From Cristatella mucedo (Eukaryota > Bryozoa > Phylactolaemata > Cristatellidae), in contig WPIO01000168.1 of NCBI GenBank assembly GCA_009760855.2, positions 303,001 through 367,000 of the forward strand: a stretch of DNA of 64,000 nt. The letters are read 5' to 3'. Positions 1-64,000 of the stretch are shown one piece after another; within the stretch, counting starts at the first letter, position 1; each line of letters starts with the position of its first letter. The notes beneath the pieces were generated by a model. The model did no database searches, had not been told where the DNA came from, and saw only the letters and a program-made list of their open reading frames with translations. Made by a program: the position numbers and the translations under genes.

Positions 1-720
1 ACCATAATTATACCTTTTCGCATTCTAAAAACATTCCACGTTAAAATATAGCATTTCAAAAAAGAGGCCTCAAGTTATACTGTGTTTTGAATGCAGTTCG
101 CATAAAATCGCCAAATCCTAGGCCTTGAGAAGTGTATTAAGAGACTTCAAGGCAATGAGTAGTTTAGCCTGCTGCTGACTGCTTGGTTCCAATGAGACTT
201 TAGGTTCGTGAAATCTGCACAGCCTGAGAGCTCACATCTGCCAGTCTTAGCAGTCTTAGCAGTCTTAGGTCCAAATCGACGGTCTTACAGGCTGGTGACT
301 ATCCACTGGTGGCCGAGGCTGAAATGGGGTCTAAAATTCTAAATTCCCTTTCACCCGGAGCTTAAGAGAATCTTTTATAAAGGAGTTCTTGGTAACTGGA
401 GGCAATATATAATAATAATAACAACTGGATAAATAATATTAATAATAATAATAACAAAAATAACTGGAGATAATAGACTCCCTCCACCATTTACAGCTTG
501 TTTTCGCATGAACTCTAAGCTTTGCAAGATTGGGAATACAGTCAGTCCTTCAAGGGGGACTGAAAGCTGCTTGAAATGGAAAGATGGGCGTGTGATAAAA
601 CGAAGGTTGAAATGGAAAAATGAGCTAGTGATAAAGACTACTTTACCAATAGTTTGTATTGCTGTAAGGGTATGAAAGAAGGTGTAGCCTGTTAGGGTTG
701 CTTCGCTAATAGTCTAAAAT
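1..720. other. Left-edge sequence without a recognised gene
   Basis: No convincing exon is seen. The stretch is moderately AT-rich. It holds three tandem copies of a 9-10 bp unit (cagtcttag) at about 242-268 and an AAT-rich patch at about 405-470 that resembles the decayed tail of a LINE-A copy. Confidence 0.5.
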
Positions 721-727
721 ACTAAAT

Positions 728-925
728 ACTAGCGGATGTAACAGCCTTTTTTTCATATCGACAGAAGAGCCCCTATGGCCATCGTCACCGCTTGCAGTGG
801 CAATAAAGGATTGCCCACTGAAAGATTCGAACCCACGACTTCGCGACCGAGGTCGTGAACAGCAACCGCCATACATAATAGCATAATAGCATAAACCGCC
901 ATACATAATAGCAACCGCCATTACG
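728..925 (-). mobile_element. SINE1 (tRNA-derived SINE) with expanded head
   Basis: On the minus strand this reads as a tRNA-like head with an internal B-box (GGTTCGAATCT type), then a body containing 'ttgccactgcaagcggtga' and 'ggctcttctgtcg', ending in 'ggctgttaca'. The same order recurs in at least seven other places in the window, which defines a family. The head region at 868-925 is expanded by a roughly 20-bp unit (aaccgccatacataatagc) present about three times, so the A-box is disrupted. Confidence 0.75.
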
Positions 926-966
926 ACTAGTGACTCGCTCGCTCGCCTTCGTGACTAGTTGATTAG

Positions 967-3112
967 CTGATCTTAATAATAATAATAATAATAATAATTC
1001 ACTTGATAAAGCACCCTCAGAGAACTTAATCTCTCTCTCTAGGCGCTTTACAGTTGCTGTAAAGTGAAATGCAATTGAATGGTAAGTAAAATCATGCTTG
1101 AAAAACAAACGAAATGAATAATATGGTTAGGGGTGACATGCACAGGGTCAGCATGCAAATGTGGTTAGTGGCAGCATGCACAGTGTCAGCACGCATAAGC
1201 ACGTGAAGGACGAATCACAGGGACCCACTAAATGCTGTCCTAAATAGGTGTGTTTTTAGGTTCCTTTTAAATGTGGTCAGGTCAGGGGGTGTTCTGACGC
1301 AGGTCGGGAGGGAGTTCCAGGCTTTGGGAGCATATGAACTAAATGCACGGTCTCCAAAGGATTTAAGGTTTGTATGAGGTATTTCTAGACTGTTGGATTC
1401 CGAGAAGCGGGTGGTACGATGCTTGGCCTGGTGGGGTAGTATATCTGACAGATAGGCTGGAGCCATAGAATGAAGGGACCTAAAAGTGAGTGACAAAACC
1501 TTGAAGTCAATCCGTTGCTTGACTGGTAGCCAGTGCAGGTCGGCGAGAAGTGGAGTAATGTGGCAACTGCGACGCTCACGACAGACAAGCCTAGCTGCAG
1601 AGTTCTGCACCAGCTGCAATCGCCTGATCGCGCATGCTGGTAGGCCAGTAAGCAGTGAGTTGCAGAAGCCGAGACGGGATGTCACGAATGCATGGACCAA
1701 CTTGGACATGGTATCTTTATCTAAACAAGCCCGAATTTTAGCAATGTTATGAAGCTGAAAATAGGCGGATTTGACTGTGGAGCTGATATGGTCGTCTAAC
1801 GAGAGGCCGCTTTGGATTATGACACCTAGATTTCGAGCTGATTCAACTGGAGATATGCTGGCAGAGCCAATTTTGAGAGTCAGCCTTTCCAATCTCTGGA
1901 TCACACTGGGTTTGCCCATAACTAGTAAGTTAGTTTTATCATCGTGAAGTTTTAGAAAATTTGCTGCCATCCATGTGCGGATGTCATCAATGCATGCAGC
2001 TAGCGAGTTTAGAGAATTTGAGGTGCTCGAAGGCTGGGAGGGATCAAAGCAAAGGTACAACTGAGTGTCATCCGCATAGAAGTGAAAGCCTAGATTGTGC
2101 TCGGCAATCACGTCAGCAAGAGGCAGAGTATAAACCGTGAAAAGAACCAGACCTAGCACAGAGCCCTGAGGTACTCCATATTTCAGAGGTACTTCAGATG
2201 ATCTTTGTCCATTCACGTCAATACTCTGGAGTCTCCCACTGAGATAGGACCTGGACCACTGCAGAGCAGTGCCATTGATGCCCAGCCGAGATGACAGGCG
2301 CTCGAGAAGAACTTTGTGATCGATGGTATCAAAAGCTGCCGAACGATCAAGCAAAACAAGCAGAGACACTCTACCCATGTCTGCATTCCTAAGTAGGTCG
2401 CTGTACACCCGAAGCAATGCTGACTCTGTGGAGTGATTAGCTCTAAAGCCAGACTGAAACTTACTAGCAAGGTGTGAGGTTTCGATATACGAGTTCAGCT
2501 GGTCCGCCACGACCCGTTCCAGTGTCTTTGATAGGAATGGTAGAAGGGAAACTGGGCGGTAGTTGCTCAAGTTCTCTTGGTCTAGTGTAGCTTTCTTGAG
2601 AAGTGGCCTTACTACTGCTCTTTTGAAAGGTGCTGGGACATGACCTGAGGGTAATGACATATTAATGATGTTAGTTATGCATGGCAGCAGCAGATCAATG
2701 CAACGTAGGAGCAGGACAGTGGGAATAGGGTCCAGAGGACTTGTTGTCTTCTTTGATTGAGATACGAACTTTAGGACTAGATCACTAGTGACCTGCTTAA
2801 ATGCAGACATTGAGGTGCAGCCAGGAACCGAGGAACAGCATTCTAGTGGGGAGGTTGTCATCGCAGGGATGAATTCCCTGATCTTGTCTATCTTCTGCAC
2901 AAAGAATCGAGAGAAGCGATCGGCTAGATCATCGCAAGGATCATCAGGTAAGGAGCTAATCTGGGAACGGTTGAGGAGATGGTTTATTGTCGACATCAGC
3001 ATTTTTGGATTGTGCATCTGTGATTCAACAATGTTTTTGTAAAAAACTAGACTTAGCCTTTGCTAGGATCGATTGGTACGACCTACAGTAGTCTTCGTAT
3101 GCCTTCATATGC
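967..3112 (-). mobile_element. LINE-A, longest copy, with 600-codon RT ORF
   Basis: The 3' tail is (AAT)n at 975-998 as seen on the plus strand. An uninterrupted ORF (3017 to 1215, 600 codons) covers the reverse transcriptase and the C-terminal region. Visible motifs are [27 protein letters not shown], a palm aspartate motif ending [16 protein letters not shown] and [10 protein letters not shown], in the order expected for L2/CR1-type LINEs. Upstream of the ORF the reading continues as YCRSYQSILAKAKSSF but needs a 1-nt shift at a run of six T near 3040-3050. No apurinic-type endonuclease domain is present, so the copy is 5'-truncated and cannot be autonomous. The 3' UTR and stem-loop tail lie at 967-1214. 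Confidence 0.9.
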
Positions 3113-3620
3113 CTTCATATATCTTCGTCTAAAAAGGATTGGAAGCTTACGATCTTCGGACCTTTAACCTTGACCCGATCGTCGTTCCTTTCTAAAACCG
3201 ACGCGAGGAAATCTTCGAACGTAGCTTTCGTTTGGTGAAGCTTTCTGTGAAAATGGCAGTTGTATTGCAGTTCGAAAGTTTTGGGCTGCAATTTGAGTAT
3301 TGCCATCGGAGGCCGTAGCATTAGAAAGCACAAGCTCTATATCATGACGTTTAGTAGTGAATAAACTCGGCTAATAAACAGGTTTCTATAGTTTGAAATC
3401 AAAAGCTCAGTTTCGCGAAGTATTTTGTGGATATGGCAGCTGTATCGACGTTCGAACCTGTAAAAAGACCGGCTGGTGCCGGCCATTTGAGGACACAGTA
3501 GACGAACGTACAAGCGCTATTATAGGAAATTTAATGGGTTCAACCACAACACCATTCTGCATAATTTTGAATCTAAACCTCAGTTTTATAACGTTATTTT
3601 AGGAAATGGAACCTGTTTAG
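3113..3620. other. Unassigned sequence beside LINE-A
   Basis: At 3100-3125 there is a short direct repeat (gccttcatat) at the 5' edge of LINE-A. A 72-codon minus-strand ORF (3333-3115) runs up to this edge, but it has no recognisable domain and I do not call it a gene. Confidence 0.4.
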
Positions 3621-3724
3621 CAGTGTACCACATTGTATCCCACAATGTATGGCATCAGTGTACCACATTGTATCCCACAATGTATGGCATCAGTGTACCA
3701 CATTGTATCCCACAATGTATGGCT
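3621..3724. repeat. 35-bp minisatellite, three near-identical units, each with an internal hairpin
   Basis: Copies start at 3621, 3656 and 3691. Every unit contains 'acattgt' and its reverse complement 'acaatgt' around a 5-nt loop (atccc), so the array can fold into three small hairpins. Read on the plus strand it is open, but the peptide is simply periodic and is not taken as coding. Confidence 0.9.
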
Positions 3725-3779
3725 GTTATTATATATAGAAAGAGATTGGGGTATCTGGGGGCATTCTACCTAGTGTATT

Positions 3780-4195
3780 ATTATTATTACACCACATCTA
3801 AGTTGGTTCATGCATTTGTGACATTCCGCCTTGGCTTATGTAACTCACTGCTGGCTGCTCTTCCGGCCTGTGCAATCAGGGGCTTACAACTTTCGCGAAA
3901 CTCTGCAGCTAGGCTTGCCTGCCGTAAGCGTCGCAGTTGCCACATCGCAGTATTTTTTGCCGACCTGTACTGGTTCCCCAGTTAAGCAACGCATCGAGTT
4001 TCAGGTTTCGTCACTCACTTTTAGGTACCTTTATTCTTTGGCTCCAGCCTACCTGCGCTGCTCCATCAGGCCAAGCACTGTACCGCTTAATATATTTATA
4101 TTTGTACTGTACCGCTATATATTAATATACATATATATATATATATTTACTTATTTGAACTCTACCACTCGATTTTTAGAATCTAAATCTAATGG
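3780..4195 (+). mobile_element. LINE-A fragment split by a TA-rich tract
   Basis: The translation resembles the C-terminal LINE-A region (SKLVHAFVT, then SAARLACRKRRSCHI), with several frame breaks. The match stops near 4085, is interrupted by TA-rich sequence (4086-4150), and resumes with 'ctaccactcg' and 'gaatctaa'. The fragment is decayed. Confidence 0.7.
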
Positions 4196-4466
4196 ATGTA
4201 AGCAAGCACTTAAGTTATATAATGAAAGGATGCTAAATAGCAGCTCATGATAGTCCTCATGCGTATCATGAATATGTTGCAATATATTTATATTTTATTT
4301 TTAAAATACTTTATTTGTCACCAGTTGCTAGCTTCACGTTAAATAGAAGGAGTAAGAGGGAGAGGGAGAAAAGGACTGGCGACTGAGGTACGCTAGAGTT
4401 ACGCGCATTCAAGGAATTTAAAGTAATTGCACCCTTAGTAGACTTATATAATACAATTTATCTGGG

Positions 4467-4467
<1 letters not shown>

Positions 4468-4518
<51 letters not shown>
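4468..4518. repeat. (TA)n microsatellite
   Basis: About 50 bp of uninterrupted alternating T and A, just upstream of a LINE-A copy. Confidence 0.95.
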
Positions 4519-4519
<1 letters not shown>

Positions 4520-4577
4520 TAGCTCATTTCGTAAAAGAATGTATATATTTTCAATGCCAGGGGTTTGCGAATAATTA

Positions 4578-5525
4578 CCTTACTAGTTATGGGCAAACCC
4601 AGTGTGATTCACAAATTGGAAAGACTGCCGCTCAAAATTGGCTCTGCCAGCATATCTCCAGTCGAATCAGCTCGAAATCTAGGTGTTATATTCCAAAGCG
4701 ACCTCTCGTTAGACGACCATATCAGCTCCAGTCAAATCTGCCTATTTTCAGCTTCATAACATTGCTAAAATTCGGACTTGTTTAGATAAGGATACCACGT
4801 CCAAGTTGGTCCATGCATTCGTGACATCCCGTCTCGACTTCTGCAACTTACTGCTTACTGGCCTACCAGCATGTGCGATCAGGCGATTGCAGCTGGTGCA
4901 AAACTCCGCAGCTAGGTTTGTCTGCCGTGAGCGTCGCAGTTGCCACATTTCTCCACCTCTCGCCGACCTGCACTGGCTACCAGTCAAGCAACGGATTGAC
5001 TTCAAGGTTTTGTCGCTCACTTTTAGTTCCCTTCATTCTTTGGCTCCAGCCAATCTCTCAGATATACTCCCCCATCAGGCCAAGCTTAGTACCACCGGCT
5101 TTTCGAAATCCAACAGTCTACAATTACCTCATACAAACCTCAAATCCTTTGGAGACCGTGCATTTAGTTCGTATGCTCACAAAGCCTGGAACTCCCTCCG
5201 GACTTACGTCAGAGCATCCCCTGACCTGACCACATTTAAAAAGAACTTAAAAACACACTTATTTAGGAGAGCATTTAGTGGGTCCCTGTGATTCGTCCTT
5301 GATGTGCTTATGCGTGCTGACACTGTGCATGCTGCCACTAACCACATTTGCATGCTGACCCTGTGCATGTCACCCCCTAACCATGTTAGTCATTTTGCTT
5401 GTTTATCAAGCATGATTTTACTCACCATTCAATTGTATTTCATTTTGCAGCCAATGTAAAGCGCCTAGAGAGAGATTAAGTTCTCTGAGGGCGCTTTATC
5501 AATTGCATTATTGTTATAATTATTA
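4578..5525 (+). mobile_element. LINE-A, 5'-truncated copy with full 3' end
   Basis: It begins inside the RT C-terminal region (LVMGKPSVI) and is closely similar to the copy at 967-3112. A frame change occurs near 4735-4745. A 161-codon stretch (4806-5291) carries the C-terminal region through to the LINE-A stop. The 3' UTR and stem-loop tail follow and end in ATT-rich sequence at about 5505-5525. Confidence 0.88.
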
Positions 5526-6158
5526 CCTTTTCTTTATGTCCACTTATAACATGTCATCCACTACTTGACCTCAATCCTGTGAAACACCAGCTAAATCCTC
5601 CCTAGTAATAATAAGAATAATATTTCTTACTCACTAAGAGAAAGTAGTTCACTCTGGTACTTTACAACTAGCTACATGATAGAAATGACGAGTAGCTAAT
5701 GAAAGGGAAATATCCTGATTAGGAAACACAGTTATCAGCTCAGATATACTTGCACACAAACACACGCACAGGGCTCAGTAACACGGGCTAGCAAGACTCC
5801 GGTTATTAAACCTCACTCAATCGTGCACACGCAAGTAAAGCACACAGCGAAAAAGACAGGCTCGCTGAGTTGCTATTTGAAAGCGTGTCCCTATCGCCAT
5901 TAGACAGGACGTGCAGAATTTTCATGACGCGCAAGCACGAGTGAGTAAATTTACTTAGAGACTTGAAGTTCGTTGAGTTATCAATACGCACATTCCACTT
6001 TCTTTAACTGTGCTATGTTTTGCAATTTTTTAAAGCCTAAAGTTTCAAATTCAAGCTACTATATTTCATTAGGACAGAAGCCATTGAATTTATTAGTCAA
6101 GAAAATGGCTTGACAAAATGGTAAGGTGTCAGAAGCAGAGCTTTCATTTTATTTTCAG
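5526..6158. other. Unique sequence upstream of candidate exon
   Basis: No LINE or SINE homology is seen. An isolated acceptor-like and donor-like pair (about 6072 and 6118) brackets a short open stretch, but its phase does not join the exon at 6159, so it is not annotated as coding. Confidence 0.4.
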
Positions 6159-6484
6159 ATCGAATCACAATTAAATTTAGCGCCATACAACAACTACGAC
6201 TTGGGATTTGTTTTGGTATAGTCATCATCTTTTGCGTATCTTCAATGATATCATGCGTAGTTTTCTCAAAGCAAGCTGACAGCAATATCGAAGCAATTTT
6301 TCCTGCTATCGTTTGGAAAATTCTGGGAAGTCTGCAGAATGACCAGAAAAACTCGGTGACCACTGAAAACCAAGTCATTACGTCTGCTACTATACCGGTT
6401 CCTAGCGAGATTTTAACTTGCGAGAACACAGACTCAGAAACAGATATTGAATTCGTAAATGTCACCGCGATTGTCACGCGATGA
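6159..6484 (+). CDS. Candidate terminal exon of a membrane protein
   Basis: A good acceptor (a T-rich tract ending ttttcag at 6158) is followed by about 108 open codons ending in TGA at 6482-6484. The frame places a hydrophobic stretch (LGICFGIVIIFCV, then SSMISCVVF) near the start, long enough for one membrane segment. After it comes a polar tail rich in Thr, Ser, Glu and Asn. The layout fits the last transmembrane helix and cytoplasmic tail of a receptor or similar protein. No upstream exon was found to the left, and no family was recognised. The minus strand over the same bases is also open for 175 codons, so the coding assignment is tentative. Confidence 0.35.
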
Positions 6485-7683
6485 GTCCCGAAATGAGTAA
6501 CTCGAGCTACTCCACCATGAACACGAGCCGAGTGTCGTTCCGTACGAGTACTTTTCTTGGTTTTACGGAGTAACGTAAAGTTCCATTCAACGGAGATAAA
6601 GCGATCTGAGGAATGACGTAGCATGAAGAACTAATCGAAAATAATTTACTTACCGGAAGTCATTTCTTACTGGTTCAAGTCAATTTCAAATTTATTCTTC
6701 ACTGATTTTTGGAACCAACCGAGAAAGCTTAACCAGTGAATATCAGCTGTTTAAAGTACGAGAATTATTTTCCAATATAAAATCATTTAATTTCTAAATT
6801 GCCGCATTAGATAATATTTTTTGCATATTAAAAAAATTTTCGATTGCGACTAGTGTTGGCCTAAGGAGTAGATTCAAGACATTTACCTTAGGAATAAAAG
6901 TTGGAAATATTATTAAAAAAAACTGTGAAACCAAGGTTTTTTAATTTGAGTGACTATTATTTTTTGAAAACTGCTGCACAGTGTAGAGAGCTAAAGTGAT
7001 GTATGACCTTGAACCTTGAACTGGGTCATACCCACAATTTCTAATAACCCATCTTGCACTAGTATTGCAGTGCTTCCTTTCGCTTGACATGAGATGAAAG
7101 CCTTATTGACTAACGGTAGGTAGGAGAAGCTCACTTTTACATTCTGCTCTCCAACTGTATACGACGCCAAGAAAGCCTTCGAAATGAACGTGTGCTTAGA
7201 GCAGCACAAGCTTCCAACGCTCACTACACGCTCAGCTGCTTGCCGCGGTTAGCTGACACGCGAGGCATTAAAGGCGTCTCCCGTAAAGCACATCGCGCCT
7301 GAATCGTGAGGCATTCCGTTGTTCGTCCGTCCATCATCAGCTGCTGACCGAGATTACTAGCGGAGTTTCGGCCTGATAAATTGCAGAAAAAATCCGCCCA
7401 TCAGCTGAGCCTGTGGCCTGATCGAAATGGTTACCCTGGATACTGCTGTTGCCTGCCAACGCCATGCAGATGCGGCGCAGGAAGCAGGCGCCAACAGTTC
7501 GAGCAGCAGCAGCCGGCAGCAAACTCGGGCGTCAGAGACTCGCAGTAAAATGCGCGGTAAAACGTTTCGGCTACGACACGAAGCGTAATCCTGTTGAAAT
7601 GCTCAAGTTATTGGGACGACATTTCGCACGACACCGTTATTTAGAGTCCTGTTACTTTTTTACGGGCTACAGCCAGGTGACGG
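6485..7683. other. Unique intergenic sequence
   Basis: AT-rich to about 7000, then more balanced. An open stretch at 7449-7736 (95 codons, basic, Arg/Ala-rich) has no recognised domain and overlaps an inverted-repeat cluster, so it is not called a gene. No transposon homology was seen. Confidence 0.4.
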
Positions 7684-7745
7684 TAGCAGCTCCTAAACTA
7701 AAGTTTAGGAGTTTCTACCTCCACGCTAACGTGTAGGAGCTGCTA
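7684..7745. repeat. Interleaved inverted repeats (two alternative hairpins)
   Basis: The outer arms are tagcagctccta (7684-7695) and its exact reverse complement (7734-7745). The inner arms are ctcctaaact (7690-7699) and agtttaggag (7702-7711), separated by 2 nt. The segment ctccta is shared, so the two stems exclude each other. Confidence 0.85.
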
Positions 7746-7889
7746 GCCCGCCCCTCCTGCCCCACTCAAACACGCACAGCTCAATGTGCATCGAGTTGCT
7801 GGCCCTGCAGACGCGTGAAGAATACTGGTGGAGTTGGTCTCTCGAGCCAGGTAGTAAACGCATCATAGGCCTTTGATGCGTTTACCACC

Positions 7890-8832
7890 CCTAATTCACA
7901 CGGATGGCCGACGGCAGTTAATAATAGTGTGCGTATCGCGCCCTGATCGTGTGGCTGGATTAAAAGGCTTTGCTGTTCTAATAGGTGATGCTATTGTGCG
8001 ACCTTCACCACGTGCTCGTAATTTAGGTGTCGTGTTCGACAACTGCCTCAATTTCAAAGGCTTCATTCAGAAGACTGCCCCTACAGCTAGCCATCACATC
8101 CGATCCCTATCCAAGATTAGGAGCTGTTTCCCACAGTGGCTTGTAAAAAATTTAACTAGCTCTTTAGTTCTGTCTTGGCTTGATTATTGTAATTCCCTTT
8201 TGGCTGGGCTGCCAAAGAAAGCTATTATGCCACTACAGCGGACTATGAATATGGCTGCAAGGCTGGTCTTCAAGTCCCAGCGGTTTGAGCACGTGTCACC
8301 TTTGCTGAAAGAGCTAGGATGGTTGCCGGTTGAGCAACGGATACAGAGCAAAGTTCTTACGCTGACCCACAAGGCCCGCCACGGCTTGGCTCCTTCGTAC
8401 CTAGCTGAACTGCTGCATCAGTTTCAGCCTGTTCGCGCCCTCAGGTCCTGTGTGGACAATCAATTAGCTGTCCCATTCCTCCGCTTAAAGACAGTTGGCG
8501 ACAGAAGCTGTAGCTCTGCAGGTCCTAGACTGTGGAACTCGCTTCCACAATTCTTACGCAACGACAACTACTCTCCGACTGCCGACTATGGCACATCTTT
8601 TTCAGCGATCCTGAACTGCTACTTATATGCTACTTACTACCTCAACTGCTCTCCTGACTCTGCTATGCTTCCCACTTTCTCTTTGTTTCGTGAGACGAAG
8701 TCTTTTGGCTACCGAATGCGTACCGAAAGCCGCTTAGGCTGTGAGTGCGCTATACAAAACTCTCCTGCGTAACACCCACATGGTCTTTATGACTTTGTGG
8801 AGTTACAGACGGAGATACATTACATTACATAA
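7890..8832 (+). mobile_element. LINE-B, 5'-truncated copy with intact C-terminal ORF
   Basis: An open frame of about 299 codons (7873-8772) covers the post-catalytic RT region. Motifs are [27 protein letters not shown] and GPRLWNSLP. It ends with the LINE-B 3' signature 'gttacagacggagatacatt' followed by ACATT repeats at about 8820-8832. It belongs to the LINE-B subfamily also seen at 9815-11110 and 47587-49132. Confidence 0.88.
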
Positions 8833-8962
8833 CCTGATCTCTTTCTAGTCACTTTACATATGCTTTAAATGAGGCAAGAGCAAATTATTAAAGCAAAAGT
8901 TATTATAAAGTTATTAGGCAAGTTGCACTATGTCAACTTTTGCAGCAACAAAGATAAATTCT

Positions 8963-9240
8963 GTTGCCTACCGAGTGCGTACCGAAATCCGCTTAGGCTG
9001 AGAGTGTGCTATACAAAACTCTCCGGCGTAACACCCACATAGTCTTTATGGCTTTGTGGGGTTACAGACGGAGATACATTGCATTACGTTAAAACGCCTG
9101 CGATGCGATATCAGCTAAATGTTCCTGAGTAGAACGGTTTGGTACGGCGACTGGCACCTTATGCATAGAGTTTAGGTGTACTGTCCGACGACTAGCTAGA
9201 GTTTGAAAGCTACATTAGGAAGACTGCTTCAACAGCTCGC
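8963..9240 (+). mobile_element. LINE-B 3' end fragment plus a decayed internal piece
   Basis: 8963-9093 repeats the last 130 bp of LINE-B, including the terminal 'gttacagacggagatacatt'. The following 9100-9240 is a heavily mutated copy of the 'NLGVV...IRKTAST' coding region, so two separate fragments lie side by side. Confidence 0.7.
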
Positions 9241-9814
9241 CGCCCAGGTGGCCCAGGGTTCAAGGTTCAAGGTTCAGGGTTTGGTCGCCTTCGATGACTG
9301 AGGTCCGCGGCCCTAGCTCTGTGGAGCACGTCATGTGAAACGCCTTGGTAGAGGTCAAGTTCTCCTAAGGTGCTCGGTAAAGGAATTGTATTTTCATAGC
9401 GTTACGTAATTCAGGAACCTCTTCCAATCGCAAGCACTTTTACGATCAAATAGCCGACGGGCCATTCCAGCGTTTAGCTCTCCTGTCTTTCCGTAAAATT
9501 CTTTCAATTCAATTAAAATTCGATACATTTCAATAAAACTCACCGTCAGGTGAGGAGCTCAAAGGGCCGATCGTACACGATCGTCGGAGCACGGTGGAGC
9601 ACATCGGACCCAGCCGCTCGTCGAAATTGAGGCTCGACGAACGCTCAGCTATTGGTCGCTGTCGTCGGGTCGTTCGTGTCCTCATCTTCGTGAAACAAAA
9701 TGTATCTCAGATATGATCAACAATATGATCGGTATTTTGGGCACATAAATCAACCAATTCAACTGCCGGGCACTCGCTTACCTCAAAAAATAAAGCTTAT
9801 AAAGCTTATACAAA
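9241..9814. other. Unassigned spacer
   Basis: Contains a short run of ggttcaa-type units at about 9257-9285 and a small palindrome around cgatcgtacacgatcg near 9570. Nothing coding or retroposon-like is visible. Confidence 0.45.
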
Positions 9815-11107
9815 TTCAGATAATGTAATGTATCTCCGTCTGTAACTCCACAAAGTCATAAAGACCATGTGGGTGTTATGCAGGAGAGTTTTGTATAGCC
9901 CACTCACAGCCTAAGCGGCTTTCGGTACGCATTCGGTACCCAACAGACTTCGTCTCACGCAGCAAAGAGAAAGTGGGAAGCATAGCAGCGTTAGGAGAGC
10001 AGTTGAGGTAGTGAGTAGCATAGAAGTAGCAGTTCAGGACCGCTGAAAAAGATGTGCCATAGTCGGCAGTCGGAGAGTAGTTGTCGTTGCGTAAGAATTG
10101 TGGAAGCGAGTTCCACAGTCTAGGACCTGCAGAGCTACAGCTTCTGTCGCCAACTGTCTCTAAGCGGAGGAATGGGACAGCTAATTGATTGTCCACACAG
10201 GACCTGAGGGCACGAACAGGCTGAAACTGATGCAGCAGTTCAGCTAGGTATGAAGGAGCCAAGCCGTGGTGGGCCTTGTGGGTCAGCGTAAGAACTTTGC
10301 TCTGTATCCTTTGCTCAACCGGCAACCATTCTAGCTCTTTCAGAAAAGGAGACACGTGCTCAAACCGCTGGGACTTGAAGACCAGCCTTGCAGCCATATT
10401 CATTGTCCGCTGTAGTGGCATAATAGCTTTCTTTGGTACCCCAGCCAAAAGGGAATTACAATAATTAAGCCGAGACAGAACTAAAGAGCTAGTTCAATTT
10501 TTTACAAGCCACTGTGGGAGACAGCTTCTAATCTTGGATAGGGATCGGATATGATGGCTAGCTGTAGAGGCAGTCTTCTGAATGAAGCTTTTGAAATTGA
10601 GGCAGCTGTCGAACACGACACCTAGATTACGAGCACGTGGTGAAGGTCGCACAATAGCATCGCCTATTAGAACAGCAAAGCCTTTTAATCCAGCCACACG
10701 CTTAGGGTGTCCTATGAGAAGCAGTTCGGTTTTATCGGCATTTAATTTCAGGAAGTTTTCCGACCTTCAGGATCGAATATCGGCAAGGCAAGCATTCAGT
10801 TTCTCAGTTGCTGCAGCAGATTCCGACGGTCTAAATGACAAATACAACTGAGTATCGTGAGCATAGAAGTGATATCCTATCCATGGGCCTTAATCACTTT
10901 TCCCAGAGGTTGCGTATAAATGGAGAACAGCAAGGGACCAAGTACAGACCCTTGAGGGATTCCACAGGTGACCCTTCTCATGTCTGAGACCTGACCCCCA
11001 CACGACACGGATTGAACACGATCAGACAAGTAGGATTTAAACCACGCCAGTGCTTCGTCTGCCAGACCGATCGTTGTTCTCAATCGTTCAATCAGAACTT
11101 CGTGATC

Positions 11108-11110
<3 letters not shown>
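9815..11110 (-). mobile_element. LINE-B, 3' half of a copy interrupted by LINE-A
   Basis: The tail 'taatgtaatgtatctcc' begins near 9823. The coding region reads in several blocks (10448-9876, 10697-10494, 11083-10877) broken by point changes and small frame breaks. The RT region with [20 protein letters not shown] is visible at about 10890-10960. The copy stops abruptly at 11104-11110 (gatcaat) and resumes at 12173. Confidence 0.9.
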
Positions 11111-11138
<28 letters not shown>

Positions 11139-12172
11139 TTGCACTTGATAAAGCGCCCTCAGAGAATTTAATCTCGCTCTAGGCGCTTTACAGTTGCTGT
11201 AAAGTGAAATGCAATTGAATGGTAAGTAAAATCATGCTTGAAAAAAAAAATGAATAGTATGGTTAGGGGTGAAATGAACAGGGTCAGCATGGAAATGTGG
11301 TTAGGGGCAGCATGCACAGTGTCAGCACGCATAAGCACATCAAGGACGAATCAAAGGGACCCACTAAATGCTGTCCTAAATAGGTGTGTTTTTAAGTTTC
11401 TTTTAAATGTGGTCAGGTCAGGGGATGTTCTGACGCAGGTCGAGAGGGAGTTCCAGGCTTTGGGAGCATACGAGCTAAATGCACGGTCTCCAAAGGATTT
11501 AAGGCTTGTACGAGGTATTTCCAGACTGTTGGATTCCGAAAAGCGGGTGGTACGATGCTTGGCCTGATTGGGGAGTATATCTGAAAGATAGGCTGGAGCC
11601 ATAGAATAAAGAGACCTAAAAGTGAGCGACAAAACCTTGAAGTCAATCCGTTGCTTGACTGGTAGCCAGTGCAGGTCGGCGAGAAGTGGAGAAATGTGAC
11701 AACTGCGACGCTCACGACAGACAAGCCTAGCTGCAGAGTTTTGCACCAGCTGCAATCGCCTGATCGCACCTGCTGGTAGGCCAGTAAGCAGTGAGTTGCA
11801 GAAGCCGTGACGGGATGTCACGAATGCATGGACCAACTTGGACGTGGTATCCTTATCTAAACAAGCCCGAATTTTAGCAATGTTATGAAGCTGAAAATAG
11901 GCAGATTTGACTGTGGAGCTGATGTGGTCGTCTAACGAGAGGTCGCTTTGGAATATGACACCTAGATTTCGAGCTGATTCAACTGGAGATATGCTGGCAG
12001 AGCCAATTTTGAGAGTCAGCCTTTCCAATTTCTGAATCACACTGGGTTTGCCCATAACTAGTAAGTTATTTTTATCATCGTTTAGTTTTAGAAAATTTGC
12101 TGCCATCCATGTGCGGATGTCATCAATGCATGCAGCAAGTGAGTTTAGAGAATTTGAGGTGCTCGAAGGCTG
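11111..12172 (-). mobile_element. LINE-A nested inside LINE-B
   Basis: An (AAT)n tail at 11109-11136, the stem-loop, the 3' UTR and a 275-codon frame (12178-11351) give LINE-A from [15 protein letters not shown] to its stop. It is flanked by identical 7-bp sequences (gatcaat at 11104-11110 and 12173-12179), as expected for a target-site duplication. The insertion splits a LINE-B copy at the codons just after [10 protein letters not shown]. It is therefore younger than its host. Confidence 0.92.
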
Positions 12173-12490
12173 GATCAATGGTGTCGAAGGCAGCAGACAG
12201 ATCTAGCAGAGCTAAGGCAGTGACATTCCCGTCGTCGTTGCCACGTAGAATGTCATTGTTAACACGGAGGAGAGCAGTTTCAGTAGAGTGCTGCCTCTTG
12301 AAACCTGATTGAAATGTTTCTGACATTCCATTATTTTCAATATGTTCAACTAGCTGCTTAGCAACAATTTTTTCAAGAATCTTTGATAAGAACGGAAGAA
12401 GAGAAACTGGACGATAGTTTGCTAGGACCTCTGTGTTTAATCCAGGCTTTTTAAGAATAGGTCTAACGATTGCCGATTTGAAGATAAAAA
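12173..12490 (-). mobile_element. LINE-B, 5' part of the interrupted copy
   Basis: Continues the element broken at 11110. It reads [20 protein letters not shown], then [14 protein letters not shown], up to the point of the LINE-A insertion. Homology ends near 12490 in the 'VRPILKKPG' region, where the copy is 5'-truncated. Confidence 0.85.
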
Positions 12491-13155
12491 TAAGTGCTTC
12501 GGTATGACTATCGCCAATTAAGTCTAGACGCTGAGATTAGTGCAATATGTCTGCGGAGATTCCACGGAAATTATCTTCTAGAATTTATTAAACTCTCGTG
12601 GCCTAAAATTGAGTAAGTGTGTATTAGCCACTGCTTCACTAAGACTCTTTTAAACAAAAGCGGCGTAAATAGCGGAGCTAGTGCTTTAAAACATATGAAA
12701 CATATCAATAGAGCTGACATTGACGCACAGATTACGACAAAAACTCGTAGGTAGGCACGGCAACCGTATCCCAATATGAACACCAACGGCTTTGAGTAAA
12801 CTGAGCTTGAGCTACTTGTGCCCTACTTTCAGCATTAGAACTTGGGGGATTCAAAACTGCAGCTTGGACGACAGGCTACCAGGAGGCGGAGACAGTGACG
12901 ACTGATGACAAAAAGTGTGGCTGCGGACGCGTCCTGACTGGTAGCGCCGCCAAGCAAGCCGTTACGCTGGCTGTGCGTTCGATACTTCAAATAAATAGGC
13001 AGAAAAGAGTAAAAACAGAAGCGCTGCTGCTTTGTAGGCGTTGCAGCAGATACTACCTCAGAGCTGCGGCCAAGGCAAGCTACCTTGGAGAGGCATTTGA
13101 GGCATTCTATAGCCGTAACTCCCTCGTAGAGTTTTTTATTTTTAATAAGAGCTGT
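12491..13155. other. Unique sequence with a short cysteine-containing open frame
   Basis: An open frame from ATG 12904 carries two cysteine pairs (KCGCGRV and LCRRCSRY) in its first 50 or so residues, then runs into LINE-A sequence after 13156. The cysteine spacing suggests a possible small metal-binding exon, but there is no splice evidence and no recognised family. Confidence 0.3.
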
Positions 13156-13725
13156 TGGCTAATAATGATAATAATATTAACACACTTGATAAAGCGGCCT
13201 CAGAGAACTCAATCTCGTCTTGGCACTTTAAATTTTCTGCAAAGGAAGCATGATCGAACGAGTAGTGGTAGCATGCTCAATGACAATAAGCACAACATGT
13301 TTAGATGTGACAGGCACAGGGTCAACAGGCAAATGCGGCTAGTGGCAGGATGTATAGTGTTCATCATGCATAAGTACATAAAGGACGAATCAAGTGGACC
13401 CACTAAATGCCGAGATAAATAGGTGCGTTTTAGTTTCTTTATGTGGTCAATTCAGGGGGATGTCATGACACAAGTCGAAAGTGAGTTCCACGCTTTGTGA
13501 GCATACAAACGAAAGGGGCGGTCTGCAAAGGATTTTAGGTTATTGCGAGGTATAGATGAACGATTAGATTCCGAAAAGGGGGTGGTATGACGCTTAGACT
13601 GGTGGAGCAGTAAATCTGATAGGTAGGCTGGAGCCAAAGAATGAAGGGACCTAAAAGTGAGCGACAAAACCTTGAAGTCAATGCGTTGCTTGACTGGTAG
13701 CCAGTGCCGATCGGCGAGAAGTTAA
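13156..13725 (-). mobile_element. LINE-A fragment
   Basis: Begins with an imperfect AAT tail, then stem-loop, 3' UTR and the C-terminal coding region (SLTFRSLHSLAPAYLSDLL on the minus strand, 13667-13452). Homology ends near 13725. It is diverged, with frame breaks. Confidence 0.8.
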
Positions 13726-14029
13726 GGTGCTCTGGCGTGCGATGGCGGCGCGACGGAGAACGAAACCTCCACAAGCGAGTTGTGTTGACGAAGACGGCTG
13801 TATTGCATTACACACGGGCAACGCAAGCGTGCGAGCATACCTACAGATGTAGTTGCCGTCGTAGAAGCAGCTCCGGAACGCGCGGAAAGAAGAGGAAAAG
13901 AGTTAGAGGGTGAGAGAGGATAGTGTCCACACAGGCCGGTGGGCAAGCAGAAAGTTTCTCGCTGCAGGACTACTGGGTAACGCGACCACAGCTGACCAGT
14001 TCCAATTAAATCCAGCTTAATTAGCCAAT

Positions 14030-14557
14030 GCTGTCCAACTGCAGCGCCTAATGAGGTGGTGCTCAGCGCGCCCGTTGGCCGGGCGGAGTGGGTGTGAGTC
14101 CGGCTGGGGCGGAACAGCATTGAGGGCGTGGCCACGCCCACAGTCTGGCCGTGGTAGTGGGCTCGAGCCACCGGCATACGTTGCCGCTATAAAAATAAGG
14201 TGTTGTATAAAGATATTATCATTATTATTATTATGTAAATCTTCGAGGCGCGTTCTCTCAGTTGTGCTTATCATCGTCATTAATTTTGCTCGAGCGCAGT
14301 TTGCCCATTGCGCGGACAAAGCGGTGAGCGGCCGGGGGCGGAACAACATGGCGGCGATGCCGCGCCCACAGGCGAAGAACTTACTCTCGCGGATCAACAT
14401 TTTCTGCGGCTCATTAGTAAAAATGAAAACCGATAAAAATAATTGTTTTATTGCTCTAATATGTAAATATAGCTTTTTATGAAGTTATTTATTTTTAATC
14501 TCTTAAATTTTTGTATCAGATAGCGACAGACCGTCACACCTGGTTCGAATTTCCAAA
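14030..14557 (+). promoter_or_regulatory. Probable FET promoter and 5' UTR region
   Basis: Immediately upstream of the start codon of the FET gene. The first part is locally GC- and CpG-rich, with two related blocks of the type 'gcgg(a/g)...cgcccacag' at about 14090-14145 and 14320-14372. There is no obvious TATA box at a convincing distance. The transcription start cannot be fixed by eye. Confidence 0.5.
14345..14355 (+). promoter_or_regulatory. YY1-type motif
   Basis: AACATGGCGGC matches the YY1 consensus AANATGGCGGC and lies about 200 bp upstream of the FET start codon. Promoter-proximal YY1 sites of this form are common in housekeeping genes. Function here is inferred from sequence and position only. 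Confidence 0.5.
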
Positions 14558-17500
14558 ATGGCGCAACGTAAGTTCAAGCAGCGATCCGGAGAACAGCCTA
14601 TGTCGACATATAATGTATTGCCTGTTGTGGTTAGCGTTTGACTTTAGAAATTTGGAAGCGTTTTGTTTTGCTTGATCATGATGTATTTCTTGCTGATAGT
14701 GGTAATGGCTTCTTTCTTCGATACCGGCACTGTTAAAATGGCGCTTCCCGGTGCCACCACGTTCTAACGTCTTTGATTAACTGCTTAAGACCTCGCTATA
14801 CCCGTTTATCATTGCGTTCATTTTACTGTGTGGTGACTTTGATGAACCCTGCTGGCTCTAACGTGAGTGATTCAGCAGCAGATGGATGTTCTTGGCGAGT
14901 TGTCCCGTACCTGCTGCGTAGGTACCGTATGAAAAATGATTTGAATATCGATACGCTAAGGCTGGCTTCCAAAGCTTGTACCAAATCAACGCAACTTGTT
15001 TTTTATTGTGTTAACGTGGCATTAGAAATCGACCCGAGACGGGTTTTCGGCGATTGAGCTCTCGATAAATGCCTAGCGATGATTGCTAGAATGTCTTGCT
15101 GGGAAACCTGATTAATCGGGTGCAGTTTTTCAAAATTGATCAGTCTGTGTAGCATGCATATAAATAAGCAAAGGTAGCACGCCCTAGCATTACTCGATTA
15201 TGCATGTTCTCTTTGTATGAACTGCCCTCCTTGTTGTAGAGTATGGAGGTTATGGCCAGGCATCAGGCAACAGCAGTGGGTAAGTTACAGCTATTCTACT
15301 GCTATGTTACTGAGCTGTCGAAGCTTAAATATTGCTATCGACTGATATCGGATTATCTCTCCACTTGACATTTAAATGGGTCAAACGATTAGAAATTTAC
15401 TCGATCTGTGTGCATTATATCACTCGATGTCCTTTTCAGTCTATGTAGTAAAGTGTATATTTAAAAATCGCTGGTTGTTAAGACATATTGTGCTCAGTTT
15501 TCTTCACAGTATCGTTACTGTCGTTGTACGTAATGGTTTTTTCCATTTGTTCATATCCAATCAAATGAGCTTTTTAAAGTTGCATTAACAAATGTTGAAC
15601 GTTCTTATTCGTGCTTTCTTTTTAGCTCGTACGATGCTTATAGCGGAGGTGGATATGGAGGAGGCAACAGTGCTGGAGGAGGTTACTCGCAGACTGGCTA
15701 TGGGCAGGGTCAGGTGAGTGTAGATCTAATTGCTCAACTATTGTACCTGGAGTTGTCCCTTTTATGGATGCATAAAAGAGAGCAAGTAAGGCTTTGTAGT
15801 GGTGTCTGAGCCTTTTGGGGAACTCTTAGAGAAACTGTTAGTTGCCTAAAACAGCTGCAGAATGTAATGTCTTCTTTAGGGCGGTTCTTCTACGTACAGC
15901 AGTGGTAATGCAGGAGGAGGCAGCACGTACGACTCGAACAGTTATGGACAACGTTCCTCTCAACCTCAGAGCTACAGAGGTATGTGTGCTTTCAGAGGAT
16001 TGTTGTGGCTGTATAGAGGTTTGCATTTGTGTAAACGTTGATCCGGCGGTACCTCGGAGCTTTTGGCTGGCTCGTGCTGCCATGCAGCTGAGTAGACTGT
16101 ATGCTATGATCTTTTAGGTGTATGCATTCGTTTGCTAACTACTGTGGTGTGCATTACAGGCCAAGGCTCTGATGTGAGAGGTGGCTATGGACAGTCGAGT
16201 GAACCACAATCTTCGAACAGTGGTTATAGCGCTAGCACTGGTGCTGGTGGTTCCGGCAATGCAGCTGGCGGAAGCTCTGGATCTAGCTATGGACAGTCTG
16301 GTGCATCTAGCTATGCTGATAGGAACAATGATAGGGGCTCCAGCTATGGAGGCGAGCGCTCATCGTCGGGCTACGGTGGGGATCGTTCGGCCAGTTCCTA
16401 TGGAGGCGAGCGCTCGACAACAAGCTATGGCAGTGAACGGCCATCTGGTGGCTATAGTGGTGATCGTTCGTCCGGCTATAGTGGTGATCGCTCTGGCTCC
16501 GACTCGTATGGAGGAAGTCGTGGTGGTGATGGAGGTGAAAGGTCATCCGGCTATGGAGGTAGAAGTGACAGTGGTTACAGTGATCAGGGTAAGCTGTGCA
16601 GATGCTGGCTGCTCATGATTTGCTTCCAAGTAGCTTTGCTTTGTCATAATAATTGGTGCTGCTCTGTTATAGGAGGCAGAGGAGGAGGAGGAGGCAGCTA
16701 TGGGTATGTTTTTTTGCTGCTGCTTTTATGTTATCTTGATTTAGTGGTTGTTAAAATTGTGAGTTGGGTGGTATAGTATGTGCTGTATGTGTTCTGCTAG
16801 AGTGGGGATATTGGGATGTTGAGGAAATTGGTTGCTACGATAAGCTAAGCTACCTTGGTCCATAACTGGTTGAAGCACCTCGGGATCAATGGGTGTGACA
16901 TCGGCATTTAATATATATATATATATATATATAAGCGTTATGTCGCACACCAACCCCACTAAAAAATATTTTTATTGGTTGTATTGAGATGCTTCATCTT
17001 TGAATGTAAGACTACTACCTCGAAGGTACTGCTTTATGGTTTGTCGTGTCCGATCATTTCTATTGGTATTTACCATATTTTATCAGCAGATTTAATGGAT
17101 GATATCTGCACAAAAATGGGTCATTTAGTTGATCATGTCAAGTGGTTTTTATTAGTAAGCTGATACAGTGCTGGCCAGTGACAGCTTGGTGCAGGTTGGT
17201 TCTACCGGTCTAAATATTAACTTGATAACTAGTACGATATACTAGTACATGTGTCGTGTTTATTGGCAGTTCTTACCTCAACTCTCATGGGCGTATTCCG
17301 TTTTTGGGCTCCTGTTTATTAGTTGCATAATGATCCAGAAGCATTAGCCGGGCAGTACAGGGACAGGCCTGTACGTACGTTTGTTGCTCTGGTCAGCAAT
17401 AACTGGTCTATTGTGTGCTTAGGTGGCATCGAGGTTGGTTGGCGGTTTATATTCTAAGCGAGGCACCATTTATTGAAAGTCGCTTTCTGGAAAGTGTTTA

Positions 17501-20500
17501 TAAAACCGAGCTGATCGGGAACTGAACTGAGTTTTGCCTATGTCGTGAAGTAAGGTTCACTCACACTTGGGCAAGTCAAATAAGGTGATGGCTATACGTT
17601 GAACTTATACTTTTTTAGCTTGGCTTGCTTTGCTCTGCAGGTATATATATCTGCTATGTGTGTTGATACTGACTGTGTCTGGCAGTTTGTCTTCCAACAG
17701 GAGGTGTCCACCCATAGACAACAGGTTAAGCCTCGATTGCAGCACTGCCTGTTGATGAGCAGGCCTAGTGCATTGGGTTGACAGCATTCTGTTGCGTGTC
17801 GGTCTTGCTGTCCCAGAGTTTATATTGGGACTGACGAGACTGAAGCTGCTGGCTCAGCTTCATCATACCTGCTTCCAGCAGCAGCACAGTGATAGGTGAA
17901 AACTGATGTACGAGTTTAATGTTACAGAGGTGACAATAAACCAGCCTTCAACAAACGTGGTGGTAAGTGCAATGTGTTATCTACTTATGCCAGGCGTTAT
18001 TAGGCACCCTTTGGTTATTAAGCTGAAACAGGGGTACCGGGCTGACACGAGTCCTGTGCAGCCTGCTAGCTAAGACATACTTAGCACGTGGTAGCAATGA
18101 GTGAAAACATTGTGGGGCTGTTGGCATAAGGAAAGGGGATCTGTCTCGTTTGAATCATGGTGGAGTAAAAAAGTTAGTAGTTGACACGGTCATGCTTTCT
18201 GGTAACTTGGAACATGCACGCAGTTTTTGAAAGCTGTGATCTTGTTATGGCTTCAATCGGGTAGCAGTTCTTTCCATATTAATATGGCTTGGCCACTCGG
18301 GTTGACATCCAGGTTTGCTGTGTGTGTATTTATGTGTCCATATCACATAAAGTGTGGGCCTGGCTTACTTGACTACCTGGTATCCTCCTATTTCACTTGA
18401 TTGCATGTGAAGAGGTTCTACGAAATTAAGGTAATTGCCTTACAATGCCGACCTACCTATTCTATGTGATACTTGGGAAGCAAACCTTTCCCGGGACCTA
18501 TCAAGTAGAAGAAGCAAAATGGTTCACATTCTTGGGATAATGCTAGTTTGGTGTCGACTTATTTGAATTTGCCTATAGCCTTAATTATTATATTGCCCTT
18601 ATTACCTAGTTATGTCAAGTTTCACAAGAGTGATGGATAACACTTACGGTGGTTCTGTTGTCAAACTTGGCTAGACCTCATTCTTGACAGTACTTAATAG
18701 TTATCTTGATGGGTCACTTTTGATGGCACTGTCCTGTTATTATTGTCGATGTAGAGCTAACATGGCCTCCCTTTATCTTCTGGCAATTTTTTTACTCGTT
18801 TATACTTGGTGTCTGCAATATTCTTTGCTGGCTATTGGTGGTGTACCTTGCACCAGATCGTGGATGCACCACTTGCTGTATTCCTGATATCCTAACTTAG
18901 TGTCAGTGCTTGGGGGAGTTGGTTTAAAGCTCCATATTTTCATATGTAAGCTATATGTTAGTATGTTTTCCCATTACTCGAGTGAGTTGTGCGCCCTCGA
19001 TTGTAAACATCGTCATTGTGATCTGTTTTCCATTTGGTGTAATTAGCTGTATTTGATCCGTTTGCTTTAAACTGGACACCTATTATACAGTGTGAGTAGG
19101 TGCATTTGGTACCTGTGTTCGTTCTACACAGAAAACGTGAACCAGTAGTATAGGGTTGTCATCTATGCCAAGAAGGCTGTCTTTTAAAGCTTGGTGTATG
19201 TTCACGTGTGTGTGGCACCTCTGTCGGGCTAGCCTTCTCCAGCGTGTGCAACGTCCCCTAGGCATATGGCTTTTCCTAAAGCCCCGCTGGCTATTTATTT
19301 TTTGGTAATTGCAGCTGCCGTCTTTGCATGAATACTGATGGAGCTCTGGGCGTTTCGTAGCTTCACGAAATGGTCATGTTTTGCTGTTGCTCTCAGTTTG
19401 GTCTTGACGTATTGAAGGTGGAAGCAGTGGTGGCTTTGGGGACTCGTCTGACGACAGCATGGAAGTTCAGCAGGATACAGTATTTGTCTCAGGACTGGGT
19501 GACCGTGTAACAGCAGAGGACCTTGCACAATACTTTGGTCAGATTGGCATCATAAAGGTAATTTTGTCAACTTTCCTTTCAGCTTTTTCTGATTAGTGTC
19601 CGAGAAGGTAAAGGCACCTTTTTCTCACAGCATTTTGCTGGTCCTTGTGACACGTCTTTTGTTTGCTTATGCATGGTGAGACCGTGTTAGGCATTATGAC
19701 AATGCATGTTACCAGTGACCAGATGATTATGCTTTTTTTGCAGCTTATGTAACTGTCTAAAAAAAATATGTCCTGTGGTGCTATGCAAAAAGTATTATCA
19801 TTATTAATGACCTGACAGTAATCTCCAAAATGGTGAACTGCTTAGGTATCTTTCTTCTAAAGGCGAATCGTGTTGACATCGCATTGTATTTTGTTTGAAG
19901 AGAGACTCAGGCTCTTGCAATAATAATAATAATATTGCACTTGATAAAGTGCCCTCAGAGAACTTAATCTCTTTCTAGGCACTTTACATTTGCTGCAAAG
20001 TGATATGCAATGCAATCTGTTATAGAACTACAACGTGGTAGTTTTGTGAGAGCTTTATTAGTGGACAAGAACTTGTTATAACTCCGGAGTCACTCTAAAT
20101 GCTGTGGCAGCTTTGAATTTGAAAGTATGATATTGAGTGCTTTTTAATGTCTGTAATAAGGTCTCTTGGAAGAATTGAGCAAATCAAAGGCAAATTATTA
20201 GTGACTTTATCAGTATATGATGCTCATTATATTCGTGACTGTCAAGCCTATTGGGTGGATTGTAGTATTGAAGAGACCCTGCTCCCTCTCAATGTTTATT
20301 ATATGATTGTGTTAGTGTGCCATTTTAAGAAAACCTTTACATTTTTAAGAGACGGTTATTTCGTGCAGATGGACAAGAAGACCAACAAACCCAAGGTCTG
20401 GGTATACATGGATAAAGCCACAAATGCACCAAAGGGCGAGGCGACCATAACGTATGATGACCCTGCGACAGCCACAGCTGCAATCGACTGGTTCAACAGT

Positions 20501-23500
20501 ATGTTGCTTCCTCCTCCACATCCCTTTTCATGAATGAAATGCATAAAATGGCATCAAGTGTATACACTACTTAGTTCCCTGTTTTGACACGTGTAGTTGT
20601 TTCAGGTTTTCCCTATTGGCCCTTCTAATCGTTAAACAATACGGTTGTCCTCTGCTTCCAGATAAAGAATATCATGGAAATGTGATTAAAGTGGAGCTTG
20701 CCCAAAGAAAGCAAAGTGCGTGGAGCATGGGCCGCGGTGGCAGGGGAGGAGGTCGTGGCCGAGGCTTCGATCGAGGTGGTAGCAGGGGTGGAAGAGGAGG
20801 TGAGTAGTTTGTGCAGTTCTTGTCTTTATATATCTATCATTGGTGGCCATGACAATTATGTGCATCGTCTTACTGTCTACAAGGTTCGCGACTGTACATT
20901 ATTTTTTGTTTTAGGTTTTCGTCCACGTGACGATGACGGTATGCAATTGTGTAGCTTTTACTGATCTTGATGACCTGTTTTGTTTGACGCGTTCATGTTG
21001 TTTACTGTGTTTGCATCAGTTTGGTTTGAGCTGCAGTCTCATTTATGCAATAAAAAGCTATATCTTGCAAGAGGATTGTACATAGTAGCAGCTATTGCAT
21101 TTTAAAATTTTTTTTAGGAGATAATGGTGGCAGTAGTAGTGGTGGATTTGGCCGTCCTGGAGACTGGACCTGTCCCAACCCGTGAGTTGCATTGTGGGTC
21201 ACGTAGATGTCACGAATTTACCCAAATTGCCTTCTGACATTGCTATTCTTTTTGTATTGCAGATCTTGTGGTAATAACAATTTCTCTTGGAGAGACTCTT
21301 GCAATAGATGCCAGACTTCAAAGCCCGGTGGCAGCAGTGGTGGCGATGATGAATATGGCGGAGGTATGTGTGAGTGCTGCTTTAATCGGTATCTGTGTTC
21401 AGCAGCTATCACTCATTTGATGTCTCATTCCAACCGCGTACTCGCGGGTCAAGACTTTCTTTCATTTGAGTGATCTGTTTTGTGAGCGACTGATTCAGAG
21501 AGGTTTCTGTTTCATTTGATGCTGTAATTGTAGGTGGTGGCTTCAGGGGCCGAGGTCGTGGTGGTGGTGGTGGTGGATATGGTGGTGACCGTGGTCGAGA
21601 CGGAGGTAGTTATGGTGGAGGTCGCGGAGGAAGCTTTGGAAGAGGCGGAGGATATGGCGGAGGCAGCGGCGGAGGCAGCGGAGGTTATGGAGACCGGGAC
21701 TCTTATGGAAAGGACAGGTAATTTCGTCCAGTAAATATGACCTGGGGTTCCCAATCACAACTCATGCTGCTAGTGCTTCATTCTAAAAAGGATTGTTCCC
21801 AAGCTATTCAAATCATCCGTCATTTGACCAGAACACCGGTGTTAGCAAGCTATCAGTCGTCCTAGGCCGGTTTCCTGTATTCTCGTGGGTGGGGCAAGTG
21901 TATTTATGAGTTTTGTGGATTTCATAGGTCAGTTGTGTGCTATGTTGTCACTAACCATGTTTGCATGTTGACCATGTGAATGTCGCCTCTAACCATGTTT
22001 TGCTTTTCAGCATTGAGCCTGCTACTACAATCATTCGGTTATGCTTCCTTAACAGGATATGTGAAGTGCCTAGAAAGGAATGAGTTCCCTTAGGCTGCTA
22101 TAACAAGACTTATTATTACTAATCAAATGCTAAAACTGCTTTCCTCTACTTGGCTGGTGACCTCCTATTTTTGTTAATACTGCCATTGCCAAATGCCTGT
22201 CTGTCACGTCTTGGCTATCCTTGTAACAAGATCCTGCTTGTGCGATTAAGGTCAACCGTCAGCCTTCCTGTTGGGGCTCTGGCTGGGTTTAATCGCATGG
22301 TCATCTAGCTAATCTAGTGGCTGTCAGATCATTTAGAGGATCCTTCATCCATAGATAGACGTGTTTCTATATATAGTTGGTAGCACCTGGATGTTTTTAA
22401 AATGTGCTACTAAATGACGATAAATCAAACTCGTGTAAACTTGGTAAGTATTTTGTGTTTTGCTTCTAATTTGAGTTTTCATTAGGCAGTGACGTCAGTA
22501 CTCGTTTTCTAAATTGTGGTGTCCTAATTGCTTGACTTTAAACATTCAATTAGTAATGCTTCCTCAGCCTTCTGTCCGTATCTCGGCTACCTTTTGCACT
22601 TCTTTGCCACATGCTGTGGTAGTGACGGTGACTCCTGCCAAATTCTCTGTAGCCTTTGACCTGAGCACTGCTGACGCTGCTGCTCTTGTTTTGCAGTGCA
22701 AATCTTGTGAATGAGAGCTGTTTGCACCGGGGGAGCTAAAGATCTCAATGTCTCCATTTGTATCGCTAGGCCATACTTACTGTATCCTGTACTGATAGGG
22801 TTCCCAGAAAAGGCTAATAATCCTTCAGTTCGAGCTTAATACTGAAGCTCCTTTGATCTTTAATTATAATGATTCTGTCGTGTGTCCTTTGGCTGCACGG
22901 GTTTCGTTAGTTTCGCTTTAGTCAGAAGATGCATTTGCAACACGCTCTGGCACGGCTTGTTAGCCCATTCTTGGTACCTGTTCTCGCTTCTTTCCCAAAA
23001 AGTTATACTGCCGCAAGAATCAATACTCTCGCGTGCTCCGGCATCAAGCAAACTCAGCTTGTGCAAACATCTGGCCCTCTGTAGACCAAACGTCTTTCAA
23101 AGCGATTCTCCGTCTGGGATAACACCCACCTAGAGCTCGGAACTTTATATTTATGCTCCTCTCCTGAGACACTCGAGTGTGTATTTGGACTGAATACGTA
23201 CTTGGCCACTCCATTAGCATAGGGGCCCTAAACCAAATTAAACAGGTCTGTAGGAAAAAATGAATGCTTATGCTTATTACGCTTTTTAAAATTAAGCTAT
23301 TTAACAGTGCTCATTGCTTCTAGGCACTGCCACTTTTGGGATAGTTCAAAATAGACGTGTCTATCCACTACAGAAGCAGTCCTAGAGCCCCGTGTCGTAT
23401 GTGAAGCAGCTGAATGGAGATTAAATTCTCTTTAATACGTGTTGAGAGTGCTATACAAATAAGATATCCATCTTCGTACTATTTTGCACCGTCCGTTCCT

Positions 23501-23816
23501 CAGCTGTGCTCTCATTCTCCCACTAAAAACGATTCATTGCCATCGTGAAGAGTGTAATGTTTTCAATGGGCAAATACCCAATACTCTTCATAAGCCAAGG
23601 TCGTCGATACTGCACCTGAAAGTCTATAACCCATCTGTTTGGGCACAATCTTCTACGCTGTGCTGCCACTTGATGCATCCTGCGTTTTAGGTTTGCATGT
23701 CTTACGTTAGCCCTTTTTTTTTCTCAGTGTACTTGATTGAAGGTTTAATCGTGTGCTTTTTCTGTAGGGGAAGCCGTCCACAGGAGCGCGATGATCGGCG
23801 AGACAGGCCGTATTAA
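14558..23816 (+). CDS. FUS: FET-family RNA-binding protein (FUS/EWSR1/TAF15/cabeza type), 520 aa
   Basis: FET proteins are nuclear RNA- and DNA-binding proteins acting in transcription, splicing and RNA transport. Coding exons: 14558-14567, 15240-15279, 15626-15713, 15880-15979, 16160-16588, 16673-16703, 17928-17962, 19418-19557, 20369-20498, 20662-20799, 20915-20938, 21118-21181, 21263-21363, 21534-21717, 23768-23816. All introns are GT/AG and the lengths sum to exactly 521 codons. Order: a Gly/Ser/Tyr/Gln-rich low-complexity region (1-245) with repeated SYGGERS and GYSGDRS units; an RRM (about 265-350, VFVSGLG and KGEATITYDD); an RGG box (about 355-385); a RanBP2-type zinc finger (403-430, Cys 407, 412, 423, 426); a second RGG region; and a C-terminal PY nuclear localisation signal ending RRDRPY. 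The length is close to human FUS (526 aa). A single locus of this type could be ancestral to the three vertebrate FET genes, so the symbol is a family label. The acceptor of exon 8 (19417) is the weakest splice call. Confidence 0.95.
16911..16933. repeat. (TA)n microsatellite in FET intron 6
   Basis: About 23 bp of alternating A and T inside the intron between exons 6 and 7. Confidence 0.9.
19919..20018 (-). mobile_element. LINE-A 3' tail in FET intron 8
   Basis: AAT repeats followed by the LINE-A stem-loop and the start of its 3' UTR, antisense to the gene. Only about 100 bp remains. Confidence 0.85.
21930..22125 (+). mobile_element. LINE-A 3' UTR fragment in FET intron 14
   Basis: Sense-oriented 3' UTR sequence ('ccatgtttgcatgttgacc', 'cctctaaccatg') followed by a mutated stem-loop (gtgcctagaaaggaatgag) and a short TTATTATT tail. 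It is diverged from the family. Confidence 0.75.
23375..23470 (+). mobile_element. SINE2 fragment in the last FET intron
   Basis: A B-box-like segment (gagccccgtg) is followed by 'atgtgaagc', 'gagattaaattctct' and 'gtgctatacaaat', in the order seen in complete SINE2 copies. The 5' head is mutated or missing and about 10 bp are inserted before the terminal segment. Confidence 0.6.
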
Positions 23817-23932
23817 CATCCTTCCTTTTTGGCTCGTTGCACTCTTCTTGGTCTGTTGTACATTTGTAAATGCCCCACAGCCTGTGACGGTAATGTGCAA
23901 TCTGCAAGAGCTGTCCTTGACAAGTGTGTATA

Positions 23933-23942
23933 AATAAATAAA
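23933..23942 (+). terminator. Polyadenylation signal of the FET gene
   Basis: Two overlapping AATAAA hexamers (23933-23938 and 23937-23942) lie about 117 nt after the stop codon. A GT/CT-rich segment follows within 30 nt. This gives a short 3' UTR of roughly 130-150 nt. Confidence 0.8.
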
Positions 23943-23999
23943 AAATCTGCTGTGCTCTCTGCAAAGGCCAGTGTATCGAGCTGAGCTGCTTATTGTATT

Positions 24000-24659
24000 T
24001 ACAGTGTCATTAGAAGTAAATAAGTAAAAGTCGTCTGGTTAGGCACTCTCGTTTATATACCGGCTGAATATTCTTTGGGGCCATCACCTGTGAGTCGCCT
24101 TTCGGTGGGTAGTAAATTAAAAGCTTGCTTCGTGACTGTAGCCTACGATCTTTAAGTTATCAATAACAGCAACAAGGTAACTGCCGGGGCAGAGTATGCA
24201 TCGTGCCTTGACATGATTGCATAAGCAAGTGCTTCCATCTGCTAACCATATGGCTAATCCATACAAGTCGATAAAATGTCGGCACGTCTAAATTTTTGCT
24301 CAAAAAATTGAGGAGCTATTCATTTCCTGTCAATTGTAGCTTAAACATAACCAATAATTCGTTGCACCCATCGAATCCACCAAGTACAACCACCGGAGTG
24401 TTACTCTGGTAGCTGGCGGTACGTCGTCTGCTTGCCAATAAAAACCTAAGTTGAGCTTGTTGACTGCATCGGCCACAGGATGCAGCCCCTCGTTTATCGT
24501 GGTTAAATCAAAACCATGACAAGTGAACTTTGAGAAGTAAGATTTTTCATAAATCGAGTATTTTCTTGAGCATTGGAATCTGTCCGCGACCATATCAATG
24601 CGCCATTGAACATTATCACAGACCTGGACATGAAATACTACTCTTAAGGTGTTACATTT
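24000..24659. other. FET 3' flank, no gene seen
   Basis: No exon, retroposon or notable repeat is recognised. A minus-strand 87-codon open frame (24593-24330) has no family resemblance and is not annotated as coding. Confidence 0.45.
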
Positions 24660-24790
24660 AATTCATTTGCATAGCGCCCTAAGAGAACTCGATCGCTATT
24701 CAGGTGCTTCACGTATGCCAAGGGGCTCGAGCACACGGCCTCGGCAAGACCTTGAGTGGGGCGAGCACATTCACCACTGAACTAAACCAG
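24660..24790 (-). mobile_element. SINE2 copy
   Basis: On the minus strand: a tRNA-like head starting near 'gctggtttagttcagtggt', a B-box segment ending near 'gtgctcgagcccc', then 'gcatacgtgaagc' and the LINE-A-like tail (agttctcttagggcgctatg) ending in 'aaatgaattaaa'. Moderately diverged. Confidence 0.75.
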
Positions 24791-25054
24791 CACTCGTATT
24801 ACCCAATATATTAGACAAAATAAAAGGACGATTTACTCTTGCAAAGGCTGATTGATAATCGCAGGCCGTTTTGTTGTGTTAAGTTATGAGTGAAGGCCTA
24901 GAGATAAGCTGCAGAAACAGCTCTAGATACGCTGGCTCCAAGCTAGTCAGCATTCCTGAGAAACGTGCACTTGAAGTAATTGGAGAGTCGGGTCAAAATT
25001 CTGACTAGTTTCTGTTCCTGCGCTTATTGCCAGTTTGACTGGCCTGCCAATAAA

Positions 25055-25150
25055 TAAGTAATTTTTTGTATAGAGCCCTAAGAGAACTCAAGCCCACTGC
25101 CTCGGTCGGTATATACATTCACCTTGACGATGCTAGCACCTTAACCACAA
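25055..25150 (-). mobile_element. Degenerate SINE2 fragment
   Basis: The tail (agttctcttagggctctata on the minus strand) is recognisable. Part of the body and head is rearranged or deleted. Confidence 0.5.
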
Positions 25151-26061
25151 CTGTTGTGGTGTTTTAATGCCGGCTTAAGTTATGAATTGGTAGTTAACTT
25201 ACAACCAATTTATCGAGTGAGACCAGCTGTAACGTTCAGGCTCCTTGCTGCCTCGAAGAAGTCAAGCTTCTGCCTGCAACAGTAAGTTAACCTTCGAAGT
25301 GAAATCGGCATTATGAAATGCAGATCAATTGAAAGATCGGCATTAGCTTGACAGCTGAACCTGGATTAAGAACAATGAGCTTGGCCGCTGAATCTGAACC
25401 GAGCCGCTTATTAAATAGCCATGATAAACCTAAGGTTATGGCTATGTATGCAAATGATTGTTTACGAACGAAATTATTGACTGACTTATGACCTGACCAT
25501 TGTGTAAGTCATAGGCCTGACCGTAATAGCCCTTTTGAAGCAACTATCTGCTGGTCAGTGAATCCTGGCACAGCTGCTGTAAGTCTGCAAGCGAGTCAGC
25601 TGGGAGTCACGTGTCGTATCAGCAACGGTGTATAGGTTGCTGTGCTTTCTTTTCCAAAACAGTGGTTGTTATAGCTGTGTGCAGATTATCGAGCTCTGCG
25701 TTGTCTTCAACATCTTGGAGCTTTAGGACTTCGAACATGCACATATTTCGCCCCAACCCGTTCTAGAGAGCGTCGGGTGGTCATAACATTGATGGACATG
25801 CTTTGCGTTTAGCTCTGTCGTTTGCAATGACTGACCGTGCGACGACGACCGTGTATAGTGACTCGTAGCCAAGAAAGAAAGTTAGCCGACGCTCACATGC
25901 AGTTGTGAGCGACGGGAGATTCGGGGATGCTAACCCTGCTGAGGACCATTGTGGACGATGAAGCAACGGCGTTGAGCTCCGGACCGGCACTGGATGAACG
26001 ATTAAGAGAGCAGAAGCAGACACACCACACAAAGAAAGGGAGACAGATCAAGCAAACTTCT
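25151..26061. other. Intergenic sequence, nothing recognised
   Basis: No coding exon, retroposon or tandem repeat could be supported here. Confidence 0.45.
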
Positions 26062-26522
26062 AAATGCTGACCCACGAGGTCAAGGCCACGGCTCCTTCAT
26101 ATCTAGCTGTACTGCAGCACCAGATTCAATCTACTTGTGCCCTCAGGTCCTCTATGGGACAGTTAATTAGCTATTCCATTCTTACACTAACAGATTGGTG
26201 AGAAACTTTTGATCTGCAGGTCCTAGGCTGTGTAACTCACTTCCACAACGTTTAGGCCACGCCATCTATTCTCCCTGTGCCGGCTGTGGCACGTCCTTTC
26301 CAGCCGTCCTGAGCTGCTACTTGTTTCACTCACATCCTTAACTGAACCTTAAGTCCGCTATTCTTCTCACTTTCTCGTCGTCTGTGTCGAATGGAGTCAG
26401 TTGGCTACAGTACTCCCATTGACTTGGGCCCTGAGTGCGCCATAGAAAACTCTCCGGCTTAGCACCCTCGTACTACTTGTCGCTTTACAGATGGCGGTTT
26501 TACAGACGGATATACATTACGC
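26062..26522 (+). mobile_element. LINE-B 3' fragment, diverged
   Basis: Begins in the '[17 protein letters not shown]' region (here mutated) and runs through 'GPRLWNSLP' to the LINE-B terminal sequence (acagacggatatacattac). It has many substitutions and frame breaks. Confidence 0.78.
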
Positions 26523-26546
26523 GACCAAATGCGAGAGAAAGAGAGT

Positions 26547-26548
<2 letters not shown>

Positions 26549-26631
<83 letters not shown>
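26549..26631. repeat. (GA)n microsatellite
   Basis: About 82 bp of GA dinucleotides. Open frames across it encode only Ser/Leu or Arg/Glu alternations and are artefacts. Confidence 0.97.
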
Positions 26632-26632
<1 letters not shown>

Positions 26633-27004
26633 AGTCGGTGGACGTTTCGCACTGAACAGTCGCTTTCCTGGGCGAGGAAGTATAGTTTCCAGTCCGCCCT
26701 ACTGCAGTCGTTGCAGCGCTTTTGCAGCAAGGGCGGGCTGTCAATTTTTGGTGGGCTTTCAATTTTCAAAAAATTAGAACTGAGCCACTTATGAAACAAT
26801 CTCGATAAGCCGAGGCTTATGAGTGGCGCCATCCGTGAGTGCCCACGAATTAGATTAAACTTAGATTAGATTAGACTTTTACGGTTACTACGTGAGGCAT
26901 GGACCTGACCACGATCGCCCGCTGGGAGTGACGGTCTACCACTCCGTGAGTCCCAGCACTGTGACCGATTCCGTTGGAGGGCAACAGTCGTATCAGCGTT
27001 AGTA
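26632..27004. other. Unassigned spacer
   Basis: Contains a short GATTAGATTA-like stretch at about 26850-26875. No gene or retroposon was recognised. Confidence 0.45.
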
Positions 27005-27184
27005 ATAACATTACTATATTTGTGTAGAGCGCCGCCAGAAAGCTTATACTTTTTCTAGGCAATTTACATATGCTGCATTAGAAGCTTGATCGTCGGATTA
27101 GTGGTAGCTTGCACAACGTCAGAAATGGCATACGAAGTGTCAACATGTAAAAGTATGGTTAGAGGTAACATGCACAATGTCAGC
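27005..27184 (-). mobile_element. LINE-A 3' UTR fragment
   Basis: Stem-loop remnant (ttctaggcaatttacat) and 3' UTR in antisense orientation. It abuts a sense LINE-A fragment at about 27185, forming a head-to-head pair. Confidence 0.7.
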
Positions 27185-27545
27185 ACTTTTAGGTCGCTTC
27201 ATTCTTTGGCTCCAGCCTACCGATCGGATCTATTCCCCACTAGGCTAAGCATCGTACCACCTGCTTTTCGGAATGTAATCGTTTACCTATACCTCGTGCA
27301 AACCCTAAATCCTTCGGAGACCGTGTCTATAGTTCGTATGCTGCCAAAGCCTGGAACTCACTGCCGACCTGCGTCACGACATCTCCTGACTTGTCCACAT
27401 AAAAGAAACTAAAAACGCATCTATTTATGACAGCATTTAGTGGGACCCTCTGATTCGACCTTTATGTGCTTATGCTTGCTGATACTGTGCACGGTGCCAC
27501 TAGTCATACTTGCTTGCTGACCCTGTGCACGTCACCTCTAACCCT
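27185..27545 (+). mobile_element. LINE-A C-terminal and 3' UTR fragment
   Basis: Reads RSLHSLAPAYRSDL then the final LINE-A coding segment and 3' UTR up to 'cacctctaaccc'. The stem-loop and tail are missing because the next element begins there. Confidence 0.8.
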
Positions 27546-28462
27546 AATGTAATGTAATGTATCTCCGTCTGTAACTCCACAAAGTCATAAAGACCATGTG
27601 GGTGTTACGCAGGAGAGTTTTGTATAGCCCACTCACAGCCTAAGCGGCTTTCGGTACGCATTCGGTAGCCAACAGACTTTGTCTCCCGAAACAAAGAGAA
27701 AGTGGGAAGCATAGCAGAGTCAGGAGAGCAGTTGAGGTAGTGAGTAGCATGAAAATAGCAGCTCAGGACCGCTGGAAAGGAAGAGCCGAAGTCGGCAGAA
27801 GGAGAGTAGTTGTTGCGGTAGAATCGTGGAAGCGAGTTCCACAGTCTAGGACCTGCAGAGCTAAAGCTTCTGTCGCCAACGGTCTTTAAGCTGAGGAATC
27901 GAACAGCTAATGAATTATCCACACAGGACCTGAGGACACAAACAGGCTGAAACTGATGCAGCAGTTCAGCTAGGTACGAAGGAGCCAAGCCGTGGCGGGC
28001 CTCGTGGGTCAGCATAAGAACTTTGCTCTGTATCCGTTGCTCAACCGGCATCCATCCTAGCTCTTTTAGCAAAGGAGGCACGTGGTCAAACCTCTGGGAC
28101 TTGAAGACTAGCCTTGCAGCCATATTCATAGTCAGCTGCAGTGGCCTAATTGTTTTCCTTGGTATCCCAGCCAAAATGGAATTGCAATAATCAAACCGAG
28201 ACAGAACTAAAGAGCTAGTTAAATTTTTTTACAAGCCACTGTAGAAGACAGCATCTAATCTTGGATAGGGATCGGACGTGATAGATAGCTGTAGAAGCAG
28301 TCTTCTGAATGAAGCTTTTAAAATAAATTGAGGCAGCTGTCGAAAACGACACCTACATTTCTAACACGTGGTGTTGGTTGCACGACAGCATTATCTATTA
28401 GAAGAGAAAGGCCTTTTAATTCAGCCATACGCGTAGGGTGTCCTATGAGCAGCAGTTCGGTA
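27546..28462 (-). mobile_element. LINE-B copy, second subfamily
   Basis: The tail 'taatgtaatgtatctccg' lies at 27548. A 189-codon open block (28174-27605) covers the C-terminal region, and a further block (28608-28318) shows the [16 protein letters not shown] motif. Homology ends abruptly at 28462 within the 'LLLIGHP' codons. It shares diagnostic changes (an extra aaaataaa near 28318) with the copies at 29115 and 43585. Confidence 0.87.
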
Positions 28463-29114
28463 TGCCGCCGAGCTAGGGTAAGACGAGCGGCCGTCAGGTT
28501 GAACCTCTTTATAATAACGCATGCGCCAACAACAACAGGGGAACTAAACAAGTCTACAGGGAGGGTCCTATTCACAGTACAGTATGGGGGCGCAAGACGA
28601 CGCAGCAAGCGCGAACAAACGTGTTAGTTGGGGTCAGTCGGCTTCTGCAGTCCTGTCGTTGTACCGACTCCGAGTCCAACAGTACGAGCGTACGCCGTCC
28701 AAAACCGGGCTGGCTGAGTAACTGCTGGCTAGTCCGAGTCGACGACTACCACAGTCGTAAGCTTCCACCGAAAGACGCCAACACACGGGGGGGGTCACGA
28801 ACAGGCTACACGGGGAACGCGGAATATACAAGTCAACAACGAGCGAGCTATCCAGCTCCGCTCGGGCCTTGGGTACTCGTTCCCTTTCGTGCGTGGCAGC
28901 ATCGTCGGAGCACGCCTACACGAATCCAGGTGCATAACTCGGCGAGACCGGAAGCCTCCAACACCATGACTTACTTGGCCAACTTACCGTACCCAAGAGC
29001 CCCGGTGACCTCTCGTCACCACACATCCGGCAATGCATAGGTCCGACCCCGGCCTAGCCGGTGACCCTCATTACAGCCGCCTGGTCCCAGCCAACCGAAC
29101 CCAGCCTGGGTACA
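28463..29114. other. Unidentified 650-bp block between two LINE-B segments
   Basis: This sequence matches nothing else in the window. It is more GC- and CpG-rich than its flanks. It can be framed as starting TG (tgccgccgag, near 28461) and ending CA (cctgggtaca at 29114), the termini of an LTR, but no target-site duplication is seen and no polypurine or primer-binding site was identified. A 139-codon plus-strand frame (28621-29040) has no recognised domain. It could be a solo LTR, another insert or filler DNA. Confidence 0.35.
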
Positions 29115-29752
29115 CATAGTCAGCTGCAGTGGCCTAATTGCTTTCTTTGGTAGCCCAGCCAAAAGGGAACTACAATAATCAAACCAAAACAGAACTAAGG
29201 AGCTAGTTAAATTTTTTTACAAGCCACGGTAGAAGACAGCTCCTAATCTTGGATAGGGATCTGACGTGATGGATAGCTGTAGAAGTAGTCTTCTGAATGA
29301 AGCTTTTAAAATAAATTAAGGCAGCTATCGAAAACGACACCTACATTTCTAACACGTGGTGTTGGTTGCACGACAGCATCATCTATTAGAAGAGAAAAGC
29401 CTTTTAATTCAGCCATACGCTTAGGGTGTCCTATGAGCAGCAGTTCGGTTTTATCATCATTTAGTTTCAAGAAGTTTTCCTACATCCAGGATCGAATATC
29501 AGCAAGGCAAGCATTCAGTTTCTCAGTTACTGAAGCAGATTCCGACGGTTTGATATCCTATTCCATGGGCCTTAATCACTCTTCCCAGAGGTTGAGTATA
29601 AATGAAGAACAGCAAGGGACCGAGTACAGATCCTTGAGGGACTCGACAGGTGACCCTTCTCGTGTGTGAGACCTGACCCCCACACGACACGGATTAAACA
29701 CGATCAGACAAGTACGATTTAAACCACGCCAGTGCTTCGTCTGCCAGACCGA
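29115..29752 (-). mobile_element. LINE-B copy, second subfamily, overlapping the previous one in content
   Basis: Its first 335 bp repeat the same LINE-B region as 28127-28462 at roughly 90% identity by eye, then it continues into the RT core (VPQGSVLG type). An internal deletion of about 40 bp lies near 29551 relative to other copies. It is truncated at 29752 after the '[13 protein letters not shown]' region. Confidence 0.83.
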
Positions 29753-29754
29753 TC

Positions 29755-30080
29755 TGCTATGCTTGTTAACATTTGAGTACGCTACCACTAACCATTCGGT
29801 CGTGCTTCCTTTGCAGCAGCTGTAAAGCGCCTAGAAAGATATTGAGCTATCTGGGAGCGCTTTATCACGTATTAATATTATATATTATTATTACTGTACA
29901 TACAGCCACTAACCATATTTGCATGCTGACCCTGCGCTTGTCACCTCTAACCACGTTCTTCCTGTTACGTATTGAGCAAGCTACTTACTACTAACCATTC
30001 GATTGTGCTTCCTTTGCAACAAATGTAAAGTGCCTAGAAAGAGAGTGTGTTCTGTGAGGGCGCTATTACAAAGGTATGAT
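29755..30080 (+). mobile_element. Two LINE-A 3' ends in tandem
   Basis: 29755-29890 and 29893-30080 each contain the LINE-A 3' UTR segment ('actaaccattcg...tgcttcctttgca'), the stem-loop and an ATT-rich tail. They differ from each other at many positions and so are separate insertions. Confidence 0.8.
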
Positions 30081-30099
30081 TATGATGATGGTTATCATT

Positions 30100-31415
30100 A
30101 TTAAATGTCAGATACGTACTAGCTATTGTTGCAGCTTTTCCAAAACGCGCTGTCGTTAGCGCTTCGTGAGAATACCGAGAGCGACGTCATTATCCCCGGA
30201 GTAGCGCGAGCTTCACGTCTATGCGTCGCATTGTCGCGTTGCCGCCATATTTCGGCGCGTCCGGCACTGACCCGACTCGTCAGTTGACTCGGCGCTTTCT
30301 CTCGTCTTTCGAAGCCACATTTCCGAAGCTTCGCTTTATGGCCACGGCCGCCGGCGCGCGCTAGCGCAGGAGGAGCGGCGGGGAATCTGCGCTCCGCCGC
30401 CGCCTCCGCTGCGACGTCGCTTGAAATCGTGCCTCAGCATTTCCGCGTCGTCGGGCGGATGCTCAACGTGCGCCAGCCGCGCTCGCCAGCCGCTCGCCGC
30501 GCCTCGGGCGGAGCGTGCGCCCGAGGCGCGGCGCTGTAGGCAGGTGGGGGGAGGGGGCGTCGTACCGTCGCCGCCGCGGCGAAACGCCAGCGCTCGGCCG
30601 CAAGCGCTTACGCCGCAGCTGCTGCCCCCCTCCCTATCTGCGGGCGCGGTCCCAGCCACACGAAGGAGCCGGGAACTCAAGCGAGCGCCAGACGTCACGG
30701 AGCGGCCTCGCCGCACCACCCACGCCCGCCTCCCACGTGGGTGGGTGGCTCACCCAATCGTCGGCCAGAGGGTGACGCACGCGCGCGGCAGCTCCGCAGG
30801 GTCGGCGGCTGGACTCGGCGGCGGCCCTACCCTCGCGGACGGCACGCCGTTCCGGGGGCGGGATTGTCGCGCAGTAGCACCACCCGTTCCGAGGATTCTC
30901 CGTCGGCGTGTACCAGGTGCGCGCGGCGGCGGCGGACGCGCAGCGTGGGCCCACTAGCCGCGATCGCCCGCCGCCGGCGGTCGCCGGCTGCGCCCGTGGG
31001 GGCGGCGCGCGCCTAAGCCGCCTGCGCGGCATCGCCGCCATCCATCCGTCGGGGTGGGGGCGCTGGTTCCCGTGGCGCCGCCGCGTCTGCTTGGAGCTTT
31101 GGCCTCTTCGACGCGCGCCCCGCCGCTCGGCGGGCGCGCGTTCGCGCACAGCGCGCTGTACGCTGTGCGCAGCTCGACGGCTCCGCCGCCCGACGATTGA
31201 GCTGGTCCAGGCGTCGACGTCGGCCTATGGCCCGCCGGGGCACGGGCTGGGCGGAAGTTACGCCGGCCACCTGCGCGCGCGCGCATGTGCCGCCAACCGA
31301 CCAGCTGCTGGTCCAGGGTGGTGTCGCTCTCAGCGTGCCGCCAGGCATGCTGGTGGTATGCGTGCTGAGAGCGGAGTGCGTTCGTAAGATGCCATCATCG
31401 GTTTTAGTGAGACTG
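30100..31415 (+). promoter_or_regulatory. CpG-island-like, hairpin-rich region
   Basis: This is the only long GC- and CpG-dense block in the window. It holds two YY1-type motifs (30241-30252 and 31034-31043), a perfect 16-bp inverted repeat (30495-30510 with 30518-30533), a near-perfect one at 31111-31141 and a 9-bp one at 31144-31170. Long open frames cross it on both strands, as expected from GC richness, and none shows a domain. The best reading is a promoter or first-exon region. The nearest downstream gene on the plus strand is NAB, 5.5 kb away, with no exon joining them seen. Orientation is inferred. Confidence 0.5.
30241..30252 (-). promoter_or_regulatory. YY1-type motif in CpG island
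   Basis: GCCGCCATATTT is the reverse complement of AAATATGGCGGC and fits the YY1 consensus. A second, weaker match (gccgccatcc) is at 31034-31043. Confidence 0.45.
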
Positions 31416-31418
31416 GGT

Positions 31419-31580
<162 letters not shown>

Positions 31581-31699
31581 TAGAGATAGAGATAAAGATG
31601 GGGAGAGAGAGAGGTAGGAAGAGAGTCCTGTGGATAGCTCAACGGTGTTGTTACTACTGCTTACTGTGGCTCGCCTAAAATGATGGTATAAATAAGGAT

Positions 31700-32080
31700 G
31701 AGATCTGTATATATCGCCTGAAGCAAACTAAATTGTTTTCTAGGCACTTTACAGTTGCTTTGAAGGAAGCATGTCCAGTGTGAGCAGGCGCAAGCACGGA
31801 GGACAATTCACTCGGATTCGCAGCCGAGAGGAACGTGCGTTTTTAGCTTCGGTTTAAACCTCGTCAAGTGACGCCTGTCGCGAGTGAGTTCGTGTGTTTG
31901 GGAGCACACGATCTGTGGGCACATTCTCCAAAGGATTCGAGGTTGGCCGCCGCAGGCACAGCTAAATGACTTTTGAGTCAGTGAGAGGGTTTTAGGATCC
32001 CTAGCTGTATGGCTGTAAAGCAGTACTGATAGGTTGTAGGCAAGAGAATGAGCAAGCGAATGATGTGATCTAAAAGTAAT
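31700..32080 (-). mobile_element. Diverged LINE-A-like 3' fragment
   Basis: The stem-loop half (ttctaggcactttacagttgc) and 3' UTR layout are recognisable and the coding end is present (101 codons open on the minus strand, 32113-31808), but substitutions are numerous. It may represent an older LINE-A relative. Confidence 0.6.
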
Positions 32081-32085
32081 GCAAC

Positions 32086-32225
32086 GTAACCATCTCCGTC
32101 TGTAACTCCACAAAGACTAATGGGTGTGAATTAGTTTTTTAAAGGACACTCTAAGCTATAGTGGCTTTAGGTACCAGTTCGGTAGCCAAAAGACTTAATC
32201 CCATGCAACGAAGAGGAAGAGGGAG
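32086..32225 (-). mobile_element. LINE-B 3' end fragment, diverged
   Basis: Starts with 'ccatctccgtctgtaactcc' and continues for about 130 bp of the LINE-B 3' region, including the 'ggtagccaaaagactt' segment. Confidence 0.75.
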
Positions 32226-32239
32226 AAGCAGCCATGTTC

Positions 32240-32600
32240 TCGTTGTTTATCGAACATGTTACCACTAACCATTCGATCGTGCTTCCTTTGCAGCAAAAGT
32301 AAAGTGTCTAGAAAGAGATTGAGTTCTCTGAGGGTGCTATATCAAATGTATAATAATAATAATGCACTTGAAATAGCACCCTCAGATAACTCAATATCTT
32401 TCTAGGTGCTTTACATTATTATTATTATTATTAAATATATAGCTGAGTCACGAGGGCACTCAAAGAAGTAGCATGGAAGTAGCATGATTTTACTTACCAT
32501 TAAATTGCATTTCCCTTTGCAGCAAATGTAAAGCGCCTAGAAAGAGATTAAGTTCTCTGAGGGCGCTTTACCAAGTACATTATTATTATTATTATTATTA
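32240..32600. mobile_element. Three LINE-A 3' tails in +, -, + orientation
   Basis: 32240-32345 is sense and 32350-32415 is antisense, so the stem-loop regions form an inverted pair around an AATAAT core. 32480-32600 is again sense with a (TTATTA)n tail. Each is only the terminal 70-120 bp of the element. Confidence 0.8.
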
Positions 32601-32609
32601 CATTATTAT

Positions 32610-32865
32610 TAGCTGCCCAGGATGGCTGGAAAGGATGTGCCACACTCGGCAGCAGGAGAGTAGATGTCGTTAGACAGAAGTTGTGGAAATGAGTTCCACA
32701 GTCTAGAGCCTGCAGGGCAAAAGCTTCTGTTGCCAAGGGTTCTTAAGCAGAGGAATGGAACAGCTAATTTATTGTATTGTCGATAGCAGACCTAAGGGCA
32801 CGAGTAGGTTGAAATTGGTGCAGCAGGTCAGCTAGGTATGAAGGAGCCAAGCCGTGGCCTTGGCC
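32610..32865 (-). mobile_element. LINE-B internal 3' fragment
   Basis: Matches the 'GPRLWNSLP' to '[15 protein letters not shown]' region (read on the minus strand) without the terminal tail. It contains several indels. Confidence 0.75.
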
Positions 32866-33227
32866 TAGTGGGACAGTCTTAGAATTCTGTTGCTAATTAC
32901 GCAGTGTGCAGCTGCTGCTAGCACGATGAGCTCTTGGCTGGTGTGCTGCCTCGTACAACAAATCGCTGGCCTTGGCCGTGCCACTGGCCTCGTTGGCATT
33001 CCAGAGTGTTCTCCACACACTGGCTAAGTGGCTTTCATAAGATTGTCTGCAAGTATTGGAGATAATATCCTAGTGCCAGCGCTCGAGCTTTGCAGAAAAT
33101 CGGAGGTGTTTGTCAAACCGTTGTGACTGAAGGTAACCAGGTCGGCAGTCGCTAAAGCTGTGGACACGGCATCGAACATGTCCGTTTCGGATTGCCAGCT
33201 TGCTGCTGTCTGCTAATCTTTGTGATG
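32866..33227. other. Unassigned spacer
   Basis: No gene or retroposon could be supported. The sequence is of ordinary composition. Confidence 0.4.
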
Positions 33228-33360
33228 CTTCTGCTGGTTTGGCCCAGTGGTTAAGGTGCTCGCACCGACCGTGGTCTGACCGAGGTCGAGGGCTCAAGCC
33301 CCGTGGCATATGTGAAGCGCATGAATCGAGATTAAGTTCTCTCGAGGCGCCTCGATAGAA
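33228..33360 (+). mobile_element. SINE2 copy with good A- and B-boxes
   Basis: The head 'tggcccagtggttaaggtgc' matches the tRNA A-box type (TGGCNNAGTGG). The B-box region reads 'gggctcaagcccc'. The body 'gcatatgtgaagcgcatg' is followed by the LINE-A-like 'agattaagttctct' tail. It is the clearest plus-strand copy of the family. Confidence 0.82.
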
Positions 33361-33384
33361 ACGCTCCTTGTCCTCACAGCATTG

Positions 33385-33550
33385 CTCACTGGGTCCTTGT
33401 GAATTGTCCTTTTTTTTGTTTATGAAGTCTAACTCTGTGCATGTTATCACTAACCATGTTGATTTGCTTCTTTTGCAGTGTATGTAAAGTGCCCAGATAG
33501 AGATTGGTTCCCTTGGTGACTGGCCTGTGCAAGTGTATTATTATTATTCT
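33385..33550 (+). mobile_element. LINE-A 3' UTR and tail
   Basis: Starts in the final coding/UTR segment (cactgggtccttgtgaattg) and ends with a mutated stem-loop and (ATT)n at about 33535-33550. Confidence 0.8.
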
Positions 33551-34016
33551 AGCTTAATTGCTGCACCAGTTTCAGCCTCCTTGTGCCTTCAGGTGTGTAT
33601 GGACAAAAGGTTCCCCACTTTCATCGTCTCCATACTTTTGCTTTAAGACCCATTGACGACATGACGTCATGAGGTTTTTGCTCCTAAGTATCTCACACAA
33701 GATCTTTGCTCGTGCTGCCGATTGTGTGGCATATCCTTTCCAGCCGTCCTCACCTGCAATTCCATGCTGCTCTATTCCCTCAACGGCTCAACCTCCCGGC
33801 TCAGCTTCATGCTTTCCACTTTCTCTTTGTTTCGTGAGGTAGGGTCTGTTGGTTACAGTGTGTACGTGAGATTACGGTGTCTGTTGGGTTCTGTATGCCC
33901 ACCAAAAGCCACCGAAAGCCGCTTGGGTTTTGATTGGGCTATATACAACTCCCATGCCTAATAACACCGACTTTATGTTTGTGGCCTCGCCGAGTTACAG
34001 AGTGCAATACATTGGA
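33551..34016 (+). mobile_element. LINE-B 3' fragment
   Basis: Begins in the '[10 protein letters not shown]' region and ends in a mutated terminal sequence (gagttacagagtgcaataca). It contains insertions relative to other copies, for example an extra segment around 33870-33910. Confidence 0.75.
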
Positions 34017-34084
34017 ACATAGCAGCAGCAGGAGCAGGAGCAGCAGCAGCAGGATTAGTAATAACAGCAATAATAATAGAACGA

Positions 34085-34315
34085 TAATAATAATAATACA
34101 TTTGTAAAGCAGCCTCAGAGAACTGAATCTCGTTCTAGGCATTTTGCAGATATGTTTAGCACCCAGTCTCTTTCTGGGGATCACATCCATTGTAAAGAAA
34201 GCATGCTAGTATGGTTAGTGACAACATGCACAGTGTCAGCGGGCATAAGCTCGAATAGGACAATTCACAGGGACCTAGTGAATACTGTGAGGAACAAGTG
34301 AGTTTTTAGCTTAGT
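34085..34315 (-). mobile_element. LINE-A 3' end with insertion in the stem-loop region
   Basis: AAT-rich tail, stem-loop and 3' UTR. About 40 bp of unrelated sequence (34152-34190) separates the stem-loop from the UTR. An impure AGC tract (34020-34055) precedes it. Confidence 0.75.
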
Positions 34316-34317
34316 AT

Positions 34318-35490
34318 TGATAATAATACATTTGACAGAGCACCCTTAGAGAACGTAATCTCTCTTTCTAGGCTCTTTACTTTTGCCTTAAAGGAAGCAC
34401 GATCGAATGGTGAGTATTAGCATGTTCAATGTCAACAAGCATAGCATATGGTTAGAGGTGACATGCACAGGGTCAGCATGCGAATATGATTAGTGGCAGC
34501 AAGCACTGTGTCGGCATGCATCAACACACAAAGGATGAATCACCCGGGTCCACTAAATGCTGTAATAAATAAATACATTTTTAGCTTCTTTTTAAATGTT
34601 ATCAAGGGAGCGAATATTGTGACTCATTCTGAAGTATGTTCTAGGCTGTGGTGGTAAACAAACTAAAGGCATGGTCTCCAAAGGCTTTGGAGATTTGTAC
34701 GTCGTGTAGCTAAACGATTTGATTCAGGAAAGCAGGTGGTACAATGCCTAGCCTGGCAGGGAAGTAATTCTGATAGGTAGGTTGCAGCCAAATAATGAAG
34801 GGACCTAAAATTGAACAACGACAGATTCCAATTTCTGAACCACACTTGGTTTGCCCATAATCACTAAGTTGGTTGTGTCTTCATTCAATTTAAGAAAGTG
34901 TGCTGCCATTCATGTGCGAATGTCATTAATACATGCAGCAAGGTAGTTAAGAGAATTCGACGTGCTCGAGGGCTGGAAGGGATCAAAGCAGGTACAACTG
35001 AGTGTCATCTGCATAGAGGTGAAAGCCTAGATTGTGCCTGGAAAGAAGAGAGTATAAACCGTGAAAAGAACTAAACCAAGCACAGAGCCCGGAGGTACCC
35101 CATGCTTTAGCGGTTCCTCGGATGATCTTTTACGGTTCAAATCAATACTCTGGAGTCTCCCACTGAGATAGGACCTGAACCACTGCAGAGCAGTGCCAGC
35201 AATGCCCAGGCGAGATGACAGGCACTCAAGAAGGACTTGGTGATCGATTGTATCAAAAGCTGCCGAAAGATCGAGCAAAACAAGCAGAGACACTCTACCT
35301 AAGTCTGCATTCCTAAGAAAGTCGTATTCATAGATCGTTATACACCCGAAGCAATGCTGACTCAATGGAGTGATTAGCTCTAAAACCAGACTGTAACTTA
35401 CTATCAAGGTTTGAAGTTTTAGTGTATGAGTTCGGCTGGTCTGCCACGGCTCGTTCCAGTGTCTTTGATAGGAACGGTAGAAGGGAAATT
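34318..35490 (-). mobile_element. LINE-A copy with internal deletion
   Basis: Tail at 34318, 3' UTR, the C-terminal coding end to about 34830, then a jump directly to the 'LVMGKPS' region and the RT core (35407-35027 open for 126 codons, with [20 protein letters not shown] and GVPPGSVLG). Comparison with 967-3112 indicates that an internal segment of several hundred bp is missing. Truncated near 35490. Confidence 0.85.
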
Positions 35491-35634
35491 AGTAGACCAT
35501 TGGCTCATGGTTTTGCATGTAAGCAGATGCAGATGTCTGTGCTGCTGCTGAGCCTTTACTCGCAATATCAAGAGGGAGAGGGATTAAGGAGGGATGAGAT
35601 GAGAACAAGAATCAGAGAAAGAGAGAGCCAGTCA

Positions 35635-36429
<795 letters not shown>

Positions 36430-36770
36430 TTGGCTAAGGTGTGCGCACTGAAAGCCTCTCCGACTTTAGAGCGAGCGTGCTAGAAAAAGGTCTCCTACTT
36501 GAACACCGCCTACTATCTCTTCTGCTTCTCAGTCTTCCAGGCTTCGTGGAGCTTCTCTTTTCAAAACTTTTCAAGTCCCTACAGTTAGGATGCGTGCGTG
36601 CATTGAGTCGTGCTGCTGGCAACCTGCTACGAGTATCACTACTCTCTAGAGTCACCGGAGTTGATACCGTAATGCAGCAAGCGGCAGCAACCAACAAAGT
36701 TAACTAGCACTTCCCGAGTGACACTCGTGACTCTCGTCCGTTGAGGCAAAGGCATACATAGAGTATCTTG

Positions 36771-36835
36771 CACTTGTGCTCGGCTGCTGCATGCGTTCCA
36801 TCGCTGCAATGTCTAGTAGCAGCCGAGCACAAGTG
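36771..36835 (+). promoter_or_regulatory. Perfect 18-bp hairpin 70 nt upstream of NAB start
   Basis: The left arm cacttgtgctcggctgct (36771-36788) and the right arm agcagccgagcacaagtg (36818-36835) are exact reverse complements separated by a 29-nt loop. If this is transcribed as 5' UTR, such a stem would be very stable and could affect initiation at 36906. Transcription of this segment is not shown by the sequence. Confidence 0.6.
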
Positions 36836-36905
36836 AGCTGCCGCACTGAACGGAAGTAGTGCTCTCCTTTGTAGAGCGAAGGTCGCTGCGGAGGAAGAGC
36901 CGGAG

Positions 36906-38443
36906 ATGAACACAGCAACGAAGCCGAGCACAGCCTCCGAACTGCAGCTATACAGAGTCCTACAGAGAGCCAACTTGCTTTCCTACTACGACACGTTCAT
37001 TGAGCAAGGTCAGGACAATTGCAACCCGTGTCTTGAGCTAAAATCTATAGAGGTCAGTGAGGTCAGCTAGCAGTTGGTAGGTATCGGCATTGAGTCAGTA
37101 GGGTCGCACTGCCGGTCAGTGAGGTCAGATGGGGCTCCCCCCCGAAAAGATTCTTAGGTACAAGCCGAAAAAGTAGGGAATCAGAAGAGAGGCTATCTCC
37201 TCCGAGCAAAAAGTTCAGGAAGAGAGGCTATCTCCTCCGAGCAATATGTTATCTCCCCGAGCACAGAGTTCACTTCATTTTCGTAGTCACCGTGGCAGCA
37301 GCAGCATTGGCAGCAGCAGCAGCATTGGCAGCAGCATTGGCAGCAGCAGCATTGGCAGCAGCATTGGCAGCAGCAGCAACAGCATTGGCAGCAGCAGCAG
37401 CAGCAGCAGTGGCTGCGGTATATCAGCAGCAGCAGTGCTTTACTCAGCGCACTATCCAGTATGATACTCACAGGCACCTCGACGAAGCGACCGGCAGTGC
37501 TTTATCCGAGCCACCGGAAGCCAGGTCACAGGTCAATCCTTCCAGGTATAGGTTAGCAAAATTTCGGTTCAATCAATCATACCTTCATTAAACAGCAGTA
37601 CGCTCAGAAACCGCTCAGAAATGGTGGCAGTAATTTATAGGTTCATTGGGCAACAATCTAAAGCTTTGTCTCTGGCTTTTTTCACTTTCTCCTGCTTCTT
37701 TGCACTGGGACTCGCTATCTTCTCATTCTAGGTGATATATTATGCGATTTGGTAATCTATCCGATCCGATATGTTCCAGCATACTTAAGTATTTGAGTAT
37801 TTCTGCGTCCATGCTCATGTTCACATATTAAAGGTCACACCCTGATCAAGTCGTCTGCCTCGAGTGTATCATCATCGTGTACCCCATCGTCACCCATCGT
37901 GACTTCGGCACGTCTGATCTCATTCTCCCTAAACAAAGGTGCTCTTTTGACATCTGCAATTTTGGGCAAGTAAAGAAACCTACAAGTCTCTTGTAATTGG
38001 TGCTGTCCAAAGCAGAATAACATCCTATGTTCTTCTACTTGATCCTCCCAAGACCTTCCATCTTTAATGCAATGCTGCTACAACTCGACCAGCAAACGTC
38101 TTTGATGACACCGTGCATGTTACCACTAACCATTCTATCGTACTGCCTTTACAGTAAATTTAAAGTGCCTATAAATAGATTAAGTTCTCTTAAGGGCACT
38201 ATAAAAATGTTTTATTATATATTATTATTGTTATTATTACAAATAAATAGCCAAACATTGTTAACATCCGAAATCGACCATTTTCTTAACCTCTCTTAAG
38301 CAAGCATGCTGCCCAGTGATTGTAATGGTGACTTAGCTGAGCATTGATCATAGTTCCTCATGTATAACATGTAATGGATTAGGGACTCCATTCTCTCACC
38401 ACTGTCCTTGCAGTGAAGGGACGGACCCTCATCGCCGTGCTCT

Positions 38444-38512
<69 letters not shown>

Positions 38513-40288
38513 GCTCCTCCTCCATGCAAAGTTTCTGTTGAACTCCTAGTTGAACACGTCTCCCAGGCTAAAGAAAACCACTCGTCTTCTATATCCTTTG
38601 CCATCGGTTTTTGTTATGAGGTGCGTATTCTTTTTGCTGCCCGCTGGAACAAATGCAATAAATAGTGGCAAACCCCCATCCCTGCTAAAAACAGTGCTTG
38701 TCAGGCCACTCATTAAAAAGCCTTCCCTAGTTATCGAGAGTTAAAGCAACTTTCACCCTGTCTCCCGGCTGCCATTAACCGAAACACGTGAAATAGTAGG
38801 GGCCCAGGAACTAAAAGGTTACACTAGTTTAGCAGATTTTGCTGGCAAGTTGCAATCAGAACTTCGAGCTAACCATTCCAAGGAAGCTGTTCCGCTTTAA
38901 ATAAATAAATAAACCATAGCTGCTTTAGCAGCCTCTTTTTGTATAGCAACAGAAGAGCCTTGACGGCTATCACCACCGCTTGCAGTGGCGATAAAGGATC
39001 GCCCACCTCAGGAATTGAACCCACGACTTCGGAACCGAGGTCATGAAAGCAACCACCTTACCCAGTGTGCCATTGTGGCTCGTTTTTTCATTCGTCGTAC
39101 CATCGCGGCTCGGTTTTCAATGACTTTTTGAACAATGCTGATCAGGGTTGTGTGTCTCAGCTGGTACTTCCGCAACTGTCACCGGTACTTGGCACTATTG
39201 GCACTTAAACAAATGCCTGGGTAGTGCTAGCACAGTGCTAAATTGGGTTAGGTCTTACCTCAGTGAGATGCGTCAGAGGCTGTAGATGTAAATGCCTGCC
39301 GCTCCATCGAGGCACTCCTCTAGTGGCGTCTTTCAGCGTTCGGTCATTAGCCCGCTTCTTTTCACTGCCTATACTGTCCCCCGTCCCGGGCGATGTCATC
39401 CCCCCACACGAATTCGGCTTTCGTTTCTGAATAGATGGTCCGCCACATGGTCTTTCGATAATTTCTAGGTAATGTAATGTATCTCCGTCTGTAACTCCAC
39501 AAAACCACAAAGACTATATATGGCAGGAGAGTTTTGTGTAGCGCACTCACAGCCTAGGCGGCTTTCGGTACGCATTCGGTAGCCAACAGACTTCGTCTCG
39601 CGAAACAAAGAGAAAGTGGGAAGGATAGCAGAGTCAGGGGAGCAGTTGAGGTAGCAGTGAGTACCATCGAAGTAGCAGCTCAGGACCTCTGAGAAGCATG
39701 AGCCATAGTCGGCAGCAGGAGATTAGTTGTCGTTTCCAAGTCTTCATCAGGCACGATTCCCTTTCAGCTTGCACGGGCAGCATTTGCAGCGTTTGGATGC
39801 CTGCTATACTTCCTGAAGCTATAAACGATGAGAGAGGAGAAACCTGATAAGTGACAGTGATAGTGGGCAAACTCCCTAGTGATAGCCACTGGGAGTTGAA
39901 CGACTATTTAGATTCAGGTTCGTCTAGCACCACTCTTGTGACGTGACGTACCGTCTGCCCCTCTCCCCCAGTAGTGTGGGTGTGCTATTCTAAAAAGACT
40001 TCATTTGATGCGCTTTGCAATACGCCACACCCACTCACCGCGAGCGATCGGATAAGGAGCTCTGAGGAGTCCCAGGGCGGTTGGGTCGGTGAAGGACCCG
40101 AAGTGTCCTCCCACTGCCCCGCCCCCTGCTGCCCCGAGGCTGGAAGCTGGAACGAGCCACAATGGCCAGGGCCGCTGCTTTCCACCGCGCTACGAGAGTC
40201 GGCGAGTCGGCCGTCCATTCCTCATTTTTTCCCTTGGCTCCACCATCCGCCAAGGAATCTTGCCACGCAGGTGCTTCGTCCGGTAATG

Positions 40289-40332
<44 letters not shown>

Positions 40333-43300
40333 CTCTCCTATGTTTGTCAAAGCATTAAACTGGCTTTTCAGTAGTTCTTGCTAGATAGCGCTTCTCCATT
40401 GGCAGCGTGTCGTGAAGCGTTGGGATGGGGATTTGGTTCTCGTCCAGTGATATACAAGCAAGTTATTGTTCTAATAATAATAATAATAATTTATCATTAT
40501 AAATTGCTTTAAATAAACATTGAATATTATTGATATTTAATGTAATGATAATAATAGCTGATTTAACAGCCCGATTTGTATATCGGCAGAAGAGCCTTAA
40601 CCGATATCGTCGCTGCTAGCAGTGGGCAATGAAGGCCCACTGCAGAATTAAAATAAAGGAATAAATAAATAAAGAAGAAATAAAGGCCCACTGCAAAAGA
40701 AATAAAGGAGAAATAAAGGCCCACTGCAGAATTCGTACTCTAGACCTCGGTCATGAAGAGGGAGAACCTGACCTCCTCTGGGCTATCAAGGCACTATAGG
40801 GCGTATAGTCGTAAGCTCTACGCCTCATTATTATTTGCATGCGATGCACCGTCGTTGCCATCGTGGTCAGAGGTGGCACTCTGACTCTGAGTCGGGCAGT
40901 GGAGCGCATCTCTCTCTCAGCTGTCGCCTGCTTCAGCTCTGTGCCATCGTTGCTTGAGCGCTGGTCCAGCGTGGCACCCCCCAGATTCTGACACCTGATT
41001 GGCTGGTGCTGCTAGCAGCCGTGCCGTGATTGGCTACTTGTGGCACTGCTAGCCGTTTTTGCCGTGCAGGTGGCGACGACGTGCAGCAGCTGTGCGAGGC
41101 GGGCGAGGATGAATTTCTCGAGATCATGCGTCTGGTCGGCATGTCGGGCAAGCCGCTGCACGTGCGACGCCTGCAGAAGGCCCTGCAGGAGTGGGTGCTC
41201 AATCCCGGTTAGTGTCACGCAGCAGCCGCTGCTGCTTCCACTTCGGCAGCTGAAGCTGCTGCTGCCGCTGCAGCGACCGTCGGTGCAGCGCGATCACTGG
41301 ACTTGGACCGCCCGTGTTCGAATAGCAGAAACGGCTGTGCATTTTCGAGCCCGGCTGGAGCGATGCTGTACCTTTAAGGAGATGCTGAACGTTGACTCTG
41401 ACCGGTCTGGCCAATGAGAGCAGCCGAACCTGGCCACTCATCCGTCCAGCCATCGATAGGTGCTAAATACCAAGTGGGCCTGCCTCTCTGGGGCAGGCGC
41501 GCTCTTCAGCTCTCTGCAGCCTGTCTCTTATCTACATCTCTGGATTAGTGTGTGCTGTTCTCTTCTGCTCCTGGTCCGTACAGTTCGTTAAGGGAGACCA
41601 GCCTGTTCTGTGGCTGCTCTGCTCGATTGTGCAAGAAATGACATCAAATTCACTCCATGCATAGCTGCGTTTGTGTGCTTGTGTGTGTGTGCCTAAAGTA
41701 AAGGTTAGCTGGTTCAGCAGCCTCATTAAATTAATGCAAATGCAGAAGACCTTTTAGTTTCAATCTCTCGCCCGCCCTCAAGATCGGTCTATCTGCTATA
41801 CAAGTATGTTTTTATTCTTTTTTATTCTTTTTATTCTTTTTATTTCTATTTCTATTTCTATTCTATATTCTATTTATATTTCTATTTATTCCTTTTATTC
41901 TTTTTATTGGTTTTATTATTTTATCTTTTCACCGGTGTCTTGTGCTCGACAGTTGTCGACAGTCTCATTGCTATGACTAGTAAAGGACAGTGAAAACACC
42001 CGTGTCATTAGCATCTCTTGTAGACGACTTACTTTTTTTTCCTGATTATGGAATCACTACTTAACCAAGATCATTCGAATGTGATGCCCCGTTGCGATCA
42101 TCCAAGACTCGTAGTACAAATTAAAGCTAACGATTTAAGGGGATTTCCATCAATTTGTTATATTAAGTTCATCACAATTTAATTTACGTGGACACGTTTT
42201 TTTATCTTTAGAGAGCTAATTATGCTGCGAGCCACATTCGGCTCCTTAACTCGGCTGTGTGCCATGCAGCAGCCGTGTATTGCCAAAGCTTGACCGATAC
42301 TGCTGTCCCTTGCTTCTGCCGCCGTCCTTTCCAACTTCGTTTTCCTTTTTGTCTTTTGCAGCTCAGTTCTCACAGGCTCAGCTCTCCTCTGCCTCCTCCT
42401 CCTCACACTCCACCTCCGCCACCGGCTGCAGCGCCACCACCGCCTCAGCCATGACGACGGCGACCGTGCCCGCCCATCTGTCGTCTGCTGCCCCTGCTGT
42501 GCAAGCGGGTGGCCTCGGCTTGCCCGGCGCAGCCACACTTCCGGCGCCCGGCAGCATCCTGGCGCTGGCCAAGCAGCTGGGCGTACCCGGCTCTGCTGCA
42601 GAGCTGCAGCGGTCGCCTCTGTCGCTCAAGCAGACGTCGGCAGCGTCGTCGGCACATCCTCTGCCGCCTCTCGCTTCCTTCATGTCAATGACGAGCTCCG
42701 GCAGTGCCAGCTGTGGCGGCATCGTCTCGGCGGCATCCGGTTCGGCAGCCGACGCTGCCGCTGCTGCGGTAGCGTCCTGGGCATGCACCAGCCCACCCAA
42801 GTCACCGGCCGCCGTGACCTCGGTCGGCAGCCGCTCGCCGGCCTTGTCGTCGTGCACAGCGGCCGCAGCTGCCAGCCTCGCCGGCCTAGCCGCCGTCGGC
42901 TCCCCATCAGGCGCTGGCCCGTGCATGGTGCACCACCTGGCGGCTGCGTCGTCTGCTGCCGACAGCGACGACCTCGACCCGGAATATTCGAGTCACAGCG
43001 AGGTGCGTTGGGCGCGCTGTCTTCGGCTGCGTCTTTCCGCCGCGAATGTTTGCGGTCAGTGCGAGTCAGTTATTGGCGCCACGCGTTGCACTGCCGCCGC
43101 TGCGAGTGGCCAAGCGAGAGCAGCAACAGCAACTGCAGTTCTGTCGGACGACCTCTGATCGGGTGTTGCTTGGCAAAAAAATTGAGGAAATGGTGAAACT
43201 GTAGCCGTGCATGTTTAACTTTCTTCTTCTACCCCCTTTCTCCTTCTACACTCTCCTTTACCTTCCTTGGCCTGACGTCTGCATCATCAGGCCTGAGTCA

Positions 43301-46300
43301 AAGCCTGTTGCCTAGTGGCAGCCATGCCCATGTGGCAGTTGACCTCACTACTAGTACCGTACACAGAATTCGCAATGATCCGTGCATGAAAACTCATTAC
43401 GGTGGCACTGTGGCATGGTGATTAAATTACTCTGTTAGAAATGCATTGGTGGTCAATATATAAAAAAATTGACGTTTTCATAGCTTGCCTTTTATAAGGC
43501 AGACGCATTAGAAAAACAATCCTCAGTTTAAGATTGACACGTAGCAGGAGAAAATAGAACAAAAACATTCAAATCGTGCCTAATGTAGTGTATCTCTGTC
43601 TGTAACTCCACAAAGTCATAAATACTATGTGGGTGTTACGCAGGAGAGTTTTGTATAGCGCACTCACAGCCTAAGCGGCTTTCGGTACACATTCGGTAGC
43701 CAACAGAATTCGTCTCACGCTACAAAGAGAAAGTGGGCAGCATAGCAGAGTCAGGAGAGCAGTTGAGGTAGTGAGTAGCATGGAAGTAGCAGCTCAGGAC
43801 CGCTGAAAAAGATGTGCCATAGTCGGCAGTTGGAGAGTAGATGTCGTTGCGTAAGAATTGTGAAAGCGAGTTCCAGTCTAGGACCTGCAGAGCTAAAGCT
43901 TCTGTCCCCAACGGTCTTTAAGCTGAAGAATGGAGCAGCTAATTTATTGTCCACACAGGACCTGAGGGCGCGAACAGGCTGAAACTGATGCAGCAGTTCA
44001 GCTAGGTACGAAGGAGCCAAGCCGTGGCGAGCCTTGTGGGTCAGTGTAAGAACTTTGCTCTGTATTCTTTGCTCAACCGGCATCCATCCTAGCTCTTTTA
44101 GCAAAGGAGACACTTGTTCAAACCTCTGGGACTTGAAGGCTAGCCTTGTAGCCATATTTATAGTCAGCTGCAGTGGCCTAATTGCTTTCTTTGGTAGCCC
44201 AGCCAAAAGGGAATTACAATAATCAGCCGAGACAGAACTAAGTAACTAATTAAATTTTGTTACAAGCCACTGTGGAAGACAGATCCTAATCTTGGATAGG
44301 GATCGGACGTGATAGATAGCTGTAGAAGCAGTCTTCTGAATGAAGCTTTTAAAATAAAATTTAGGCAGCTGTCGAAAATGACACCTCAATTTCGAATACT
44401 TGGTGTTGGTTGCACGACAACATCATCTATTAGAAGAGAAAAGCCTTTTAATCCAGCCACACGCTTAAGATGTCCCATGAGCAGCAGTTGGGTTTTATCA
44501 TCATTTAATTTCAAGAGGTTTTCCTACATCCAGGATCGAATATCAGCAAGGCAAGCATTCAGTTTCTCAGTTGCTGCAGCAGATTCCGACGGTTTGAATG
44601 CCAAACACAGCTGAGTATCGGCAGCATAAAAGTGATATCTTATTCCATGCGCCTTAATCACTTTTCCCAGAGGTTGAGTATAAATGAAGAACATCAAGGG
44701 ACCGAGTACAGACCCTTGAGGGATTCCACAGGTGACCCTTCTGGTGTGTGAGACCTGACCCCCATACGAGACGGATTGAACACGATCGGGCAAGTACGAT
44801 TTAAACCACGCCAGCGTCTCGTCTGCCAGACCGATCGTTGTTCTCAATCGTTCAAGCAGAAAATCCTGATCAGTGGTGTCGAAGGCAGCAGACAGATCTA
44901 GCAGAGCTAGGTCAGTGACATTCCCATCGTCGTTGTCATGTAGAATGTCATTGTTAACACGGAGTAGAGCAGTTTCAGTAGAAGGCTGCCTCTTGAACCC
45001 TTATTGAAATATTTCTGACATTTAATTCTTTTCAATATGTTCAAACAGCTGCCTAGTAATATTTTTTTAAATAATCTTTGACAAGAAAGGAAGAAGGGAA
45101 ACTGGGCCTTATTTGCAAGGACCTCTGTATCTAATCCAGGCTTTTTAAGTATGGGTCTAACGATTGCCGATTTGAAGGACTTGGGGAGGACCCCTTTTCC
45201 CAAGCAAGCATTAAAAATCTTGGTTATGGCAGGGCTAAGTTGGTTTTTCAGTGAAGACCACAGAGATGATGGTATTGGGTCTTCAGGAGACAAGCTCCTT
45301 TTGCTAGACCTTATTAAGGCAGCCACATCGCATGCAGAAACCTCGGAAAACGTTTTAAGGACTGTCACAGGTTGTGGAACCGCAATTGCTTTAGTCGGAG
45401 GTGGCTTTATGGAGGCACGAATGTGCACAATTTTTTCAGTAAAGAAGGCTGAAAACTTTTCGGCCGAGCCCTTAATACCCACTGAGAAGTAACCATTCGA
45501 ATTTACTGTTGCGATTTTCTGCTCAATTTTAGGCCTTCTTTACATTTGCCAGGCCCGCCCATTTAATAAATAGAAAACATGCTGCCCTAAGTGGTTGTAA
45601 AACCATGAGTGGAAACCATGGAATAAGTATTCGGGCTCGAGTCAATTTCTACAGCGATATGTTCACTGGTTCTCATTATGATAATAATAATAATAATAAT
45701 ATTGCACTTGATAAAGTGCCCTCAGAGAACTTAATCTCTTTCTAGGCGCTTTACATTTGCTGCAAAGTGATACGCAATAGAATAGTAAGTAAAATCATGC
45801 TTGAAAAACAAACAAAATGAATAACATGGTTAGGGGTTACATGCACTGTGTCAGCATGCAAATGTGGTTAGTGGCAGCATGAACAGTGTCAGCACGCATA
45901 AGCACATCGAGGACGAATCACAAGGACCCACTAAATGCTGTCCTAAATAGGTATGTTTTTAAGTTTCTGATGATTTATGATGAGTTTATGATGATCATTA
46001 AATAGAGCAGACAATGGCCGAGCACTCCTGCACGGTCACCCTCGAGGGAACAAGTTGCCATTGGTTGCCTCTAGTTCATCTCTCGAAACTATGTGCCGAC
46101 TTCGCCGCGTGCGATTTGTAGCCCCCCTCCCCTACCGTACCTACCCTGTCTGTTTTCATTGTTGGAGCTCGGCCAAGCACTCACAGGCAAGGTAAGATGT
46201 CATACCCCCATCGAGATTGAAAAGTAAATGTCATTCGAGGATAGTATGATCTTAAGGGGGAAGTCAAGTAAATACTTACAAAATTGGTCTGACGATCGAA

Positions 46301-49300
46301 TATTTGTTTAGGGTATCTTTTCAAGACAAACGTGTTAGAAATGAGATGGGAAGTTGTGACAACTTGCACATAAAAGAAAATTGATTATGCAAACCATGGC
46401 TAACCGGAATGTAAATCGGAAGTAAGTTATCTGCAAACAACAAATTTACCGATCTCTGCATCCTATGCGACTGGTATCTCAACTTGTTGAACCTTGGTAG
46501 ATCTCGGTAAATTCCATGAAGCTTGTTGAGGTGCATTCTTGTGACTTTTAAAAGCTTCATTTTGATTCTAGCTTTTTACCTTGTAAATTCTATAAATCGG
46601 CCAATATCATGGTTAAATTTTAAAATGTGAGTTCAGCTCTGCCTGTATAATGTTATTTCTAGAATTATTTCTGATTTCGGCCTGATAGGTTTTGCTACAC
46701 GTGCCATCAAACATCCTGGAGCTTTATTTCCTCCAATCGTGGACATGTGTAGCAAAACCTTTCCTGCCACTAGCTGTCTGCTGATTTCATCTACCCTGCT
46801 TTTGCTGCACGCAGGACGGCTCTGCAGCGGCACTGACCGCCGGTGCCTCGGGCGGCTGCTTGACAGCTGGCCAGATCGAGGCGATTCGCGAGGCAGCCAT
46901 TGTCTTGTGCGACTCACTGCCGTTCATGGAGCCCAAGCCTCTGAACCTCAAGAAGCCGGTCAATCGAAACATCGAGGTACGTATGGTAGTGCAGGCCTGG
47001 GCGCACTTGGGCGTGCTTGGGCACGCCTGGGCACAGCATAGCTGAACTCGGTGGACTCGGACGATAGAGCTGGCTGCCACGCCTGCTACTGCATGCACGG
47101 GTCTGTTGTCTGTTTTTACTGCATGAAAGTATGCATATGCCACAAGTGCTTTAGGAGCATGAAGCTGCGATGCTTTACACATGTTTGGATAAGAAAAAAT
47201 AAAGTGATATCAACAAACCCTCTGTGGTAGTGTGTGCTTTGCTGGAGAGTTTTCTGTCGCCTACCCAAAACCAAAATGGCTTCTGAGCACACATTAGGTG
47301 GCCAACAGACTTTATCTCAAGAAAACGAAGAGAAAGTGAGGAGCATAACGGAATCAGCTGGGCAGTCGAGGAAGTGAGTGACGTAGTGGCAGTAGCAACT
47401 CAGGTCGGCTTAAAAGTGTGCATCGAAGTCGACAGCAGGAGAGAGTAGATGTCGTTGCTTAAGAATTGTGGAAGTGCGTTCCACAGAGGCTCGGACTTTG
47501 CAAAAAGCAAAAGCTTCTTGTTTTTTAAGTGAAAGAACGCAGCAGCAGCTGATCAATCAGCTGATGCTGCCGATTGATTGATGATGTAATGTATCTCCGT
47601 TAGTAACTCCACAAAGTCAAAAAGACCATGTGGGTGTTACGAAGGAGAGCTTTGTATAGCCCACTCACAGCCTAAGCGGCTTTCAGTACGCATTCGGTAG
47701 CCAACAGAATTCGTCTCACGCTACAAAGAGAAAGTGGGAAGCATAGCAGAGTCAGGAGAGCAGTTGAGGTAGTGATTAGTATAGAAGTAGCAGTTCAGGA
47801 CCGCTGAAAAGGATGTGCCACAGTCGGCAGTAGAAGAGTATTTTTCGTTGCGTAAGAATTGTGGAAGCGAGTTCCACAGCCTAGAACCTGCAGAGCTACA
47901 GCTTCTGTCGCCAACTGTCTTTAAGCGGAGGAATGGGACAGCTAATTTATTGTCCACACAGGACCTGAGGGCGCGAACAGGCTGAAACTGATGCAGCAGT
48001 TCAGCTAGGTACGAAGGAACCAAGCCGTGGCGGGCCTTGTGGGTCAGCGTAAGAACTTTGCTCTGTATTCTTTGCTCAACCGGCAACCATTCTAGCTCTT
48101 TCAGCAAAGGAGACACGTGCTCAAACCGCTGGGACTTGAAGACCAGCCTTGCAGCCATATTCATAGTTCGCTGTAGTGGCATAATAGCTTTCTTTGGTAG
48201 CCCAGCCAAAAGGGAATTACAATAATCAAGCCGAGACAGGACTAAAGAGCTAGTTAAATTTTTTACAAGCCACTGTGGGAGACAGCTCCTAAGCTTGGAT
48301 AGGGATTGGATGTGATGGCTAGCTGTAGAGGCAGTCTTCTGAATGAAGCTTTTGAAACTGAGGCAGCTGTCGAACACGACACCTAGATTACGAGCACGTG
48401 GTGAAGGTCGCACAATAGCATCACCTATTAGAACAGCAAAGCCTTTTAATCCAGCCACACGCTTAGGGTGTCCTATGAGAAGCAGTTCTGTTTTATCGTC
48501 ATTTAATTTCAGGAAGTTTTCCGACATCCAGGATCGAATATCGGCAAGGCAAGCATTCGGTTTCTCAGTTGCTGCAGCAGATTCCGACGGTCTAAATGAC
48601 AAATACAACTGAGTATCGTCAGCATAGAAGTGATATCCTATTCCATGGGCCTTAATCACTTTTCCCAGAGGTTGCGTATAAATAGAGAACATCAAGGGAC
48701 CAAGTACAGACCCTTGAGGGACTCCACAGGTGACCCTTGTCATGTCTGAGACCTGACCCCCACACGACACGGATTGAAAACGATCAGACTAGTAGGATTT
48801 AAACCACGCCAGTGCTTCGTCTGCCAGACCGATCGTTGTTCTCAGTCGTTCAAGCAGAATTTCGTGATCAACGGTGTCGAAGGCAGCAGACAGATCTAGC
48901 TGAGCTAGGGCAGTGACATTCCCGTCGTCGTTGCCAAGTAGAATGTCATTGTTAACATGGAGGAGAGCAGTTTCAGTAGAGTGCTGCCTCTTGAAACCTG
49001 ATTGAAATGTTTCTGACATTCCCTTATTTTCAATATGTTCAACTAGCTGCTTAGCAACAATTTTTTCAAGAATCTTTGATAAGAACGGAAGAAGGGAAAC
49101 TGGACGATAGTTTGCTAGGACCTCTGTGTTCATTGATCATCAATCAATCATCAATTGCTGATCATGCAATCAATCAATTGCATCATTCAATTTGATTGCA
49201 TTTTCAATCAATTGCAATCAATTATTGATGCAATCAATTTTGATCGAAGTTGCATTGATGATCAATCTTGATCATGATTGATTGATCAATTTGATGACCA

Positions 49301-52300
49301 TCGATCATCAAATGATTGATTTTCAATTGATCAGCAGCAGCTGATTTGATCATCAATTGATCAATGATAAGCTGATTGACGATCAATCAATCAATCATCA
49401 GATCAATCAGCTGCTGATTGATCTGCTGATTGATTGTCCATAGAGGTCCACCCGAGGGCAGGGGCGGGGTGCCCCCCCCCCCCGTCTGAAACTGGTGCTG
49501 CACTGCAGCTGGAGGTATGAAGGAGCCAAGCCTTAGTAGGCCTTTCGGATTAGAGTAAGAACTTTGCTCTCCATCGGTTGATTGAAAATGAGCCACAAGC
49601 AGCTTCTTCAGCAAAGAAGAGACTTGGCCGAAATTCTAGGATTTATTAATGAACCCCGCATGCAGCCATTTTCATCACTAGCTGCAGAGGCTTAATGGCT
49701 TTGCTTGGTATCCCAGTCATTAATTACAGTAGTTCAATCAAGACCAAACGGTCAAGCTAGTAATGCAATAGAGAGGCTTCGATCTCTCGTCCTAGGGGTA
49801 TAGAGACGGTGCTCGCATTCTACGATCTAGGGGTCGCTGGTTCGAGTCCTGCGGCAGGCAATTCTATATGGCCCACTGCAAGTGAGAGTGATAGCCGCTA
49901 TAGTGGCTCTTCTGCCTGCTGTGTACATAGGCATTTCTGCTATACATGTGCCTTGGTGAATTCGGGCGACCTTTGCTTTTACTTTACCGTATTATGTGTG
50001 CCGTAGAGCCATAGTGGCTTTTTACGTAACCCAGCCAAAACTGAATTGCAGTATCCTGTCTAGGCTGTACCAGGCAGCTAGTCTGACCTTTAGCCTGCCA
50101 CTCTGGAGGCAATCTCTAACCTTTGATCCCGGCGATCCCTGACCTCTCATAGGGAACAAACGTGACGGCAAGCTGTGGAGGTGGTATACTTAATGAGACA
50201 TTTCAGGGTCAGTCGCCAAACAGATCACCAACATTGCCAGCATTCGATGGTAGTTGCTCTATGTTAGTACCTCCCGTTAGAAAGACAAAGTCTCCCAGTA
50301 CAGCCTGTACGTTTAGGAAGGACGACGTGTCTCACTACTGCCAGTACGTTTAGAAGAACTAAGTCTCTCAGTTCAGTCTGTATGGTTAGGAAGAGCTCAA
50401 CCGGGAGTTACATCTGCTCCCTCCTGCTTTCGATGCTGGTGTCGTTGGTGTCGTCGAATCATTGCTTGAGCAGCACGTCTGTCGCCCTGGAACTCGAGCG
50501 AGCAGGCAACGCGTGTATTTTGCTCACAGCAAGCCAGCCTTCTGTCTTCCTCACCCCAGCATTAGCACCAGAATCGTGTAGGGCGATAGGGCAGAGTTAT
50601 GATAAATAAAAAAATATAATTCATTTGTGTAGCGCCCCAAGAGAACTTAATGTCTATATAGTCGCTTCACATATGCCTCGGGGGTCGAGCTCACGACCTC
50701 AGCCAGACCTTGGTCGGAGCGAGCACCTTAACTGCTGGACCAAACCAGCTCAAACGATGACATGTAGCGCCACGTGCTCTGACCACCTCCGACGCCTTGG
50801 ACTGAAAGCTGCCCATATATCGCCTACGAGCTACTTTCTCGTTTCTCGGTGGATTCCAAGTCACATGCTCCCTGGCATGCCAAGTCACGTGCCACTTTTG
50901 TCACGTGACTTGGCATGCCAGAGAGCGTGCTCGCCAAAAAGTGCATGGTTTGAAAACCAAGTCGAAAGGGTATCGTGTACCAGCCAGGCAAAAAAAGCGC
51001 CATCCGAAGCTAGAACCGAGCTGCTTATACATTGCCGTACCTCCTCCTCCTCCAGAGAGCTGCTGCCGAGCCTTTGCCACGCCCCTGCAGGTTGCACAGC
51101 AGGCATAGCTTGGGTGGAGAGGAGGAGCCTACTTGAAAGGCGGCTGCAGCCGTTAGAGGGGGAGGGGGCATCGTGTGGTTTTGTTTACTCACCCCAGCCT
51201 ACGACAGTGCCGTGCCTAAATGTTGTCGTCTGCCGGTACTAGGCTGGAGGGCTCTCTCACGATCACCGACTAGCCAATCGGAACGCAGCTAGGCGTTAGC
51301 AACAACGCTAACGAATCAGAGCGCAGCATTCCTGAACAGCAGACGACAGAAGCAGATGAACGTCTGTGGGAGGGCAGTTTCCTCCTGGTTCGGTGAGTGG
51401 TCGGCGTTGCTCGTCGGCTGGCGTTTTGTGCAGTGCGAGACAGCAACCAGACTACACATAGCACGCCGACGGCCTCTGGTGAGCCCTTGCTTGTGTAAGC
51501 TCAAAATAGCATGCTTCGAACCCTCGAGGATTGCTTCCGGGAAGTGGCTAGCAATACGGTTGTTGACTCGCAGTGTTGGAGAAGGGGATTTTTGGTGCAT
51601 TTGGTAAGCCGTGATGGCACACTAGGTGAGGCGGTTGGTTTTCACTATCTCAGTCCCAAAGTATCGGTCCCGAGGTCGTGAGTTCGATTCCTGCGGTGGG
51701 CGATCCTTTATCGCCACTGCAAACAGTGGTGATAGCCGTAAAGACTCTTCTGTTGCTATGCAGAAAGAGGCTGTTAAAAGCAGTTGGACTTTTTTATGCT
51801 GTATAAATCTTACTTCCCAGTGCTCAGGCGGTGCTACGAAATAAGATTCTTCGGAAATGCAAATGATTCGGTAGCCATAAATCCCTCCAGATACCGCTGC
51901 CATGCGGCGCCTGGCTCCACTGACCCCTGGGCAAAGTAAAAAAATCTTTCAGCCGATTTAACAGCCTCATTTTTCTATAGCGGCAGAAGAGCCTTAACGG
52001 CTGTCACCACTGCTTGCAGTTGGCAATAAAGGATCACTCACTGCAGGACTCGAACACAAAGTTGTTGTCAAAGGTTAGCAGCCACACCAGGGGTACCTAA
52101 TGTATGGGGTACCTTTGGGATCCGTGCTTGGTCCACTACTTTTTGACAATTCATACTCTTCCTCATCCCTAGGTAATTGCCAAACTAAATCGAGGATTTC
52201 ATTTTTATGCAGATGACAAACAGCTCCACAAGTGCTTTGATCCTTTCCTGCCGTCCAATGAGTCGAACTTTCTTAATTTCAAGGCAACATAGACAATACT

Positions 52301-54526
52301 AGCTGATTTAACGACCTCATTTATATAGAAACAGAAGAGCCTCAACAGCTTTCACCAACGCTTGCAGTTGGCAATAAAGGATCGGCCACTGCAGGATTAG
52401 AACCCATGACCGGTCCAGAAGAGCAAGCACCTCCTGTTGTATCACGGCCCAGCAAGCAGCGTTCAGCACCATCGGCTGTTGCATGTCTGTCAGAGAGTTG
52501 CACTTCGACCGGATAGAGGTTTTTGTTTCTCTTAAGTCGTTATACAAACGGCTTCTTATTGATGTTAAATAAATAATTCCCAAATTCTCTGGCTGCTGTG
52601 AATACCTGTCGCCGTTGTCCACCGAGGGATCCCGGAGAGGGGTCGCAGTGTCAACCGTCGACTTTTGACGTCGAGCAGCAGTCACATTCTCGCAGTGTGG
52701 ACTAGGCCGGCACGTGACTGGGCACACAGCGTCTTTATGTAACGAGTTGTACGCTGTATACTCTGCTGCAGTTGCTGATGAGCTCAGGCGTGAGCACTGC
52801 CGAGCAGGTTGAAGAGCTGCGAAAGTACTCGGCCATCTACGGACGCTTTGACTCCAAGAGACGCACCGACAAGCCCGTCTCTCTGCACGAGGTGCGTCGC
52901 TGCTCCGAGGCGCCTTGCGCAGGGCCCTGACTGCATACAGCGAGCTCAGCTGTGTGCCCGCGCTACGGCCGGCGTGGGCGCGCTATTTGTGGAGTAGGCG
53001 AGCTTTTGGACTGGCCGAAGTCGGTTGAGGGCCAGCTAGTGACGTGCGTGCCGACGCTTGAGGCCGACAAGCCCTGCACAGCCTGCTGCCTGCGTTTTGC
53101 TCCCTCGATTAAGTGGCATCGAAGGGCGGTCCATATGTCAAAGGTCAGAGAGCTGCAGTGCTGCTACAACAGCCTGGGTGCACTAAATGCCCATAATACT
53201 GTCGGTCCGGACCCGGATCGGGTCGGGCTGACGTTCGAGGCGCCCAGTTGCAGCTGGGGAGTGAGAAAGAACTCGCTGTCGACTTCGAGAATGCGAACCG
53301 GCGCTTTTGCTGCTGCTGCTGCTACTTGCTAGTGCCATTACTCGACTCGCTGTACGTGGTGGCGCCTGCCATTCGTCTGCGTCCCATCAGTACCGATGCA
53401 CCAAATCCCAGCTCCCTTAGGCACCCGGTAATGAAAACTATTTTTTATGCAACCTTCTTTGGTCGCTGGTGCTATGGGTCGGCAATGTTGCATGCCGTTA
53501 TTGCATGCCGGAAACGTTCAGAGCCCCTTTCGGGTTGCCATCTTGCTGAGAGTTCTTTACTGATGCTATGGTCTACTTTATTAACCAAAAGACAAAAAGC
53601 TCTAATGGCCAGCAGGATTCAACTCAGTTCTCCACATCCTTAATCAGAAAAGCTTACCTCTAGGCCACCAGGTGGCAATGACTGACTGATCTTGTGGCAG
53701 ACGACTGACTAGCATGCACTGGCCTGAGCTGGTGCTGCTACTTGCTGCTGCTGCCTAGTAATATTATTAATATTAATAATTGTAATTGTGGTAATTCATT
53801 TGCTTAGCACCCTCAGGGAACTTAATCTCTTTCTAGGCACTTTACTGATGCTGTTTAAGAAGCTTGATCAAATGGTTAGTTGTAACATGCACAATGTCAA
53901 CAAGCGTAGCTAGACCTCTCGGCGTCCAGCGGCAGCAGTTGCCCGGCTGCTGCTGCTGCTGTGGCACTCGCTATGGGCACACGCTCCTTTTTGCTGACTG
54001 CTTTGCTGATTTGCCACCATTTCGCCGTACTGAGAGCACACACTGTGCGAGCACGTGACACGACCTGCCGCTCTTTCCCCGTGACACTCTTTCTGCCGCC
54101 GCTTGTAGACGTCGGTGAACGAGGCGGCGGCGCAGCTGTGCCTGCTGCGGCCGGCGCTGCTGTCACGCCGCGACGAACTGTTTCCCGCTCGCCCGAGCCG
54201 TGGTTCGCGAGAGTGGCTACGCCTACTCCAAGGGCCACTCTCGAGCCGCCGCGGCTGCCGCTGCGGCTGCAGCAGCGGGCGAGCGTCTGCAGCTGCCGTC
54301 GGCCGATGCTGCAGTGGTTGGCTTGGGTCTGCCTCCATCCAAGCGAGTGAAGATGGAGCCGTCGGCAGACGAGCTGTCGCTGGCTGACTCCAGCAACAGC
54401 TCCAGCGGATCGCAGCTGCTGCTCTCTCAGCCGCCTACACACAAGCTCGAGGTAGCAGACGACGGCAGTGCTCTCACTGCTTCTCTCTCTCTCTCTCTCT
54501 CGTTCCTCACTCTCCCTTCCCCTTGC

Positions 54527-54575
<49 letters not shown>

Positions 54576-55338
54576 GTTCCTCTTTATTCCTCTTGTTTCC
54601 ACTTCTTCTCTGTTTAGCTAAGGGTTGAGCATTTTGGGTTTAGTATTTAACCGTTTTGGGGTTTATGGCTTATCGCTTACTGCTTAGATTGTGTATTTTT
54701 TGTTTTTGAGTCTTTGGCATTGGTCTTGAGGTTTATAGTTTAGTATTTGGGTATTACAGTGGAACTCTAAATGGAAAAGATAACTAAATACGTGTTTATT
54801 TAACGTAAATATGGGTGAGGTAATATGAGTGATTTAACGTAAATATGGGTGAAATATGCAGGTGACCGTGTTGACCTTGTTGAACAGCCTGCTATCAGCA
54901 CTGTGCCCTTAGCAGATCTGTATGAACAAATGCCGACGCCATAGATATTAGCTATGATAATAATAATAATAATAATTCACTTGATAAAACGCCCTCAGAG
55001 AACTTAATCTCTCTCTAGGTGCTTTACATTTGCTGTAAAGTGAAATGCAATTGAAAGGTAGGTAAAATCATGGTTGAAAAAACAAACGAAATGAATAATA
55101 TGGTTAGGGGTGACATGCACAGGGTCGGCATGCAAATGTGGTTAGTGGCAGCATGCACAGTGTCAGCACGCATAAGCACATGAAGGACGAATCACAGGGA
55201 CCCACTGAATGCTGTCCTAAATAGGTGATGGTTGGGATACAGCACCAGCAGTCAGAGGAGCGGAGTCTCTTAGTTAAGCCGCGCCTCTATCGCGTCTTCC
55301 CGAGCTATTTATCGGTGACAACGAGCACCGAGTCGTCT

Positions 55339-55370
<32 letters not shown>

Positions 55371-56260
55371 CAGATTCTGTCGTCGTTTTGTCACCACCTG
55401 CCGTCGTCCATTTGCCGCCGCCGCCACCTGCCGCGGCTGCTGCGTCTGTCCGTCTCAGGCTCGGCTGTCAGCGATCGACCAGCAGCTTAAGCGGCTCGCC
55501 ACTCAGCAAGCCGAGCTCACGTCGCGCCTGCACGAGGCACGCGGCGGTGGCACCGGCGGCGACGCGGCGGCGGCAGCCGCCCTTCAGCGCGAGCTCGAGG
55601 CTCTGTCGAGCGAGCAGATCCATCTGCTCAGCGAGCAGATGGATCTCCTGCAGCAGGAGCGGCAGCAGCAGCAGCACGTGCGGTGAGCACGCACGCCTTC
55701 GCAGTGCGCCGGCTGCTGGCGCAAAAGGGAACCCGCAGCTCTTGCTTTCGCAGCGATCGCTCGCGATCGCGAACGAGCGGGATGCTCGCTCGCGATCGGG
55801 AGCGCCCAGGTCAGCGGAGGGGCGGAGTCAACCTGCCGCCACCTTCGTGCTATTTACTATTTTCAGCTTGTCGCTCGCGGTTGCCAGGAGCGAAAACGAC
55901 TTCGGCGACTCGCTGCAGCAAGCCTCTTCAGTCACTGCGGCCGGGTCGTCGGCGGCACCGACGTCTGCCGGAGGAGACGACGGCGGCAGCGTCAAGCAGG
56001 AGACGTACGGCTCGGGCGGAGGCGGTACCGCCTCGGCGTCCGTGGCCACCAGACACGCCCTCCTGCCTGCTGAGCAGAGCGGCGGCGGGGCGCGGCGAGC
56101 TGCGGCTGCCGTGCAGCGGCAGCTCGTGCGCGAGTCGCTGTTCGACGAGGGCCTGCGCATCGCCAAGCAGTACGGCCTGTCCGACCTGGCCACCGAGCTC
56201 GAGGACATGAAAGAGGAGACGCGCTCGAGGCGCGCGCTCGACGCGCCTAAAGTCACGTGA
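36906..56260 (+). CDS. NAB: NAB-type EGR/Krox co-repressor, about 707 aa over 8 coding exons
   Basis: NAB proteins bind EGR-class zinc-finger activators through an N-terminal NCD1 domain and repress through NCD2 and the C-terminal region. Coding exons: 36906-37008, 41070-41207, 42362-43002, 46815-46976, 52772-52891, 54109-54451, 55459-55682, 55867-56260. The phases agree at every junction. NCD1 spans residues 9-85 ([44 protein letters not shown]). Exon 3 is a long Ala/Ser-rich linker. NCD2 includes residues about 310-450, with [17 protein letters not shown] at 364-379 and NEAAAQLC. Exon 7 is a Gln/Glu/Leu-rich probable coiled coil. Exon 8 carries [14 protein letters not shown], like the conserved NAB C-terminal motif. 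SUMO-type ΨKxE motifs occur (VKME, VKQE). Exon 6 has one extra base (see the exon 6 entry). The start was chosen because vertebrate NAB proteins begin just before this motif. An ATTAAA at 56952 is a possible poly(A) signal. It is longer than vertebrate NAB1 and NAB2 (roughly 490-525 aa). Confidence 0.93.
37184..37244. repeat. Two direct repeats of 26 bp in NAB intron 1
   Basis: The segment containing 'gagaggctatctcctccgag' occurs at 37184-37209 and again at 37219-37244, period 35 bp. Confidence 0.85.
37293..37438. repeat. Compound (GCA)n / GCATTG minisatellite in NAB intron 1
   Basis: GCA triplets are interrupted at variable spacing by ATTG, giving units of about 12-18 bp (ggcagcagcatt type) repeated roughly ten times. 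It is open in several frames but lies inside the intron. Confidence 0.9.
37440..38104. other. NAB intron 1, unique segment
   Basis: A minus-strand open frame (38023-37835, 62 codons, acidic C-terminus with [16 protein letters not shown]) has protein-like composition but no recognised family. It may be a decayed transposon-gene fragment. Nothing else is seen. Confidence 0.35.
38105..38235 (+). mobile_element. LINE-A 3' end in NAB intron 1
   Basis: 3' UTR end, a mutated stem-loop (gtgcctataaatagattaag) and an ATT-rich tail, sense to the gene. Confidence 0.78.
38446..38510. repeat. (CT)n microsatellite in NAB intron 1
   Basis: About 65 bp of CT dinucleotides. Confidence 0.95.
38565..38745 (+). 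mobile_element. LINE-A upstream RT fragment
   Basis: Translates as [18 protein letters not shown] then [16 protein letters not shown], matching the region of the 600-codon LINE-A ORF that precedes [11 protein letters not shown]. It is a rare piece of the 5' part of the ORF. Confidence 0.7.
38899..39081 (-). mobile_element. SINE1 copy with ATTT-repeat tail
   Basis: This is the most complete SINE1. On the minus strand it begins 'gagccacaatggcacactgg' (A-box-like TGGCACACTGG), has 'gacctcggttccgaagtcg', a B-box-like 'gggttcaattcctg', the 'ccactgcaagcggtgg' body, 'ggctcttctgttgctat' and 'gaggctgctaaagcagct', and ends in a (TTTA)n tail. Confidence 0.85.
39215..39385 (+). mobile_element. LINE-A RT-core fragment
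   Basis: Diverged copy of the segment around 'SYLSGRLQSIDV' to the 'VLF...YT' block, with frame breaks. Confidence 0.55.
39470..39735 (-). mobile_element. LINE-B 3' fragment in NAB intron 1
   Basis: The tail 'gtaatgtaatgtatctccg' is followed by about 260 bp of the LINE-B 3' region. The 5' limit is near 39735. Confidence 0.82.
39736..40291. other. NAB intron 1, unique segment
   Basis: No exon or retroposon supported. Several GC-rich open frames occur around 40035-40290 but show no domain. Confidence 0.4.
40292..40332. repeat. (CAG)n tract in NAB intron 1
   Basis: About 13-14 uninterrupted CAG units. Confidence 0.95.
40553..40795 (-). mobile_element. SINE1 copy with internal duplication
   Basis: Starts with 'agctgatttaacagccc' (SINE1 3' end, minus) and 'ggcagaagagccttaacc'. 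The segment 'aaggcccactgca' is present three times (about 40631-40730), separated by AATAAA-rich filler, before the B-box remnant and head. Confidence 0.75.
41208..42361. other. NAB intron 2
   Basis: Free of recognisable LINE or SINE copies. It contains a T-rich array of ttttattc and tttctatt units at about 41800-41930. The 3' end has a strong polypyrimidine tract before the exon 3 acceptor. Confidence 0.6.
41800..41930. repeat. T-rich tandem array (ttttattc / tttctatt)
   Basis: Irregular 6-9 bp T-rich units repeated over about 130 bp inside NAB intron 2. Confidence 0.85.
43003..43584. other. NAB intron 3, unique 5' part
   Basis: The reading frame of exon 3 stays open past the donor to 43158, but the GTGCGT donor at 43003 and the joined phase with exon 4 favour splicing there. 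No repeat is recognised. Confidence 0.5.
43585..45535 (-). mobile_element. LINE-B, longest copy, second subfamily, antisense in NAB intron 3
   Basis: About 1.95 kb. The tail is at 43585-43600. C-terminal, RT-core and upstream ORF blocks follow (44206-43751; 44847-44524 with [20 protein letters not shown]; 45482-44907 with [16 protein letters not shown] and [13 protein letters not shown]). Several frame breaks separate them. It reaches further 5' than any other LINE-B here but still lacks an endonuclease domain. Confidence 0.9.
45682..45965 (-). mobile_element. LINE-A 3' end in NAB intron 3
   Basis: (AAT)n tail, intact stem-loop and complete 3' UTR, ending just inside the coding end at about 45965. 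Very similar to the copies at 967 and 58322. Confidence 0.88.
45966..46686. other. NAB intron 3, unique 3' part
   Basis: No gene or retroposon recognised. Confidence 0.45.
46687..46760. repeat. 14-bp inverted repeat just upstream of NAB exon 4
   Basis: aggttttgctacac (46687-46700) and gtgtagcaaaacct (46747-46760) are exact reverse complements. The similarity extends about five more bases with one indel. The right arm ends 54 nt before the exon 4 acceptor, so the hairpin could enclose or displace branch-point sequence. Confidence 0.8.
47243..47540 (-). mobile_element. Old LINE-B copy, 3' part
   Basis: A strongly diverged LINE-B 3' region. It ends at 'agaacgcagcagcagctgat', where family members read 'agctaattgattgtcc'. 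The same element resumes at about 49432, after a simple-repeat expansion and a younger LINE-B. Confidence 0.7.
47541..47586. repeat. Left remnant of TGATCAAT-type cryptic repeat
   Basis: Short words such as ctgatcaatcagctgat and gattgattgatgatg. Same composition as 49133-49440, on the other side of a LINE-B insertion. Confidence 0.75.
47587..49132 (-). mobile_element. Young LINE-B copy inserted in NAB intron 4
   Basis: A 349-codon frame (48770-47721) is intact from VPQGSVLG through [10 protein letters not shown] to the C-terminal region, with another open block at 49133-48789 ([32 protein letters not shown]). An in-frame stop near 48790 separates them. It is one of the best-preserved LINE-B copies here and is antisense to NAB. 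Confidence 0.92.
49133..49440. repeat. Cryptic simple repeat made of TGATCAAT / CAATCA / GATTGA words
   Basis: About 310 bp made almost only of the words gatt, caat, tgatca and cagctg, without a fixed period, with many overlapping inverted repeats. It grows out of the LINE-B sequence 'agctaattgattgtcc', which reappears at its right edge as 'gctgattgattgtcc'. Confidence 0.88.
49441..50240 (-). mobile_element. Old LINE-B copy, continued, interrupted by SINE1
   Basis: Resumes with 'tgtccatagaggtccacccg' and runs to about 49770. It is interrupted by a SINE1 and some unassigned sequence, then continues from about 50010 ('acccagccaaaactgaattg') to about 50240. The order and spacing match intact LINE-B copies. 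A C12 homopolymer lies at 49472-49483. Confidence 0.72.
49800..49935 (+). mobile_element. SINE1 copy
   Basis: B-box 'ggttcgagtcctg', then 'cccactgcaagtga', 'gtgatagccgctat' and 'ggctcttctgcc'. The head (agagacggtgctcgcattc) is diverged. The 3' end is not clearly preserved. Confidence 0.75.
50273..50390. repeat. Degenerate 36-bp minisatellite, three and a half units
   Basis: Units begin 'gttagaaagacaaagtctc', 'gtttaggaaggacgacgtg', 'gtttagaagaactaagtct' and 'ggttaggaagagctcaacc', period 35-37 bp, about 75% alike by eye. Confidence 0.75.
50613..50757 (-). mobile_element. SINE2 copy in NAB intron 4
   Basis: On the minus strand: 'gctggtttggtccagcagtt', an A-box-like segment, the B-box region 'gtgagctcgaccccc', 'gaggcatatgtgaagcgac', and the LINE-A-like tail (aagttctcttggggcgctac) ending 'caaatgaattat'. 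Confidence 0.82.
50872..50921. repeat. Perfect 20-bp palindrome with 10-nt loop in NAB intron 4
   Basis: ctggcatgccaagtcacgtg (50872-50891) and its exact reverse complement (50902-50921) flank ccacttttgt. Each arm contains CACGTG and GCATGC, which are themselves palindromic. A weaker match continues outwards for several bases. Confidence 0.9.
50922..51607. other. NAB intron 4, unique segment
   Basis: No exon consistent with NAB phase or retroposon was found. Open frames on both strands around 51270-51607 show no domain. Confidence 0.45.
51608..51782 (+). mobile_element. SINE1 copy with recognisable A- and B-boxes
   Basis: The A-box-like 'tggcacactaggtgaggcgg' and the B-box 'agttcgattcctg' are spaced about as in a tRNA, followed by 'gccactgcaaacagtggtga', 'gactcttctgttgctat' and 'gaggctgttaaa'. 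Confidence 0.85.
51945..52090 (-). mobile_element. SINE1 copy
   Basis: Starts 'agccgatttaacagcctc' and shows 'ggcagaagagccttaacgg', 'accactgcttgcagttgg' and a B-box remnant (aggactcgaacac). Confidence 0.8.
52095..52295 (+). mobile_element. LINE-A RT-core fragment in NAB intron 4
   Basis: Resembles '[10 protein letters not shown]' and '[10 protein letters not shown]', here mutated to FHFYADD followed by KQLHKCFDP. It is flanked on both sides by SINE1 copies. Confidence 0.7.
52300..52440 (-). mobile_element. SINE1 copy
   Basis: 'agctgatttaacgacctc', 'aacagaagagcctcaacagc', 'caacgcttgcagttggcaat' and a B-box remnant (ggattagaacccatg). About 210 bp separate it from the previous SINE1, in the same orientation. 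Confidence 0.8.
52892..53755. other. NAB intron 5, unique part
   Basis: Nothing recognised beyond GC-rich open frames without domains. Confidence 0.45.
53756..53912 (-). mobile_element. LINE-A 3' end in NAB intron 5
   Basis: AT-rich tail (attattaatattaataattg), stem-loop and partial 3' UTR, antisense to the gene. Confidence 0.78.
54109..54451 (+). CDS. NAB: NAB exon 6, carrying a one-base frame break
   Basis: From the acceptor at 54108 the exon reads [19 protein letters not shown] then RRDELF, clear NCD2 homology. The homology then continues one frame over as [18 protein letters not shown] through [12 protein letters not shown] to the donor after KLE at 54451. The switch lies in 'ctgtttcccgctc' (about 54178-54190). 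Removing one C restores a continuous reading and the exon length becomes 342, a multiple of three, as the flanking phase-0 introns require. This is most simply an assembly or sequencing indel. A true allele-specific frameshift would remove the C-terminal half of the protein. Confidence 0.85.
54480..54574. repeat. (CT)n tracts in NAB intron 6
   Basis: Two CT runs (about 54482-54501 and 54530-54572) separated by a short C/T-rich segment. Open frames over them are spurious. Confidence 0.93.
54957..55228 (-). mobile_element. LINE-A 3' end in NAB intron 6
   Basis: (AAT)n tail, intact stem-loop and full 3' UTR, very close to the 967 copy. It stops near the end of the coding region at 55228. Confidence 0.88.
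55341..55369. repeat. (CAG)n tract upstream of NAB exon 7
   Basis: About nine CAG units, 90 bp before the exon 7 acceptor. The frame through it (poly-Gln) is open into exon 7, but the pyrimidine-rich acceptor at 55458 supports splicing after it. Inclusion through an alternative upstream acceptor cannot be excluded. Confidence 0.85.
55764..55798. repeat. 15-bp hairpin with one mismatch in NAB intron 7
   Basis: cgatcgcgaacgagc (55764-55778) pairs with gctcgctcgcgatcg (55784-55798) with one mismatch and a 5-nt loop. It lies near the middle of a 184-bp intron. Confidence 0.8.
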
Positions 56261-57885
56261 CGAAACCGACTAGCTCCCTCTGCCTCCGCAGGCTCACCAG
56301 TCCATCTGCAGCCGTCGCGGTCTCTAGATATTTCGTCGAAGCGCTGACACTGTGCACTGCATCTCTGAGCTCTCAAGAGTCGTGACAGCCTGGGCTGAAA
56401 GTCGTATTGATTGATAGTCGCCTGATGGTGGTGGTGTTGTTGAGCGGCATCTCGTGATGCCGCACAGCGAGGCAATGTTGCGACCCTACCGCGTGTGAGG
56501 GCGGCAGCAATGCGGCTGCTGCTACGCACAGCGATTCCGTTTTTACTTCAACCGCAACCGCTGCTACATACGGTGGCATTTTCTCGGGCAGAGGTTTGTC
56601 TGCTGACAGTCTGCCTCGTGCCTGTGCCTCCCTTATTGCGAGGAACAGCAAGGTCATCAAGGTCGTACTGTTTGTTATGGCTCTAGCTAGTATTATCGCT
56701 AGCGTTGTACTACCGCCTGGGTCGGTTCACGAGGTTGTTGTTGCTTCGCTTTTTTTGCATCACTATCGCCACAGTGTCACCGGTTGAACGAGGCATGTGC
56801 ACACGGGATTGCTTGCTGGTGAGGGTTTTTAGCCTTGGCGTGGTGGTGGCACCGTGCGGCATTGTAAGTTCAAGTCGGTGCACCTAGAATCGCTTCAGGC
56901 CATCATGCTGGTGGATATGTAGCTTACTTTGAAAGTGAATCAGTTGTCATCATTAAACCAATTGTCGATTGGAGGCCATAGCTCATTCCTTGGTCGTCTT
57001 CAGTTTGCATGTGAGAGTGGACACCCTCACATGCAAACTAATCGTCGTATATAGGAGAACACCATCCGGCAGATTAATGTCTGTGCTGCAGGTTACCCTG
57101 TTTGAATTTGATTCCTCAAACATCCTGTGCTTAGGCTTCTGGCAGCCGAAATTTTCTTCACCGACCCCTTAGTTTCTGAGCTTTTTCGTTTTAATGAGAG
57201 GTGTCTTTATTTCAAGACTGCCTAAGTCTTCATTTACTGCTACGAAAGCCGATCTGTTGATAGAGTGGTCGTATGATGCAGGGAGATTCTTAGTGACCGA
57301 CCGAAGAAGGCCTGCCGGTAGGTATGACTAATGGCGACATCGTTAAACTAATTTTATATTACATTTTATTTAAACATTATGCTAAGCAGGTCCTGTTTTG
57401 AGTAGCATATCCGAGGACAGCTCATGCACAGTCGCAATGAAGATCTTGACTAATTAAAGTGAGAAAATCCACCCATCACTCAGCAAGATGGCAGGTGCAC
57501 TTTCATCAGGCAGAAAGGTGGCGAAGCGTTGTCTTCCTTGACGAAATTACTAAGACTCAGCAAAGCGAGTCTACAAACAGCTCTCGTATCAGCAGAATAC
57601 CCGAATGTACTTTCTCGCCGCGATAGAAAGCTGCCTCCACGACTCCGTGAGCCTGCTGTGGACCTGACTTCTTCGTGACACCATCGGCTGGCTACATGGC
57701 GACTAGAATGCAAGCCACGTAATCAGTGTCATGCATTTATTGGACAGCCTCTTAAATTCCGCCTGTTAAATTACCTCGCTAATAATCAAGGGGTTACCTA
57801 TCTATCCTCGATCAGGCTGTCCAAAAGAAAGCTAGATGCCTCTGCTGACCAAAACATGGATGATACCCTTGTGGTTTGTGTTTCT

Positions 57886-57888
<3 letters not shown>
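56261..57888. other. NAB 3' flank and probable 3' UTR
   Basis: Free of LINE and SINE homology. ATTAAA occurs at 56952-56957 and may serve polyadenylation. A 14-bp perfect hairpin lies at 57002-57039. No coding exon recognised. Confidence 0.45.
57002..57039. repeat. 14-bp perfect hairpin, 10-nt loop
   Basis: agtttgcatgtgag (57002-57015) and ctcacatgcaaact (57026-57039) are exact reverse complements around a 10-nt loop. Confidence 0.88.

Positions 57889-57949
<61 letters not shown>
57889..57949. repeat. (GT)n microsatellite
   Basis: About 60 bp of GT dinucleotides. Confidence 0.96.
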
Positions 57950-57951
<2 letters not shown>

Positions 57952-58320
57952 TCGCGTGCGTGTGTATGATTCAAGTCTAGACACTGGGCTTGCAGGCACT
58001 CTGCCGGTGCAGGCAGAGTGGTGGTGCCCTAAACCAACCCAGGATCGAACAGCAGTTGAACGTGACCAAGGGATGGGCCCGTGCCCAGCTGTGGTCTGGT
58101 GGCCTGTGGTTTATCCACAGGCCGGCTTTGTCCTACCGCTAACTCACGGGATGAGTTGTGGCTGGGAGGGAGTGAGAGACTCGAGTAAGAACACCGGCAG
58201 AGGGGGAGAGCAGCTGCATTGGGGAGCGCTGTGGCGCCAGGGAAAATACACGACGTTGTATGCCAGCTTCGGTGTTCTGCGTGCTTCTGCGTGCTTCTGC
58301 GTACGTGGGCGTTGGGAGAG

Positions 58321-58321
<1 letters not shown>
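57950..58321. other. Unassigned spacer
   Basis: Three copies of a 10-bp unit (gcgtgcttct) near 58278-58302. Nothing else recognised. Confidence 0.4.
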
Positions 58322-58358
<37 letters not shown>

Positions 58359-58537
58359 TACTTGATAAAGCGCCCTCAGAGAACTTAATCTCTTTCTAGG
58401 CGCTTTACATTTGCTGCAATGGGAAATGCAATTAAATGGTAAGTAAAATCATGCTTGAAAAACAAACAAAATGAATAACGTGGTAAGGGGTGATATGCAC
58501 AGGGTCAGCATGCAAATGTGGTTAGTGGAGAATATAA
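58322..58537 (-). mobile_element. LINE-A 3' end, truncated at a SINE2
   Basis: (AAT)n at 58324-58357, intact stem-loop and part of the 3' UTR. At 'gtggttagtgg' the homology switches directly to SINE2. Confidence 0.85.
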
Positions 58538-58680
58538 ATATAATTCATTTGTATAGCTCTCAAGAGAACTTAATCTCTATTCAGGTGTTTTACATATGCT
58601 TCGGGGGCTCGAGCCCGCGACCTCAGCCACACAGACCTTGGCCGGGGCGAGCGCCTTAACCGCTGGACCAATCCAGCTCG
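58538..58680 (-). mobile_element. SINE2 copy abutting LINE-A
   Basis: On the minus strand: 'gagctggattggtccagcgg', 'ttaaggcgctcgcc', B-box region 'gcgggctcgagcccc', 'gaagcatatgtaaaac', and the tail 'agagattaagttctcttgag' ending 'acaaatgaattatattta'. Confidence 0.85.
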
Positions 58681-58835
58681 GCATTAATCTACAGCCCTGG
58701 TAGCTGTATTTCTGAGATCACCCTACCCAGTTTTTTAGTCCATGTGATGTAACACAAGGTCGGCGGTAGGTTTCTATTGTTGTGAGCTAATCGCTTGGTT
58801 ATAAAGCATGCGGTTTTTCACAAGGGCTATCAATC

Positions 58836-59765
58836 ATAATAATAATAATAATGTACTTGATAAAGCGCCCTCAGAGAACTTAATCTCGGATTAAATTCGG
58901 AATCGCAATCGGTTCGCAATCCGTTCGCAATCATCATAGCCTCTCCCTTTTGCAATAAACCGACCTCCTTCTGGCGACCTCTAAAATTGTTTTTAGAGGA
59001 GTTTTCTGACTGGATGAGGTTTGTACGACGTATTGGTAAACAGTTAGATTCCGAAAAGCAGGTGGTACGATGCTTGGCCTGGTGGGGGAGTAGATCTGAG
59101 AGGTAGGCTGGAACCAAGGAATGAAGTGACCTAAAAGCATGCTCAATGACAACAAGCATAACATGGTTATAGGTGACATGCTCTGAAATATGGGGTACCT
59201 CAGGGCTCCGTGCTAGGTCCAGTTCTTTTCATGGTTTATACTCTCCCTCTTGCTGATGTGATTGCCAAGCACAATCTAGGCTTTCACTTCTATGCAGATG
59301 ACACTCAGTTGTACCTTTGCTTTGATCCCTACCAGCCTTCGAGCACCTCAAATTCTCTCTGGTGAGTTGGTGACTGGTGAGTTGGTTTTTATCGTCATTC
59401 AATTTATGAAATGATGCTGCCATCCATCTGCAGATACCATCAATACATGCAGCAAGGGAGTTGTGAGAAGTCCACGTGTTGGAGGGGCTGACAGGGATCA
59501 AAGCACAACGTCACTGCTGAGTGTAATCTGCATACAAGTGAAGCACGTATGGCATCCCGTCTCGGCTGTGCCTTGCTTTAAGGAAGCGATTGACCTATAG
59601 TTTGAAAGGTGGCCGATCCCTGTTGTGATGCACACCTTATCAAAACACGCAGCCATGCATTGCATCACCTAACCATTTGATCGCGCTTCCTTTGCTGCAA
59701 ATGTAAAGTGCCTAGACAGAGATTTGAGCTCTCCGAGGGCATTATAGCAAATATATTATATTCAC
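58836..59765. mobile_element. Patchwork of LINE-A fragments in alternating orientation
   Basis: 58836-58890 is a tail (-), 59010-59183 is a C-terminal coding and UTR piece (-), 59187-59360 is the RT core (+, GVPQGSVLG type through [14 protein letters not shown]), 59375-59550 is the same RT region in the opposite orientation (-), and 59650-59765 is a 3' end (+). 58891-59009 is unrelated sequence. Confidence 0.75.
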
Positions 59766-59792
59766 AATTGTTATTATGTGCTTGCCTTGCAG

Positions 59793-60029
59793 ACATTCGA
59801 TTCTGGATGTCGGCAAATTTCCTAAACTAAACGACGATAAAATGGAACTGCTACTCGTAGGACACCCTAAGCGTAGGGCTTGACTACAAGACGTTGCTCA
59901 TCTAATAGATGATGGTGTTGTGTGACTGTCACCATGTACTCAGAATTAAGGTGTCGTTTTCGACAGCTGTCTAAAATTGAAAGCTTCGTTAAGACTGCTT
60001 CCACAGCTAACCATTACGTTCAATCCCTC
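59793..60029 (+). mobile_element. LINE-B fragment joined directly to LINE-A
   Basis: Matches the '[17 protein letters not shown]' to 'TASHHIRSL' region of LINE-B, with frame breaks. It ends exactly where LINE-A homology begins, in the shared bases 'caatccctcagggc'. Confidence 0.72.
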
Positions 60030-61225
60030 AGGGCTCCGTGCTTGGTCCTGTTCTTTTCACCTTTCCTCTTGCCGATGTGATTGCCAAGCACAATCCAGGC
60101 TTTCACTTCTTTGCAGATGACACTCAGTTGTACCTTTGCTTTGATCTCTCCCAGCCCTTGAGCACGCCGAATTCTCATTCTCTTAACTCTCTTGATGCAT
60201 GCATTGATGACATCCGAACATGGATGGCAGCATGTTTTCTTAAATTAAGCGATGATAAAATCAACTTACTAATTCTGGGCAAAACAACTGTGATTCAGAA
60301 ATGGGAAATACTAACGCTCAAATTCGGCTCTGCCAGCATATCTTCCGTTGAATCTGCACGAAATGTAGGTGGCATGTTCCAAAGTGACCTTGGGTTAGGC
60401 GATCACATCAGCTCCACGATCAAGTCTGCCCACTTTCAGCTACACAACGTTGCTAAAATTTCGGGCTTGTTTAGACAGGGATAACACATCTAAGTCGGTC
60501 CATTCATTTGTGACCTCCCGTCTTGACTTGTGTAACTCACTGCTTGATGGTCTAGAGGTTTGTGCAACCAGGCACTTACAGCTGGTGCAAAACTCTGCAG
60601 CTAGGCTTGTCTGTCGTGAGCATTGCAGTTGCCACATCACACCACTTCTCGCTGACCTGCACTGAATACCAGTCAAGCAACGGATCGACTTCAAAGTTTA
60701 GTCACTCGCTTTCAGATCTCTTCATTCTTTGGCTCCATTCGATCTACTGCCCACCAGGCATCGTACCACCCGCTTTTCGGAATCTAACTGCTTACCTATA
60801 CCTCGTACAAACCTCAAATCCTTTGGAGACCGTGCATTCAGCTCGTATGCTCCCAAAGCCTGGAACTCGCTCCCGACTTGCGTCACGACATCCCATGACT
60901 TAACCACATTTAGAGAGAAATTTAAAACTAAGAAATTAAACTTAAGAAATTAAAAAATTATTTATCACAGCACTTAGTGGGTCCATGTGATGCGTCCTTT
61001 TATGTGCTTATGCATGCTGACACTGTGCATGCTGCCACTAACCATACTTGCATGCTGACACTGTGCATGTCACCCCTAACTATGTTATTCTTGTTGTTTA
61101 ATGAGCATGCTACTACTAACCATTCAATCATGCTTCCTATGCAGCAAACGTAAAGCGCCCAGAAAGAGATTGAGTTCTCTGAGGGGACTTTATCAAGTGT
61201 TGTTATTATTATATTATTATCTATC
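60030..61225 (+). mobile_element. LINE-A copy from RT core to tail
   Basis: Starts in '[17 protein letters not shown]' and runs through [14 protein letters not shown] (YADD changed to FADD), the C-terminal region (two frames, break near 60450) and 3' UTR. It ends with the stem-loop and an ATT-rich tail at about 61200-61225. Confidence 0.87.
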
Positions 61226-61227
61226 AT

Positions 61228-61660
61228 TAGGAACTGTCTTATGCTGACCTACAAGGCCGCCACAGTTTGGCTCCTTCATACCTAGCTGAATTGCTGCACC
61301 AGTTTCAGCCTCGTCAAACCTTCAGGTCCTGTGTGGCCAAAGAATTCGTTGCATTCCTTGGCTTACAGACTGTTGGTCGTAGAAGCTTTTTCTCTGCAGG
61401 TCCAAGGTTGTGGGACTCTCTTCCACAACGACAACTACTTTGCTGCTGCCGACTATGGCTCATTCTTTGCAGCAGTCTTGAGCTGCCACTTCCATACTAC
61501 TCACTATCTCAACTGCTCTCCTGACTCTGTTATGCTTACCACTTTCTCTTTGTTGCATGAAATGAAACCTGCTGTTAGTGAGCTATACAAAACTTTCCTG
61601 CCTAACACCCATAGAGACTGCGGTTTTGGAGTTACAGACGGAGATGAATTACATTAAATT
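61228..61660 (+). mobile_element. LINE-B 3' fragment
   Basis: From '[14 protein letters not shown]' to the LINE-B terminus (gttacagacggagatgaatt) with ATTA repeats at about 61648-61660. Confidence 0.82.
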
Positions 61661-61664
61661 ACAG

Positions 61665-62160
61665 CTAATAATGAAATTATTCAGTACCCTAAGAGGACCA
61701 AACTTCTTACCATGCACTGTACATACGCTGGACGAGAAGCTGTCTGCACAGTGTCTGCAGCAAGGACAATTCATAAGGGCACAGAAAATGTGGTGAGTTT
61801 GCAGTCTTTCTTTGAAAAGTCAGGGACTGTGACGTCAGTCGGCATCAAAGCTAATGGCACGGTCTCAAAAGGGGTGAACAATTAGCACATCGAACCAACA
61901 TCTGAGTCAGATGAGCAAGTGCAAGGTCAGGGTCAATATAGGGAGGTCAGGGTCACTGCAAAGACCGGACGAGAAAGTAACTCACGTAGGCAGGCTGAAG
62001 CAAGAGAATGCGGCAAATTAAAGGTGAGTGACACATTTGTTTTAGGGCGGCACGCTGCTTGATGGGGAGCCAATGCAAGTAGGTGAGAACTGGTGCACTT
62101 GTGGCGGTTGTGACTTAATAACGACAGACAAACCTGGACAAGCAGAAGTTTGCCTGTTAC
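61665..62160 (-). mobile_element. Highly diverged LINE-A-like copy
   Basis: The order of landmarks (terminal region, UTR, 'gagtgacac', 'gccaatgcaagtaggtgag', 'aataacgacagacaaacct') follows LINE-A, but identity is low. It could be an older, separate family. Confidence 0.5.
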
Positions 62161-62339
62161 GATGACTTTGTGCCCTGAGCGACTTGACTCCTGCTTTGTC
62201 CTTTGTCCTTACTGAGCTTGACAGCCTGAGAGCCTGTCTGGTTAAGCCTGTGGATCAAAATAAGTAGTAACAATCCTGATTGCTACGGTTGTGAAGGAAT
62301 GTCACACCCTTTGCCAGCCCCCCTCTGATAAGGTACTCA

Positions 62340-62465
62340 TTCTGCACAACCCGGGGGGCCCCGTGGTTTCGTGTCCTGCATCTGTTATTGCCCACTGCAA
62401 GCCGTGGTGATAGCAGGTAACGCTCTTCTGCCGCTATATATATATAAATGAGGCTGTATATATAA
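62340..62465 (+). mobile_element. SINE1 fragment
   Basis: 'tattgcccactgcaagccgtg', 'gtgatagcaggta', 'gctcttctgccgctatat' and 'gaggctgtatat'. The head is missing or diverged and a short TA run lies inside. Confidence 0.68.
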
Positions 62466-62717
62466 ATCAGCCTCGACCCTACTTCTGCCCTCTGAGGCCC
62501 GCCGCCCCAATAATCGTCGGAGAAGGCTGAGCATCTGATTCAGTGCATACTTCCGAGGCATTAGTATCGTATGCATGTGATCATGTGATCCGGTGACATT
62601 TAAAAGCTTTATGAGGAGCGTCAGGGCTGGGTCCCAAGATGGTGAGATGACGTCACCAAAAAGAGCCCCCCTTCCGTGCTGCATGCAGCACGGGAGAGGT
62701 AGACCCATCAGATCTTA

Positions 62718-63165
62718 TCTTATCAGATCTACTCCCCCATGAGACCAAGCATTGCACCGCTTGCTTTTTGGAATCCAACCGTTTACCTATACCTCGTACG
62801 AACCTCAAATCCTTTGGAGATCGTGCCTGTAGTTCGTATGCTCCACAAGCCTGGAACTCACTTCCGACTTGTGACAAGACATCCCCTGACTTGACCACAT
62901 TTAAAAATAAACTAGGTAACTTTTAAAAAGAAAACATATCTTCTTATCAGAGCTTTAATGGGTCCCTGTGATTCGTCCTTTGTGTGTTTTTTCGTGCTAA
63001 CACTGTCCTTGCTGCCACTAACCGTATTTGCATATTGACCCTGTGCATGTCACCTCTAATCGTGTTACGCTTGTCGTTCATTAAGTACAAGCAATGTAAA
63101 GTGCCAAGAAAGTGACTGATTTCTCTGAGGGTGGTATAACAAATGCATTATTATTATTTTTATTA
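62718..63165 (+). mobile_element. LINE-A C-terminal and 3' end
   Basis: Begins 'tcagatctactcccccatg' in the SDLLPHQ codons, continues to the LINE-A stop, the 3' UTR, a mutated stem-loop (gtgccaagaaagtgactg) and an ATTATT tail. Confidence 0.83.
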
Positions 63166-64000
63166 AATACTGGTCTGCATGTGCAGCCGAAGCTGCTGGC
63201 GGAGCCCGCAGACCACCGAAATGGTGGAGCCTTGAAATAAATACTGCAATGAATCGTCATACCGATCAAGACGAATCGTTTTCTTTCGAAACCAGAACCC
63301 AACTGAAGGCACACAAGCAGGAAAGCCGGCATGTAGACTAGCCTTCGTCGGCCTATAAGTAATCGTCGCCCTTTTTTGTTGCTTGCAGCAGCAGCGGTTT
63401 CTGATAAATCTGCACGAGCAGCATGGAGTGCTAAGGCAACGTGCTAGTATCGACGAATTTATTTCTACAAGTAGCAAATACCTTAAGTATTAGGGCCTCA
63501 CGGACAAATGGCAGACACCGCACACATCGATCGACGAAAGCTTTGCATATTTGCACACACTGAGTAGTAGTAGACTGCTTGAGGGCACAAAATGAGTTTG
63601 CATAAAAAGGGCTCGCATATGCAAAGGCACAGCTTGCAATTAAGATGCAAAGTAACAGCATAGTAAGTAGAACTACATTACATTACAGAATATACACCAC
63701 CAAACGTCAGCCAAACGCTGCCGATGCTAAACAACGAGCCTAAGCCATCGCTAAGCAACAAGAAAGAAATGTTGCTAAGCGACGAGCCAACACTGTCGAG
63801 ACAATAGCTTACAAGGCCAAGGAAGCGGTGCGTGCCACGGCGCGGATTGCCACGAGCGACTCCTGGAGAGGCGTGAGCGCACGGAGGCGTGGCGACCCGT
63901 TGGAGCTGTTGCCATGGCAGCGGAATGACGAGCTCGGACTGGCGTGCAGCACACGTGGTACATTGCTACAGCGCTCACTGGGCAATCGACTAAATTTCGA
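63166..64000. other. Unique right-edge sequence with RFX-like motifs
   Basis: No LINE or SINE homology is seen after the tail. GTTGCCATGGCAGC (63909-63922) is one base from the palindromic RFX X-box GTTGCCATGGCAAC. Half-site-like segments cgctaagcaac (63749-63759) and gttgctaagcgac (63771-63783) lie nearby, and the sequence becomes more GC-rich. It may be the edge of a promoter for a gene outside the window. No coding exon could be supported. Confidence 0.4.

Follow-up and report, generated by a model that had tools for sequence, protein, structure and literature searches.

Two retroelement copies, one of the LINE family LINE-A and one of the SINE family SINE2, lie directly side by side at positions 58322–58680 of a 64,000-nucleotide stretch of the bryozoan Cristatella mucedo genome (hereafter the window; contig WPIO01000168.1, positions 303,001 to 367,000 of the forward strand). 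LINE/SINE partnerships through shared tails are well known in L2/CR1 systems, and the RUDI/V-SINE and MetaSINE families of molluscs are widespread invertebrate SINEs with box A/B heads. The original prediction, made from the window, was that SINE2 shares its 3′ stem-loop tail with LINE-A as part of such a partnership. Our genome-wide searches covered one assembly of 572 Mb and 688 contigs, which includes the window. Genome copies, folding, conservation in diverged copies and, most tellingly, recurrent fusions of the two elements support a partnership. SINE2 is probably a non-autonomous retroposon that relies for its copying on the reverse transcriptase of LINE-A, or on that of a close relative with the same tail, and template switching probably fused the two elements.

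LINE-A is a genuine non-LTR retrotransposon. An open frame of 615 amino acids, in the copy that ends at position 974, matches the reverse transcriptase family RVT_1 (Table 1) and, among PDB entries, the chains of L1 ORF2p at about 1e-12; the distance from its stop to the (ATT)n end is about 0.23 kb. Its motifs suggest that LINE-A may be L2-like. At 26 places in the window, the score for the LINE-A tail exceeds that for the SINE2 tail. The window also contains a Gly/Ser/Tyr-rich open frame (16096–16776) with GYGGDRS-type repeats that resembles an exon of an RNA-binding protein, and a search of the 64-kb window against Rfam returned no match.

The LINE-A tail has the two-part stem that had been described: read on the minus strand, the outer arms TAAAGCGCC and GGCGCTTTA enclose the inner arms AGAGA and TCTCT and the loop TTAAGT, and (ATT)n follows. 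The SINE2 end indeed contains the same segment, with a core of about 40 nt in common and the same predicted hairpin. In blast searches restricted to the window, the SINE2 end matched the adjoining LINE-A tail with 84% identity over 38 nt (E = 3e-6) and the LINE-A tail at 54966–55034 with 80% identity over 70 columns (E = 2e-9). When folded, the LINE-A tail from the window and a hand-typed, consensus-like SINE2 tail each formed a long outer stem and, within it, an inner stem of 5 bp (AGAGA/TCTCT) closed by a UUAAGU loop. Both reached about −22.4 kcal/mol, whereas shuffles averaged close to −9 (z-scores of −5.3 and −5.7; 0 of 200 shuffles were as low for either tail). The differences between the two tails had been said often to keep pairing; compensatory changes do exist elsewhere, but the outer stem of the copy at 58538 is damaged, with ACACC opposite a shortened GAGAGC. 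A literature search for the loop sequence returned no related paper.

SINE2 is a genuine SINE of about 155 bp, and the family is large and well bounded. A 38-nt pattern from its head, allowing at most one mismatch, occurs at 2,454 places genome-wide, and its reversed control occurs at none. The printed genome copies have a common 5′ end (GCCGAGCTGG), a common 3′ end and mostly unrelated flanks; behind GCCGAGCTGG come a box A/B pair, the hairpin tail and then A/T-rich repeats. All four copies originally named in the window are present (Table 1), the one in the pair matching at 58535–58680. The RNA polymerase III boxes A and B of SINE2 agree, at their best placement, with 20 of 23 positions of the consensus boxes, a score equalled by 8 of 2,000 shuffles. 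Because ARAGORN found no tRNA in the SINE2 head and Rfam gave no tRNA match at E values up to 5 in four SINE2 loci, the label 'tRNA-like', under which the head had been introduced, rests on these promoter boxes.

SINE2 end units are doubled in 7 of the 60 printed copies (L124, L127, L149, L157, L160, L161 and L171), as would happen if reverse transcription slipped when it began, and the terminal repeats read ATTATT in some copies and TATTTAT in others. Flank matches of at least 7 nt were found in 6 of 73 copies (1.29 in shuffles, with a maximum of 5 in 200 shuffles) and matches of at least 6 nt in 12 of 73 (4.65 in shuffles, maximum 10). Matches are few, and target duplications are therefore short or absent in most copies. 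Two pairs of copies with matching flanks, L130/L131 and L007/L075, are likely duplications that carried SINE2 or the fusion with them. L107 and L195 contain what is likely a further SINE family, whose box B is of the GGTTCGAATC type (CTCACTAGGTAAGGCGGTTGC...GAGGTCGTGGGTTCGAATC), and similar downstream letters appear in L101 and L142; the repeat with this box B in L107 contains a LINE-A insertion between AGGTAAG copies.

The hairpin is conserved beyond its surroundings in diverged copies. Compared with a single young LINE-A copy as the reference, it was better conserved than the adjoining 3′ untranslated region (UTR) in all 10 LINE-A copies with a UTR identity below 85% (means of 0.86 versus 0.76), and 48 younger LINE-A copies showed no difference between hairpin and 3′ UTR (0.95 each). 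Compensatory substitutions had been proposed as a check on the stem. We counted pairs in 67 of 84 LINE-type tails, omitting 12 in or near SINE2 fusions or neighbours and 5 with length changes or poor ends. Against shuffles, which related sequences may exceed even without structure, 89.9% of cells were paired versus 88.9% (1 of 500 shuffles as high), 12 cells had changed on both sides versus 6.2 (2 of 500) and the covariation score was reached by 2 of 500. The number of pairs changed on both sides was not unusual (33 of 500), nor was the number of further pair types (221 of 500), and two versions of the slid controls had 8 pairs changed on both sides versus 5 in the true frame. The SINE2 counts used 109 tails, namely 108 of 126 (9 fusions and 9 poor tails were omitted) and the window copy at 33289. 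Under the same caveat, 88.1% of cells were paired versus 87.8% (17 of 500), 6 cells had changed on both sides versus 2.5 (12 of 500), the covariation score was reached by 1 of 500 shuffles and the number of pairs changed on both sides by 68 of 500; one outer-stem pair is unpaired in 106 of the 109 tails. The double changes in LINE-A fall mostly at two CpG pairs (CpG observed/expected, 0.79), and because CpG decay on either arm readily yields double changes, the covariation is confounded. An inner-stem change from G–C to U–A, seen in two window copies, is free of this objection. Compensatory substitutions are thus present, but the covariation is modest and mixed across measures, with most changes at CpG positions; it is suggestive, not significant.

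Table 1. Positions of the LINE-A, SINE2 and LINE-B features in the window
Feature	Position	Strand	Basis
(ATT)n end, LINE-A part of the fused element	58322..58357	minus	read from sequence
LINE-A tail hairpin, intact: 9–11 bp outer stem, 5-bp inner stem, 6-nt loop	58366..58407	minus	sequence, folding (MFE −22.4, z −5.3), pair counts
Last ~176 nt of LINE-A, 5′ end = CCACTAACC, young subfamily	58358..58528	minus	97.7% identical to plain copies
Putative fusion junction, T then CCACTAACC	58528..58529	minus	LINE-A nucleotide shared with L002–L007 and L079; diverged copy L074 joined there too
SINE2 with its own tail and a box A/B head of the young subfamily of L010/L011	58529..58682	minus	locus comparison
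Hairpin region of the SINE2 tail, here with a damaged outer stem	58551..58594	minus	sequence, alignment row
LINE-A copy reduced to last ~38 nt and (ATT)n	58832..58887	minus	window blast, 5′-end survey
LINE-A reverse transcriptase, C-terminal part, open 615 aa	1215..3062	minus	ORF, RVT_1 2.2e-28
3′ UTR and hairpin tail, same LINE-A copy as the 615-aa frame	974..1171	minus	window blast
SINE2 solo copy	50612..50751	minus	window blast, locus reading
SINE2 solo copy, 3′ end lost	33233..33346	plus	window blast, locus reading
SINE2 solo copy, old	24653..24791	minus	window blast, locus reading
LINE-B reverse transcriptase (46% identity with that of LINE-A across 316 aa)	47721..48788	minus	copies end in (ACATT)n

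The tails do not fix the exact partner of SINE2, which may be LINE-A or a closely related LINE that bears this tail. Distally, young LINE-A reads CTTTATCAAGTGCATTATT and SINE2 reads CTATACAAATGAATTAT, and tails ending in CTATACAAATGTATTATT, which are closer than young LINE-A to the distal tail of SINE2, exist in the genome. Gapped identity to SINE2 over the whole tail is 89% for the best LINE-A tail and 83% for the median young LINE-A; shuffled strings average 64%, although the best of 300 reaches 84%, above that median. The group of LINEs with this hairpin seems to include a lineage that is nearer than LINE-A to the end of SINE2. One possible explanation is that such a relative, LINE-C, ending in GCGCTATACAAATGTATTATTATT, is the partner, and that LINE-A fuses with SINE2 only because its enzyme also uses the hairpin. 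We consider this a serious possibility, although we lean against it. A pattern search gave 1,137 places and, among the 100 matches listed, 16 have the ending GTATTATTATT in place of GAATTATTATT, which would suit a LINE tail and is one base from SINE2 distally. Of these 16 we read L070, which proved to be a fragment of a LINE-type tail with CTATAAAAATGTATTATT. It reappears in the search for the exact SINE2-type 3′ end, which gave 20 places: of the 5 that we read, 4 are SINE2 copies and the fifth is L070, whose tail differs slightly from that end. The tails of L013 and L024 (GCATCTGTAAAG..CTA[CT]ACAAA) are also nearer SINE2 (GCATATG) than LINE-A (GCAAATG). In L013, a reverse transcriptase fragment with 42.5% identity to LINE-A residues 517–603 lies about 245 bp upstream of the hairpin tail, and the two likely belong to one element, although this is not proven. 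Against LINE-C, 54 of the 63 one-mismatch places among the 100 matches listed read, by their letters only, like SINE2 with the ATTATT end that LINE-A also has; identity to SINE2 within the first 42 nt reaches 93% in the best LINE-A tails; and the fusions observed carry LINE-A 3′ ends, although the patterns that we searched with used LINE-A letters and were blind to others.

A second LINE in the window, LINE-B, was ruled out as the partner of SINE2, as its copies end in (ACATT)n without the shared core. LINE-B is very abundant and uniform, with more than 100 places in the genome in addition to 47721–48788, 92–95% identity in 113 other scored matches and many open frames; 114 matches were scored among 135,915 first-look candidates. 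Two LINE lineages with unlike tails are, or recently were, active side by side.

The adjacency that had been noted is present, with a junction at 58528/58529. It most likely does not represent two neighbouring insertions, but a single fused element, of a kind that recurs elsewhere, in which SINE2 is followed directly by the final 176 nt of LINE-A with its (ATT)n. When the 359-bp pair was used as a query, plain LINE-A copies matched up to base 207, and several loci matched the whole pair. At these loci, the 5′ end of SINE2 is intact or nearly so, the letters upstream differ from those that lie upstream in LINE-A itself, and the two parts meet between T and CCACTAACC. The fused element bears a hairpin tail from each family, with that of young LINE-A outermost.

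Fusions in the same orientation at one LINE-A nucleotide are found at eight loci: the window itself (L001), L002–L006, L007 (which has a tandem copy, L075) and L079, whose SINE head is of another subfamily and has lost its own tail. A diverged fusion at the same LINE-A place, L074, brings the number to nine. L182 is joined 3 nt further up LINE-A, and fusions with other junctions are L154, L114, L183, L188 and L184, the last of these after an A/T-rich stretch. The whole genome was searched with three patterns, each requiring AATTAT no more than 12 nt before a LINE-A 17-mer. They gave 27 places, and SINE2 fusions account for 11 of these, or for 9 of 25 once the window and the tandem duplicate are set aside; for comparison, of the 33 AATTAT sites in the window, 2 belong to SINE2 ends, including one in the fusion itself. 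The first pattern yielded 10 places, comprising 6 fusions (5 without the tandem duplicate), L182 and 3 plain LINE-A copies. Fusions made up 3 of 14 places for the second pattern (L183 and L188, joined directly before CAGCAAATG, and L184) and 1 of 3 for the third (L154), and the other places found with these two were LINE-A after other sequence or unbroken LINE-A.

In 80 SINE2 copies sampled from the first 100 places listed of the 2,454, a LINE-A 3′ piece directly abutted SINE2 in the same orientation in 2 (L114 and L154) and in the opposite orientation in none; same-orientation pieces lay about 40–65 nt away in 2 further copies (L159 and L118), and an opposite one lay about 70 nt away in L165. 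In a set of 30 SINE2 loci, the window copy was the only fusion, with none among the 29 other young copies. At L014, L016 and L017, same-orientation LINE-A lies behind SINE2 and also in front of it; that is, SINE2 sits inside LINE-A. We rejected L107 as a fusion: its LINE-A tail, about 16 nt behind a shortened SINE2, is flanked by two AGGTAAG copies within a different repeat and so inserted separately, which shows that single fusions can mislead.

In 94 chains, SINE2 tails among them, the 5′ ends of LINE-A are scattered from 38 to 1,250 nt from the 3′ end; plain copies do not pile up at the junction nucleotide, and no general hot spot of 5′ truncation at CCACTAACC was seen. LINE-A starts at CCACTAACC or within 2 nt of it in L021, L086 and L094, the first two without SINE2. 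In L094, LINE-A begins at CCACTAACC right behind TGCCACTACTATGCCACTACATG, a short repeat that resembles its own first bases.

The fusions do not look like one clonal family, as their halves are nearest to plain or solo copies and fall in differing subfamilies. The LINE part was closer to a plain LINE-A than to another independent fusion at all nine loci, by 0.5 to 5 points, with a near tie at L002 (0.948 versus 0.943). The plain reference set was partly picked by likeness to the fusions L001 and L003, and plain copies outnumber fusions, so that a plain nearest relative is weaker evidence than the differing subfamilies: the LINE parts fall in different LINE-A subfamilies, and the halves come from different subfamilies. 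Of the eight SINE heads tested (that of L079 was too short), all were nearest to solo SINE2 copies, the tandem copy aside, with L074 a near tie. Either LINE-A has a preferred nucleotide at which fusion happens repeatedly, or a single junction has been kept while both halves were replaced. Under the latter alternative, the fusions with the 176-nt junction would descend from one founder, and homologous template switching with the LINE-A and SINE2 RNAs now present would since have exchanged both halves bit by bit. We regard this as possible but doubtful; it would account for an identical junction nucleotide in differing subfamily backgrounds, but the bases on the SINE side of the junction vary like ordinary SINE2 ends (ATATTCT, ATTTTT, TTTAT and others), as expected for separate fusions.

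It is also conceivable that the pair at 58322–58680 reflects two independent insertions, in which a 5′-truncated LINE-A landed at the end of an existing SINE2. LINE-A is dense in the window, nested LINE-A/SINE2 pairs occur (L100, L145, L165 and L076–L078), and L107 carries a LINE-A close to a SINE2 end that is clearly a separate insertion. This reading is nevertheless unlikely, as the same LINE-A nucleotide abuts SINE2 3′ ends at eight loci and plain LINE-A 5′ ends do not accumulate there; the excess of same-orientation over opposite pieces abutting SINE2 in the 80 copies points the same way but is too small to decide alone. That the tail likeness is due to chance, or to insertion of SINE2 into LINE-A, is highly improbable: some SINE2 copies do lie inside LINE-A (L025, in addition to L100, L145, L014, L016 and L017), but most printed copies have unrelated flanks and carry the tail at the same internal place, and both the common core and the fold go beyond what shuffles give.

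The fusions are best explained by a switch of template from one RNA to the other in the course of a single insertion, which would lend independent support to the partnership. SINE2 RNA would be made by RNA polymerase III from its box A/B-type promoter, and the shared, conserved structure suggests that its 3′ hairpin mimics that of the LINE and is bound by the LINE enzyme. Reverse transcription would begin on the short 3′ repeats, where slippage could leave the doubled end units seen in the copies, and insertion would yield short target duplications or none, as the flanks weakly indicate. The window pair could then stem from one insertion in which the enzyme started on LINE-A RNA and, after about 176 nt, moved over to SINE2 RNA. 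A more tentative extension, which we think unlikely, is that SINE2 repeatedly gains a second tail from current LINE-A, with the template switch favouring certain LINE-A nucleotides (the one 176 nt from the end and perhaps also CAGCAAATG).

As a LINE/SINE partnership through a shared tail, this system is of a known kind. The closest parallels are the following. The HAmo SINE of carps and HAmoL2, an L2-clade LINE, have a 3′ stem-loop of about 40 nt in common and short repeated end units, and template switching was proposed for the origin of the SINE (PMC2653535). In that system, the loop is GGAUA and the repeats are TAAATG, whereas here the stem has two parts, the loop is UUAAGU and the repeats are (ATT)n or of the AAATGAATTAT type; moreover, SINE2/LINE-A fusions are seen here at several loci. 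The 'stringent' LINEs UnaL2 (whose partner is UnaSINE1) and zebrafish ZfL2 encode enzymes that recognize their own 3′ hairpin, and the partner SINE has such a tail; there, function was tested by retrotransposition and binding assays (PMC4176376), whereas SINE2 and LINE-A are known from sequence. In passerines, TguSINE1/PittSINE carry the hairpin tail of the LINE CR1, and template switching was proposed to have produced a new element (PMC5729268). Those SINEs gained a new head; SINE2 instead gains a further LINE tail, apparently more than once. Searches of open-licence literature for composite or chimeric SINEs turned up general cases and nothing on this LINE/SINE pair, which does not prove that no such paper exists.

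What the locus adds to the known kind is that the pair itself may be evidence that one enzyme handled both RNAs. It contributes a LINE/SINE pair with a two-part hairpin and a natural series of SINE/LINE fusions in one genome, which could be used to study the gain or renewal of SINE tails and the points at which a LINE enzyme tends to leave its template. If the fixed junction reflects pausing of the enzyme, this would be directly testable in vitro. Repeated tail gain, if true, would be an ongoing way for a SINE to renew its match to a moving partner, with several ages of the process visible in one genome.
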